DNA from: Bacteroidota bacterium
GTDB lineage: Bacteria; Bacteroidota; Bacteroidia; UKL13-3
Direction: 5' to 3'
NCBI GenBank assembly: GCA_947456185.1
Contig: CANGPW010000016.1
Coordinates: forward strand, 1-41,239
Length of the DNA stretch: 41,239 nucleotides
A model generated the notes under the pieces. The model was given only the letters and a program-made list of their open reading frames with translations, had not been told where the DNA came from and ran no database searches. The position numbers and the translations under genes were made by a program. This document shows positions 1 through 41,239 of the stretch, piece after piece (within the stretch, counting starts at the first letter, position 1; the number at the start of each line of letters is the position of its first letter).

Positions 1-123
1 ATTGTTTAAATTGGTAACATAAGCTTGGTGATGTTTGCTGTGGTGAATTTCCATTGTGCGAGCATCAATATTTGGCTCTAACGCTGTGTATTCGTATGTA
101 AGTTTTGGTAATTCGAATGACAT
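1..123 (-). CDS. Fe/Mn superoxide dismutase, N-terminal fragment (cut by window edge)
   Basis: The reverse strand from 123 down to the window edge encodes 41 residues beginning [17 protein letters not shown] and ending in YVTNLNN. This is the conserved start of iron/manganese superoxide dismutases, which convert superoxide to oxygen and hydrogen peroxide. The [12 protein letters not shown] motif is present. His27 aligns with the first metal ligand (His26 of E. coli SodA), and the downstream His and Tyr of the second sphere are also there. There is no signal peptide, so it should be cytoplasmic. The remaining three-quarters of the protein, including the other three metal ligands, lies outside the window, so Fe cannot be told from Mn. 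A possible TAnnTTTG -7 box lies about 70 bases upstream. Confidence 0.93.
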
Positions 124-191
124 AATATTTATGGTTTTTTAAAGTTTAAAATTTTTTATTTGTAAAAATTGAACAATTCAATTTTGCACTG

Positions 192-199
192 CAAATGTA
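192..199 (-). promoter_or_regulatory. Candidate Bacteroidota -7 box for the superoxide dismutase gene
   Basis: On the minus strand this reads TACATTTG, an exact match to the TAnnTTTG -7 element known from Bacteroidota. It lies about 70 bases before the start codon. The -33 TTG is not exact: TTA is found 20 bases further upstream. This is a motif match only. Confidence 0.35.
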
Positions 200-308
200 A
201 AAATATTAACCAAATATGGTAAAGAAATGTTTTGTATAATTTACTGTTTTTAGTTATTAGGTTGATAGAGTTAATAAGTTGATGGAGTTCTGATATAAAT
301 ATTTACTA

Positions 309-413
309 TTACCAGTTGCCTATTGCCCATTGCCCATTGCTCATTGTCTATTGCCCATTTCCTGTTACCTTTTACCTATTGCCTATTAGCTATCGTCTAT
401 TTCCCATTGCCTC
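309..413. repeat. Heptamer minisatellite, 15 units of about TTGCCYA
   Basis: Fifteen consecutive 7-base units fit this interval exactly, with consensus TTGCCTA/TTGCCCA and one to three substitutions in the diverged units. The best-preserved run is 316-357. Two more units (TTGCCTA, TTGCCTC) occur at 447-460 and another (TTGACCA) at 480-486, so the array seems to have been interrupted by the sequence at 414-446 and by the palindrome at 458-475. No reading frame runs through it. Confidence 0.85.
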
Positions 414-436
414 TTTCGACTCCGCTCAAGATGACA
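414..436. repeat. Possible dispersed-repeat fragment inside the heptamer array
   Basis: This 23-bp block (TTTCGACTCCGCTCAAG followed by ATGACA) breaks the 7-base periodicity and is more GC-rich than its surroundings. From memory it resembles short intergenic repeats scattered through Bacteroidota genomes. There is only one copy in this window, so its repeat status is inferred. Confidence 0.35.
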
Positions 437-457
437 ATTGCGCAAATTGCCTATTGC

Positions 458-475
458 CTCCCGATGCATCGGGAG
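458..475. repeat. Perfect 18-bp palindrome (CTCCCGATGCATCGGGAG), REP-like
   Basis: Both strands read the same 18 bases. The element sits between heptamer units (454-460 and 480-486). A GC-rich perfect palindrome stands out in this AT-rich spacer and can form a cruciform or an RNA hairpin. There is no following T-run, so a terminator is less likely than a REP-type element. The whole gene-free stretch 124-608 contains only this set of repeats and the candidate promoter at 192-199. Confidence 0.7.
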
Positions 476-608
476 CCTATTGACCATTAAAAATTGTCCA
501 TAATACATTTCAACTCACAAAATATCTTGATAAATTGGTGTTTAGATTCATAGTAAATACGGAAATCAAAACTAAAATTTGTTTTTTTAAATATTCACCA
601 AAATCAAT

Positions 609-1553
609 ATGAAAAACTACATTGCATTTGCATTATTATTTATAAATACTTTTACAGTATTTGCTCAATTAGAAAACCCGAAAGGAGTTATTCAAAACCC
701 AAAGGGTTTTAAAGAAACAGCTCATAATTTTTTGATGAGTAAACGGCTTAAAACTGCAACTAATCAGCGAGATTCTTTACATGCTATAAATGTAATATTT
801 AATAAAGATACAGCACAACGTGGAATTGAATTTAGAGCTTTAGACTCAACTTATCGTGATTTACAATCAAAATATAATGAGTTAAATAGAAAGCATAAAT
901 CATTACAAACTGATTACACAGAAATGAACCAACGCTACACCGACTTATTGAAATCGTCATTAAGTAAAACGGAGCAATTAAACTTGGCATTGAAACAGAA
1001 AGAGGACATGCTTTCATTAAGAGAAAAACGCTTGGTAGAATTGGAAAGTATAATTCGCAGACAAGATTCAATTACCAATGCTTTAAATGAAATAGTAAAA
1101 CGTGCTTTGCTTAGTTTTAACAGCGAAGAATTAACGGTAGAAATGAAAAATGGTAAAGTTTATGTTTCGCTAAGTGATAAATTATTATTCAAATCAGGAA
1201 GTGCAGATATTGAAGAAAAAGGACAGGAAGCAATTAAAAAATTAGCTGATGTTCTAAATAAAAATCCTGAAATAGATGTGTTAATTGAAGGTCATACGGA
1301 CAATGTTCCATTAAGAAGCTCATTAAATTTCAAAGATAATTGGGAATTAAGTACAGGCCGTGCAACTAATATAGTTAGAATTATAAGCGATGTAAGCAAA
1401 GTAAATCCTAAGCGTTTAACAGCTGCTGGCCGCAGTGAATACATGCCAAAAGTAAGCAATGAATCACCTGAGGGAAGAGCTAAAAACCGTAGAACTGAAA
1501 TTATATTAACGCCTAAGTTAGACGAGTTGTATAAACTAATTGATAAAAAGTAA
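609..1553 (+). CDS. OmpA family protein, peptidoglycan-binding, with coiled coil
   Basis: A 314-residue exported protein. Residues 1-20 form a Sec signal peptide ending FAQ. Residues about 75-165 are a charged heptad-like coiled coil. Residues about 182-302 are an OmpA/MotB C-terminal domain with the EGHTDN motif (Asp231), NWELSTGRA and the closing NRRTEI (Arg294/295), positions that bind diaminopimelate in the family. The protein probably tethers the outer membrane or an envelope complex to peptidoglycan, using the coiled coil as a spacer. It has no beta-barrel. The ATG at 609 is chosen because the signal peptide starts there. It stands alone, with 186 bases before the next gene. Confidence 0.9.
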   Translation: MKNYIAFALLFINTFTVFAQLENPKGVIQNPKGFKETAHNFLMSKRLKTATNQRDSLHAINVIFNKDTAQRGIEFRALDSTYRDLQSKYNELNRKHKSLQTDYTEMNQRYTDLLKSSLSKTEQLNLALKQKEDMLSLREKRLVELESIIRRQDSITNALNEIVKRALLSFNSEELTVEMKNGKVYVSLSDKLLFKSGSADIEEKGQEAIKKLADVLNKNPEIDVLIEGHTDNVPLRSSLNFKDNWELSTGRATNIVRIISDVSKVNPKRLTAAGRSEYMPKVSNESPEGRAKNRRTEIILTPKLDELYKLIDKK

Positions 1554-1739
1554 ACATAAAAACTTTAAAATAGCTGCCATTATTGACAAAATAGCAATTG
1601 TTTTAAAATTTTATTAGTATCAAAATATCAATGCTTTGCAATATAAAATAAATTCTATTTACAATAATTTGATACAAAATATAAATAATAGTATCATTTT
1701 TGCATCTTAGTATTTATTCATAAAATTAGCCATTAAATC

Positions 1740-1964
1740 ATGTTCAAATTCTTAGTATATTTATTTTTGTTTTACACCGCATCGCGCTTTATTTTTGGTA
1801 CTTTACTTGGGTATAAAAAGAGTAATAATATTCCAAATCATTCACCAAATTCGTTGGAAGATGAAGAAATAAAAGTTAAACCTAAAAAAGCTTCATCGAG
1901 TAATAATAAACAAAAAACAAATTCCAACATAGGAGAGTATGTTGATTTTGAAGAGATAAAATAA
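1740..1964 (+). CDS. DUF4834-like small membrane protein
   Basis: A 74-residue protein with one N-terminal membrane segment (about residues 3-24, rich in Phe, Leu and Tyr), a polar Lys/Ser/Asn-rich middle, and a C-terminal IGEYVDFEEIK motif. A short membrane anchor plus a tail ending in G-E-Y-V-D-F/Y-E-E-I is what I recall of the DUF4834 family of Bacteroidota, whose function is unknown. It ends three bases before the FkbM methyltransferase start, so the two are very probably co-transcribed. The family call rests on the tail motif and topology only. Confidence 0.65.
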   Translation: MFKFLVYLFLFYTASRFIFGTLLGYKKSNNIPNHSPNSLEDEEIKVKPKKASSSNNKQKTNSNIGEYVDFEEIK

Positions 1965-1967
1965 ACC

Positions 1968-2714
1968 ATGATTGAAAAAGTAGTACGCAGTATTTTATTA
2001 AAATCGTTTGGCTTAGAAGGATATTTAGCCATTGTAAGTGATGCTTATTTACGCATTACAAATTTTGGTTTTTTAAAAAATCAATATCCGGAATTATTTT
2101 TTTTAAAAAAAATAATAAAGCCAGGTTTTGTTAGTATTGATATAGGTGCAAACGTGGGTTATTATAGTACCAATATTTCAAAATTAAGTGGTCCAACGGG
2201 TAAGGTTTTAGCCATTGAACCAGTTCCTCTTTTTGCCAATGTTTTTAAACGCAATGCACATAAATTTGCATTGAAAAATATTACGCTTCATCAAACTGCA
2301 TTAGGTGCTGAAAACAAAAATATAGAAATGGGAACGCCTGTAATTGATGGTGTTTTCAGACATGGATTAACACATGTGTTAAGTGTCGAAAACGACAATA
2401 CTGCATTAGAAACTTTTGAAGCAGAAATGAAAATCCCTGATGAATTATTTGCCAATATTACTCAACTAGATTTTATTAAATGCGATGTAGAAGGTTATGA
2501 AATATACTTATTTCCTCATTTGATAAATACAATTAAAAAGTTTAACCCACTTATTCAAATAGAAATTAGCACTTCAGAAAATCGTAAAATCATATACGAA
2601 TTACTGTCACCATTGGGATACAACGCCTTTGGTTTGAAAAATAATGAATTGTTCAAATTATCTTCAAATGAATGCTTGAATTATACTTTAGGCGATTTGT
2701 ATTTTAAAAATTAG
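1968..2714 (+). CDS. FkbM family SAM-dependent methyltransferase
   Basis: A 248-residue class I methyltransferase of the FkbM type, which usually methylates hydroxyls on sugars or polyketides. The SAM-binding motif I is DIGANVGYYS (residues 58-67), the motif II acid is Glu84 in AIEP, and the later motif DFIKCDVEGYE is the characteristic FkbM block around the catalytic region. There is no signal peptide, so it is cytoplasmic. Only three bases separate it from the upstream DUF4834-like gene. A glycan substrate is likely but not shown. No other polysaccharide genes sit beside it apart from the convergent nucleotidyltransferase. Confidence 0.87.
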   Translation: MIEKVVRSILLKSFGLEGYLAIVSDAYLRITNFGFLKNQYPELFFLKKIIKPGFVSIDIGANVGYYSTNISKLSGPTGKVLAIEPVPLFANVFKRNAHKFALKNITLHQTALGAENKNIEMGTPVIDGVFRHGLTHVLSVENDNTALETFEAEMKIPDELFANITQLDFIKCDVEGYEIYLFPHLINTIKKFNPLIQIEISTSENRKIIYELLSPLGYNAFGLKNNELFKLSSNECLNYTLGDLYFKN

Positions 2715-2778
2715 AGAAAAAAGTTTAATTTTTTATTTCATTTTGAAGTAATCTTATTTACATTTATAAATAAACACA

Positions 2779-2817
2779 AAAAAAGCTGCTCCAAAAATAT
2801 TTTGGAGCAGCTTTTTT
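2779..2817. terminator. Bidirectional intrinsic terminator between convergent genes
   Basis: A perfect 12-bp stem (GCTGCTCCAAAA at 2785-2796 with its complement at 2800-2811) closes a 3-base loop. It is flanked by an A-run on the left and a T-run on the right. It lies between the rightward methyltransferase and the leftward nucleotidyltransferase and can serve both strands. Its loop and arms resemble the hairpins at 23221 and 37941. Confidence 0.88.
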
Positions 2818-2843
2818 ATTTTATAATTTCTATCAACTGACAA

Positions 2844-3854
2844 CTAAATCACAGTTGTAAAATCACCAATGCTTAAATCTTTTGCTTCACCATGATATTC
2901 TACACTATTTCCAATCATGGCATTGTCAATAACAGCATTTACTAACTTGGTATTAGTTTGAATAATACAATTACTTACTACAGAGTTTTGAATTATACAA
3001 CCATCGCCAATGCTAGCAAAAGGACCAACTACACTGCGATTTATTTTTACATTTTTACCAATATAACTAGGTTGAATAATTACTGAGCCATCCATTTGAA
3101 CCGATTCGTGAATCAAGTTTTCATGGTCGTTTTGCATGTATGAAAGTATACGGCCATTGGTAAAAACAGTAGAATTTTTATTACCACAATCCAACCATTC
3201 AGTCACTTTTCCTGGTTCAAATTGCGTACCTTTTGCTTTCATGTTTTCCAAAGCATTTGTTAATTGATATTCGCCTTTTTCAGTAACATTATTGTCTAAT
3301 AAATACTGTAATTCTGAACGTAAATAAGCCCCATCTTTAAAATAATATATCCCAATAATGGCTAAGTCCGACACAAAATTTTCGGGCTTTTCTATAAAAT
3401 CGGTAATTACATTATTAGCATTTACTTTAACCACACCAAACGGACGAGGATCTTCTACTTTTTGAACCCAAATAATTCCCTCTTTGCTTCTATCTAATAC
3501 AAAATCAGCTTTAAATAAAGTATCGGCAAATACCACCAATACATTTCCATCCAAACTTTCCTTAGCACACATAATAGCATGCGCGGTTCCTAAGGCTTCA
3601 TGTTGGTAATAAATACTTCCTTTAGCCCCTAATTTTTCGGCAATAGCTATCAAATCTGTTTCCACCGCTTTGCCAAAACTTGGTCCTATAATAAATGCTA
3701 CCTCTTCTATTCCTTTGCCACAAACTTTTTCTAGGTCTTCTATTAATTTTTGAACAATAGGTTTGCCAGCTACAGGCACTAAAGGTTTAGGTGTAGTTAA
3801 AGTATGAGGTCTCATTCTCTTTCCCATGCCAGCCATTGGAACTATTATTTTCAT
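2844..3854 (-). CDS. Sugar-phosphate nucleotidyltransferase with C-terminal left-handed beta-helix
   Basis: A 336-residue cytoplasmic enzyme that probably makes an NDP-sugar from NTP and a sugar 1-phosphate. The N-terminal Rossmann-like domain carries the signature from residue 8 (AGMGKRMRPHTLTTPKPLVP, then VAGKP), the nucleotide-binding and activation loop of RmlA/GalU/GlmU-type enzymes. The acidic metal-binding motif is VVFADTLF. From about residue 255 hexapeptide-type repeats (IGKNVKI, IGDGCII, IGNSVEY) form a left-handed beta-helix, as in GlmU and in archaeal-type thymidylyltransferases. No acetyltransferase role can be read from it. The nucleotide and sugar are not predictable; glucose-1-phosphate with TTP is a common annotation. 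It is single, bounded by terminators. Confidence 0.85.
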   Translation of the reverse strand: MKIIVPMAGMGKRMRPHTLTTPKPLVPVAGKPIVQKLIEDLEKVCGKGIEEVAFIIGPSFGKAVETDLIAIAEKLGAKGSIYYQHEALGTAHAIMCAKESLDGNVLVVFADTLFKADFVLDRSKEGIIWVQKVEDPRPFGVVKVNANNVITDFIEKPENFVSDLAIIGIYYFKDGAYLRSELQYLLDNNVTEKGEYQLTNALENMKAKGTQFEPGKVTEWLDCGNKNSTVFTNGRILSYMQNDHENLIHESVQMDGSVIIQPSYIGKNVKINRSVVGPFASIGDGCIIQNSVVSNCIIQTNTKLVNAVIDNAMIGNSVEYHGEAKDLSIGDFTTVI

Positions 3855-3958
3855 ATAGATTTTATTTTTAATTTATGCTTGCAATTATAAAATAAAAAAC
3901 CAATTAATTTGATGATGTTTTTGAATCATGTTTTATGTTATTATTAGTTGATTTTCTT

Positions 3959-4004
3959 AAAAAAAAGGCCATTTTCATTGCAATAGCAACAAAAATGACC
4001 TTTT
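3959..4004 (-). terminator. Intrinsic terminator after the tandem ssb genes
   Basis: The arms 3963-3975 and 3992-4004 pair over 13 positions with one mismatch. An inner TTGC/GCAA stem lies in the loop. Read on the minus strand, the hairpin is followed by a T-run (complement of 3959-3966). It lies just after the stop of the second ssb copy and before the nucleotidyltransferase, and should isolate the two units. Confidence 0.75.
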
Positions 4005-4028
4005 AGTAATCAAATAAAAGCTAGTGAT

Positions 4029-4370
4029 TTAGTCGGCTTTTCCTCCTAGCATCATAAATTCATTCACAATGATTTCGGTAACGTAACGCTTTACACCTTC
4101 TTTATCGGTATAATTGCTGTTACTTAACTTGCCTTCAATGGCCACTTCGCTACCTTTTTTTAAATACTTAGCCGCAATTTCGGCTTGCTTGCCCCAAACT
4201 GTTAAGTTATGCCACATGGTTTCTTTTACTTCTTTACCATTTTCATCGCGGTAACTTTCGTTGGTTGCTATGCTGAATTTAGCTAATTTTTTTCCATTAG
4301 TAGTTTCTTTAACTTCTGGATTTTGGCCTAAATTTCCTATTAGGCGGACGCTGTTTTTTAAGTTGTTCAT
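4029..4370 (-). CDS. ssb: Single-stranded DNA-binding protein, tail-less, copy B (downstream)
   Basis: A 113-residue SSB consisting of just one OB fold. It starts NNLKNSVRLIGNLGQNPEV and contains the diagnostic TMWHNLTVWGKQAE block and KKGSEVAIEGKLSN. The family normally continues into a flexible linker and an acidic tip (DDDIPF-like) that recruits repair and replication partners; here the protein ends at MLGGKAD, so this function is missing. It differs from the copy upstream (4441-4782) at six residues (8, 34, 64, 85, 106 and 113). The 70-base gap holds a partial copy of the upstream leader, so this is a recent tandem duplication. It is probably co-transcribed with the first copy and followed by the terminator at 3959. 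Confidence 0.92.
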   Translation of the reverse strand: MNNLKNSVRLIGNLGQNPEVKETTNGKKLAKFSIATNESYRDENGKEVKETMWHNLTVWGKQAEIAAKYLKKGSEVAIEGKLSNSNYTDKEGVKRYVTEIIVNEFMMLGGKAD

Positions 4371-4440
4371 ACTTGTTGTTTTTTTGTTTTTTAAAATTGT
4401 TTTTTACTTATTTATTGAGTTTATTTTTACTTAAATTTTC

Positions 4441-4782
4441 CTAGTTAGCTTTACCACCTAACATTAAAAATTCATTCACAATGATTTCGGTAACATAACG
4501 TTTTACGCCTTCTTTGTCGGTATAATTGCGGTTACTTAACTTGCCTTCAATGGCTACTTCACTGCCTTTTTTCAAATACTTGGCCGCAATGTCGGCTTGC
4601 TTGCCCCAAACTGTCAAGTTATGCCACATGGTTTCTTTTACTTCTTTACCATTTTCATCACGGTAACTTTCGTTGGTAGCTACACTGAATTTAGCTAATT
4701 TTTTTCCATTAGTAGTTTCTTTTACTTCTGGATTTTGGCCTAAATTTCCAATTAGGCGGATGCTGTTTTTTAAATTGTTCAT
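4441..4782 (-). CDS. ssb: Single-stranded DNA-binding protein, tail-less, copy A (upstream)
   Basis: A 113-residue SSB OB fold, identical to the neighbour at 4029-4370 in 107 of 113 residues. The conserved core includes the aromatic Trp53 and Trp59 in the MWHNLTVWGK region, expected to stack with DNA bases. It ends MLGGKAN and has no acidic partner-binding tail, so a longer canonical SSB is probably encoded elsewhere in the genome. The start ATG is preceded by an A-rich leader (TTTAAAAAACAAAAA on the minus strand) that also precedes copy B. Because the leader is shared, each copy may have its own translation signal. The stop is TAG here and TAA in copy B. Confidence 0.92.
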   Translation of the reverse strand: MNNLKNSIRLIGNLGQNPEVKETTNGKKLAKFSVATNESYRDENGKEVKETMWHNLTVWGKQADIAAKYLKKGSEVAIEGKLSNRNYTDKEGVKRYVTEIIVNEFLMLGGKAN

Positions 4783-5039
4783 ACGTGTTTTGTTTTTGTT
4801 TTTTAAATTAAATAAATTGAACTTGTTGTTGACTATACATTTCAGTTGTTTTTGTAAATCAACACTGCAAAGATGGGGTGGCTCCCAAATCCGATTCGTA
4901 TATTATCCATTTACTTCCGTTAATAAACGTGTTTATCCGTTTGTAATCGAATAATTTTCCATATTTTTAATTAAAAATATTTAATATTGTATTAAAAATA
5001 CAATTAAATCATTACACACTCAAGCTAAAACTTTAAAAC

Positions 5040-5243
5040 ATGAAAAACGAGAATCTTATTTCAACATTATGCGCCCTAGTAATAATAACAGGAGCCATTT
5101 TAAAAATAATGCACTTACCTTATGCCAACCAATTATTATTGCTGGGCTTTAATTTAAGTTATTTTTACCAAAGTTGGATAATTAAGAAACTTAAAAATAT
5201 AAACAAGGAATTAGAGGCTAAATTAAAAGTTCAAAATGATTAA
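5040..5243 (+). CDS. Small GldL-like two-helix membrane protein
   Basis: A 67-residue protein with two short membrane segments (about residues 7-22 and 28-47) and a Lys-rich cytoplasmic tail predicted to be helical. The stretch TGAILKIMHLPYANQLLLLG resembles the N-terminal membrane hairpin of the gliding/T9SS motor protein GldL, which reads G-A-x-F-K-I-x-H-x-P-G-A in the family. The protein lacks GldL's long cytoplasmic part and has no GldM neighbour, so it is not the motor component itself. It may be one of the stand-alone GldL-N-related small proteins. It lies eight bases before the zinc-ribbon gene, probably in one operon. Confidence 0.6.
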   Translation: MKNENLISTLCALVIITGAILKIMHLPYANQLLLLGFNLSYFYQSWIIKKLKNINKELEAKLKVQND

Positions 5244-5251
5244 TTATTATT

Positions 5252-5614
5252 ATGGAATCTAAAACATGTGCCAGTTGTGGCGAAATAATAAAAGGCCGAA
5301 TCGACAAAAAGTTTTGTGACGATGCCTGTCGAAGTAATTTTAATAACAGACTCAATAGCGATACCAGTGCTTTGATGAAAACCATCAATAATGTACTGCG
5401 TAAAAACCGCAGAATATTGGAAAGTTTGATTCCGGCAGAAGAAGGAAAAACAAAAGTTACTTTAAAAAAACTACAAGAAAAAGGATATAATTTCAGTTAT
5501 CAAACCCATACTTATACCACCAAAGCTGGAGCTAATTATGTGTTTTGCTACGAGTATGGTTATTTGCCTTTAGAAGGGAATATGTATATGTTGGTGAAAA
5601 GATTGGAAAGTTAA
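5252..5614 (+). CDS. Zinc-ribbon protein of unknown function
   Basis: A 120-residue cytoplasmic protein. Cys6, Cys9, Cys22 and Cys26 (CASCG and FCDDACRSNF) form a treble-clef or ribbon zinc site like that of DUF2116 proteins. The middle (residues about 38-65) is basic and helical, and the C-terminal half (KKLQEKGYNF to MLVKRLES) looks like a small winged or beta-rich domain. A nucleic-acid role is possible but not shown. It follows the GldL-like gene by eight bases and ends five bases from the stop of the convergent SPFH gene, with no terminator visible between them. Confidence 0.7.
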   Translation: MESKTCASCGEIIKGRIDKKFCDDACRSNFNNRLNSDTSALMKTINNVLRKNRRILESLIPAEEGKTKVTLKKLQEKGYNFSYQTHTYTTKAGANYVFCYEYGYLPLEGNMYMLVKRLES

Positions 5615-5619
5615 AAACC

Positions 5620-6546
5620 TTACTTACCCTCGTTTTCCTTCTTAATCATCATGGCTTGAATTTGTTTCATGGTAGCTTCCATACCATTTGGACTTCCATC
5701 TAAGAAAATAACGTTTCCTTTGCCATATTCAGCAAAGTTTTTAACTGCTTCGGTCCACATGCTAAATAAAATTACATTGGTATCTAAGTTAGCTTGTTTC
5801 ATTTCTTCAGCTGCATTCGACATTCCTTTTGCCACTGCTTGGCGGAATAAAGCTACACCTTCTCCACGTAATAATGCTGCTTGTTTTTCGGCTTCAGCCG
5901 ATATTTTTATCGCATTTCCTTCAGCTTCTGCAGCCTTAGTTTTTGTAATCAATAAAGCTTGTCCTTCATTTTCTGCTGCTGCTTTCAAATTATTGGAAGC
6001 TACCACTTTACTCATGCTCTCTATAATGGCTTGGTCAAAAGTAATGTCGTTAATTTGAAGGTCTTGCAAATGATAACCCCAAGTTGATAATGTATGGTCA
6101 ATTTGGTCTTTTACAAAATCAACTATTTCTTTTCTGGAGGCCAATACTTCAGCTTGTTTTTTTGAAGCCACAAACGCACGAATACTTCCTTCAATGGTGC
6201 GAATTAATGCTTGCATCAAATCTTTTTCACTAAAAAATTTAAATGCTACACGTTGAATGGTATCGTCTTCTTGATCCATAACGCTGAACAATAACATAGA
6301 TTTAAAATATACATTGGCTTGGTCAATAGTTACTGCTTGGAACTCTAATTCTACCGAACGATTTTGAATTGAAATTCGTTTATAAACTTGCTCAATAATT
6401 GGAATTTTTAAATTTAATCCGGGCTGCATAATTCGTTTGTATTTACCAAAAACAGTAATTACAGAAACGGTGCCTTGTTGAACAGTTTGTACAGCTGATA
6501 AAATGATTAAAATTGCGGATACAAAAATGATTAATACAATATACAT
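5620..6546 (-). CDS. SPFH/Band 7 (stomatin/slipin-like) membrane scaffold protein
   Basis: A 308-residue protein with one N-terminal membrane helix (residues 1-20) followed directly by a Band 7 domain (about 22-185; VQQGTVSVITVFGKYKRIMQ, then PGLNLKIP). An Ala/Glu-rich coiled coil follows (about 185-245; KTKAAEAEGNAIKISAEAEK). Family members form large ring- or cage-like oligomers on membranes and organise proteases or microdomains. The order of domains and length fit the stomatin/slipin group. It lacks the HflK/HflC pairing and has no NfeD gene next to it, so the partner is unknown. It is transcribed alone, leftwards, converging with the zinc-ribbon gene. Confidence 0.88.
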   Translation of the reverse strand: MYIVLIIFVSAILIILSAVQTVQQGTVSVITVFGKYKRIMQPGLNLKIPIIEQVYKRISIQNRSVELEFQAVTIDQANVYFKSMLLFSVMDQEDDTIQRVAFKFFSEKDLMQALIRTIEGSIRAFVASKKQAEVLASRKEIVDFVKDQIDHTLSTWGYHLQDLQINDITFDQAIIESMSKVVASNNLKAAAENEGQALLITKTKAAEAEGNAIKISAEAEKQAALLRGEGVALFRQAVAKGMSNAAEEMKQANLDTNVILFSMWTEAVKNFAEYGKGNVIFLDGSPNGMEATMKQIQAMMIKKENEGK

Positions 6547-6674
6547 GATTTTAATTTTTAATAAGTACGCAAGCTTAAATAAAAAAAAGATTTATTAATA
6601 GTTTTAATATTTAAAAGGAAAATATATTCTTTAAGACTTTACCATACCATAATATGTTTCCTATTGAAATTATA

Positions 6675-6682
6675 TACCTTTG
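6675..6682 (+). promoter_or_regulatory. Candidate -7 box for the Reeler/T9SS gene
   Basis: TACCTTTG matches TAnnTTTG exactly and lies 21 bases before the ATG at 6704, implying a very short 5' leader. The -33 element is weak: ATG instead of TTG, 18 bases upstream. Motif evidence only. Confidence 0.45.
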
Positions 6683-6703
6683 GCGTTATATTTAATGTAA
6701 TTT

Positions 6704-7798
6704 ATGAAGAAAATTTCCATACTAACTTGTTTGTTTTTAGGTGTAGTTTTTATTGGTTTTAACCAATTAATCTCAAATCCAACTGGTGCTCCTGCCGGTT
6801 ATTCAGGTTCACCTGCCGATGGACAAACATGTGCTAATTGTCATGGTGGAACAGCAACTACAGCAACAAATAATTTAACTACTAATGTTCCAACAGCAGG
6901 TTACACGCCTGGCCAAAGTTATACTGTTACAGTAACTATAAAAGGTACTTCAGCTCGCAAAGGATTTGAGGTTTCACCACAAAACGACAACGGAGTTATG
7001 ATAGGAACTATTGCTTCTGCTTCTGGTTCTATGATAGTAGGAACTAAATATGTTACGCATACTTCTGCTAAAACCTCAAATCCTTCAACATGGACATTTA
7101 ATTGGACGGCTCCTGCTAAAGGAACAGGAACGGTAAATATTTATGGTGCATTTGTAAATGGAAAGTTAAATGTAAGCAAACAAGTGATTAGTATTCAGGA
7201 AGCAAATGGTGTTCCAATTCCACCAATTGTTTCAGCTACAAATGTAAGTGAGTTAAGCGCTACAGCTGCAAACTTAGATGCTAATATTAATTCAAATGGA
7301 AGAACTTTCAATGCTTCGTTTCAATACAAAGATTCACTAAGTTCAATATGGAATACTGTTACTGCTGTTCCTGGAACTGTTTCGGGAAATATACCTACCA
7401 ATATTTTTTATACTGTTACTAATTTAACTACAAATGCTTATTATCAATACAGAGCTTGTGCTTGGAATGTTGGTGATACTGTTTGGGGTGCCACTAAAAC
7501 ATTTAAAATTAGTTCAGGAACTACAATCAATGAAAATAAAAACAACTTTGTTTTCCATGTTTTTCCAATTCCTGCCAACGATTTATTGCAAGTTGATTTT
7601 ACACTTTTTCAAAGTTCAAATACAGTTATAAACTTAATAAGCATTGATGGTAAAATAATCAGAACATTATTTGATAATCAATTATCAAAAGGTGCAAACA
7701 CTTTGAAATTAAACGTAAATAATTGCAAACCTGGAGTTTATTTTTTACAAATAAATGCTAATAACAACAACAGCTATAAGAAAATTATTATTCAATAA
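6704..7798 (+). CDS. T9SS type A secreted protein with choice-of-anchor V (Reeler-like) domain and CxxCH motif
   Basis: A 364-residue exported protein. A signal peptide covers about residues 1-21. The stretch NPTGAPAGYSGSPADGQTC, followed by ANCHGG, gives CANCH (Cys43, Cys46, His47), a c-type haem-binding motif, and is the typical opening of choice-of-anchor V/Reeler-like domains (to about 165). Residues about 175-270 resemble a fibronectin III domain. Residues about 283-364 are a type A T9SS sorting domain (FPIPAND, then GVYFLQI, ending KKIIIQ). The protein should cross the outer membrane via T9SS and stay on the surface or be released. Haem attachment is possible but unproven. A candidate promoter and a terminator frame it as a single-gene unit. 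Confidence 0.88.
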   Translation: MKKISILTCLFLGVVFIGFNQLISNPTGAPAGYSGSPADGQTCANCHGGTATTATNNLTTNVPTAGYTPGQSYTVTVTIKGTSARKGFEVSPQNDNGVMIGTIASASGSMIVGTKYVTHTSAKTSNPSTWTFNWTAPAKGTGTVNIYGAFVNGKLNVSKQVISIQEANGVPIPPIVSATNVSELSATAANLDANINSNGRTFNASFQYKDSLSSIWNTVTAVPGTVSGNIPTNIFYTVTNLTTNAYYQYRACAWNVGDTVWGATKTFKISSGTTINENKNNFVFHVFPIPANDLLQVDFTLFQSSNTVINLISIDGKIIRTLFDNQLSKGANTLKLNVNNCKPGVYFLQINANNNNSYKKIIIQ

Positions 7799-7802
7799 AA
7801 TC

Positions 7803-7841
7803 AAGGTTTTTATTCTTTAAATTAGTTAAAAACCCTTTTTT
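7803..7841 (+). terminator. Intrinsic terminator after the Reeler/T9SS gene
   Basis: GGTTTTTA at 7805-7812 pairs with TAAAAACC at 7827-7834 across a 14-base loop and is followed by a six-T run. The stem is short and AT-rich, so it may be weak. It lies five bases after the stop codon. Confidence 0.5.
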
Positions 7842-7875
7842 GCTTAAATATTATTTCAGAAAAGTTTTGTAGTAA

Positions 7876-9738
7876 CTATTCTTCTTCTTCAAAAGTTAAT
7901 TCTGCATCTTTTTCCCATATTTCCATTTCACAGGGTTTGCAGTTAAATTTTAATTTGTATTCATTTTCTCCATGTTTTAAAGTTAGTGGTTCTGTTAACT
8001 TTTCACCCATGGTCTCTTTGTTAAATCTCCAACATTTACCTAGTTCATATTTAACACAATACTTGGTAGTCATCACCCTCGATTTGCCAGGATCCCATTG
8101 TAATTCAAAAGCTTTTTCTATTTCTGTAACACCATGTCTTTTGTAAAATGCCCTTGCTAATTTATTGGCAACATTATAGGTAAAATCAAGCTGAGTAACC
8201 GGATAAGGATGATCGGTTTTTGTGATTTGAAATTCCTCTCTATGGTATTCATTGATCCTGATATCAATTAATTGTTCCAATACCAATCTTCTGATATCGT
8301 TAATTTTTGATATTGGTAAAAACCAATTTTTAGTAAATTCTACTGAAATATCATCAACAATAAAGGGCGTATTACCTGTTTTTGAAAGATTCTTTTTGAT
8401 ATTTGGAACAGTAGATTCTTCATTTTTAGCTAATTCCTTTTCTGTTTCAAAAGTGGAAACACTTTCATGTCCATCTTCATCAATGGCTAATAATTGAAAA
8501 CCATCGTTGGTTTCGGTAAATTTTAATGAAACACCTATTTTCCTAATTGCGCTGTCATCACGCTCCACTAATCTGTTAAAATTAGCATCTGAATTTCTGT
8601 AAATAATAGTTCCTGGTTTTAATGGTTTAAAAGTGTTTGGAACCACTATGTCGTTGATAATAATATTTATTTGCGCGCCATCTGGTTCATTGTTTTCATT
8701 CAGAAAAAATAGTCCGTCACCATTGTTTAATAACTCACTATTTTCAATTACATAACCATTGGCTTTTACTTGTAAAACCTTACCTATTAACTGTCCTTGC
8801 GATTTTGGGCTTTCCCATGAACCAATTTTTTCAGTGCGTTTATTTACAAAATAATCAGTGTAACCTCGGTTAAAACTTCTATCCATTTCGGCTTCAAAAT
8901 TATAATGAGTACGGCCAGATGAAGCCTTTTGATAAGTATCGTTATTTTCTAAAAACTCATCTAATTTTTTTCGTAAAAATGATGTGTTGTTTTTAACATA
9001 AACCATGTCTTTTAAACGGCCTTCTATTTTAAATGAAGTGATTCCCGCTTCCACTAAATTTGGTAATTGCTCACTTAAATCTAAATCCTTAATAGATAAT
9101 AAATGGCTATTTTCAATTAATGTTTTTCCTGTTCCATCAATTAAGTTATAAGGTAACCTGCAGTTTTGTGCACATGAACCTCTGTTTGCACTACGTTCGC
9201 CATTGGCCACACTCATGTAACAATTACCACTGAACGAAACACAAAGTGCACCTGACACAAAAAATTCTAATTCTACATCGGTGGCTGTGCTAATGTCTTT
9301 TATTTGATCTAAATTTAATTCACGGGCCAAAACAACACGTTTCATTCCGGCATCTTTTAGGAATTTTACATGCTGAGGATCTCTATTATTGGCTTGTGTA
9401 CTTGCATGAATAACGATTGGTGGTAAATCCATTTCCATAATGGCCATGTCTTGAACAATGAGTGCATCTACACCAATTTCATACAAGGTGTGAATCATTG
9501 CTTTGCAATCGTCTAGTTCGTTGTCATACAATATAGTATTTACCACCACAAAAACTTGCGCTTTAAATAAATGAGCGTATTTTACCAATTCTGCCACATC
9601 TTCCAATGAGTTTGTAGCATTTGAACGAGCTCCAAATTGCGGAGCGCCTATATAAACTGCATCTGCACCGGCATTGATGGCTGCCATACCTTGAATTAAA
9701 TTTTTTGCAGGTGATAGAATTTCTACTTTCTTTTTCAT
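7876..9738 (-). CDS. Peptidase U32 family protein, RlhA/YdcP-like (probable 23S rRNA cytidine hydroxylase)
   Basis: A 620-residue cytoplasmic protein. The N-terminal half is a U32 TIM-barrel-like domain (VEILSPAKN at the start, GADAVYIG near residue 24). The conserved cysteines are Cys166, Cys173, Cys189 and Cys193 in GALCVSFSGNC and GSCAQNC, matching the iron-sulfur ligand pattern of U32 RNA hydroxylases. The C-terminal half matches the extension of E. coli YdcP/RlhA, ending with TTKYCVKYELGKC and FNCKPCEMEI. Length is close to RlhA (about 650) and much longer than TrhP/YegQ (about 450). RlhA hydroxylates 23S rRNA C2501. That specific activity is inferred from architecture. Older annotation would read collagenase-like protease. 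Confidence 0.85.
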   Translation of the reverse strand: MKKKVEILSPAKNLIQGMAAINAGADAVYIGAPQFGARSNATNSLEDVAELVKYAHLFKAQVFVVVNTILYDNELDDCKAMIHTLYEIGVDALIVQDMAIMEMDLPPIVIHASTQANNRDPQHVKFLKDAGMKRVVLARELNLDQIKDISTATDVELEFFVSGALCVSFSGNCYMSVANGERSANRGSCAQNCRLPYNLIDGTGKTLIENSHLLSIKDLDLSEQLPNLVEAGITSFKIEGRLKDMVYVKNNTSFLRKKLDEFLENNDTYQKASSGRTHYNFEAEMDRSFNRGYTDYFVNKRTEKIGSWESPKSQGQLIGKVLQVKANGYVIENSELLNNGDGLFFLNENNEPDGAQINIIINDIVVPNTFKPLKPGTIIYRNSDANFNRLVERDDSAIRKIGVSLKFTETNDGFQLLAIDEDGHESVSTFETEKELAKNEESTVPNIKKNLSKTGNTPFIVDDISVEFTKNWFLPISKINDIRRLVLEQLIDIRINEYHREEFQITKTDHPYPVTQLDFTYNVANKLARAFYKRHGVTEIEKAFELQWDPGKSRVMTTKYCVKYELGKCWRFNKETMGEKLTEPLTLKHGENEYKLKFNCKPCEMEIWEKDAELTFEEEE

Positions 9739-9838
9739 TAAGCGGTAAAGGTCAGTTTTTATTTGCTAGTATACAAGAATGAGCCAAAAGAAGTAACAAT
9801 TTTGCAATAATTTTAATTATTAATTGATTGTAAAAGCT

Positions 9839-11929
9839 TTAAAAACTCATTTGCAATTGCAAGATTAAATCGCTTTGAGTATTGCCATTTATTTGTTCTA
9901 ATCCGCTCCCAATTGATTTTATATTGTTATATTGGGTATGTGAAAATCTTGCAAAAACTTTTATGTTTTTTGTAATTTTACAACTTGCCATCAAGTAAAA
10001 TCTTGTACCACTATTTTGAAACATTGGCACACTATAAGTATAAGGAACATTGTCTTCATAAGCATAAATGCGTGCATTGAATTGATCAATATCAAATAAT
10101 GCCAAACGGGTATTAATGCCAAATTTGTTTTTGTAAAACTTAAATTTTAAATCTTGGTAAATGAGTGTTCCATAAGCATTGGCAGCGTTTTTAGTGTTAA
10201 ACTCTGATTGTTCAATTCGGCTTTCAGCTTCTATAAATAAACTGATTTTATATTTTAAATGTAACCTAAATTGTTGGCGAATTTGTTCGGCCAAAACAGG
10301 ATTTAAGGCTGTAATATTATTGCTTTCATTTTTCTGTTTATTTTCAAATTTGTATCGTATATAAATATTAATAACTTTACTAGGATTATATTGAACTTCG
10401 CTCAATAAATCGAATCCTTTACTGGGTGCATCTATTTGATACCGTAACCAAGCCGATTTATAAAAATCAATATAACTGTTAATGGTAAATGCTTTTACTG
10501 GCTTGTAAGTAATACCAAAATAAAAACCAGTTTCATTTTTACCATCACTATTTTCAGCAAAAGGATTGTTAAATGTAGCTTGATAATTTGCTTCAAAATT
10601 CCGGTATAATAAACATAAATCTAATTTACTATCAAGCGATAGCAGTAAAGAATTTGTAGTTGCAAATCCACCATTTTCACTTTTCGAAAATTCCCCACTA
10701 AAAAGTGCATTTCCTAATGAAAGTTTATAATCCAATCCTGCATTCATTAATTGATTTCCAGTAAAATTATATTTTTGGTATAATTGATTGCTTGGCAAAA
10801 AAGGAACGTTATAATTTGTTTTAATTCCAGTAAATCCTAATTGTAAAAATTTAAAATCTTTTTGAACATGAACGCCTAAAATGCTTTGTTTTACATTGTC
10901 TTTGTCCAATATTTCATTGGCAGTTCTGTTAAATCCTGTATAATTAAATCCCGTAAAACCATCAAAGGAATTGATATTATTGGAGTCGGCATTTTGAAAA
11001 TTAGTATTGATGTTTTTATAAGAGATAAATGAAACAAATTGCCAACTTTTATATTTGTAATCAATAGCAGCACCACGCATAAACTCAAATTCATTTACAC
11101 TTCTGTATGGCCTAATATTTTGGTAGTACCTGTTTATATTTAATACATAAGCTGATTTACGAGCAGAAAGGCCACTTCCAAAAGTTAAACCTTGACCAAA
11201 ATTTGCTTGGTAATCACCAATAATTATAGAACTAAAATATCCAATATTTTTAAAATGAACATGAATAGAATTGAAGTCAAATCCGCTGCTTTGAGCACCA
11301 CTTAAAAACTGTTCTCCAGCATCCTTTTCTCCTATAAAACCAATTTCAATTCGTTTTCCAATTTTTTGTTTTACACGTAACACATATCGGCTTGAAGAAC
11401 CTAAATAATACTGCTTATTTAAGGGTTTTAATTCGCTTGTTTTATAGCCCAATTTTTGTTGAAAATCATTTTCGTGTTGTAATATAATTTCGGTTTTTCC
11501 TACCTGTGTAAGTTCGCTTAATTTTAACTGTTTATTTGTTTCATTAACTTCGGTAAAATGTTTTAAATAAAATATGGTTTCATCACTTAAATTATCTATT
11601 GCTTGGAGTTCGTAAATACTTTCAAAATCACCATATTTTTTTCTGTGATTTAAAATTGAAACAATTTCACTTTGCTTTAAATATATTAACTGTTGCAATT
11701 CGTTTTCCGAGCATTTGTTTAAGTTTATTTTTGTGTCAAAATAATAGGCTAATTGAGCTTGTAAATCGGAATAATCTAATTGTGATTCTTGGTTTTCAAT
11801 TAGCTTTTCAATGATGCTTGAAATGATTTCATTTTTTGGTTGTAGCTTTTGTGCAATCAAGTTTTTACTTGAATATATGAATGCTAAAATGAGCATATAT
11901 TTCAATAAATAACTGAATTTATTTGCCAT
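9839..11929 (-). CDS. Outer-membrane beta-barrel protein with N-terminal helix-hairpin-helix domain
   Basis: A 696-residue exported protein. A signal peptide covers about residues 1-26 (ending LIAQ). Residues about 68-125 form a ComEA-like helix-hairpin-helix unit (INLNKCSENELQQLIYLKQS, later YGDFESIYELQAI). The rest is a series of amphipathic beta-strands alternating aromatic and polar residues and ending in LILQLQMSF, with a terminal Phe as in outer-membrane barrels. HhH domains in exported proteins may bind DNA or serve as a plug; which applies here is unknown. Its start overlaps the end of the upstream barrel gene by 11 bases, so translation is probably coupled. Confidence 0.82.
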   Translation of the reverse strand: MANKFSYLLKYMLILAFIYSSKNLIAQKLQPKNEIISSIIEKLIENQESQLDYSDLQAQLAYYFDTKINLNKCSENELQQLIYLKQSEIVSILNHRKKYGDFESIYELQAIDNLSDETIFYLKHFTEVNETNKQLKLSELTQVGKTEIILQHENDFQQKLGYKTSELKPLNKQYYLGSSSRYVLRVKQKIGKRIEIGFIGEKDAGEQFLSGAQSSGFDFNSIHVHFKNIGYFSSIIIGDYQANFGQGLTFGSGLSARKSAYVLNINRYYQNIRPYRSVNEFEFMRGAAIDYKYKSWQFVSFISYKNINTNFQNADSNNINSFDGFTGFNYTGFNRTANEILDKDNVKQSILGVHVQKDFKFLQLGFTGIKTNYNVPFLPSNQLYQKYNFTGNQLMNAGLDYKLSLGNALFSGEFSKSENGGFATTNSLLLSLDSKLDLCLLYRNFEANYQATFNNPFAENSDGKNETGFYFGITYKPVKAFTINSYIDFYKSAWLRYQIDAPSKGFDLLSEVQYNPSKVINIYIRYKFENKQKNESNNITALNPVLAEQIRQQFRLHLKYKISLFIEAESRIEQSEFNTKNAANAYGTLIYQDLKFKFYKNKFGINTRLALFDIDQFNARIYAYEDNVPYTYSVPMFQNSGTRFYLMASCKITKNIKVFARFSHTQYNNIKSIGSGLEQINGNTQSDLILQLQMSF

Positions 11930-12731
11930 GAAAAACCATTCCTAAGTGTGGTGTTAATCCTAATGTTTGTTGAAAACTACTAGCAAATAATAAATCAAAT
12001 TGCTTTAGCTTAGTACTAAATCCAAAAGTGATATAATTTGGATTGTTGGCATATCCCAAACATAATTCAAAATTAGGGTGTAAAGCGTAATTTATTCCAC
12101 TTCTAAGTATTAATGTTTGCGCTAAAGTCTTATCTGCATCAGCCGTTAAAAACACATTTTTATTTATTAAGTATTTAACTCCAATTCTACCAAAAGTTAT
12201 TACATTTCCATGTGAATTTATATTGTATTTGCTTTGTGTAGGATTAAATATTAAAAGTCCAAATTGAAGATTTTTGTTTGCTTTAAAAAATGCGCTTAAA
12301 CTTCCTGCTAAAGCACCTGTATTTTCTTGTTCTGCTATATTTATGGAAATATAATTTAAAGTAATTCCAAGACTAAAATTATTGTTTAGTTTTTTGGCAA
12401 TCCCAAGACTCATGTTTTGTTGGTTAAATTTTTCATAACCATAATGATTGATAGAAGTGCCAATTTGAAACCATTTTTTGGGAATTATGAAGCTTGAATT
12501 GATAGCATTTAGTTGTTTTATGCCAAACCTTGTTTGATTGTATATACCTACTTGAATTGATTTTATTTCTGTACTTGAAGCCATGTTATTAGCACATGAA
12601 AAAACATTGCTTTCACTTGTGGAACTGCCACCTAAACTCCACGATTTTGCACCAATAGGATCAAAGATTGGCTGCGCAAAAGCAATTTGAATGACAGTTA
12701 TAAAAACAATAAAGTAAAACAATTTTATCAT
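11919..12731 (-). CDS. Outer-membrane beta-barrel protein, PorV/UPF0164-like
   Basis: A 270-residue exported protein with a signal peptide (about residues 1-19, ending FAQ) and then PIFDPIGAKSWSLGGSSTSE, an opening seen in PorV/FadL-like and UPF0164 barrels of Bacteroidota (G-A-R-x-x-x-M/L-G-G-A). The rest consists of repeating amphipathic strands (SLGITLNYISI, FGRIGVKYLI, ELCLGYANN) ending in LGMVFHGK. At 270 residues it is shorter than PorV (about 380-400), so it is not the T9SS shuttle itself. It is translated just before, and overlaps, the HhH barrel gene, suggesting a two-component outer-membrane unit of unknown job. Confidence 0.75.
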   Translation of the reverse strand: MIKLFYFIVFITVIQIAFAQPIFDPIGAKSWSLGGSSTSESNVFSCANNMASSTEIKSIQVGIYNQTRFGIKQLNAINSSFIIPKKWFQIGTSINHYGYEKFNQQNMSLGIAKKLNNNFSLGITLNYISINIAEQENTGALAGSLSAFFKANKNLQFGLLIFNPTQSKYNINSHGNVITFGRIGVKYLINKNVFLTADADKTLAQTLILRSGINYALHPNFELCLGYANNPNYITFGFSTKLKQFDLLFASSFQQTLGLTPHLGMVFHGK

Positions 12732-12782
12732 TAAATTTAATATAAACTATTGATTTATTAAAATTCAATAATGATATTTTTT

Positions 12783-12810
12783 ATTTAGATTTAAAAATTT
12801 AGATTTAAAT
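12783..12810. repeat. Two-copy 14-bp direct repeat (ATTTAGATTTAAAA-like)
   Basis: ATTTAGATTTAAA occurs at 12783-12795 and again at 12797-12809, in the spacer between two leftward genes. In AT-rich DNA this could be chance slippage. No function is assigned. Confidence 0.5.
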
Positions 12811-12812
12811 TT

Positions 12813-15596
12813 TTATCTTATTAATGTTATTGTTCCGTGAAGTTTTACAGTAGATTCATTTTTTATTTTAAAACTTCCTAAATAAAAATATACACCTTCG
12901 CTCACGAGATCTCCGTTTGTAGTTTTTCCATCCCATTTAAAATCTTTGTCATTGCTTTTAAAAATTTCTTGTCCCCAACGGTTATAAATTATAATTTCGG
13001 TTTCCCCACATTTTGATATTCCTTCTAATTTAAAATAATCATTGATTCCATCGTTATTAGGCGTAAATACATTGATAGTTTTTACTTTATTTAAACTATC
13101 AGCAAAATGAATAGTAGTTTTGGCTGAGTCAGCACAATTAGTACCACTGTTTAAAATCAACATTATTTCTTGGTTATTTATTTCATCAATTAATAATGTT
13201 GGATTTTTCAAATTACTGGTTTTTCCATTTGGTAAAAGCCATAAATAATTGAGTGCATTTTCAGTTGGTGTATTTAATGTAACAGTATTTGAACAGGTAT
13301 CAAAATTGTAAAAAATATTTGCATCTTTGAATTTAAACGACATTTTAAAAGCTGCATTGCTACACCTTGGACTTACATTGGTTTTAAAAACAGCATCAGA
13401 GCTAGTTGGGAAATCGCTAATTGTAACTCCATTTTCAGGGCAACTAGCACAAACCGATTGATAGATATAACCTTTTTTATCAAACCTACTTGTTCCACCA
13501 TCAACATGGTCTCCACTAATATTGCCCCCAAAATAAGTTGCATATAATAATTTTTCAGCATTTTCACTCATAACCATTAAGTAAAAGTCACGTCCATCTG
13601 TTGTTTTTTGGTAAGCATCGGCAGTTATTGCTAATCCATTTGTGTTTCCTACATTGTTTATTCCACCCCATCCACTTATATATAACCTTCCACAATCATC
13701 TAATAAAAATGCATTAATACTAATATCAAAACTTACACTTCCTCTTCCAAATGTGCTGATCAATTCAATATTATTAAAGTCTTTATTTATTTTACTAATA
13801 AACTGTTTTCCATTATTTACTTTATACACATTGCCAATAGGTTGGATATTCCCCATTGAATTTCCAACCACATAAATATTTTCATCATTGTCTAATTCCA
13901 AGCTAAAAATTTGATCGCTAGCATTGGTTCCAAAATATTTTAATTTTAAAATAGCACTTCCATCATTTTTAATTTTAGCAAAAAATCCATCACTTTTTCC
14001 GCCAAAATAAGAATTTGTTGAATTAGTAATTCCCATATTTTTATTGGTGCTTCCAGCAATAAAAATGTCTTGATTGCTATTTAAATCTACGCTATAAATA
14101 ACATCATCGCTTAAATTTGGAATAGCAGAACTAAAAAGCAAAGAATTGCAATTTGGACTTAATTTAAAAACTACACCTTTTTGCAATGAATTTATGTTAG
14201 CTGCACCAAAAGAACCCGCTGTAATAGGAAAATTTGACGAGTTACTACAGCTTCCTACTATAATATTATTATCTTTATCAATGATTACATCACCTTTAAA
14301 TTCATCGGCATAAAAAATATTTAGGTCAGCATTTAAATTTAAACCATCATCTAAACTTCCTCCCAAAAATGTTGATCCCAAAAGTGCTGAGCCATTTGCA
14401 TTAAATTTAGTAACAAAGAAATCATAATTTCCATTTTGACTGGTGTCGTAACCATTATTATTTACAGGAAAATCAACTGATTTAGTAGTTCCCATCACTA
14501 CTAAATTATCGTTATTATCAATCACTAAACTGTGGGGATTTTCATCGTGTTTTCCTCCCAAATAGGTGGCATAAATTAGTTGCTTTCCATCGCTACTGTA
14601 TTTGCTAATGGTAATATCACAAGGCAAATTAACTGGAGGTTCACCTATACCACCTTTATAAACTAACTGAAATGAACCAGGTGTAACGGGATAAGTTCCT
14701 CCAAAAGCACTCGTAGTAATTCCAGCCGAAAACAAGTTTCCTTTATTATCGTATGTGGCAGTATATCCAAAATTATCTTCAGTAGAACCGCTATAAGTAC
14801 TAAATATTAAATCTGGATCAATCACTAAATTGTAATTTTGATTGTAATGCTCGGCTTCAAAACCAATGTAATTGTTTTTTAAAACGTATTTTACATTTAC
14901 CAATACACGTTTTCCTTCTATAATTTGATAAGCAAATGGTTTTTGTTCTTTTAAAATTCCTTGTGAATGGGAAATAAATAATTCTTCATAGCTTATATAA
15001 ATACTATCAGCACCAGTTATTTGTAATTGAATATCAGCCAAGTTAGCGTTAGGTTTTAAAATCCAATCGTATTTCAACACATTGTTTCTAGAAGCATTTA
15101 TTTGTAAATCTATTTGCTTATAAATGTTTGGATAAATAATATTTTGAAAAGTATGAACATTACTTTTCCATTTGCTTTTATCATTGCCCAAAAAGTAATT
15201 TTTATAGGAATTTTCGGATTCACCGTTTGAAATTGGTATGCAATTTTTATCAGCATTTTTAAACAAAACAGATAAATAATTTCCGTTAATTATAATCTCT
15301 TTTTTTTCTATTTTATGCAGGTGATCATTGGCATCCGCCACATTTTTTTGATTTAGAAAATAGTAAGAAATACTTTCATCTTTCATTAAAACATGTAAGT
15401 TTGAACTATTGAACTTGAATTTAATATCGTCATTCCATTGCCCTTTATTTTCAGTAAAATTTAAATTATTTTTTATGGCCTCTGGCAAAATATTTACTTG
15501 TGCCAAAGAATAATTTTGACTACCAAATTGCGCAGCAATTAAAAAAATAATATATTGGAGGTTTTTAAGCAAATAAAAATATTTTTCAGTAAGCAA
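12813..15596 (-). CDS. T9SS type B secreted protein with DUF7948-like domain and SBBP beta-propeller repeats
   Basis: A 927-residue exported protein. A hydrophobic signal (about residues 13-33) ends SLAQ. Residues about 40-260 (NFTENKGQWNDDIKFKFNSS onward) match the DUF7948 module that precedes SBBP propellers. From about 265 to 700 are repeats with the pattern ATYLGG...D......D..GN....G.T....FP, typical of SBBP beta-propeller blades. Residues about 830-927 form a gliding-motility-associated/type B T9SS domain (INVFTPNNDGINDYF, IYNRWGQEIF, ending HGTITLIR). The protein should be surface-exposed or released, perhaps an adhesin. The start is TTG: no ATG exists in frame between the upstream stop and the signal sequence. 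It is divergent from the sigma-factor gene, 122 bases apart. Confidence 0.88.
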   Translation of the reverse strand: MLTEKYFYLLKNLQYIIFLIAAQFGSQNYSLAQVNILPEAIKNNLNFTENKGQWNDDIKFKFNSSNLHVLMKDESISYYFLNQKNVADANDHLHKIEKKEIIINGNYLSVLFKNADKNCIPISNGESENSYKNYFLGNDKSKWKSNVHTFQNIIYPNIYKQIDLQINASRNNVLKYDWILKPNANLADIQLQITGADSIYISYEELFISHSQGILKEQKPFAYQIIEGKRVLVNVKYVLKNNYIGFEAEHYNQNYNLVIDPDLIFSTYSGSTEDNFGYTATYDNKGNLFSAGITTSAFGGTYPVTPGSFQLVYKGGIGEPPVNLPCDITISKYSSDGKQLIYATYLGGKHDENPHSLVIDNNDNLVVMGTTKSVDFPVNNNGYDTSQNGNYDFFVTKFNANGSALLGSTFLGGSLDDGLNLNADLNIFYADEFKGDVIIDKDNNIIVGSCSNSSNFPITAGSFGAANINSLQKGVVFKLSPNCNSLLFSSAIPNLSDDVIYSVDLNSNQDIFIAGSTNKNMGITNSTNSYFGGKSDGFFAKIKNDGSAILKLKYFGTNASDQIFSLELDNDENIYVVGNSMGNIQPIGNVYKVNNGKQFISKINKDFNNIELISTFGRGSVSFDISINAFLLDDCGRLYISGWGGINNVGNTNGLAITADAYQKTTDGRDFYLMVMSENAEKLLYATYFGGNISGDHVDGGTSRFDKKGYIYQSVCASCPENGVTISDFPTSSDAVFKTNVSPRCSNAAFKMSFKFKDANIFYNFDTCSNTVTLNTPTENALNYLWLLPNGKTSNLKNPTLLIDEINNQEIMLILNSGTNCADSAKTTIHFADSLNKVKTINVFTPNNDGINDYFKLEGISKCGETEIIIYNRWGQEIFKSNDKDFKWDGKTTNGDLVSEGVYFYLGSFKIKNESTVKLHGTITLIR

Positions 15597-15622
15597 AGTA
15601 AATGAATTTTAAAATAAATAGC

Positions 15623-15674
15623 TTGCAATAAAAGCATTTAGAAATTTTAATTATTTTTTTGCAAATACTTGCAA
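15623..15674. promoter_or_regulatory. Three TTGCAA palindromes in the divergent spacer
   Basis: TTGCAA, itself a 6-bp palindrome, occurs at 15623-15628, 15659-15664 and 15669-15674. The last two are exactly 10 bases apart, about one helical turn. The spacer lies between the T9SS type B gene (leftward) and the ECF sigma operon (rightward). A shared operator is possible; this is inference from spacing alone. Confidence 0.3.
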
Positions 15675-15718
15675 CCAAAAAATACTATATTTAATCAACT
15701 GTAACAGCAATAGAAAAA

Positions 15719-16255
15719 GTGAGCCAGAATATAAGTCAAGAATTGATAGATAAATGCATACAAGGACAAGCTAAAGCTCAGAAACAATTGTATGAATTTA
15801 CAGTAAGACAAATGTATGGAATATGTTTAAGATATTGTAAAAATGCTGATGATGCAAGAGATACCATGCAAGAAGGTTATATTAGGGTTTTTAGTAAAAT
15901 GAAGCAATTTGAAGGCAAAGGAGTTTTAGAAGCATGGATGAGAAGAATATTTGTAAACTGTGCTTTAGAAAATATAAGAGTAAATAAGTTTTATACTGAA
16001 ACGAGCGATATAGCCGAAGAATATAATTTAGGTTTTGAAAATTTAACTATTGACAAAATGAGTCAAAAGGAAATTATGGAAATTTTTCAAAAGCTTGCCA
16101 ATGGATACAGAACGGTTTTAAATTTGTTTGCCATTGAAGGTTATTCTCATGCTGAAATAGCCGAAATATTAGGAATAAGTGAAGGAACATCAAAAAGTCA
16201 GCTTGCAAGAGCTAGAGGCGCTTTTTTAAAAGAATATAACAAATTAAAGAATTGA
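15719..16255 (+). CDS. ECF-type RNA polymerase sigma factor
   Basis: A 178-residue cytoplasmic sigma70-family protein of the extracytoplasmic-function size. Sigma region 2 spans about residues 22-88 (YGICLRYCKNADDARDTMQE for the core-binding and -10 part, then the aromatic AWMRRIFVNCALENIR). Region 4 spans about 122-172, with the helix-turn-helix YSHAEIAEILGISEGTSKS. Region 3 is absent, as expected for ECF factors. The start is a GTG; no ATG fits before region 2. Its TGA stop overlaps the TTG start of the next gene, so the following membrane protein is translationally coupled and is the obvious candidate regulator. Confidence 0.93.
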   Translation: MSQNISQELIDKCIQGQAKAQKQLYEFTVRQMYGICLRYCKNADDARDTMQEGYIRVFSKMKQFEGKGVLEAWMRRIFVNCALENIRVNKFYTETSDIAEEYNLGFENLTIDKMSQKEIMEIFQKLANGYRTVLNLFAIEGYSHAEIAEILGISEGTSKSQLARARGAFLKEYNKLKN

Positions 16256-17142
16256 ATAAATTAGACAATATATTAAAACAACAAATGGAAACCTTTGCTC
16301 CTGATGCGCCAAATATTTGGACGGGAATAGCGCAAGGTGTCCAAGCGAATGCTGCTTTGCAAACAGCAAAAGTTTCAAAAACTATTGGCAGTAAATTAGT
16401 CATTACAGTTCTTAAAATTGCTGCTTTTATAGTGATTCCTGCAATTGTAGTAGTTTATTTTATAAGTAATGAAAAAAATAATATTGTAGAAAGTCCAAAA
16501 GTGGAAAACAGAATTTTATCTTCAAACTCAAATACCGAAGATAAAAAAACAGTTGAAACGCCAAAAATAGCTTCAGTTAATATTGAAAATAAAGCTTTAA
16601 AAATTAATGAAAATAAAAGAGCAATTTCAAATAATAATAGCTCTTCAAATACTTCAGAAAAAACTTCAAATGAAATATTTACAATCAGTCAATTAAAAAT
16701 TTCAGAACAAAATAGTAAAACAAAAAGTGAAAAATTAATGATTGTTTTAAATGAAAAAAACAATGATAATTTATACGAAGAAATTACTGAAAATAAAGAA
16801 GTGGAAAAGATAGAAGAGAATGAAACGAGAGGAGATTTTTTAAATTCAATGAATGAAGCGGGGATTAGAATATTTCCTAATGTTTTTACTCCAAACAACG
16901 ATGGAATAGATGATAAATATGTGATAGATTTAGAAGGTGAAAAATTCTATAATTTAAAAATTTATAATTATAACAATGAATTAGTTTTTGAAAGTGAAGA
17001 CAAAAATAACAATTGGGATGGAGTAAACTATAAAACTGGACAAGCCTGTAATAGTGGTACATACTTCGGAATTTTAACTTATAAATTGCCAAATGAAGAT
17101 AAAAATTCAACTCGAATGACAAAAATTAAATTGATTCGATAA
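16252..17142 (+). CDS. Putative anti-sigma-like membrane protein with degenerate T9SS type B C-terminal domain
   Basis: A 296-residue protein with an unusual layout. Residues 1-47 are a cytoplasmic segment (MNKLDNILKQQMETFAPDAP, then IWTGI) like the short N-terminus found on Bacteroidota membrane proteins encoded after ECF sigma genes. Residues about 48-71 are one membrane helix. Residues about 75-200 are a Lys/Asn/Ser-rich linker. Residues about 206-296 resemble a gliding-motility-associated type B T9SS domain (FPNVFTPNNDGIDDKYVID, NNWDGV, KIKLIR). There is no cleavable signal peptide, and the usual YNRWG core reads YNYNN, so the domain is probably not used for secretion. The TTG start is inferred from the TTGA overlap with the sigma gene; an ATG start at residue 12 is the alternative. 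The anti-sigma role is inferred from position and topology. Confidence 0.75.
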   Translation: MNKLDNILKQQMETFAPDAPNIWTGIAQGVQANAALQTAKVSKTIGSKLVITVLKIAAFIVIPAIVVVYFISNEKNNIVESPKVENRILSSNSNTEDKKTVETPKIASVNIENKALKINENKRAISNNNSSSNTSEKTSNEIFTISQLKISEQNSKTKSEKLMIVLNEKNNDNLYEEITENKEVEKIEENETRGDFLNSMNEAGIRIFPNVFTPNNDGIDDKYVIDLEGEKFYNLKIYNYNNELVFESEDKNNNWDGVNYKTGQACNSGTYFGILTYKLPNEDKNSTRMTKIKLIR

Positions 17143-17214
17143 TTGTTAAAATTTGTAAATTAATTAAATAATATTATGTTAGCAAACTGTTTAAAATTTA
17201 AAAATAATAATAAA

Positions 17215-20200
17215 ATGAAATATATGTACTTTAATTTATCCATCCGAAAGCTTAAATACAGCGCTGTTTTGGTTTTTCTATTGTTTACGTCTATATTGGT
17301 AAAAGCCCAGGCAGATTTTACAATAGCTCCTACAATAGCTTGTGCTGGAGTTGACAGAACACGTGTTAATATTACCACACCTGGTATTGCAGCAGCTGAT
17401 TTAATTTCATTTACTGTTCGTTGGGGCTTATCAAATGATACAGCTGTAAATGCTAGAATTGCAGGGCAACCGCCAATTCCATTGTTTTCGAAACAATATT
17501 TTAATGGCGGTACTTATACCATAACAGTTGTAGTTAAAAGAAATGGTGGGCCAGATGTTGTTATCAATAAAACTGTAAAGATTTGGGAAAGACCATTTAC
17601 AGCTTTTACCCTTTCAAGTGCTGATAACCAATGTTTTAAAAATAACCAATATTGTTTCGGCAATATTTCAAAACAGGGTACTGCACCTTTGGTTAAGTAT
17701 GAATGGACTTTTGGAGATGGAAATTATCGATTAATTACTGATACCAATAACAGAAATATATGTCATCAATATGCATTGAATAATCCCGCTTACCAAGTTG
17801 GATTAAAAGTAACAGATTCTGTTGGTTGTACTACCGATCCTATTGCTGATTTATTAAGCGCTAAAGGAGTTAGATTGGCGCCAGACATTAATCCTAAATT
17901 TGAAATTACAGGTAAAACTCAGTGTGATACAACTTTTTATATATACAAAAACACCACTGCAATGAGTTTTGCAAATGTATATTCATTTACTTGGGATTAT
18001 GGCGATGGTACAACATATGTTTCTGGCCCACCTAACACTATTTCTCAAGATTTTGATAGATGGTCTAAGCCTTATAAACATGGATATACTACTAATAATG
18101 TGTTTCGTCCTTCTTTATTTGTTAAAGATAAATCATCAAATTGTTCAGATATATTTTATTACGAAAATACAGGTTTACCATTACCCGAAAATATTATCTA
18201 TCAAATTGAGTTGTTAACTAAACGAAGCATTCCAAACGATTCAATTGCTGATTCAATTTGTTTGATGAAACCAGGTGCAGCAACACTTACCATGTATAAT
18301 AAATATGATTTACAAGGACCGGGTGGGACACCATTAGATTTACAATGGCATTTTCATGATCCAAATGCAAATCCACCAGGATCAGATGTAAATCCATTTA
18401 GAAATGTAATACAACCTACTTATGATTACAAAGGTATGGGTCAGTTTTTTCCTACTTTAACTGTAAAATGTCCGGGTACTACTGCTAAATCAAGAACATA
18501 TACTTTTTATTCAAAAATAGATACCCTTCCAAAAGATTTAAATAGGTATCAATATCAAGATTTTTGGGCTGCTCCAGATCCAAATTATCCTCAGTGGACC
18601 AATCCGAACGACCCACAATTAAACCCCATTTTATATACAAAAAATGGCAGATTATTGACACCAAATACTGCTACAAATCCTCAGTTTTACAATTATAACG
18701 GTAAAATATCGGCATATGTTTATGATACAACTTATAGTTCAGTTGATCCAACTGTTATATTAAGTATTCATGCACGTCACAATGGTTGGGCTGATTCTAT
18801 GAGTTCAAGTTGGGATTTCTTTAACATAAATGAAGATGCATGTATTAATAAATGGATTGATACAGGTTCTGTAACTTTTAGAAATCCTTTTACAAGTTCA
18901 TTAATTACAGTTCCATTTTATAGAGATTTTTGTAACCCAATATCTCGTGTAATAAGAACTACAGATACATTATTTAGAGATAAATTAATAGGTTTAGGAG
19001 TACAAATTTTAGGTCCTTTTGTTAGAATTGAAAATCCTCCATCAGGTGTAGTTTTACAATGGCAAAAATTACAATGTGGTCCTGATTATCCAGTACAATT
19101 TGTAAATAATTCATTGACTTATCAATCAAATAGACTTTGGATTCGTTGGGATTTTGCGGAAGATGCATTTGCCCCTGCTTGTACATCTTATTCTATTCCA
19201 AATCCTTCACAAGCAAATGGCGGAAAAAAGCCATACACTAGTGCTGGTGATTTACAAAATAGAACCATTGGTGCTTTTATTGCCAATGGAAAATCTTATT
19301 TAGGTAGATTAAATATTTGTAATTACTCACACGATACAATTCCTACACGCCAATATACCAATTGGGATGTAGCTTTTGATTGGTATAGATATGGACATGA
19401 TTTTCCGCCTTACGATTCAACAAGATGGAAAAAAGGATATACAGTTTGGCCAACATCAGTAGCTCCTCCAGCTGGATTTACATGGGTTCAACCAAGAGAT
19501 TCAAGCACTTGGAATAAACCAATGACTGCAATTGGACCTACACCAACTCGAATAGATACCATGGTCAATATTTGGCCTGCAGATATTCCCGCTAATAATG
19601 TGATTATACTGAACAGGGCAATTCCAGATCCAATTTCAAGTTCAAGAGGAAATTGGATGGATGTTATTCCTGCTGGAACAAGAATTGACACAGGTTTATT
19701 ACCCATTAATTTAGCTCAAAAAGCAAATGATGGAAGAATTAGAACTTATAGAGGTTCTGACATTATACCTGGAATTTCTCCTTCTAAAACCTTATATAGA
19801 TATGCTTTTGACCGTCAGGTTGTACAAGATGTTACAGTTACTTTAAGAATGAAAGATTCATTGAATAATATTTCTGGTGATCCTGGATTTAGAAAAATAA
19901 AGTTGAAATTTGATACCATTCAAATTTATGATCCTATTACTAACGGTACAAAAGATTCTATAATCAGAGATTCTCTATTCTTAGATGATTGGGATTGTAA
20001 TGGTTCTAGTAGCGTAACATTAAGTTTTACTCGTCCAGATGCATTTGGTTTAAGTCAAGATGGAAAAGTTTGTCCTAATTTTAAAAACGGTTCTTCAGGT
20101 GGAGACCCTCAATTAATATTTAATAGAGCAGGATATTTAGATTCTTCAAGAACAAATCAAGGTGCGGGTATTTTACCTTCTAGTTCTAGAACAATGTTAT

Positions 20201-23200
20201 TAATTAATTATGATTCATTACTAGATAGAAATGACAATACACCTTGTAAATTAGATAATTTTGTGGATTGGTCTGGCGTAAATCCTGATCCATTATATGC
20301 TGGAGGATTAACTATGCCTATGATGTACAATTCAGTTAATTATCCGTTACCTCCACCACAACAATGGAGTTCTCCATCAGGAAATAGAGCATGGCTACAT
20401 TATTGGCCAAGTGGACCAACAGGTGCTGGGGTTAACAACATGCCTAAAGATCCTAAAGGCTGGATAACATTGGGTTTAATAGTAGGAACTGGATGTTTTT
20501 CTCCTACCAATTGTAATTTGCCATCATGTGTTAGTGATACCGTTTGGTACCATCGTTTCTTCAGATTTATAGAATTGAATGCAAACTTTACCATTGAAAA
20601 TTTTGCCCATGATTTTCCAAATCCTCCACCTTTCTGTTACTTAAGAGGAAGAGGAGATGATGTTGTATTTCATTATTACGATTCAATTCAAGATAATGTA
20701 ATTGCCGATGTTTGGGATTGGGGTGATGGAACTGCTACTGTAGATTCATTTTATTACCAACCAAATGAAGACATTCCTTTTAATAGAATTAGGTATATAT
20801 TCAATTCAAATGAACTTCCATGGACGCTTTCAAGTACGGAATACTTTCCTGTTGGTTCAAGAATTTCTGTCGATACAGTGATCAATAAAATTTATCGTTG
20901 TGATGACATAGCTAAAGTTTTACCACCACAAAGAATAGATACCATAATTACTACTCGTGATTCAAGTTTAATGTTTACTCCTATTCACCATAAATACTTA
21001 AAAACTACTTTTGAACAAATGGTATTAGGTGGAAGTGGGCAGTTAGAAAGAAGAGGTGATATAACCCCTGTTCTACATAATATGGTAACAAATAGTTATT
21101 TTAAATGTGAAAACAGAATAACCAAATACATAGTAATTGGAGTAATTGATACTTTTGATATTAAGAATGCAGCTGGTGAATGGGACACAGTTTTCTGCCA
21201 AGGCGAAACAGTTTATTTCTATGATTCCATCAGGTATTGGTATCCTTCCACTAATTGTTCAAGGCCATTAAACATTCCTGCAAATGAAAATGATTTATTG
21301 AATAACGATCAAGGAAATATGCATAATTGGGCATATACAAAAGACAATTATCCAATTGATTCAATTCAAACAAATGTTACTTACGATTTAACTGATTATT
21401 TAGTTTTCCCTGGTACTACTGCTGTTTGTCCTGTTACTCATAATAATTTAAGAGTAGTTGGTGTGGCAGCTGATGGATTTTCTCCAGTAGTGCGTTGCTT
21501 TAAAAACAGAGAGTATTTCCATGAACGAATTTATTGGGATTTTGAATCTGATGGAGTTGTTGATGCTTTTGGACCATTTAGGGTTACAAATCCTATTACT
21601 CATCAATATCCTAAATATGGTAGATATAAAGTATCAATGATTTCAATTGATAGTATTGGCCGTTGGGATACTTGTTTCCAATTTGTAAACGTAGTAAAAC
21701 CTATAGCAGCTATTGAAGCTAAAGATCTTTATATTTGTGGTGATAACTTTATATTCAAAGATTCTACTACAATTTTAGATGATTATTGGGCTACTACTGG
21801 TATAGATTCATTAGATAGAATTGCATCATGGAAATGGTGGTTTGGTGATAGAAAATATTATCCATTAGCTCCTCAATCTATTTTGAAAAACCCTGTTTAT
21901 GACTATAGAAGAAATGGTAAATATACTTTACGTTTAGCTATAAGTACTGAACAAGGTTGTACCGATACTGCCTTTAAAGATATCTTTATCAGTGGCCCTC
22001 GTCCTCATTTAGTAATTTTAGATGATACACTTGGTTGTGCACCTCATAGAGTTAGAATAGTAAGTATTCCAGAACGTGAAGTATGGGCAAATGCTAAAGA
22101 TACACCAACTAAATCTACATTTATACTTTCTGGAAGACCAGATGGTGCATCTGATTTTATCCAATATTCAGTGATAGATACTGCAACTTTCTATTATGAT
22201 CAACCAGGAACATATTATATTTCAGCAATAGCTTATGATAATATTAATGGTGCAGGTGGAGTTTGTAAACCAGTTATTATTCCTGACACCGTTGATGGTT
22301 TTGAAAAACCAATAAGAATAACTGTAAATGTACCTTACAAAGTAGATTTTTTAAGTTCTAGAGATACTGTTTGTGTAGGTGAAGTATTTACAATAACAAA
22401 CAAATCAGACAGAGACACCATTAATAGATATAGAATGGATGTTTTTGATGCTAAATACAATGCAAGGTTAGATTCAGTGTTAAAAACTAATTTTATAGCT
22501 GATACATCATGGCAGTATAGATTTAATAATATTGGTCAATACAAATTGGTATTAAATTCAACTAGATTTAATAAAGGATTCTCTCTTTGTTTAAATCAAG
22601 ATACCATTACAATGGTAGCTACTAGATCAAAAGCAGATTTTACAGCAACTGCAGAAGGTGAAGCAGCATTTAGGTTTACCAATACTTCTGATACAGCTAT
22701 TTCAGATAAATATACATGGAAAATTTATAATCCTGATGGCTCAATGTTTAAAGACTATCCAAAAAGTTTTGATGAAACAAGTGATTTAAACAATTTTGTA
22801 CAAACTTTCTATGATCTTGATTCAACTAAATCTTTTATAGTTTGTATAGTTGCTGATGTAGCCGGAACACATTCTTGTCCTGATTCAGTTTGTAAAACAA
22901 TTGACGTAATTGTACCAAAAAGTAAATTGAAAATACCAAATGTATTCACACCTAATGGTGATGGAGTAAATGATGTATTTAAAATTGATATATCTGGATT
23001 CAAAAAATACAGTTTAGTGATTTGGAACAGATGGGGTAATAATGTTTTTGAAAGTGGTAATCCTGAAATTATGTGGAATGGTAAAACTAATAACGATGGA
23101 GGAGAAAACCCCGCTGGTACATACTATTACTTATTTAATTATCAATTAAGAGGTGGAGAAGAGCAAACAATTCGTGGTTCTATTACACTGATTAGAGATT

Positions 23201-23202
23201 AG
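17215..23202 (+). CDS. Giant PKD-domain T9SS type B surface protein
   Basis: About 1,995 residues from the ATG at 17215, chosen because a normal signal peptide (KYSAVLVFLLFTSILVKAQ) then begins near the N-terminus; an upstream in-frame ATG at 17176 would add 13 residues. PKD-type Ig-like domains are marked by W-x-F/Y/W-G-D-G-like motifs near 17704 (WTFGDG), 17992 (WDYGDG), 20713 (WDWGDG), 21535 (WDFESDG) and 21835 (WWFGDR). The middle (about 18300-20600) has little recognisable domain signal. From about 22930 a type B T9SS domain runs to the end (IPNVFTPNGDGVNDVFKID, IWNRWGNNVF, GSITLIRD). It is likely a large surface adhesin or matrix protein. It lies 72 bases after the anti-sigma-like gene with no terminator between. 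Confidence 0.88.
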   Translation: MKYMYFNLSIRKLKYSAVLVFLLFTSILVKAQADFTIAPTIACAGVDRTRVNITTPGIAAADLISFTVRWGLSNDTAVNARIAGQPPIPLFSKQYFNGGTYTITVVVKRNGGPDVVINKTVKIWERPFTAFTLSSADNQCFKNNQYCFGNISKQGTAPLVKYEWTFGDGNYRLITDTNNRNICHQYALNNPAYQVGLKVTDSVGCTTDPIADLLSAKGVRLAPDINPKFEITGKTQCDTTFYIYKNTTAMSFANVYSFTWDYGDGTTYVSGPPNTISQDFDRWSKPYKHGYTTNNVFRPSLFVKDKSSNCSDIFYYENTGLPLPENIIYQIELLTKRSIPNDSIADSICLMKPGAATLTMYNKYDLQGPGGTPLDLQWHFHDPNANPPGSDVNPFRNVIQPTYDYKGMGQFFPTLTVKCPGTTAKSRTYTFYSKIDTLPKDLNRYQYQDFWAAPDPNYPQWTNPNDPQLNPILYTKNGRLLTPNTATNPQFYNYNGKISAYVYDTTYSSVDPTVILSIHARHNGWADSMSSSWDFFNINEDACINKWIDTGSVTFRNPFTSSLITVPFYRDFCNPISRVIRTTDTLFRDKLIGLGVQILGPFVRIENPPSGVVLQWQKLQCGPDYPVQFVNNSLTYQSNRLWIRWDFAEDAFAPACTSYSIPNPSQANGGKKPYTSAGDLQNRTIGAFIANGKSYLGRLNICNYSHDTIPTRQYTNWDVAFDWYRYGHDFPPYDSTRWKKGYTVWPTSVAPPAGFTWVQPRDSSTWNKPMTAIGPTPTRIDTMVNIWPADIPANNVIILNRAIPDPISSSRGNWMDVIPAGTRIDTGLLPINLAQKANDGRIRTYRGSDIIPGISPSKTLYRYAFDRQVVQDVTVTLRMKDSLNNISGDPGFRKIKLKFDTIQIYDPITNGTKDSIIRDSLFLDDWDCNGSSSVTLSFTRPDAFGLSQDGKVCPNFKNGSSGGDPQLIFNRAGYLDSSRTNQGAGILPSSSRTMLLINYDSLLDRNDNTPCKLDNFVDWSGVNPDPLYAGGLTMPMMYNSVNYPLPPPQQWSSPSGNRAWLHYWPSGPTGAGVNNMPKDPKGWITLGLIVGTGCFSPTNCNLPSCVSDTVWYHRFFRFIELNANFTIENFAHDFPNPPPFCYLRGRGDDVVFHYYDSIQDNVIADVWDWGDGTATVDSFYYQPNEDIPFNRIRYIFNSNELPWTLSSTEYFPVGSRISVDTVINKIYRCDDIAKVLPPQRIDTIITTRDSSLMFTPIHHKYLKTTFEQMVLGGSGQLERRGDITPVLHNMVTNSYFKCENRITKYIVIGVIDTFDIKNAAGEWDTVFCQGETVYFYDSIRYWYPSTNCSRPLNIPANENDLLNNDQGNMHNWAYTKDNYPIDSIQTNVTYDLTDYLVFPGTTAVCPVTHNNLRVVGVAADGFSPVVRCFKNREYFHERIYWDFESDGVVDAFGPFRVTNPITHQYPKYGRYKVSMISIDSIGRWDTCFQFVNVVKPIAAIEAKDLYICGDNFIFKDSTTILDDYWATTGIDSLDRIASWKWWFGDRKYYPLAPQSILKNPVYDYRRNGKYTLRLAISTEQGCTDTAFKDIFISGPRPHLVILDDTLGCAPHRVRIVSIPEREVWANAKDTPTKSTFILSGRPDGASDFIQYSVIDTATFYYDQPGTYYISAIAYDNINGAGGVCKPVIIPDTVDGFEKPIRITVNVPYKVDFLSSRDTVCVGEVFTITNKSDRDTINRYRMDVFDAKYNARLDSVLKTNFIADTSWQYRFNNIGQYKLVLNSTRFNKGFSLCLNQDTITMVATRSKADFTATAEGEAAFRFTNTSDTAISDKYTWKIYNPDGSMFKDYPKSFDETSDLNNFVQTFYDLDSTKSFIVCIVADVAGTHSCPDSVCKTIDVIVPKSKLKIPNVFTPNGDGVNDVFKIDISGFKKYSLVIWNRWGNNVFESGNPEIMWNGKTNNDGGENPAGTYYYLFNYQLRGGEEQTIRGSITLIRD

Positions 23203-23220
23203 ATTAAACAATAAAAAAAT

Positions 23221-23260
23221 AAAAAAAAGCTGCTTCAATATTTTTGAAGCAGCTTTTTTT
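23221..23260. terminator. Intrinsic terminator, bidirectional
   Basis: GCTGCTTCAA (23229-23238) pairs perfectly with TTGAAGCAGC (23244-23253) around a 5-base loop, flanked by eight A on the left and seven T on the right. It serves the giant T9SS gene on the plus strand and the LamG lipoprotein gene on the minus strand. The GCTGCTYCA arm is shared with the terminator at 2779. Confidence 0.9.
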
Positions 23261-23288
23261 ATGTTATTTGTTAATTTTTATGGTTATT

Positions 23289-24032
23289 TTATTGAATATA
23301 TAAAGCATTTATTTCTTCATTATTGATTACACGATTATATATTTTTACATCATCAATTGCACCTTGAAAATAATAATATTTTCCATAACCACCGCCATTT
23401 CCTATAATAAAATGCTTTTCAGTATTTGCAAATTCTTCGTTGTTTTTGTTATCTATGTTCGCTTGTAAAACACCATTACTATAAACTTTTAATTGATTGC
23501 CATTGGCAATAAAAACAATGTGCTGCCATGAGTTTAACTGAATAGGAGCGGAAGCATTTAATGGATCAATTCCATAAACCGTATTTGTTCCATTTATATT
23601 CCAATTATCAAAATTAAAATATTGCTTGTTTCTAAAATGATTATCAATGCTGTATTCAAAACCACCAAAAGGACTACGTTTGCTCAATATTGCACAAGGT
23701 TTAATAGTGTCTTCTAAATTTACCCAGCAACTAATACTGAATATTGCGTTGGTAATAGATGCCAAGTTTAAATCACCAAAATTAACTATAGCAGAATCAT
23801 TTCTGTTTAAATAAATTGCTTGGTTTGCTTGCAGTTTTCTGTCTTGTATAAATATAGTTTTTGAGTTCATTCCTTCCGTATTACTTATACTTTCAAGGTA
23901 TGAGTTACTAAATGGAATATTTACTACTAAACCTTCGTTTAAATCAATAATATTTTCTTTTGGTGAAATTTTTTCTGAATTACAAGAAGCAAATATACCT
24001 AAGCAATAAATTATAAATAAGGAGTTTTTCAT
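23289..24032 (-). CDS. LamG/concanavalin-like lipoprotein
   Basis: A 247-residue lipoprotein. The signal peptide ends in a lipobox (IFASC, Cys17). Residues about 85-245 form a LamG-type jelly-roll: FSISCWVNLED, LNSWQHIVFIANGNQLKVYS, NGVLQANID, and the closing FQGAIDDVKIYNRVINNEEI, which is the classic end of LamG-like domains. Such domains bind carbohydrates or proteins. It lacks a T9SS domain and so should be anchored in the periplasm or outer membrane by lipid. The start codon lies within the perfect palindrome CATATTGCAATATG at 24030-24043. It is divergent from the haem-PAS kinase. Confidence 0.85.
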   Translation of the reverse strand: MKNSLFIIYCLGIFASCNSEKISPKENIIDLNEGLVVNIPFSNSYLESISNTEGMNSKTIFIQDRKLQANQAIYLNRNDSAIVNFGDLNLASITNAIFSISCWVNLEDTIKPCAILSKRSPFGGFEYSIDNHFRNKQYFNFDNWNINGTNTVYGIDPLNASAPIQLNSWQHIVFIANGNQLKVYSNGVLQANIDNKNNEEFANTEKHFIIGNGGGYGKYYYFQGAIDDVKIYNRVINNEEINALYIQ

Positions 24033-24083
24033 ATTGCAATATGAAACGAAAATGTATCATTTTTATTACATCATTTTAAAAAG

Positions 24084-24112
24084 ATCAAAGATCAAATTTC
24101 AATTAAATTGAT
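24084..24112. promoter_or_regulatory. Cluster of FNR-like half-sites upstream of the haem-PAS kinase
   Basis: ATCAA occurs at 24084-24088 and 24091-24095, and TTGAT at 24108-24112. These are half-sites of the CRP/FNR-type consensus TTGAT-N4-ATCAA, but they are not in that order or spacing, so a normal FNR box is not present. Because the downstream operon encodes a CRP/FNR-type regulator, this spacer is where autoregulation would be expected. Confidence 0.22.
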
Positions 24113-24206
24113 ATCTTGAAAAAACAACAATTTATTGAAATATATAAATTGAAAATAACTATAATTTCATTACTTATGCAACTTACTTTTATTACCTACA
24201 AACCTT

Positions 24207-25856
24207 ATGATTGACAATTCATTAATAAATGAAGAAACACTTCGTGCTATATTTAATAATGCGGTAGATGGAATGATAGTTATAAATAATAGAGGTATTA
24301 TTCAAACAATAAATAATTCTGTAACTAACATGTTTCAGTTTTCTAACGATGAAATGATAGGCAATAACATTAGTATGTTAATGCCTGAACCAGATCACTC
24401 AAAACATGATGGTTATTTAAAAAAGCATAACGAAACAGGTGAAAAAAAAATAATTGGAATTGGAAGGGAGGTAATTGGTAAGAGAAAAGATGGTACCACT
24501 TTCCCATTTTTTTTAAGTATTTGCGATGTTGAAACGGAAAACGGTGATAAGCTTTTTGCTGGAGTTATACATGATATAAGTGTTTTGAAAAAAGCACAAA
24601 AAGACATAGAAGATTATAGTAAGATCCTAGAAAAAAATAATTTAGATTTAGAAAAACATGTAAAAAATAGAACGGCTCAATTAAGTATTGCAAATTTAGA
24701 ATTGGAGAGCTCTAACGCATTATTAGCAAATCAAATAGTTGAAACGAATAAAGCAAATGTTGAATTATTAAAGTCTCAACAAATGCTTACCATCATTTCC
24801 CAAAATTATCCAAATGGGATTATAAGTGTTTTCAATAAAAACCTTGTTTGTGAGTTTATTGAAGGACTTGAATTGAATACACTTAATTTGAAAAAAGAAG
24901 ATTTTTTAGGTAAAACAATAGCTGAAACTTTTGATAAAGAAATAAGTGAAATACACACACATCATTTTAACAAAACAGTTAATGGTGAAAATACCATGTA
25001 TGAATTAGTTATAAATAACAATAATTATTTGTTTTATACAACTCCAATTAAGGATGATTATGATTCAATTGACAGAATTGTAGTAGTTTGTTTAAATATT
25101 AGTTTGGTAAAAGAGGCGGAAGAAAAAACCAGACATGCATTAGATAAAGCCAATGAATTAAGTGAATTGAAATCTAGGTTTATTTCTATGGCGTCTCATG
25201 AATTTAGAACGCCCTTAAGTACTATACTTTCATCGCTTAATTTAATGGTAAAATATAAAGAACTAAATGAACATGAAAAATTTGCGTCACATGGTGTTAA
25301 AATTAAAACTTCAATTATTAATTTAACTGAAATTTTAGAATATTTTTTATCAGTAGAAAAACTAGATTCAGGACATTTTAAAATTGAACCGACTACATTC
25401 GATTTGGTTGATTTTATTAATACAAACATAGATGAAGTTGTAAACGATTTAAAAGATAAACAAAGAATAGTATTACAGCTTTCTCTAAAAAAAATTATGA
25501 TTAATCATGATAAAAAGATAATCAGAACTATTTGGCAAAACTTAATTACTAACGCAATAAAGTATTCTCCAGAAAACGGTGAAATTATTGTTCATTTACA
25601 AGCAAATGATGATAAATTCATTTTAAGTGTAATTGATAATGGAATTGGTATTCCTCTAAATGAACAAAAACACTTATTTGAAAGATTTTACAGAGCAAAT
25701 AATGCTGCTAATATTCAAGGAACGGGTATTGGTTTAAATATTATAAAAAAATACATTGAACTTCTAGGTGGTAATATTACATTTACCAGCAAACTAAATG
25801 AAGGAACAACTTTTACAATTAACCTCCCATTGGTTTTAAATCCAATATCAAATTAA
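24207..25856 (+). CDS. FixL-like haem-PAS sensor histidine kinase
   Basis: A 549-residue soluble kinase with no membrane segment. PAS domain 1 (about residues 10-125) contains MPEPDHSKHDGYLKKH and KKIIGIGREVIGKRKDGTTF, which align without gaps to the FixL haem domain. His67 falls on the haem-ligating His200 of Bradyrhizobium FixL, Arg87 on the distal Arg220, and Ile82 on Ile215. A coiled coil (about 125-190) and a second, weaker PAS-like region (about 193-305) follow. The HisKA box is ASHEFRTPLS (phospho-acceptor His331). The ATPase domain has the N box (NLITNA, Asn449), DNGIGIP (477-483) and GTGIGLN (505-511). It probably senses O2, NO or CO and phosphorylates the receiver protein encoded seven bases downstream. 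The gas-sensing role is inferred from conserved haem residues. Confidence 0.88.
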   Translation: MIDNSLINEETLRAIFNNAVDGMIVINNRGIIQTINNSVTNMFQFSNDEMIGNNISMLMPEPDHSKHDGYLKKHNETGEKKIIGIGREVIGKRKDGTTFPFFLSICDVETENGDKLFAGVIHDISVLKKAQKDIEDYSKILEKNNLDLEKHVKNRTAQLSIANLELESSNALLANQIVETNKANVELLKSQQMLTIISQNYPNGIISVFNKNLVCEFIEGLELNTLNLKKEDFLGKTIAETFDKEISEIHTHHFNKTVNGENTMYELVINNNNYLFYTTPIKDDYDSIDRIVVVCLNISLVKEAEEKTRHALDKANELSELKSRFISMASHEFRTPLSTILSSLNLMVKYKELNEHEKFASHGVKIKTSIINLTEILEYFLSVEKLDSGHFKIEPTTFDLVDFINTNIDEVVNDLKDKQRIVLQLSLKKIMINHDKKIIRTIWQNLITNAIKYSPENGEIIVHLQANDDKFILSVIDNGIGIPLNEQKHLFERFYRANNAANIQGTGIGLNIIKKYIELLGGNITFTSKLNEGTTFTINLPLVLNPISN

Positions 25857-25863
25857 TTCAAAA

Positions 25864-26922
25864 ATGAAGAAAATATTAGTAATTGAAGATAACAAAGATG
25901 TACGTGATAATATTGCCGAAATACTTGAACTTTCAGGTTATAAAGTAGAACAAGCAATAAATGGAAAAGAGGGTGCTACTAAAGCTAAATATTTACTTCC
26001 AGATTTAATTATTTGCGATATCATGATGCCGGAATTAGATGGTTATGGTGTTTTAAATTTGTTATCTTCAGAAAGTATTACTTCATCTATTCCTTTTATA
26101 TTTTTAACTGCAAAGGCGGAATTAAATGACATGCGAAAAGGCATGAACATGGGCGCTGACGATTATATTACCAAACCTTTTGAAGATGCTGAATTATTAA
26201 AAGCAATAGAAGTTAGATTAGGTAAGGTTAGTGCTATTAAATCTGATTTCCATAAATCAATTGAAGGCATAGAATCATTCATTGAAACTGCAATGACTTT
26301 GGAAGATTTAGACAAAATATCGAAAGACAGAAAAAGAATTTTGTTTAAAAAGAAACAACCTATTTATAGCATTGACAATGTGCCAAGAGGAATATATTTT
26401 ATAGAAAAAGGCTCTGTAAAAACATACAAAACGAGTTTAAACGACAAAGATTATATTTCAAAAATTTATAATGCAGGTGAATTTTTTGGATATATTAATT
26501 TGTTAGAAAATGCAAATTACTCCGACAATGCTGAAGCTTTAGAAGAAACTGTTACTTATTTTATTCCTAAAGACGATTTTTATGAACTGATTTCTAAAAA
26601 CAGATTAGTGGCTAATTCATTTATAAAAATGCTTGCCGGAAGTGTAGTAGAACACGAAAACAGAATGATGAAATTGGCTTATAATTCTGTTAGAAAACGC
26701 ATTGCAGAAAGCTTAATTATGCTAGATAAAACTTATAACACCAAAAACGAAGAACATTTTGTTATCAATGTAAATAGACAAGATTTGGCAAGTTTAGTAG
26801 GAACAGCTGCAGAAACTGTCATTAGAACTTTATCGGATTTTAAAGAAGAAAAATTAATTGAAGTAAAAGGCAGTGCAATTACCATTTTAGAAAAAAACAA
26901 ACTTTTGAACATGAGAAATTAG
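25864..26922 (+). CDS. Response regulator: receiver domain fused to CRP/FNR-type cNMP-binding and HTH domains
   Basis: A 352-residue transcription factor. Residues 1-120 are a complete receiver domain: acidic pocket Glu8/Asp9, phospho-acceptor Asp52 in ICDIMMPELDG, Thr82 in LTAKA, and Lys104 in TKPF. Residues about 140-260 are a cyclic-nucleotide-binding-like beta-roll (RGIYFIEKGSVKTYKT, GEFFGYINLLEN). Residues about 268-345 are a Crp-type winged helix (RQDLASLVGTAAETVIRTLS, then DFKEEKLIEVKG). The cAMP pocket motif of Crp (RSATV-like) is not evident, and there is no FNR-type N-terminal cysteine cluster, so control probably comes from phosphorylation rather than ligand or an Fe-S cluster. It is encoded seven bases after the kinase and is its likely partner. 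It combines what FixJ and FixK do separately in rhizobia. Confidence 0.9.
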   Translation: MKKILVIEDNKDVRDNIAEILELSGYKVEQAINGKEGATKAKYLLPDLIICDIMMPELDGYGVLNLLSSESITSSIPFIFLTAKAELNDMRKGMNMGADDYITKPFEDAELLKAIEVRLGKVSAIKSDFHKSIEGIESFIETAMTLEDLDKISKDRKRILFKKKQPIYSIDNVPRGIYFIEKGSVKTYKTSLNDKDYISKIYNAGEFFGYINLLENANYSDNAEALEETVTYFIPKDDFYELISKNRLVANSFIKMLAGSVVEHENRMMKLAYNSVRKRIAESLIMLDKTYNTKNEEHFVINVNRQDLASLVGTAAETVIRTLSDFKEEKLIEVKGSAITILEKNKLLNMRN

Positions 26923-26975
26923 TTGTTTTGAAAATACTTTAATATAGTTCAATGTATATCATATATTGAAAAGTA

Positions 26976-27042
26976 GTCATTACGAAAGAAGTGAAGCAAT
27001 CTTAAACTTAATATGAGATTGCTTCACTTTATTTGCAATGAC
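26976..27042. repeat. REP-like inverted repeat, 27-bp arms
   Basis: The left arm 26976-27002 and right arm 27016-27042 are inverted copies matching at 23 of 27 positions, ending in GTCATT at the outside and AGATTGCTTCACTT near the centre, around a 13-base loop. It lies between the response regulator and the helicase gene. The arms share GCAATCT and CGCAATGAC-like parts with the element at 37252. It could also help to end transcription, although no T-run follows directly. Confidence 0.75.
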
Positions 27043-27156
27043 ATTTATATTTTTTGGGCATTTAATACTGAAGAATTTCCTCTAAAATCAATGGTCTATC
27101 ATCCATCGACTAAATACTTTTAAAAATAATAAATTAGGTTAATGGCTTAATTGGCT

Positions 27157-27164
27157 TACTTTTG
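27157..27164 (+). promoter_or_regulatory. Candidate -7 box for the DEAD-box helicase gene
   Basis: TACTTTTG matches TAnnTTTG exactly, 47 bases before the helicase ATG. The -33 element is imperfect: TTA instead of TTG, 20 bases upstream. Motif evidence only. Confidence 0.45.
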
Positions 27165-27211
27165 TACGCTTTTATTCTGAAATAAAAGCACCTATAACAA
27201 ATAATTAATTA

Positions 27212-28471
27212 ATGAAATTTACTGAATTGCAGTTAATAGAGCCTATTTTAAAGGCATTAACTGACGAGGGTTATACAACCCCAACACCTATCCAACAACA
27301 AGCCATTCCGATAGTATTAAACAAAATAGATTTATTGGGCTGTGCCCAAACAGGAACAGGAAAAACAGCAGCTTTTGCTATTCCAATGTTGCAAAATTTA
27401 TACAAAACTAAAAGTAACGAAAAAGGATTTAAAAAAATAAAAGCTTTGGTTCTTACACCAACGCGTGAGCTTGCCATTCAAATAGATGAAAGTTTTAAAG
27501 CTTACGGTCGCTATACCGGAATTACAAGTACTGTAGTTTTTGGTGGAGTAGGACAAAAGCCTCAAACCGATGCTTTGCGCAGAGGAATTGACATTTTAAT
27601 TGCTACACCTGGCCGTTTATTGGATTTAATGAACCAAGGTTATGTTGATTACAAGAGCTTAGAAGTTTTTGTATTAGATGAAGCCGACAGAATGTTAGAC
27701 ATGGGTTTTGTGAATGATGTGAAAAAAGTAATTGCAAAATTACCTTTCAAACGCCAAACTTTGTTCTTTTCGGCTACCATGCCACCCGAAATTGTGAAGT
27801 TAGCAAACACCATTTTAACTAAACCTGAAAAAGTAGAAGTAACTCCAGTTTCATCTACAGCTGAAACCATTCAACAAGCCATTTATTTTGTAGATAAAAA
27901 CAACAAACGCGATTTGTTGATTGATATTTTAAAAGATAAAAAGATAAAAACTGCTTTAATATTTACTAGAACTAAACATGTGGCCGATAAAGTTTCAAAA
28001 GAATTAGCCAAAGCAGGTATTAAATCGGCTGCCATTCATGGCAATAAATCGCAAAATGCAAGACAAAAAGCATTGAATGATTTTAAAGAAAATACCATCA
28101 GGGCTTTAGTGGCAACTGATATTGCTGCGCGTGGAATTGATATTGACGATTTAACACACGTTATTAATTACGATTTGCCAAATATTCCTGAATCTTATGT
28201 TCATAGAATTGGTAGAACTGGCCGTGCTGGTGCAAATGGAATTGCTTTATCGTTCTGCGATTTTGAAGAAAAAGCATATTTAAAAGACATTCAAAAGTTA
28301 ATCAATATCTCTATTCCAGTAATTGAAGACCATGATTATCCAATGAAAGATTTTGAAGTAAAACCAAAAGAACCACAAAGAGGACGTGGCCCTAGAAATG
28401 ATAAACCTAAAAGTAATACTAGTCAATCAAAACCGAGTAACGGAAGTTCAAAAAGATACGGAAATAGATAA
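27212..28471 (+). CDS. rhlE: DEAD-box ATP-dependent RNA helicase, RhlE-like
   Basis: A 419-residue cytoplasmic helicase that unwinds short RNA duplexes. All the signature motifs are present in order: the Q motif (PTPIQQQAIP), Walker A AQTGTGKT (45-52), PTRELAIQ, TPGRLLD, DEAD (156-159), SAT, the helicase-C motifs RALVATDIAARGIDI and YVHRIGRTGRAG, and a short basic Gly/Ser/Lys tail (about 380-419). The short tail and motif wording suit the RhlE group rather than CsdA/DbpA, but the subgroup call is from memory. RhlE proteins act in ribosome assembly and cold growth. It is a single-gene unit with a candidate promoter and a strong terminator. Confidence 0.92.
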   Translation: MKFTELQLIEPILKALTDEGYTTPTPIQQQAIPIVLNKIDLLGCAQTGTGKTAAFAIPMLQNLYKTKSNEKGFKKIKALVLTPTRELAIQIDESFKAYGRYTGITSTVVFGGVGQKPQTDALRRGIDILIATPGRLLDLMNQGYVDYKSLEVFVLDEADRMLDMGFVNDVKKVIAKLPFKRQTLFFSATMPPEIVKLANTILTKPEKVEVTPVSSTAETIQQAIYFVDKNNKRDLLIDILKDKKIKTALIFTRTKHVADKVSKELAKAGIKSAAIHGNKSQNARQKALNDFKENTIRALVATDIAARGIDIDDLTHVINYDLPNIPESYVHRIGRTGRAGANGIALSFCDFEEKAYLKDIQKLINISIPVIEDHDYPMKDFEVKPKEPQRGRGPRNDKPKSNTSQSKPSNGSSKRYGNR

Positions 28472-28474
28472 ATA

Positions 28475-28514
28475 AAAAATCCTGATTGAAGCAATTCAAT
28501 CAGGATTTTTTTTT
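28475..28514 (+). terminator. Intrinsic terminator after the helicase gene
   Basis: A perfect 16-bp stem (28475-28490 with 28495-28510, core ATCCTGATTGAA) closes a GCAA tetraloop and is followed by more T. It starts four bases after the stop codon. The A-run on the left means it may also work for the leftward sppA gene, although that stop lies more than 50 bases away. Confidence 0.93.
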
Positions 28515-28566
28515 ATAAAAGCCTGACGCATTGCCATGCTTTGGCTTTTTAATCGGCTAACTTTGT

Positions 28567-30330
28567 TTACTGCACGTTTAAATCAAAACTCATACGGGCT
28601 TGAACACCTCGGTAATGCATTATTTTTTCAAAATCGGTGTATAATTGAAACTGTTCAGCTGTTAAACTTCTTTTGGTTAAAAACATACTTGCTTGTCCCG
28701 ACATGTCTGAAATTAAAGTTTCAATAGGATCCTTCATTTCAGGGAAATTTATAATTCTACAATCAGTAATTTTAGCTTTAGTTTTAGCTATTGCTATTGC
28801 TTTGTCTAATCCACCAAATTCATCTACCAAACCTATTTCTTTAGCATCAATGGCAGCCCAAACTCTTCCTTGTGCAATGCTATCTACCTGTTCTTTTTTA
28901 AGTTTTCTGCCTTCGGCAACTTTGGTAATAAAATCATCATAAATTCTATCAACTCCTTTTTGAATAATGGCTCTTTCGGCTGTAGTTAAAGGTCTGTCTA
29001 TAGAACCTAAGTCGGCATATTCGCCAAATTTTACCGTTTCTACATTTATTCCTAACTTATTATTTAATAATTCTTTGGCATTAATCATTAAACCAAATAC
29101 ACCTATAGAACCTGTTATGGTATTTGGTTCCGCTACTATCACATCGGCCGGAGCAGCTATGTAATAACCGCCACTTGCAGCTACACTTCCCATGCTTACT
29201 ATTACTGGTTTTGCCTTTTTGGCTAACACTACTTCGCGCCAAATTACATCACTTGCCATGGCGCTACCGCCCGGTGAATTAATGCGTAAAACGATTGCTT
29301 TATATTTATCGTCTAATCTTACTTTTTTTATTGCCTTGGCAATGGTTTCACTGCCCATATTGTCATCACCACTTTCGCCACTTACTATTTCACCATCACA
29401 ATAAATAATTGCTATTTTATCTTCACTTGTACTCACATTTATATTTGGAGTATTGCTGTATTTTTCTAAAGTTACAAAGTTCAAATTCTCATCACTACCT
29501 ATTAGTTTTTTTAACTCAGTTTCTATTTCATCATCGTACTTTAAACCATCGGCCATTCCTAATTTTACTGCGTCTTCTGGGTGTTGAATTAATAGTTGAT
29601 CAATGATATTTTCTACTTCACTTATTTGTTTTTTTCGTGCGGTAGCAATACCATTTACCATGGTATGGTACAAACTTCCTAAATAAGAACTGATTTGTTC
29701 TCTGTTGTCATCACTCATTTTGTCAGCTATTAAAGGCTCTCCAGCCGATTTGAATTTTCCATGACGAATCAATTCAGGATTAACACCTATTTTTTCGAAC
29801 ATATTTTTCAAATACATTACATCGCTTGATAATCCATTTAATACCAATTCTCCTGCTGGATTTAAATAAACTTTATCGGCTACTGAACATAAATAATAAG
29901 ATTTTTGATCGGCCAGTTCTCCATAAGCTATGACAAACTTTTTCGATTTTTTAAAGACAATTAGTTCATTTCTAATTTCTTCTAATGCAGCAAAACTGTT
30001 CATGTTGATACCTAGTTCTAGGTAAATTCCTTTGATATTATCATCAGCTGCAGCTTTTTTTATATTTTTTAAAATATCGTCTAAACCTGCATCATTTTTG
30101 CTTTCAAACGTTTGAAAATTAAAGTTTTTAAACGAATTATTGCTGGTTCTTTCAGGAATAGCATAGTTTAAGTTAAGTTTTAAAATGGAATTGGTTTCAA
30201 CATTTACTTCTTGTTTTTTGCCTTTTGAAGCCAAACCTGCAATTGCACCTACCAACACAAAAATGAGTATTACTCCGCTAATTACAAAGCCTAACATGCT
30301 AGCAAACATGAATTTGAAAAATTGTTTCAT
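28567..30330 (-). CDS. sppA: Signal peptide peptidase SppA, 67-kDa type
   Basis: A 587-residue membrane-anchored serine protease (family S49) that degrades signal peptides left in the inner membrane. An N-terminal membrane helix spans about residues 10-33. The two tandem ClpP-like domains of the long form are present. The general base Lys194 lies in GKFKSAGEPL in the first, and the nucleophile Ser386 in VAASGGYYIAAPADVIVAEP in the second, followed by TITGSIGVFG. These correspond to Lys209 and Ser409 of E. coli SppA. Length also matches the long type (about 590-620). It is transcribed leftwards alone, with a 139-base gap upstream to the lipoprotein gene. Confidence 0.95.
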   Translation of the reverse strand: MKQFFKFMFASMLGFVISGVILIFVLVGAIAGLASKGKKQEVNVETNSILKLNLNYAIPERTSNNSFKNFNFQTFESKNDAGLDDILKNIKKAAADDNIKGIYLELGINMNSFAALEEIRNELIVFKKSKKFVIAYGELADQKSYYLCSVADKVYLNPAGELVLNGLSSDVMYLKNMFEKIGVNPELIRHGKFKSAGEPLIADKMSDDNREQISSYLGSLYHTMVNGIATARKKQISEVENIIDQLLIQHPEDAVKLGMADGLKYDDEIETELKKLIGSDENLNFVTLEKYSNTPNINVSTSEDKIAIIYCDGEIVSGESGDDNMGSETIAKAIKKVRLDDKYKAIVLRINSPGGSAMASDVIWREVVLAKKAKPVIVSMGSVAASGGYYIAAPADVIVAEPNTITGSIGVFGLMINAKELLNNKLGINVETVKFGEYADLGSIDRPLTTAERAIIQKGVDRIYDDFITKVAEGRKLKKEQVDSIAQGRVWAAIDAKEIGLVDEFGGLDKAIAIAKTKAKITDCRIINFPEMKDPIETLISDMSGQASMFLTKRSLTAEQFQLYTDFEKIMHYRGVQARMSFDLNVQ

Positions 30331-30469
30331 AAGTAGATTGATTGTTTTAAATTATTAGGCAATATATTTATAAAATATACTTCAGCCTAACTATTTATTC
30401 AAACGAATTTGCCAAAAGATAAATGGTATTTAATTAGGATAGTCATAAATAACAAATTGAATTTAGCAA

Positions 30470-30982
30470 TTATTTTGCACTTCTAATTAAATACTTCACC
30501 ATGCTTTTACTTCTTCTCAAATCACGTTTTTGAATATTGAAAAAATATAAATCGTCTTGATTTTCCCATACTTTCCATTTCAAATCCTTTTTGGTTTGAA
30601 TTAAAGTACATTCCAATAAAAGCGCTTGTACATCTTTATTAAAATATGGAATTAGCGATGTTCTTTCACCACCAATATGCGCTAATCCACTTACTGAATA
30701 CGATTCAACTTTTAGTTTTAAATTGAACTGAAAAGAAACATTTTTCTCAGTTACTTTGTATCCTTTTTTAATTAATTGCTTTTGGCAGGTAGCCAATATT
30801 ACTTTTTGAAAATCACGGGAAATTGCTTTAGGACTTTCATTAATAATTGAAATGTTTACCGGAATATCGTTTTTAGAATTTGACCAAACAAAAGATCTGT
30901 ACCAATATCGCCTATGACAACTACTTAAAAATAGGAGATTCAGGAATGTAATGATAAGCAATAGTTTAACTTTAAATTTCAT
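30470..30982 (-). CDS. Putative lipoprotein of unknown function
   Basis: A 170-residue protein with a lipoprotein signal (hydrophobic residues 4-20, lipobox FLSSC, Cys22). The mature part begins with the aromatic-basic stretch HRRYWYRSFVW and then has a predicted alpha/beta domain (INESPKAISRDFQKVILATC, FQFNLKLKVESYSVSG). The pattern of a helix followed by beta-strands recalls small periplasmic lipoproteins with a DUF4136-like fold, but I do not recognise the family. It lies 18 bases after the NTF2-like gene, at the end of a possible three-gene leftward unit with the large PKD gene. Confidence 0.7.
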   Translation of the reverse strand: MKFKVKLLLIITFLNLLFLSSCHRRYWYRSFVWSNSKNDIPVNISIINESPKAISRDFQKVILATCQKQLIKKGYKVTEKNVSFQFNLKLKVESYSVSGLAHIGGERTSLIPYFNKDVQALLLECTLIQTKKDLKWKVWENQDDLYFFNIQKRDLRRSKSMVKYLIRSAK

Positions 30983-31000
30983 TTTAAGTAACTTAACTAT

Positions 31001-31354
31001 TTACCCATGATATACCCTAGATGCTATTATTTTCCCGTTTTCTATTTCCAAAACTTCAGCCACTAACATGTCATCTTCATTTGGAACTTGCCTTATATAT
31101 TCCATAAAAACTCTTTGGTTATTTGCTGTTAAACTAGTTACTGCATAATGCAAATTTGGCAACCTTAAAAAAGCATCTTCCCACCAAGTTCTGAGTGCAT
31201 TTTTTCCAATAATTAGTCCGTTTGTTTCTGGCAATCTTATTTTTAGTTTTGGGCTAAAATGTTTGGCATTTTCATGGTATAAATTCAATAAATTTTCTAA
31301 ATGGTGCTGGTTAAATGCTTCAAACCATTTAAGTGCAATTTCCTCGTTTGTCAT
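31001..31354 (-). CDS. SnoaL/NTF2-like domain protein
   Basis: A 117-residue cytoplasmic protein with the NTF2-like cone fold. The start is typical (NEEIALKWFEAFNQHHLENL, then LNLYHENAKHFSP), followed by GKNALRTWWEDAFLRLPNLH and the closing strand pair VAEVLEIENGKIIASRVYHG. SnoaL-like proteins are isomerases, hydrolases or ligand-binding proteins, and substrate cannot be read from sequence. It lies nine bases after the stop of the PKD/T9SS gene, so it may be co-transcribed despite no evident functional link. Confidence 0.85.
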   Translation of the reverse strand: MTNEEIALKWFEAFNQHHLENLLNLYHENAKHFSPKLKIRLPETNGLIIGKNALRTWWEDAFLRLPNLHYAVTSLTANNQRVFMEYIRQVPNEDDMLVAEVLEIENGKIIASRVYHG

Positions 31355-31363
31355 TTTAAAACA

Positions 31364-34300
31364 CTACTCGTTAATTAAAGTGATGGTGCCATGTAAAGTT
31401 TTTTCGCTATCGTTTAAATCAAATTTATATTTAAAAGTATAATAATAAACCCCAGCTGAGTTTGGCAATCCATCATTATCGGTTTTACCATTCCAGTTAA
31501 TTCCATCATTTCCTTTTCCATCGGCATTTCCTTCAAAAACCTTATTCCCCCAACGGTTATAAATTTTTATTTCATAAAATGTCTCCCCTAAAATATCAAT
31601 ATCAAATGCATCATTTATTCCGTCACCATTAGGAGTAAAGACATTTGGAACTTGAATTAAGCGTGAAACTGGAATAATAATCTTACATGTTGTGTCGTAA
31701 CAATCAGCTGAATTTTTTACTGCTAAACATACTTTAAAACTATCGTTTAAACTTTTGTAATCGTGGGTTGGATTCTGGCTATTTGAAACATTGTTTGAAC
31801 CCGAACTAGGTTGACCAAAATTCCAATAATAATTGGTAGCATTTGTTGATTTATTTACAAATGAATACAAGGGAGTATTGGCCGCATTGATATCAAAATC
31901 CGCCTTTACATTTCTAACATAAATAGCGTGAATAGCAGTATCAATACAGGTAATATTTACTTTTGGTGTTGGAATTAATTTAACAAAATAATTCCCTGAA
32001 TCTTTAAAACTATAATTAAATACAGTGTCGGTTCTAGGTTTTATTCCTGAACTAAATCCAGTACTTGTTTGCCATAAAAACTGACTATACAATGTATCGG
32101 CTCTTGCTTTTAATGAAAATATTTCATTAGGGCAAACACTATCTGGACCAATTAAATTTACTATTGGTTTATCCAAAACGGTAACATATACCGGTCGAGA
32201 ATTTGGATTCAAAGTATCAGGATAAACTGATGTACAATAAATTGTTTGTCCAGTTATTTCATTAACTAAAGAATCAGTGCCTAATAATAAAAGTCGGTAC
32301 CTGCCTGATTTTACTAATGTAAAATTGGTAGCTGTATCTTTATCAGTAGATAAAATAAAATTAATTGGGCCATTTACTGTCCATTGCCAGCTTTGCAATT
32401 GAACTCCAGTGGTATTCTTCAATTTTAATTTTACTGGACTACACCCTAAAGTATCACCACTTGCAAAAGTGTAATATGGTTTAGGTCCTTTAATAGTTAA
32501 CGGCAACAAAACACTGTCGGTACAACTATTTTGTGTAATAACTACAAGTTTTACTATAAAAGACCCATTACTTGTAAAATCATGAAGCGGATTTTTATTT
32601 AAACTTTCAGTTTTTAAATCGCCAAAATTCCAACGCCAATTTACTATGCTATCGTATTTTGAAAAACCAGTTAAAATAGAAGAGTCTAAAATTTTAGAAT
32701 TGTCTAAAAAAGGAATAATTTTAGGAGCACAAATTAAATTTCCACTTATGGGGCCTATACCCGCTTTAACATCTACAACCTTTATTTCATTTTTAACGGT
32801 TAAAGTGTCTCTGCATCCTAAACTATCTTGAACAGCTATTTTTATTGTGTAATTACCATAATTTTTATATTTATATTTTGGTAATGAACCAGTTTTTGTA
32901 TAGGCATTGGTATCGCCAAAATTCCATGATATTTTTTCAAAGTTTGCACGGCTATTCAACCGCCAATAACCGGTATACCTAGAATAATAATCAATGCTAT
33001 CTATAAATGTCACTGAATCATTTAAACAAATAATGGGTTTTTTAAAATTTACGCCAGCATAAAAGCCTAAATATAATGTGGTATCATATGATTGAGAACA
33101 ACCTTTTCTATTGGTTAAAGTCACTTTTAGGTTTTTTATTCCCATTGTATTAAATACATAGGACTTTTGATGAATCACTTTTTCGGTAGTAGAGAAATTT
33201 TGAATACTATCAACACCATTAAAACTAATTCTTACTGTAGTTAAACTATCTTGTATTGAATCTAATAAACTAATGGTAACTTTATAAGGGGCGCACTTGC
33301 CTTCTATTTTTGTAGTAAATTGGGGTTTTATTTTTATTAATTGAAGCATATTATGATACCACGCAGTATCATAGCAAATGCCGTTTTTTATAATTAATCC
33401 AACGGTTACCCAGCCATTAGAATCGGCAGTATTTGAATACCTATAACGATAAAAATTTTCTTTAGGATTCACCGAATCCCAATTGTTTTTATTCGCAGCG
33501 GAATCTACATTAATCCATATTTTTTCTCGCCCACAGTCTGGTAAAGTTTCTTCAAATTGAAACATAAAATTACTTGTGAAACAATTCAAAGGGGGTTGAC
33601 CTTTTCCGGGCGGAATGGTGTAATAATATAAACCTTTTCTTGCTGGCAAATTAGGTTTTGCGTTCGGCTGACCTATTACTACAAGTGTTGAATCACTGTC
33701 ACTACAGTCCCTTATTGGATCCGAAATGATGAGCCTAACTGTATAACATTTTGTAACAGTTGAATCATATTTGTGATTAACCCTAATACTATCTTTACTG
33801 TATCTGCAATTCCTTCCTACATTTATTCCGTTTTTAGTATCTGTTGTACAAGGAGGTGCAAAACTATCATCAAAATCCCAAAGCCAGTTAGTAACATTTT
33901 TATAAAAACATGAAAGTTCTGGAGGAGGTGTTCTAAAATATACCGTATCTTTTGCGCTGCATTGCGCTGAATTAATGGCCTTAACTGTATCGTTTGTTAA
34001 AATGGTATTAGGTCCATAAACATCAATAAACGTATCAATTCGAACTTTACAATTACCCAAAATAGCATTAACTGTTACTTTATATTGACCACAACTAAAA
34101 TTTCTATTTGGTTGCTGAAAATATGTATCGTATATTGAAGTATCAAAAAAATTATTTTGAGAGTCATAAATTCCCCAATAAATTTTTGCACCAGCAGAAC
34201 CAGGAATCGAAAAACTATAGTTTTGTTTACTAAAACATTTACTAACGCTGTTTATGGTTATTATACTATCTAATTTTACATTTTGAGCGCCATTATATAA

Positions 34301-35143
34301 TAAAAAAGTTTGAACACAATCGTTTAAATCGGTAATTGTTAATCTTGGAGAAAAAAATCCACCTTGGGTATAAATATGAACAAAATTGGTCCATTTGGTA
34401 ATTGATGAATCAGCAGTTCCATCACCAAAATCCCAAGTAAATTTTTTAACTTTTGCCAATGCCAAAACCGATGTGTTTAAAAACGTAACCGGAGTTGCAT
34501 TACATTGTGGCACATATTGCGTATAAAAACTAATTGGACTTGGTTTTGGTCTAATAATTATTGCATTATTTTTTTCAACTCTCGTTAAACAATTATTGGC
34601 GTCTGTTACTTCTATTACCAATGAATTGGTACTTCCTAACACATTTGTATAACTATGGCAAAGTGTTTTATTGGTAATAGCTGTATTGTCAAATCCACCA
34701 TCACCCCATAAAAAAGTTCTATAAGTTAATGGACTTCCACTTGGTCCTGGTTTTGACAAATCGGTTACACAAATTGAGTTGCCATTAAAACATTGGATAC
34801 TTGGTGTTATTATATTAAAATCTGCAATGGGCAATGCCACCACTTGAATGGGTGTTCCACTTACAATACATTGAGAATTATTGGTAAATGTAATTTTTAA
34901 AGTTGGGGTAAAAGTACCGGTTGCAGGGTAATTATAAGTTGGACTTGCTTGCGTATTTGTAACACCATTTCCAAAATTCCAATCGTAACTACTAGGTGTG
35001 AAACCCGCTGTATATGTAGCACTAAAATTCAATGCATTGTTTATGCAAACAATACTTGAACTAGTAATTATAGTACATGTTTGTGCAAATAATTTAAAAG
35101 TAAAAAATAAATAAAATAAAGTTATGTAAAGCCTTTTAATCAT
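31364..35143 (-). CDS. Large PKD-domain T9SS type B surface protein
   Basis: A 1,259-residue exported protein with a signal peptide (about residues 1-21, ending LFAQ). At least six PKD-type Ig domains are marked by W-x-F-G-D motifs: YDWNFGNG, FTWDFGDG, WLWDFDD, ISWNFGD, WRWNFGD and YYWNFGQ. Many Cys residues lie between the domains. Residues about 1168-1259 are a type B T9SS domain (VPNVFTPNGDGINDAFDIDI, IYNRWGNKVF, ending HGTITLINE). The protein is probably a surface adhesin or carbohydrate-binding scaffold, similar in plan to the larger protein at 17215. The last 23 residues are also preserved in the remnant at 36114-36185, so a related gene once lay near. Confidence 0.9.
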   Translation of the reverse strand: MIKRLYITLFYLFFTFKLFAQTCTIITSSSIVCINNALNFSATYTAGFTPSSYDWNFGNGVTNTQASPTYNYPATGTFTPTLKITFTNNSQCIVSGTPIQVVALPIADFNIITPSIQCFNGNSICVTDLSKPGPSGSPLTYRTFLWGDGGFDNTAITNKTLCHSYTNVLGSTNSLVIEVTDANNCLTRVEKNNAIIIRPKPSPISFYTQYVPQCNATPVTFLNTSVLALAKVKKFTWDFGDGTADSSITKWTNFVHIYTQGGFFSPRLTITDLNDCVQTFLLYNGAQNVKLDSIITINSVSKCFSKQNYSFSIPGSAGAKIYWGIYDSQNNFFDTSIYDTYFQQPNRNFSCGQYKVTVNAILGNCKVRIDTFIDVYGPNTILTNDTVKAINSAQCSAKDTVYFRTPPPELSCFYKNVTNWLWDFDDSFAPPCTTDTKNGINVGRNCRYSKDSIRVNHKYDSTVTKCYTVRLIISDPIRDCSDSDSTLVVIGQPNAKPNLPARKGLYYYTIPPGKGQPPLNCFTSNFMFQFEETLPDCGREKIWINVDSAANKNNWDSVNPKENFYRYRYSNTADSNGWVTVGLIIKNGICYDTAWYHNMLQLIKIKPQFTTKIEGKCAPYKVTISLLDSIQDSLTTVRISFNGVDSIQNFSTTEKVIHQKSYVFNTMGIKNLKVTLTNRKGCSQSYDTTLYLGFYAGVNFKKPIICLNDSVTFIDSIDYYSRYTGYWRLNSRANFEKISWNFGDTNAYTKTGSLPKYKYKNYGNYTIKIAVQDSLGCRDTLTVKNEIKVVDVKAGIGPISGNLICAPKIIPFLDNSKILDSSILTGFSKYDSIVNWRWNFGDLKTESLNKNPLHDFTSNGSFIVKLVVITQNSCTDSVLLPLTIKGPKPYYTFASGDTLGCSPVKLKLKNTTGVQLQSWQWTVNGPINFILSTDKDTATNFTLVKSGRYRLLLLGTDSLVNEITGQTIYCTSVYPDTLNPNSRPVYVTVLDKPIVNLIGPDSVCPNEIFSLKARADTLYSQFLWQTSTGFSSGIKPRTDTVFNYSFKDSGNYFVKLIPTPKVNITCIDTAIHAIYVRNVKADFDINAANTPLYSFVNKSTNATNYYWNFGQPSSGSNNVSNSQNPTHDYKSLNDSFKVCLAVKNSADCYDTTCKIIIPVSRLIQVPNVFTPNGDGINDAFDIDILGETFYEIKIYNRWGNKVFEGNADGKGNDGINWNGKTDNDGLPNSAGVYYYTFKYKFDLNDSEKTLHGTITLINE

Positions 35144-35401
35144 CTATATTTTAGCGAGTATTTTTAAATTATTTAATAGCAAAATAGCTTTTTTAAAAAT
35201 TGAAAAACGAATATATGAAAGTTTATATTATAATTTTAAAACTTGAACTTAATTTTTAATAAAAATGATAAAGACGCCCAAATTTTGCTCTTTTTTTACA
35301 AAAGTCTATAATCATTGCATTATAAAAGGTTGAATTTTAAAAAGATTTTATTCTAAAATATATGATATTGCAAACATAAAAAATAATAAAAACCAACTAG
35401 T

Positions 35402-36097
35402 ATGAAAGTCAATTTTATAAAAACATTTTTCTGTTTTATTTTAATTATAGCTGCTAGTAAAATGCTTACTGCTCAACTTTCTTTTCCAAATGGAAATGTA
35501 TTAAATTTAAAAACAGCTGAACAATATTTATACATTGAAACTCAAATATTATTTAACACTGGTAAATTTAAAGCAAATGATTACAGTTGGGACAAAAAAT
35601 TAGATTCAATAGATAGTAAGTGGTTTGTTACTGCATGCTTTAATGGCGATTGTAAAAACGACTTATTGCAAAGCGGAACATTTTTAAAAGATTTTGGTTT
35701 AAATGACACCACCTGTTTTATTGCTTTTCATGTGGAAACCAACGAATATAATGGTACTTCAAAAATAATATACCGTGTTTATAATAAAAACAATCCGCTT
35801 GATAGTGCCACTTTATACTTTAATATTTCTTACTCAAAACCATCAGGAATGAATGATTTAATGGGAAATAATTTAAACATTTACCCTAATCCTGTTACCA
35901 ATATAATAAATATTGAAACAGCGCTTGATTTACAAAATGCTACTTTGAACATTATAAATTCTTTAGGTGAAATTGTAATGAAAAAACAGCTAATTAGTGA
36001 TACTGAATTTGATGTTTCTAACTTAAAAAATGGTATTTATTTTTTAAGCATAGTTTCAAACAATTATACAGTTTTTCATAAATTCATCAAGCAATAA
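35402..36097 (+). CDS. T9SS type A sorting-domain protein, small
   Basis: A 231-residue exported protein. Signal peptide about residues 1-25, ending LTAQ. Residues about 26-145 form a beta-rich domain of unknown family (WDKKLDSIDSKWFVTACFNG through FIAFHVETNEYNG). Residues about 155-231 are a type A T9SS sorting domain (NIYPNPVTNIINIETA, LKNGIYFLSIVS, ending FHKFIKQ). The N-terminal domain resembles the short domain of Bacteroidota secreted proteins whose text ends in small beta-sandwiches, but no function can be assigned. It is divergent from the large PKD gene, with a 258-base spacer that shows no clear feature. Confidence 0.85.
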   Translation: MKVNFIKTFFCFILIIAASKMLTAQLSFPNGNVLNLKTAEQYLYIETQILFNTGKFKANDYSWDKKLDSIDSKWFVTACFNGDCKNDLLQSGTFLKDFGLNDTTCFIAFHVETNEYNGTSKIIYRVYNKNNPLDSATLYFNISYSKPSGMNDLMGNNLNIYPNPVTNIINIETALDLQNATLNIINSLGEIVMKKQLISDTEFDVSNLKNGIYFLSIVSNNYTVFHKFIKQ

Positions 36098-36113
36098 TTG
36101 CTAATTATGTGCT

Positions 36114-36209
36114 TTATTGCCTTATTAAAGTAATGCTGCCATGTACTGTTTTTTCTGAGTCCGAGTCTTTGAATTTGTATTTAAATATTATAAAATTCAG
36201 TAAAGATAC
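36114..36209 (-). pseudogene. Decayed C-terminal stub of a T9SS type B protein
   Basis: Reading leftwards from 36185 to the TAA at 36114, the sequence encodes FKYKFKDSDSEKTVHG then SITLIRQ and stop. This is the last strand pair of a gliding-motility-associated domain, with 16 of 23 residues identical to the end of the PKD protein at 31364 (FKYKFDLNDSEKTLHG, then TITLINE), and the DNA is also visibly similar. There is no start codon and no upstream domain: the frame is bounded by the stop of the thioredoxin-like gene at 36210. It is a leftover of a larger gene removed by deletion or recombination. The frame happens to be the same as that of the thioredoxin-like gene. Confidence 0.8.
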
Positions 36210-36725
36210 TTACTTTATTTGAAGCAATTTTGCTAAATCATCTTCTAATGTAATTATTGGCTTTTCAATGATTCTGCCTAATTCTTTTCCGTCTTTAAAA
36301 AAAATAAAAGTTGGAATATTTGAAACATGAATAACAGAAATATTAAATGCGGGTGTTTTCTTGTTTTCATCCACCATGATCATTTCAATTTGGTTATTGG
36401 GAACACCTATTGAGTTCATTATTTTTAAAAATCGGGGCAATTCTCTATGAGTATCTCCGCACCACGAACCAGCTATTACGAATACTTTTATCTCATTTTT
36501 AAAAGGCTTTAAACTGTTAATTATTCCCTGGTTTGGAACATAATTATTATATTCTTCATCAAACCAACTAAAATTTTTGTTGCCAGTTAAAAGGGCTTGG
36601 GTTGTTATTCCATTTAGTATCATTTTTGAGTTGCTGTTTTTATTAAAAATACTACACGAACTAAATGTAATTACGCTTAAAAATATTCCTATTTTTATAT
36701 AATATTTATTCAAAAACTTATTCAT
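36210..36725 (-). CDS. Thioredoxin-fold lipoprotein with single-cysteine WCGDTH motif
   Basis: A 171-residue protein with a lipoprotein signal (lipobox ITFSSC, Cys24), so it is periplasmic and membrane-anchored. Residues about 65-170 are a thioredoxin fold: strand VFVIAGSWCGDTHREL, the cis-Pro loop SNIPTFIFF (Pro138) and GKELGRI. The usual CxxC is replaced by Cys89-Gly-Asp-Thr, so only one active-site cysteine is present and a normal disulfide exchange cycle is not expected. I recall a WCGDS/T-type group of thioredoxin-like proteins in Bacteroidota with this feature. Its start overlaps the end of the CxxCH lipoprotein gene by eight bases, so the two are coupled. Confidence 0.85.
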   Translation of the reverse strand: MNKFLNKYYIKIGIFLSVITFSSCSIFNKNSNSKMILNGITTQALLTGNKNFSWFDEEYNNYVPNQGIINSLKPFKNEIKVFVIAGSWCGDTHRELPRFLKIMNSIGVPNNQIEMIMVDENKKTPAFNISVIHVSNIPTFIFFKDGKELGRIIEKPIITLEDDLAKLLQIK

Positions 36726-37191
36726 TTATTGGCATTTTATTGATTCTTTTCAATGGTCCGCTGCAGTAATTTTGATGGCAAGCCACACATTTTCCAATAT
36801 ACAAATTATAATATTTTTTTTGCTCGGTCGGATGTTTAAAAACTTCGTAATAAGCCTTTTGAAAAACCTTGGCATGTTCAAAAAAAGAAGGCTCCAACAC
36901 ATTTTTATCGGTAGGTTCTACTAAGTAAAAACGAAGGAAAGGAAACTGCAAACTATCTAATTTTTCTCCACGTAATATTTTAGCTTTTATACTGTCGGCA
37001 TTTGCTGCCATACTGCGCATCATTAACGCCATAGGTTTTGGCGTATTTGGATCCATAATGGTTGAATTACTGCAGCTTGCAGCGCTGTCTTTTTTAATTG
37101 CTTCTTGCTTTGGTGCTTGGTTATTAGCACATGAATTTATAAACAGAAAACTAGCAAATAATAGACTAGATAAGAAAAATATTTTTTTCAT
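36718..37191 (-). CDS. Lipoprotein with a CxxCH haem-binding motif
   Basis: A 157-residue protein from the ATG at 37191. This start is preferred over an upstream in-frame start at 37260 because it gives a clean lipoprotein signal (MKKIFFLSSLLFASFLFINS followed by Cys21). The mature part has a Met-rich stretch (MALMMRSMAANADS) and, near the C-terminus, IGKCVACHQNYC (Cys135, Cys138, His139), a c-type cytochrome motif. Too little sequence follows for a full class I cytochrome c domain, so a small haem protein or a metal-binding protein are both possible. It overlaps the thioredoxin-like gene by eight bases and leads that operon. A redox partnership is inferred. Confidence 0.75.
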   Translation of the reverse strand: MKKIFFLSSLLFASFLFINSCANNQAPKQEAIKKDSAASCSNSTIMDPNTPKPMALMMRSMAANADSIKAKILRGEKLDSLQFPFLRFYLVEPTDKNVLEPSFFEHAKVFQKAYYEVFKHPTEQKKYYNLYIGKCVACHQNYCSGPLKRINKMPINE

Positions 37192-37251
37192 GAAATGGAT
37201 TTTAAATGAGGCAACAAGGATAATTTTTGTTGTTATTGAAAGAGAAAAAAG

Positions 37252-37313
37252 CAATCTCACTATAATAATAAAGTGAGATTGATTCTCACGCTTTGGCGTG
37301 ATCGCAATGACGT
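37252..37313. repeat. REP-like compound hairpin element
   Basis: CAATCTCACT (37252-37261) pairs with AGTGAGATTG (37272-37281). Directly after it TCACGC (37286-37291) pairs with GCGTGA (37296-37301), followed by TCGCAATGACG. The parts resemble those of the repeat at 26976 (GCAATCT, GCAATGAC), so this is another member of a dispersed family. It lies between the DUF4920 stop and the CxxCH lipoprotein start. Confidence 0.7.
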
Positions 37314-37325
37314 TTGATTTTTAAT

Positions 37326-37835
37326 TTATTTTAAAATAACACCGCTTGCTTCAAAAACCAATTCTTGTTTTGGTTCTTTAATAGCAGCTATTGCTTCTTT
37401 AGTTTGGTTGTCATCCTTTGCAAATTCTTTTAAATCGGCAATGCTTGTAACTTCAATTTTTGCCACACCATCTACAATGGCAGTTTTTCCCGAACAATCC
37501 ATAGGCATAAAAAATGCATAATCTTTAAAAGTTACTCTCATGCTTTCGCCATTAGCACCCTTAATATTCATCCAGCAGCCTTTCTTTTGGCAAACTGCTT
37601 CTATTTCTCCAGTTAATTTAACGGCTAATTCTTTTTTGTCGCCCATTGCAGCTTTCAAATCACTTAATGCAATTGCGCTATCTGGAGTAATTTTAGCACC
37701 GTAATATGTTTCTTGTGCTGTTGTGTCTTTTGTTTGAGTTGAGTCGGAATTTGTTCCTTCTTGTTTTGTTGTACTTCCGTTTTCACAAGAAAATAAGCTG
37801 AATGCCACTGCTGATAATAATACTATTTTTTTCAT
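37326..37835 (-). CDS. DUF4920 domain lipoprotein
   Basis: A 169-residue lipoprotein (signal with lipobox LFSCE, Cys17), followed by a Thr/Ser/Gln-rich linker (about residues 18-42). The domain from about 43 to 169 matches DUF4920: YYGAKITPDSAIALSDLKAA, VKLTGEIEAVCQKKGCWMNI, and MRVTFKDYAFFMPMDCSGK. The conserved cysteines (in EAVCQKKGCW and PMDCSGK) and the OB-like fold suggest a metal- or redox-related periplasmic role, but the family has no assigned function. It is transcribed leftwards upstream of the CxxCH/thioredoxin-like pair but is separated from them by the REP-like element. Confidence 0.87.
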   Translation of the reverse strand: MKKIVLLSAVAFSLFSCENGSTTKQEGTNSDSTQTKDTTAQETYYGAKITPDSAIALSDLKAAMGDKKELAVKLTGEIEAVCQKKGCWMNIKGANGESMRVTFKDYAFFMPMDCSGKTAIVDGVAKIEVTSIADLKEFAKDDNQTKEAIAAIKEPKQELVFEASGVILK

Positions 37836-37940
37836 AATTTTTTCAATAATTTATGTTGCAAATTAACTGTTTTAAAGTTTAATAAATAAGCAAATATTTT
37901 CTTAATTTTTATTTTCTGTAAGTGCTAGTCTTTATAAATA

Positions 37941-37975
37941 AAAAAGCCCTCCAAAAATATTTTGAAGGGCTTTTT
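37941..37975 (-). terminator. Intrinsic terminator of the GT117 gene
   Basis: GCCCTCCAAAA (37946-37956) pairs with TTTTGAAGGGC (37960-37970) with a single C/A mismatch and a 3-base loop, flanked by A- and T-runs. On the minus strand it follows the stop of the DUF2723 gene (37991). The CCAAAAATATTTTG centre is the same as in the terminator at 2779. Confidence 0.8.
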
Positions 37976-37990
37976 ATTATTGAAAATAAA

Positions 37991-40900
37991 CTATAAACCT
38001 GCGCTTATGGCGTTTAGTCTATCGCCTAATTCTTTAGCTACAGCTTCTTGTTTATTCATTTGAGCTACTTGCATACAATAGGTCATAACTTGAACATTTT
38101 CTTCTAATTCAGGTTGAACCATTTTGTATTTTTTAGTGCTACGGAATGTTTTATAATATTTTGCTTTTGTTTCGCAAACTGAACTAATTTCTTTCAATAA
38201 TGCATTTCCTTTATCAAATGCACCAGCTAAGAAATAACCTTCTGCTAAACGCACCGAAAACACATCGTGAGCTATATTTGAAGATGGCAATACCTTTTGG
38301 CAATAATCCAATGCTTTAATTGCACTGTCTTTTTTACCTTCTCTTACCAATTGCTCTGCTAAACGATAGAAAATATTACGGAAATTTTTAGTTTGACGTA
38401 AAATAGTTTCGTCTAAATAAACACCAGGTTGATCCATATTTCCCCACTTAAATTTAGTCATTAAGTTAGTCCATAAAATAGTGCTATTGATACGACCAGG
38501 ACTAGGATCATTAGGATCTTGTTGGTTAAATATAGGAACCAAACGGTAAGTTAAACCTTCCATTTGGAAATGACTTTGCATGTTTAAATACACATCGCTT
38601 CCAGTAGTAATTGCCCAATAAATTGGTCTTTTATTAATGTTGGTAGCAACGATGTCAAGCGTTAATAAATCAGGCTTCATCATATTATTAGCATTGCTAA
38701 TTTCAAACTTAATACTATCTACCATGTATGGTGCATCTTCAGGTTGAACTACACCGTTTTTCAAACAAGCAGCTTTATCAATTTTTACACTGAAACGTTT
38801 GGTTGGATAATAATTTACATAATCACCACCTTGTAATTGAACTTGACTATTTTGATTGTCATCGCCCATGAAAGCCATTAATTTACTCAAATCGTAATAA
38901 TCAGTTTTGTTTAAACCCAAATTAGCATTTTCATAAAACACTACGTAATTACGTTTTTCAGCAGCATAAGTTTCAGGAGTCCAACTAAATTCTACTGGTT
39001 TTCCATCGTATGCAGGGCGTCTTAAACCATCGGCATACCAATCAGTTCCTAATAAACTTAAATTAATAATTCTAATATCACTTCTAATATTTTCTACGTT
39101 TTGCGCATACCAAAGTGGGTAAGTATCATTGTCACCATTGGTAAACAAAATAGCATCTTTAGCACAAGAATTTAAATAATCTTCTGCAAAATGCAATGCT
39201 GTTAAACGGTTTGAACGGTTATGGTCATCCCAGTTTTGATCTGCCATTAATACAGGTGCGCCTAACAAACAAACTACTGTTGTTAAAGCAGTAGCAGTCA
39301 TAGCATTCATTTTCTTTGATAAGAAATCAATAATTGCTAACACGCCTAACCCAATCCAAATAATAAAAGTTTGGTAAGAACCGACATAAGCATAATCACG
39401 TTCACGTGGCTGATGTGCTGGGAAATTCAAATATAAAATAATGAAAAATCCAGTAAATAAAAACAAGGTAGATACTACGGTTGCGTCTTCTTTGTTCTTT
39501 TTAAAATGAAATACCAAACCAAGTATTCCTAAAATTAATGGAATTCCATAATAAGTATTTCTTGCTTTATTATCTTTAATAATTGCTGGAATATCCTTTT
39601 GCGGACCTAAGCGCCATTCATCTATAAATGTTATTCCTGAAATCCAATTTCCTTTTGTAGCATCGCCATAACCTTGTTCATCATTTTGACGTCCCACAAA
39701 ATTCCAGAAGAAATAACGCCAATACATAAATCCTAATTGGTAAGATAATAGGAAATCAATATTTTTACCAAAAGTAGCTTTTTTCTCTCCAGGCATATTT
39801 TCCCAACTGCGGTATGCTTGAATATAATCAGCTCTATCGGCCCACATACGTGGTAAAATAGTACAATCTTTTGGATCGTAAACACGTTCTAATTTTTCGC
39901 CAGCTTCTGCATAACTTTCTTTTCCATTGGCATCAGTAATTCTTCTGTAATTCATACCTTTTGATTTCGTATCAATTGGGCGAGCATAAAAATATTGACC
40001 ATATAATAATGGATTATCGCCATATTGCTCACGGTTAATGTATGAAAGCAAAGAGAATGGTTGGTCAGGATCGTTCATGTCAATTGGAGGATTTCCTAAT
40101 GAACGAATGATAATCATTGCGTAGCTCGAAAAACCAATTACGATGAATGAAAACGATAACACTAAAATATTTTTTACAGCATTTGATAATTTACTATAAA
40201 AGAAAACAAAATACAGTAAGCCAGTTAATAAAACCCAACCAATAAAACTACCCGTTGAAAAGTTAATATTTAACGAAACTAAAAATAAAGCTGCGTAGCA
40301 AGCAATGGCAATGTATAAGCCAGTTTTTAAAGCAGTTTGAGTATAATGTAAAAGTGCAGCCATTAAAGCTATCATGATTGCAATTAGCATTAAAGCCCCT
40401 GAATTGGTGTTCATTCCTAATGAATTTACTGCAAAGAAATCTAACTTAGTAGCTAAAGTGGGTAAGCCTGGGATTATTCCAAATTGTACAAATCCAATTG
40501 CTAAAACCGCAACGGCAGTAGCCTTTAAAAATCCTGGTAATGTGTATGTGTTCTTTTTAAAATAATATACATAAACAATAGCGGGAATAACCAATAAGTT
40601 TAACAAATGGACTCCAATTGCTAATCCAATTAAGTAGGCAATTAGCACGATCCATCGGTCAGCACCTTTTTCGTTTGCATTGTCTTCCCATTTTAAAATA
40701 CACCAAAAAGTTAATGTTGTAAAGAAACTTGATGAAGCATAAACCTCTGCTTCAACAGCCGAAAACCAAAAAGTATCGCTAAAAGTTAAAACCAAAGCTC
40801 CAACTAATCCAGCACCCATAATGGCAAAAATTTGTTGAAATGAAAGTTCACCGCCATTTTTATTAACTATTTTTTTACCTAAATGAGTAATAGTCCAAAA

Positions 40901-41179
40901 GGTAAACATTACGCATAAAGCACTTGTAACTGCCGAAACCATGTTCACCATGAATGCAACTTTACTAGGATCTGATGCGAAAAGTGAGAACACACGACCA
41001 ATCATTAAGAACAAAGGCGCTCCCGGTGGATGGCAAATTTGTAAACGATAAGAAGCTGAAATAAACTCACCACAATCCCAAAAACTAACTGTAGGTTCTA
41101 GCGTAAGTGTGTAAGTAATAATGGAAATGATAAATGTAACCCAACCGAGTACATTGTTGCTTAATTTGTATTTATTCAT
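37991..41179 (-). CDS. GT117/DUF2723 family multi-spanning glycosyltransferase-like protein
   Basis: A 1,062-residue inner-membrane protein. The N-terminal DUF2723 region (about residues 1-230) has the family signature TLEPTVSFWDCGEFISASYR and HPPGAPLFLMIGRVFSLFAS, then FSDTFWFSAVEAEVYASSSF. The acidic residue in WDCGEF is in the place of the catalytic Asp/Glu of GT-C enzymes such as the O-mannosyltransferases, and the family is related to TMEM260. About ten to thirteen membrane helices reach residue about 640. The rest is a soluble C-terminal part (DNDTYPLWYAQN region, then helical repeats). It probably transfers a sugar from a lipid donor to secreted proteins or lipids. The start at 41179 is preceded by a candidate -7 box at 41229. 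Confidence 0.9.
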   Translation of the reverse strand: MNKYKLSNNVLGWVTFIISIITYTLTLEPTVSFWDCGEFISASYRLQICHPPGAPLFLMIGRVFSLFASDPSKVAFMVNMVSAVTSALCVMFTFWTITHLGKKIVNKNGGELSFQQIFAIMGAGLVGALVLTFSDTFWFSAVEAEVYASSSFFTTLTFWCILKWEDNANEKGADRWIVLIAYLIGLAIGVHLLNLLVIPAIVYVYYFKKNTYTLPGFLKATAVAVLAIGFVQFGIIPGLPTLATKLDFFAVNSLGMNTNSGALMLIAIMIALMAALLHYTQTALKTGLYIAIACYAALFLVSLNINFSTGSFIGWVLLTGLLYFVFFYSKLSNAVKNILVLSFSFIVIGFSSYAMIIIRSLGNPPIDMNDPDQPFSLLSYINREQYGDNPLLYGQYFYARPIDTKSKGMNYRRITDANGKESYAEAGEKLERVYDPKDCTILPRMWADRADYIQAYRSWENMPGEKKATFGKNIDFLLSYQLGFMYWRYFFWNFVGRQNDEQGYGDATKGNWISGITFIDEWRLGPQKDIPAIIKDNKARNTYYGIPLILGILGLVFHFKKNKEDATVVSTLFLFTGFFIILYLNFPAHQPRERDYAYVGSYQTFIIWIGLGVLAIIDFLSKKMNAMTATALTTVVCLLGAPVLMADQNWDDHNRSNRLTALHFAEDYLNSCAKDAILFTNGDNDTYPLWYAQNVENIRSDIRIINLSLLGTDWYADGLRRPAYDGKPVEFSWTPETYAAEKRNYVVFYENANLGLNKTDYYDLSKLMAFMGDDNQNSQVQLQGGDYVNYYPTKRFSVKIDKAACLKNGVVQPEDAPYMVDSIKFEISNANNMMKPDLLTLDIVATNINKRPIYWAITTGSDVYLNMQSHFQMEGLTYRLVPIFNQQDPNDPSPGRINSTILWTNLMTKFKWGNMDQPGVYLDETILRQTKNFRNIFYRLAEQLVREGKKDSAIKALDYCQKVLPSSNIAHDVFSVRLAEGYFLAGAFDKGNALLKEISSVCETKAKYYKTFRSTKKYKMVQPELEENVQVMTYCMQVAQMNKQEAVAKELGDRLNAISAGL

Positions 41180-41228
41180 TGTTGCGATATAGTTTTCTTA
41201 TTTGATTTTACTAAAAATGCTTAAAAGG

Positions 41229-41236
41229 CAAACATA
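41229..41236 (-). promoter_or_regulatory. Candidate -7 box for the GT117 gene
   Basis: On the minus strand this reads TATGTTTG, an exact TAnnTTTG match, about 50 bases before the start codon. The -33 position would lie outside the window, so only half of the promoter can be assessed. Confidence 0.4.
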
Positions 41237-41239
41237 ATA

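Follow-up and report, generated by a model that had tools for sequence, protein, structure and literature searches.

A close known counterpart of the locus studied here is the FixL-FixJ-FixK cascade of rhizobia, in which oxygen bound to the haem of FixL silences the kinase, while loss of oxygen lets it phosphorylate its partner; Arg220 is an oxygen-specific residue of FixL. That partner, FixJ, consists of a receiver and a LuxR-type helix-turn-helix (HTH), whereas the partner considered below consists of a receiver, a cNMP-type roll and a Crp-type HTH. The anaerobox recognized by FixK and FnrN is given as TTGAT-N4-ATCAA in passages of one study (PMC7888657). For the related hFixL-FxkR-FixK system of Rhizobium, the same passages present FxkR and FixK as separate proteins, FixK being transcriptionally induced (PMC7888657). 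Among the literature matches listed (titles and abstract openings, mostly not of subscription papers), none dealt with Bacteroidota in connection with either a FixL-type kinase or a regulator of the receiver-CRP type; the receiver-CRP class as such may already be catalogued in reviews of response-regulator output domains.

The window, i.e. the whole stretch of DNA that was analysed, comprises 41,239 nucleotides from a Bacteroidota bacterium. An earlier note, made from its sequence alone, had singled out two open reading frames with a gap of 7 bases as a haem-PAS kinase paired with a receiver-CRP/FNR fusion in a compact gas-sensing circuit. Both frames, of 549 and 352 amino acids and on the plus strand, are present as described, and their computed domains, residues and fold are as follows (Table 1). 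The kinase contains PAS_9 (in two stretches), HisKA and HATPase_c, all above the Pfam gathering scores. The alignment of its first PAS to FixL, noticed at first over about 45 residues, was borne out and extends over residues 9-126, with an E-value of 5.2e-30 in a search of PDB sequences; the PDB matches to this domain are haem-PAS proteins in 14 cases out of 14, in the order FixL, E. coli DOS/DosP and FG214. The ligand-pocket residues align as had been claimed, H67 with H200, I82 with I215 and R87 with R220 of BjFixL, and L and I are also present at the columns of BjFixL 236 and 238. The His, the Arg and the residues surrounding them are invariant across 26 aligned domains; the equivalents of His200 and Arg220 are kept in 47 of the 48 FixL-class domains (score >75 bits, near-copies from the window's genus counted in) of kinases located beside receiver-CRP genes. 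Because of the latter conservation the match lies far beyond chance, and by sequence and fold the first PAS is of the FixL type. The kinase scores 166.8 bits with the NCBIfam FixL equivalog NF041777, i.e. below the curated cut-off of 850, and among the best 25 NCBIfam models shown per protein, none reached its cut-off for either the kinase or the regulator. The second, PAS-like domain that had been proposed as another input also found a counterpart, since the region of about residues 186-305 gives a 150-bit alignment to a PAS-like stretch of a relay kinase of a sister species.

Table 1. Positions of the kinase and regulator genes and of their predicted features in the window
Feature	Positions	Strand	Remarks
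Sensor histidine kinase, 549 aa	24207..25856	+	haem-PAS, coil, PAS2, HisKA, HATPase_c
FixL-type haem-PAS domain, kinase aa 9-131	24231..24599	+	
Codon of His67, predicted axial haem ligand (BjFixL His200)	24405..24407	+	alignment
Codon of Ile82 (BjFixL Ile215)	24450..24452	+	alignment
Codon of Arg87 (BjFixL Arg220, distal O2 switch residue)	24465..24467	+	alignment
Apparent fusion junction, kinase about aa 149-152	24651..24662	+	relay kinase 1-like on the 5' side, kinase 2-like on the 3' side
PAS2, kinase aa 186-305	24762..25121	+	counterpart: PAS-like stretch of relay kinase 2 of sister species
HisKA domain, kinase aa 322-389	25170..25373	+	Pfam
Codon of His331, predicted phospho-acceptor, H-box SHEFRTP	25197..25199	+	
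HATPase_c domain, kinase aa 435-542	25509..25832	+	Pfam
Response regulator, 352 aa	25864..26922	+	receiver + cNMP-type roll + Crp-type HTH
Receiver domain, regulator aa 4-116	25873..26211	+	Pfam
Codon of Asp52, predicted phospho-acceptor	26017..26019	+	invariant, 31/31
cNMP_binding-type roll, regulator aa 161-246	26344..26601	+	cAMP contact residues not kept
Crp-type HTH, regulator aa 278-349	26695..26910	+	Glu317, Arg321 = CRP Glu181, Arg185

The regulator is indeed the fusion announced in the note: Response_reg, cNMP_binding (PF00027), HTH_Crp_2 (PF13545) and PF00325 all score above their Pfam gathering cut-offs, and the active site of the receiver is complete, with E8, D9, D52, T82 and K104 invariant in 31 out of 31 aligned homologues. 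When compared with a provisional CRP reference sequence, six of the seven cAMP contacts checked are replaced (E72, R82, S83, R123, T127 and S128 by Y, S, D, S, H and E, respectively; G71 is retained), and all 31 aligned homologues have the equivalents of the DNA-contacting E181 and R185. Given the invariant receiver site, the loss of six cAMP contacts and the preservation of the DNA-contacting Glu and Arg, the likely trigger of this protein, to judge from its residues, is phosphorylation rather than cAMP. A structure model of the full-length regulator has a pLDDT of 82; because its pTM is 0.43, the placement of the receiver relative to the CRP part is unsettled.

We consider it fairly probable that the pair is a direct switch of two components through which oxygen governs micro-oxic respiration, and we infer haem and oxygen binding, the sign of the response, phosphotransfer and operator binding in the following way. 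Haem would sit on His67 of the first PAS and bind oxygen, with Arg87 on its distal side. Without oxygen, the HisKA/HATPase core would be active and would phosphorylate the regulator at Asp52. This modification, rather than cAMP, would enable the HTH of the CRP/FNR type to recognize TGAY-N4-RTCA operators; in the window's genome, sites of this type precede genes for cbb3 oxidase, N2O reductase and complex I. The phosphorylated regulator would raise the expression of cbb3, N2O reductase and related genes. One protein would do the work of both FixJ and FixK of rhizobia.

The computed gene order and context are informative when many loci are put together. Usp, HemN, CcoG, FixH, a DsbD_2-type protein, CcoNO and Hsp20 are the recurrent neighbours, in counts that lean on Dyadobacter-like loci, and a D-2-hydroxyacid (lactate-type) dehydrogenase gene is found beside many FixL-class pairs. 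A Usp, HemN, FixH, CcoG or CcoNO gene is located near 19 of 40 receiver-CRP loci versus none of 40 random stretches, which were matched in length, came from other parts of the same contigs and were not centred on other two-component genes. This contrast is somewhat flattered, and its p-value optimistic, because overlapping loci had already been inspected when the markers and the palindrome described below were selected. The individual figures at the 40 loci are 10 for Usp, 5 for HemN and 4 each for FixH, CcoG and CcoNO; Usp is the least oxygen-specific of these markers, yet it supplies much of the signal. For Hsp20, the figures are 7 out of 40 versus 1 out of 40 random stretches. Neighbour cluster 8, which mixes different P-type ATPases, was left out of the marker test. 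In the window, no respiratory gene and no Usp, HemN or cbb3-type marker was recognized beside the kinase-regulator pair. Two candidates from the window's genome were discarded: HemN as a target, since no protein there exceeds the curated cut-off, and a supposed Usp adjoining the cbb3 cluster, which is a 279-aa protein without a Pfam match at 1e-4. Across the loci, the neighbourhood points to micro-oxic respiration.

A candidate operator emerged from 632 upstream stretches, where ATGAC-N4-GTCAT is present in 20 and ATGAT-N4-ATCAT in 29, as against 0.1 and 0.9, respectively, expected from shuffling. Sites of a looser pattern precede Usp, hemN, ccoNO and Hsp20 genes and the kinase gene itself at various loci, and 18 of the 161 upstream stretches from receiver-CRP loci contain ATGAY-N4-RTCAT, versus 0 of the 132 from the random stretches. 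In the window's genome there is no enrichment of the exact palindrome (8 sites versus 19 for the backward control), and of six sites looked at, four are intergenic and two lie inside genes. One exact copy precedes a cytochrome c-nosZ-NosL operon by 70 bases and another precedes a nuoA-like gene, itself below the curated cut-off, by 43 bases; a near match lies upstream of ccoNO. At the latter place, all eight genomes of the genus that were examined have TGAC-N4-RTCA, at a distance of 112-117 bases from the ccoNO start; its arms are kept, the window's clade differs from the other genomes in the four-base spacer, and the DNA matches to the four other genomes do not cover this stretch. As a phylogenetic footprint the nos promoter proved weak: its site is the same in three close genomes, the flanks of which are as alike as the site, and degenerate in a fourth. 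The idea that the motif follows the Ile or Ser preceding the DNA-contact Arg was also abandoned, because both groups led to ATGAT-N4-ATCAT. Finally, no palindrome site was found before the window kinase gene, hence self-regulation of the pair's promoter was dropped for the window.

Is this palindrome the private operator of receiver-CRP proteins? We had to give up that notion for two reasons. One is that enrichment is independent of the gene: the palindrome exceeds the backward control in 19 of 20 genomes without a full receiver-CRP match and in 33 of 40 genomes with one (hand count). The other is that the window's genome encodes a stand-alone FNR-like protein, with N-terminal cysteines, whose E..IR recognition residues are the same. 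Since these residues are identical to those of the receiver-CRP protein, the sites may belong wholly or partly to the FNR-like protein, and both proteins may use them. One could go further and suppose that the cbb3 and nos sites are mainly under the control of the FNR-like protein, the FixL-type pair being in charge of a few other genes; the shared recognition residues, the gene-independent enrichment and the lack of a site upstream of the window pair would all speak for this. We place it on the unlikely side, because it is around receiver-CRP genes that the palindromes and the Usp, HemN and cbb3 genes are concentrated, even though an FNR could bind there too.

Comparison of receiver-CRP loci (labelled by L-numbers) revealed a feature that is not apparent from the window, and the earlier note had missed both the relay described here and the composite nature of the kinase. 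In the relay form, four genes encode a haem-PAS kinase (kinase 1), a small receiver, a receiver-(PAS)-kinase (kinase 2) and the receiver-CRP protein. Relays with the haem-PAS on a separate kinase exist in sister species of the window's genus (L012-L014) and at L015, L028, L042, L081, L082 and L110; L066, L080, L084 and L086 display the relay gene order too, but with a different PAS. The H-box of relay kinase 1 is SHDLQEP, and the small receiver encoded next to it has about 150 aa. In the direct form, found in the window's clade and at L016-L018, L070, L072, L075, L077 and L102, the haem-PAS is carried by the kinase adjacent to the regulator; relay kinase 1, the small receiver and the receiver of kinase 2 are all absent from the window. 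Residues 6-149 of the window kinase match kinase 1 of L012 at 75% and residues 177-549 match kinase 2 of L012 at 68%; the coil between the two parts resembles, by eye, the receiver-PAS linker of kinase 2, and an NxDL stretch at the junction is common to both parents, relay kinases 1 and 2. In a tree of kinase cores, the core of the window kinase falls next to those of kinase 2 from L012 and L015 (support 97), and 11 of 11 kinase-1 cores make up one separate clade (100). In a tree of PAS domains, the nearest companions of the window's domain are those of L012 kinase 1 and of the L102 kinase (96), to which L015 kinase 1 and L017/L018 are joined at the next level (96). Since the alignment is split in this manner and the two trees place the parts separately, the window kinase is, relative to the sister species, a domain chimaera.

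In this genus, such a kinase probably arose when a four-gene phosphorelay collapsed and kinase 1's haem-PAS became joined to the PAS2-kinase core of kinase 2; the losses would have comprised the core of kinase 1, the small receiver and, from kinase 2, its receiver and one PAS. On the regulator tree, a quick one of 113 out of 154 loci with many weak branches, the relay/direct character requires 9 changes (13 loci of unknown type being uncounted) and FixL-class input 5. The two forms interchanged several times. Because alike kinase-1 cores and small receivers recur in distant lineages, an old relay with repeated collapse is favoured, and we infer a direction from relay to direct. The tree itself does not fix the direction, and the direct forms L016-L018 are close outgroups on it, as would be expected if the direct form were ancestral in the genus and the relay had been gained through splitting and recruitment. 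This we hold to be unlikely: gene order is identical, the kinase-1 cores form one clade and the small receivers are alike in distant lineages, and repeated assembly would hardly give a relay order that recurs so faithfully.

The receiver-CRP protein itself is widespread. Out of 392 genomes sampled evenly across the phylum, 59, one of them the window's own, have a full-length match (E 1e-60 or better), and this is a lower bound, since five candidates were scored per genome; 14 of 20 relatives carry the protein, as do 7 of 9 genomes of the window's genus. The kinase-regulator order was surveyed at 60 loci from 58 of the receiver-CRP genomes: a kinase lies upstream at 53, the other 7 being of type 'unk', and it is FixL-class at 15 loci by a strict motif or at 20 by PAS score (>75 bits; hand count), the 20 including L151, which is without the His and the Arg. 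Of the best 80 loci from a contig search, 18 have a FixL-class kinase by the strict motif, several of them near-copies. All 80 match nearly the whole regulator, which, together with the 59 positive genomes, led us to drop the idea that the window pair is unique; at a tblastn E-value of 1e-3, as many as 578 stretches match the regulator, many perhaps through the receiver alone. At the majority of surveyed loci the partner kinase has a different PAS class, in which a His occupies the haem-ligand column in 57 of 62 cases and the Arg is present in 13 of 62 (hand count); from these columns, it could be a second class of haem sensors. The compact circuit of the earlier note stands as regards a haem-PAS kinase adjoining a receiver-CRP protein, a compressed version of FixL, FixJ and FixK by sequence, fold, gene order and context, but it is less unusual than the note suggested, because receiver-CRP proteins are common in the phylum and most partner kinases carry another PAS class.

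All sequence evidence indicates that the window pair is a real, conserved gas-sensing two-component system. It might nevertheless follow another ligand logic, with NO or CO as the signal, or with a kinase activated by oxygen, and with nitrosative-stress or denitrification targets rather than cbb3. The exact palindrome before the nosZ operon and a NorBC-like pair in the window's genome are compatible with this, as are K73 and K81, which occupy the positions of R206 and H214 of BjFixL; in view of the near-constant Arg220 equivalent (47 of 48 domains) and of survey neighbours recognized as Usp, HemN and cbb3 genes, it seems improbable. That the PAS, for all its FixL fold and residues, is free of haem inside the cell or carries some other cofactor, with PAS2 or a redox cue as the actual input, is very improbable, because, although the kinase has a second PAS and most partner kinases another PAS class, the 14 solved sequence relatives are all haem proteins and the His, the Arg and nearby residues are invariant in 26 domains and kept in 47 of 48. 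Returning to the oxygen switch and joining it to the history of the relay, we tentatively propose, as a possibility, that the Bacteroidota counterpart of FixJ plus FixK is one phosphorylation-gated CRP/FNR protein for micro-oxic respiration, and that its haem-PAS input repeatedly switched between relay and direct wiring as the sensor domain moved from the upstream to the downstream kinase; sister species show both wirings.

If true, this would matter in two respects. N2O reducers without nitrite reductase are over-represented in the phylum according to one publication (PMC4250227), and such a phylum would read oxygen via a phosphorylated CRP/FNR protein instead of a FixJ-FixK cascade. Moreover, a relay of four proteins and the two-protein form left by its collapse would exist side by side in one genus, and their inputs and outputs would match; with natural sisters having both wirings, what a phosphorelay contributes (amplification, extra inputs, timing) becomes measurable by comparison.

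Relay kinase 1, with its SHDLQEP box, and the receiver of about 150 aa presumably resemble cyanobacterial phytochrome-Rcp1 pairs, but the relay input is a haem-PAS or another PAS and the cluster includes a receiver-CRP gene. E. coli DosP differs from the window kinase in its output, a phosphodiesterase and not a kinase. With CRP, FNR and FixK the window regulator shares the roll, the Crp-type HTH and the DNA-contacting Glu and Arg; it is set apart by the missing six cAMP contacts and by its N-terminal receiver. The Rhizobium hFixL-FxkR-FixK system is similar in that a haem-PAS kinase feeds a CRP/FNR factor via a regulator other than FixJ. Rhizobial FixL-FixJ-FixK is a further close system: the haem-PAS kinase has the same ligand residues and fold, the final DNA binder is of the CRP/FNR type, cbb3/FixH/CcoG and HemN genes are neighbours across loci, and the palindrome has the geometry of the anaerobox as given in passages of PMC7888657. 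The differences are that receiver and CRP/FNR parts are here united in one protein, without a LuxR-type FixJ and in another phylum, that the NCBIfam FixL cut-off is missed and that the outer base of the palindrome is mostly A or C, not T. The system is a variant of the FixL theme and not a separate kind, and its most interesting aspect is the pair of wirings, relay and collapsed, within one genus.

An exact ATGACTGGAGTCAT palindrome precedes the genes for the cytochrome c, NosZ and the NosL-domain protein in the window's own genome, and the Sec-dependent NosZ scores above its NCBIfam cut-off. The same genome encodes a stand-alone CRP/FNR-like protein whose recognition residues resemble those of the receiver-CRP protein, and which is a candidate for the FNR of this lineage. 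As a separate observation, in the related genome G005 (contigs C366 and C259; loci L240 and L243) the palindrome in the nos leader is degenerate, and this leader region is matched in part at one further place.

Features in the window and elsewhere in its genome (G000)
Feature	Location	Contig	Strand	Remarks
Stand-alone CRP/FNR-like protein	L189:6300-7010	C15		N-terminal cysteines
Cytochrome c, Sec-dependent NosZ, NosL-domain protein	L190:4469-8198	C20		
ccoI-ccoNO intergenic query, initial ~97 bases	L186:11824-11920	C31		
Small cytochrome c and COX1-family protein	L188:6957-8704	C27		In tandem; COX1-family protein of 445 aa
Two adjoining ORFs	4029-4370 and 4441-4782	Window	-	113 aa each
Secreted-looking protein	17176-23202	Window		2008 aa

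Among the 60 receiver-CRP loci surveyed across Bacteroidota, a member of the D-2-hydroxyacid dehydrogenase family is found near 10 (within L133-L154), nine of which also carry a FixL-class kinase. The dehydrogenase at L137, the only one of these searched in full, belongs to the lactate dehydrogenase group, which is a hint of fermentation control.

In DNA matches among related genomes of the genus, the beginning of the ccoI-ccoNO intergenic query is found at many scattered places and on both strands, as would be expected of a short repeated element. Within the window, the two ORFs of equal length are perhaps a tandem duplication. The 2008-aa protein appears to have PKD-like stretches and a gliding-type carboxyl terminus. 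The COX1-family protein may be a NorB, judging by its likeness, and the tandem is perhaps a NO reductase of the NorBC type.
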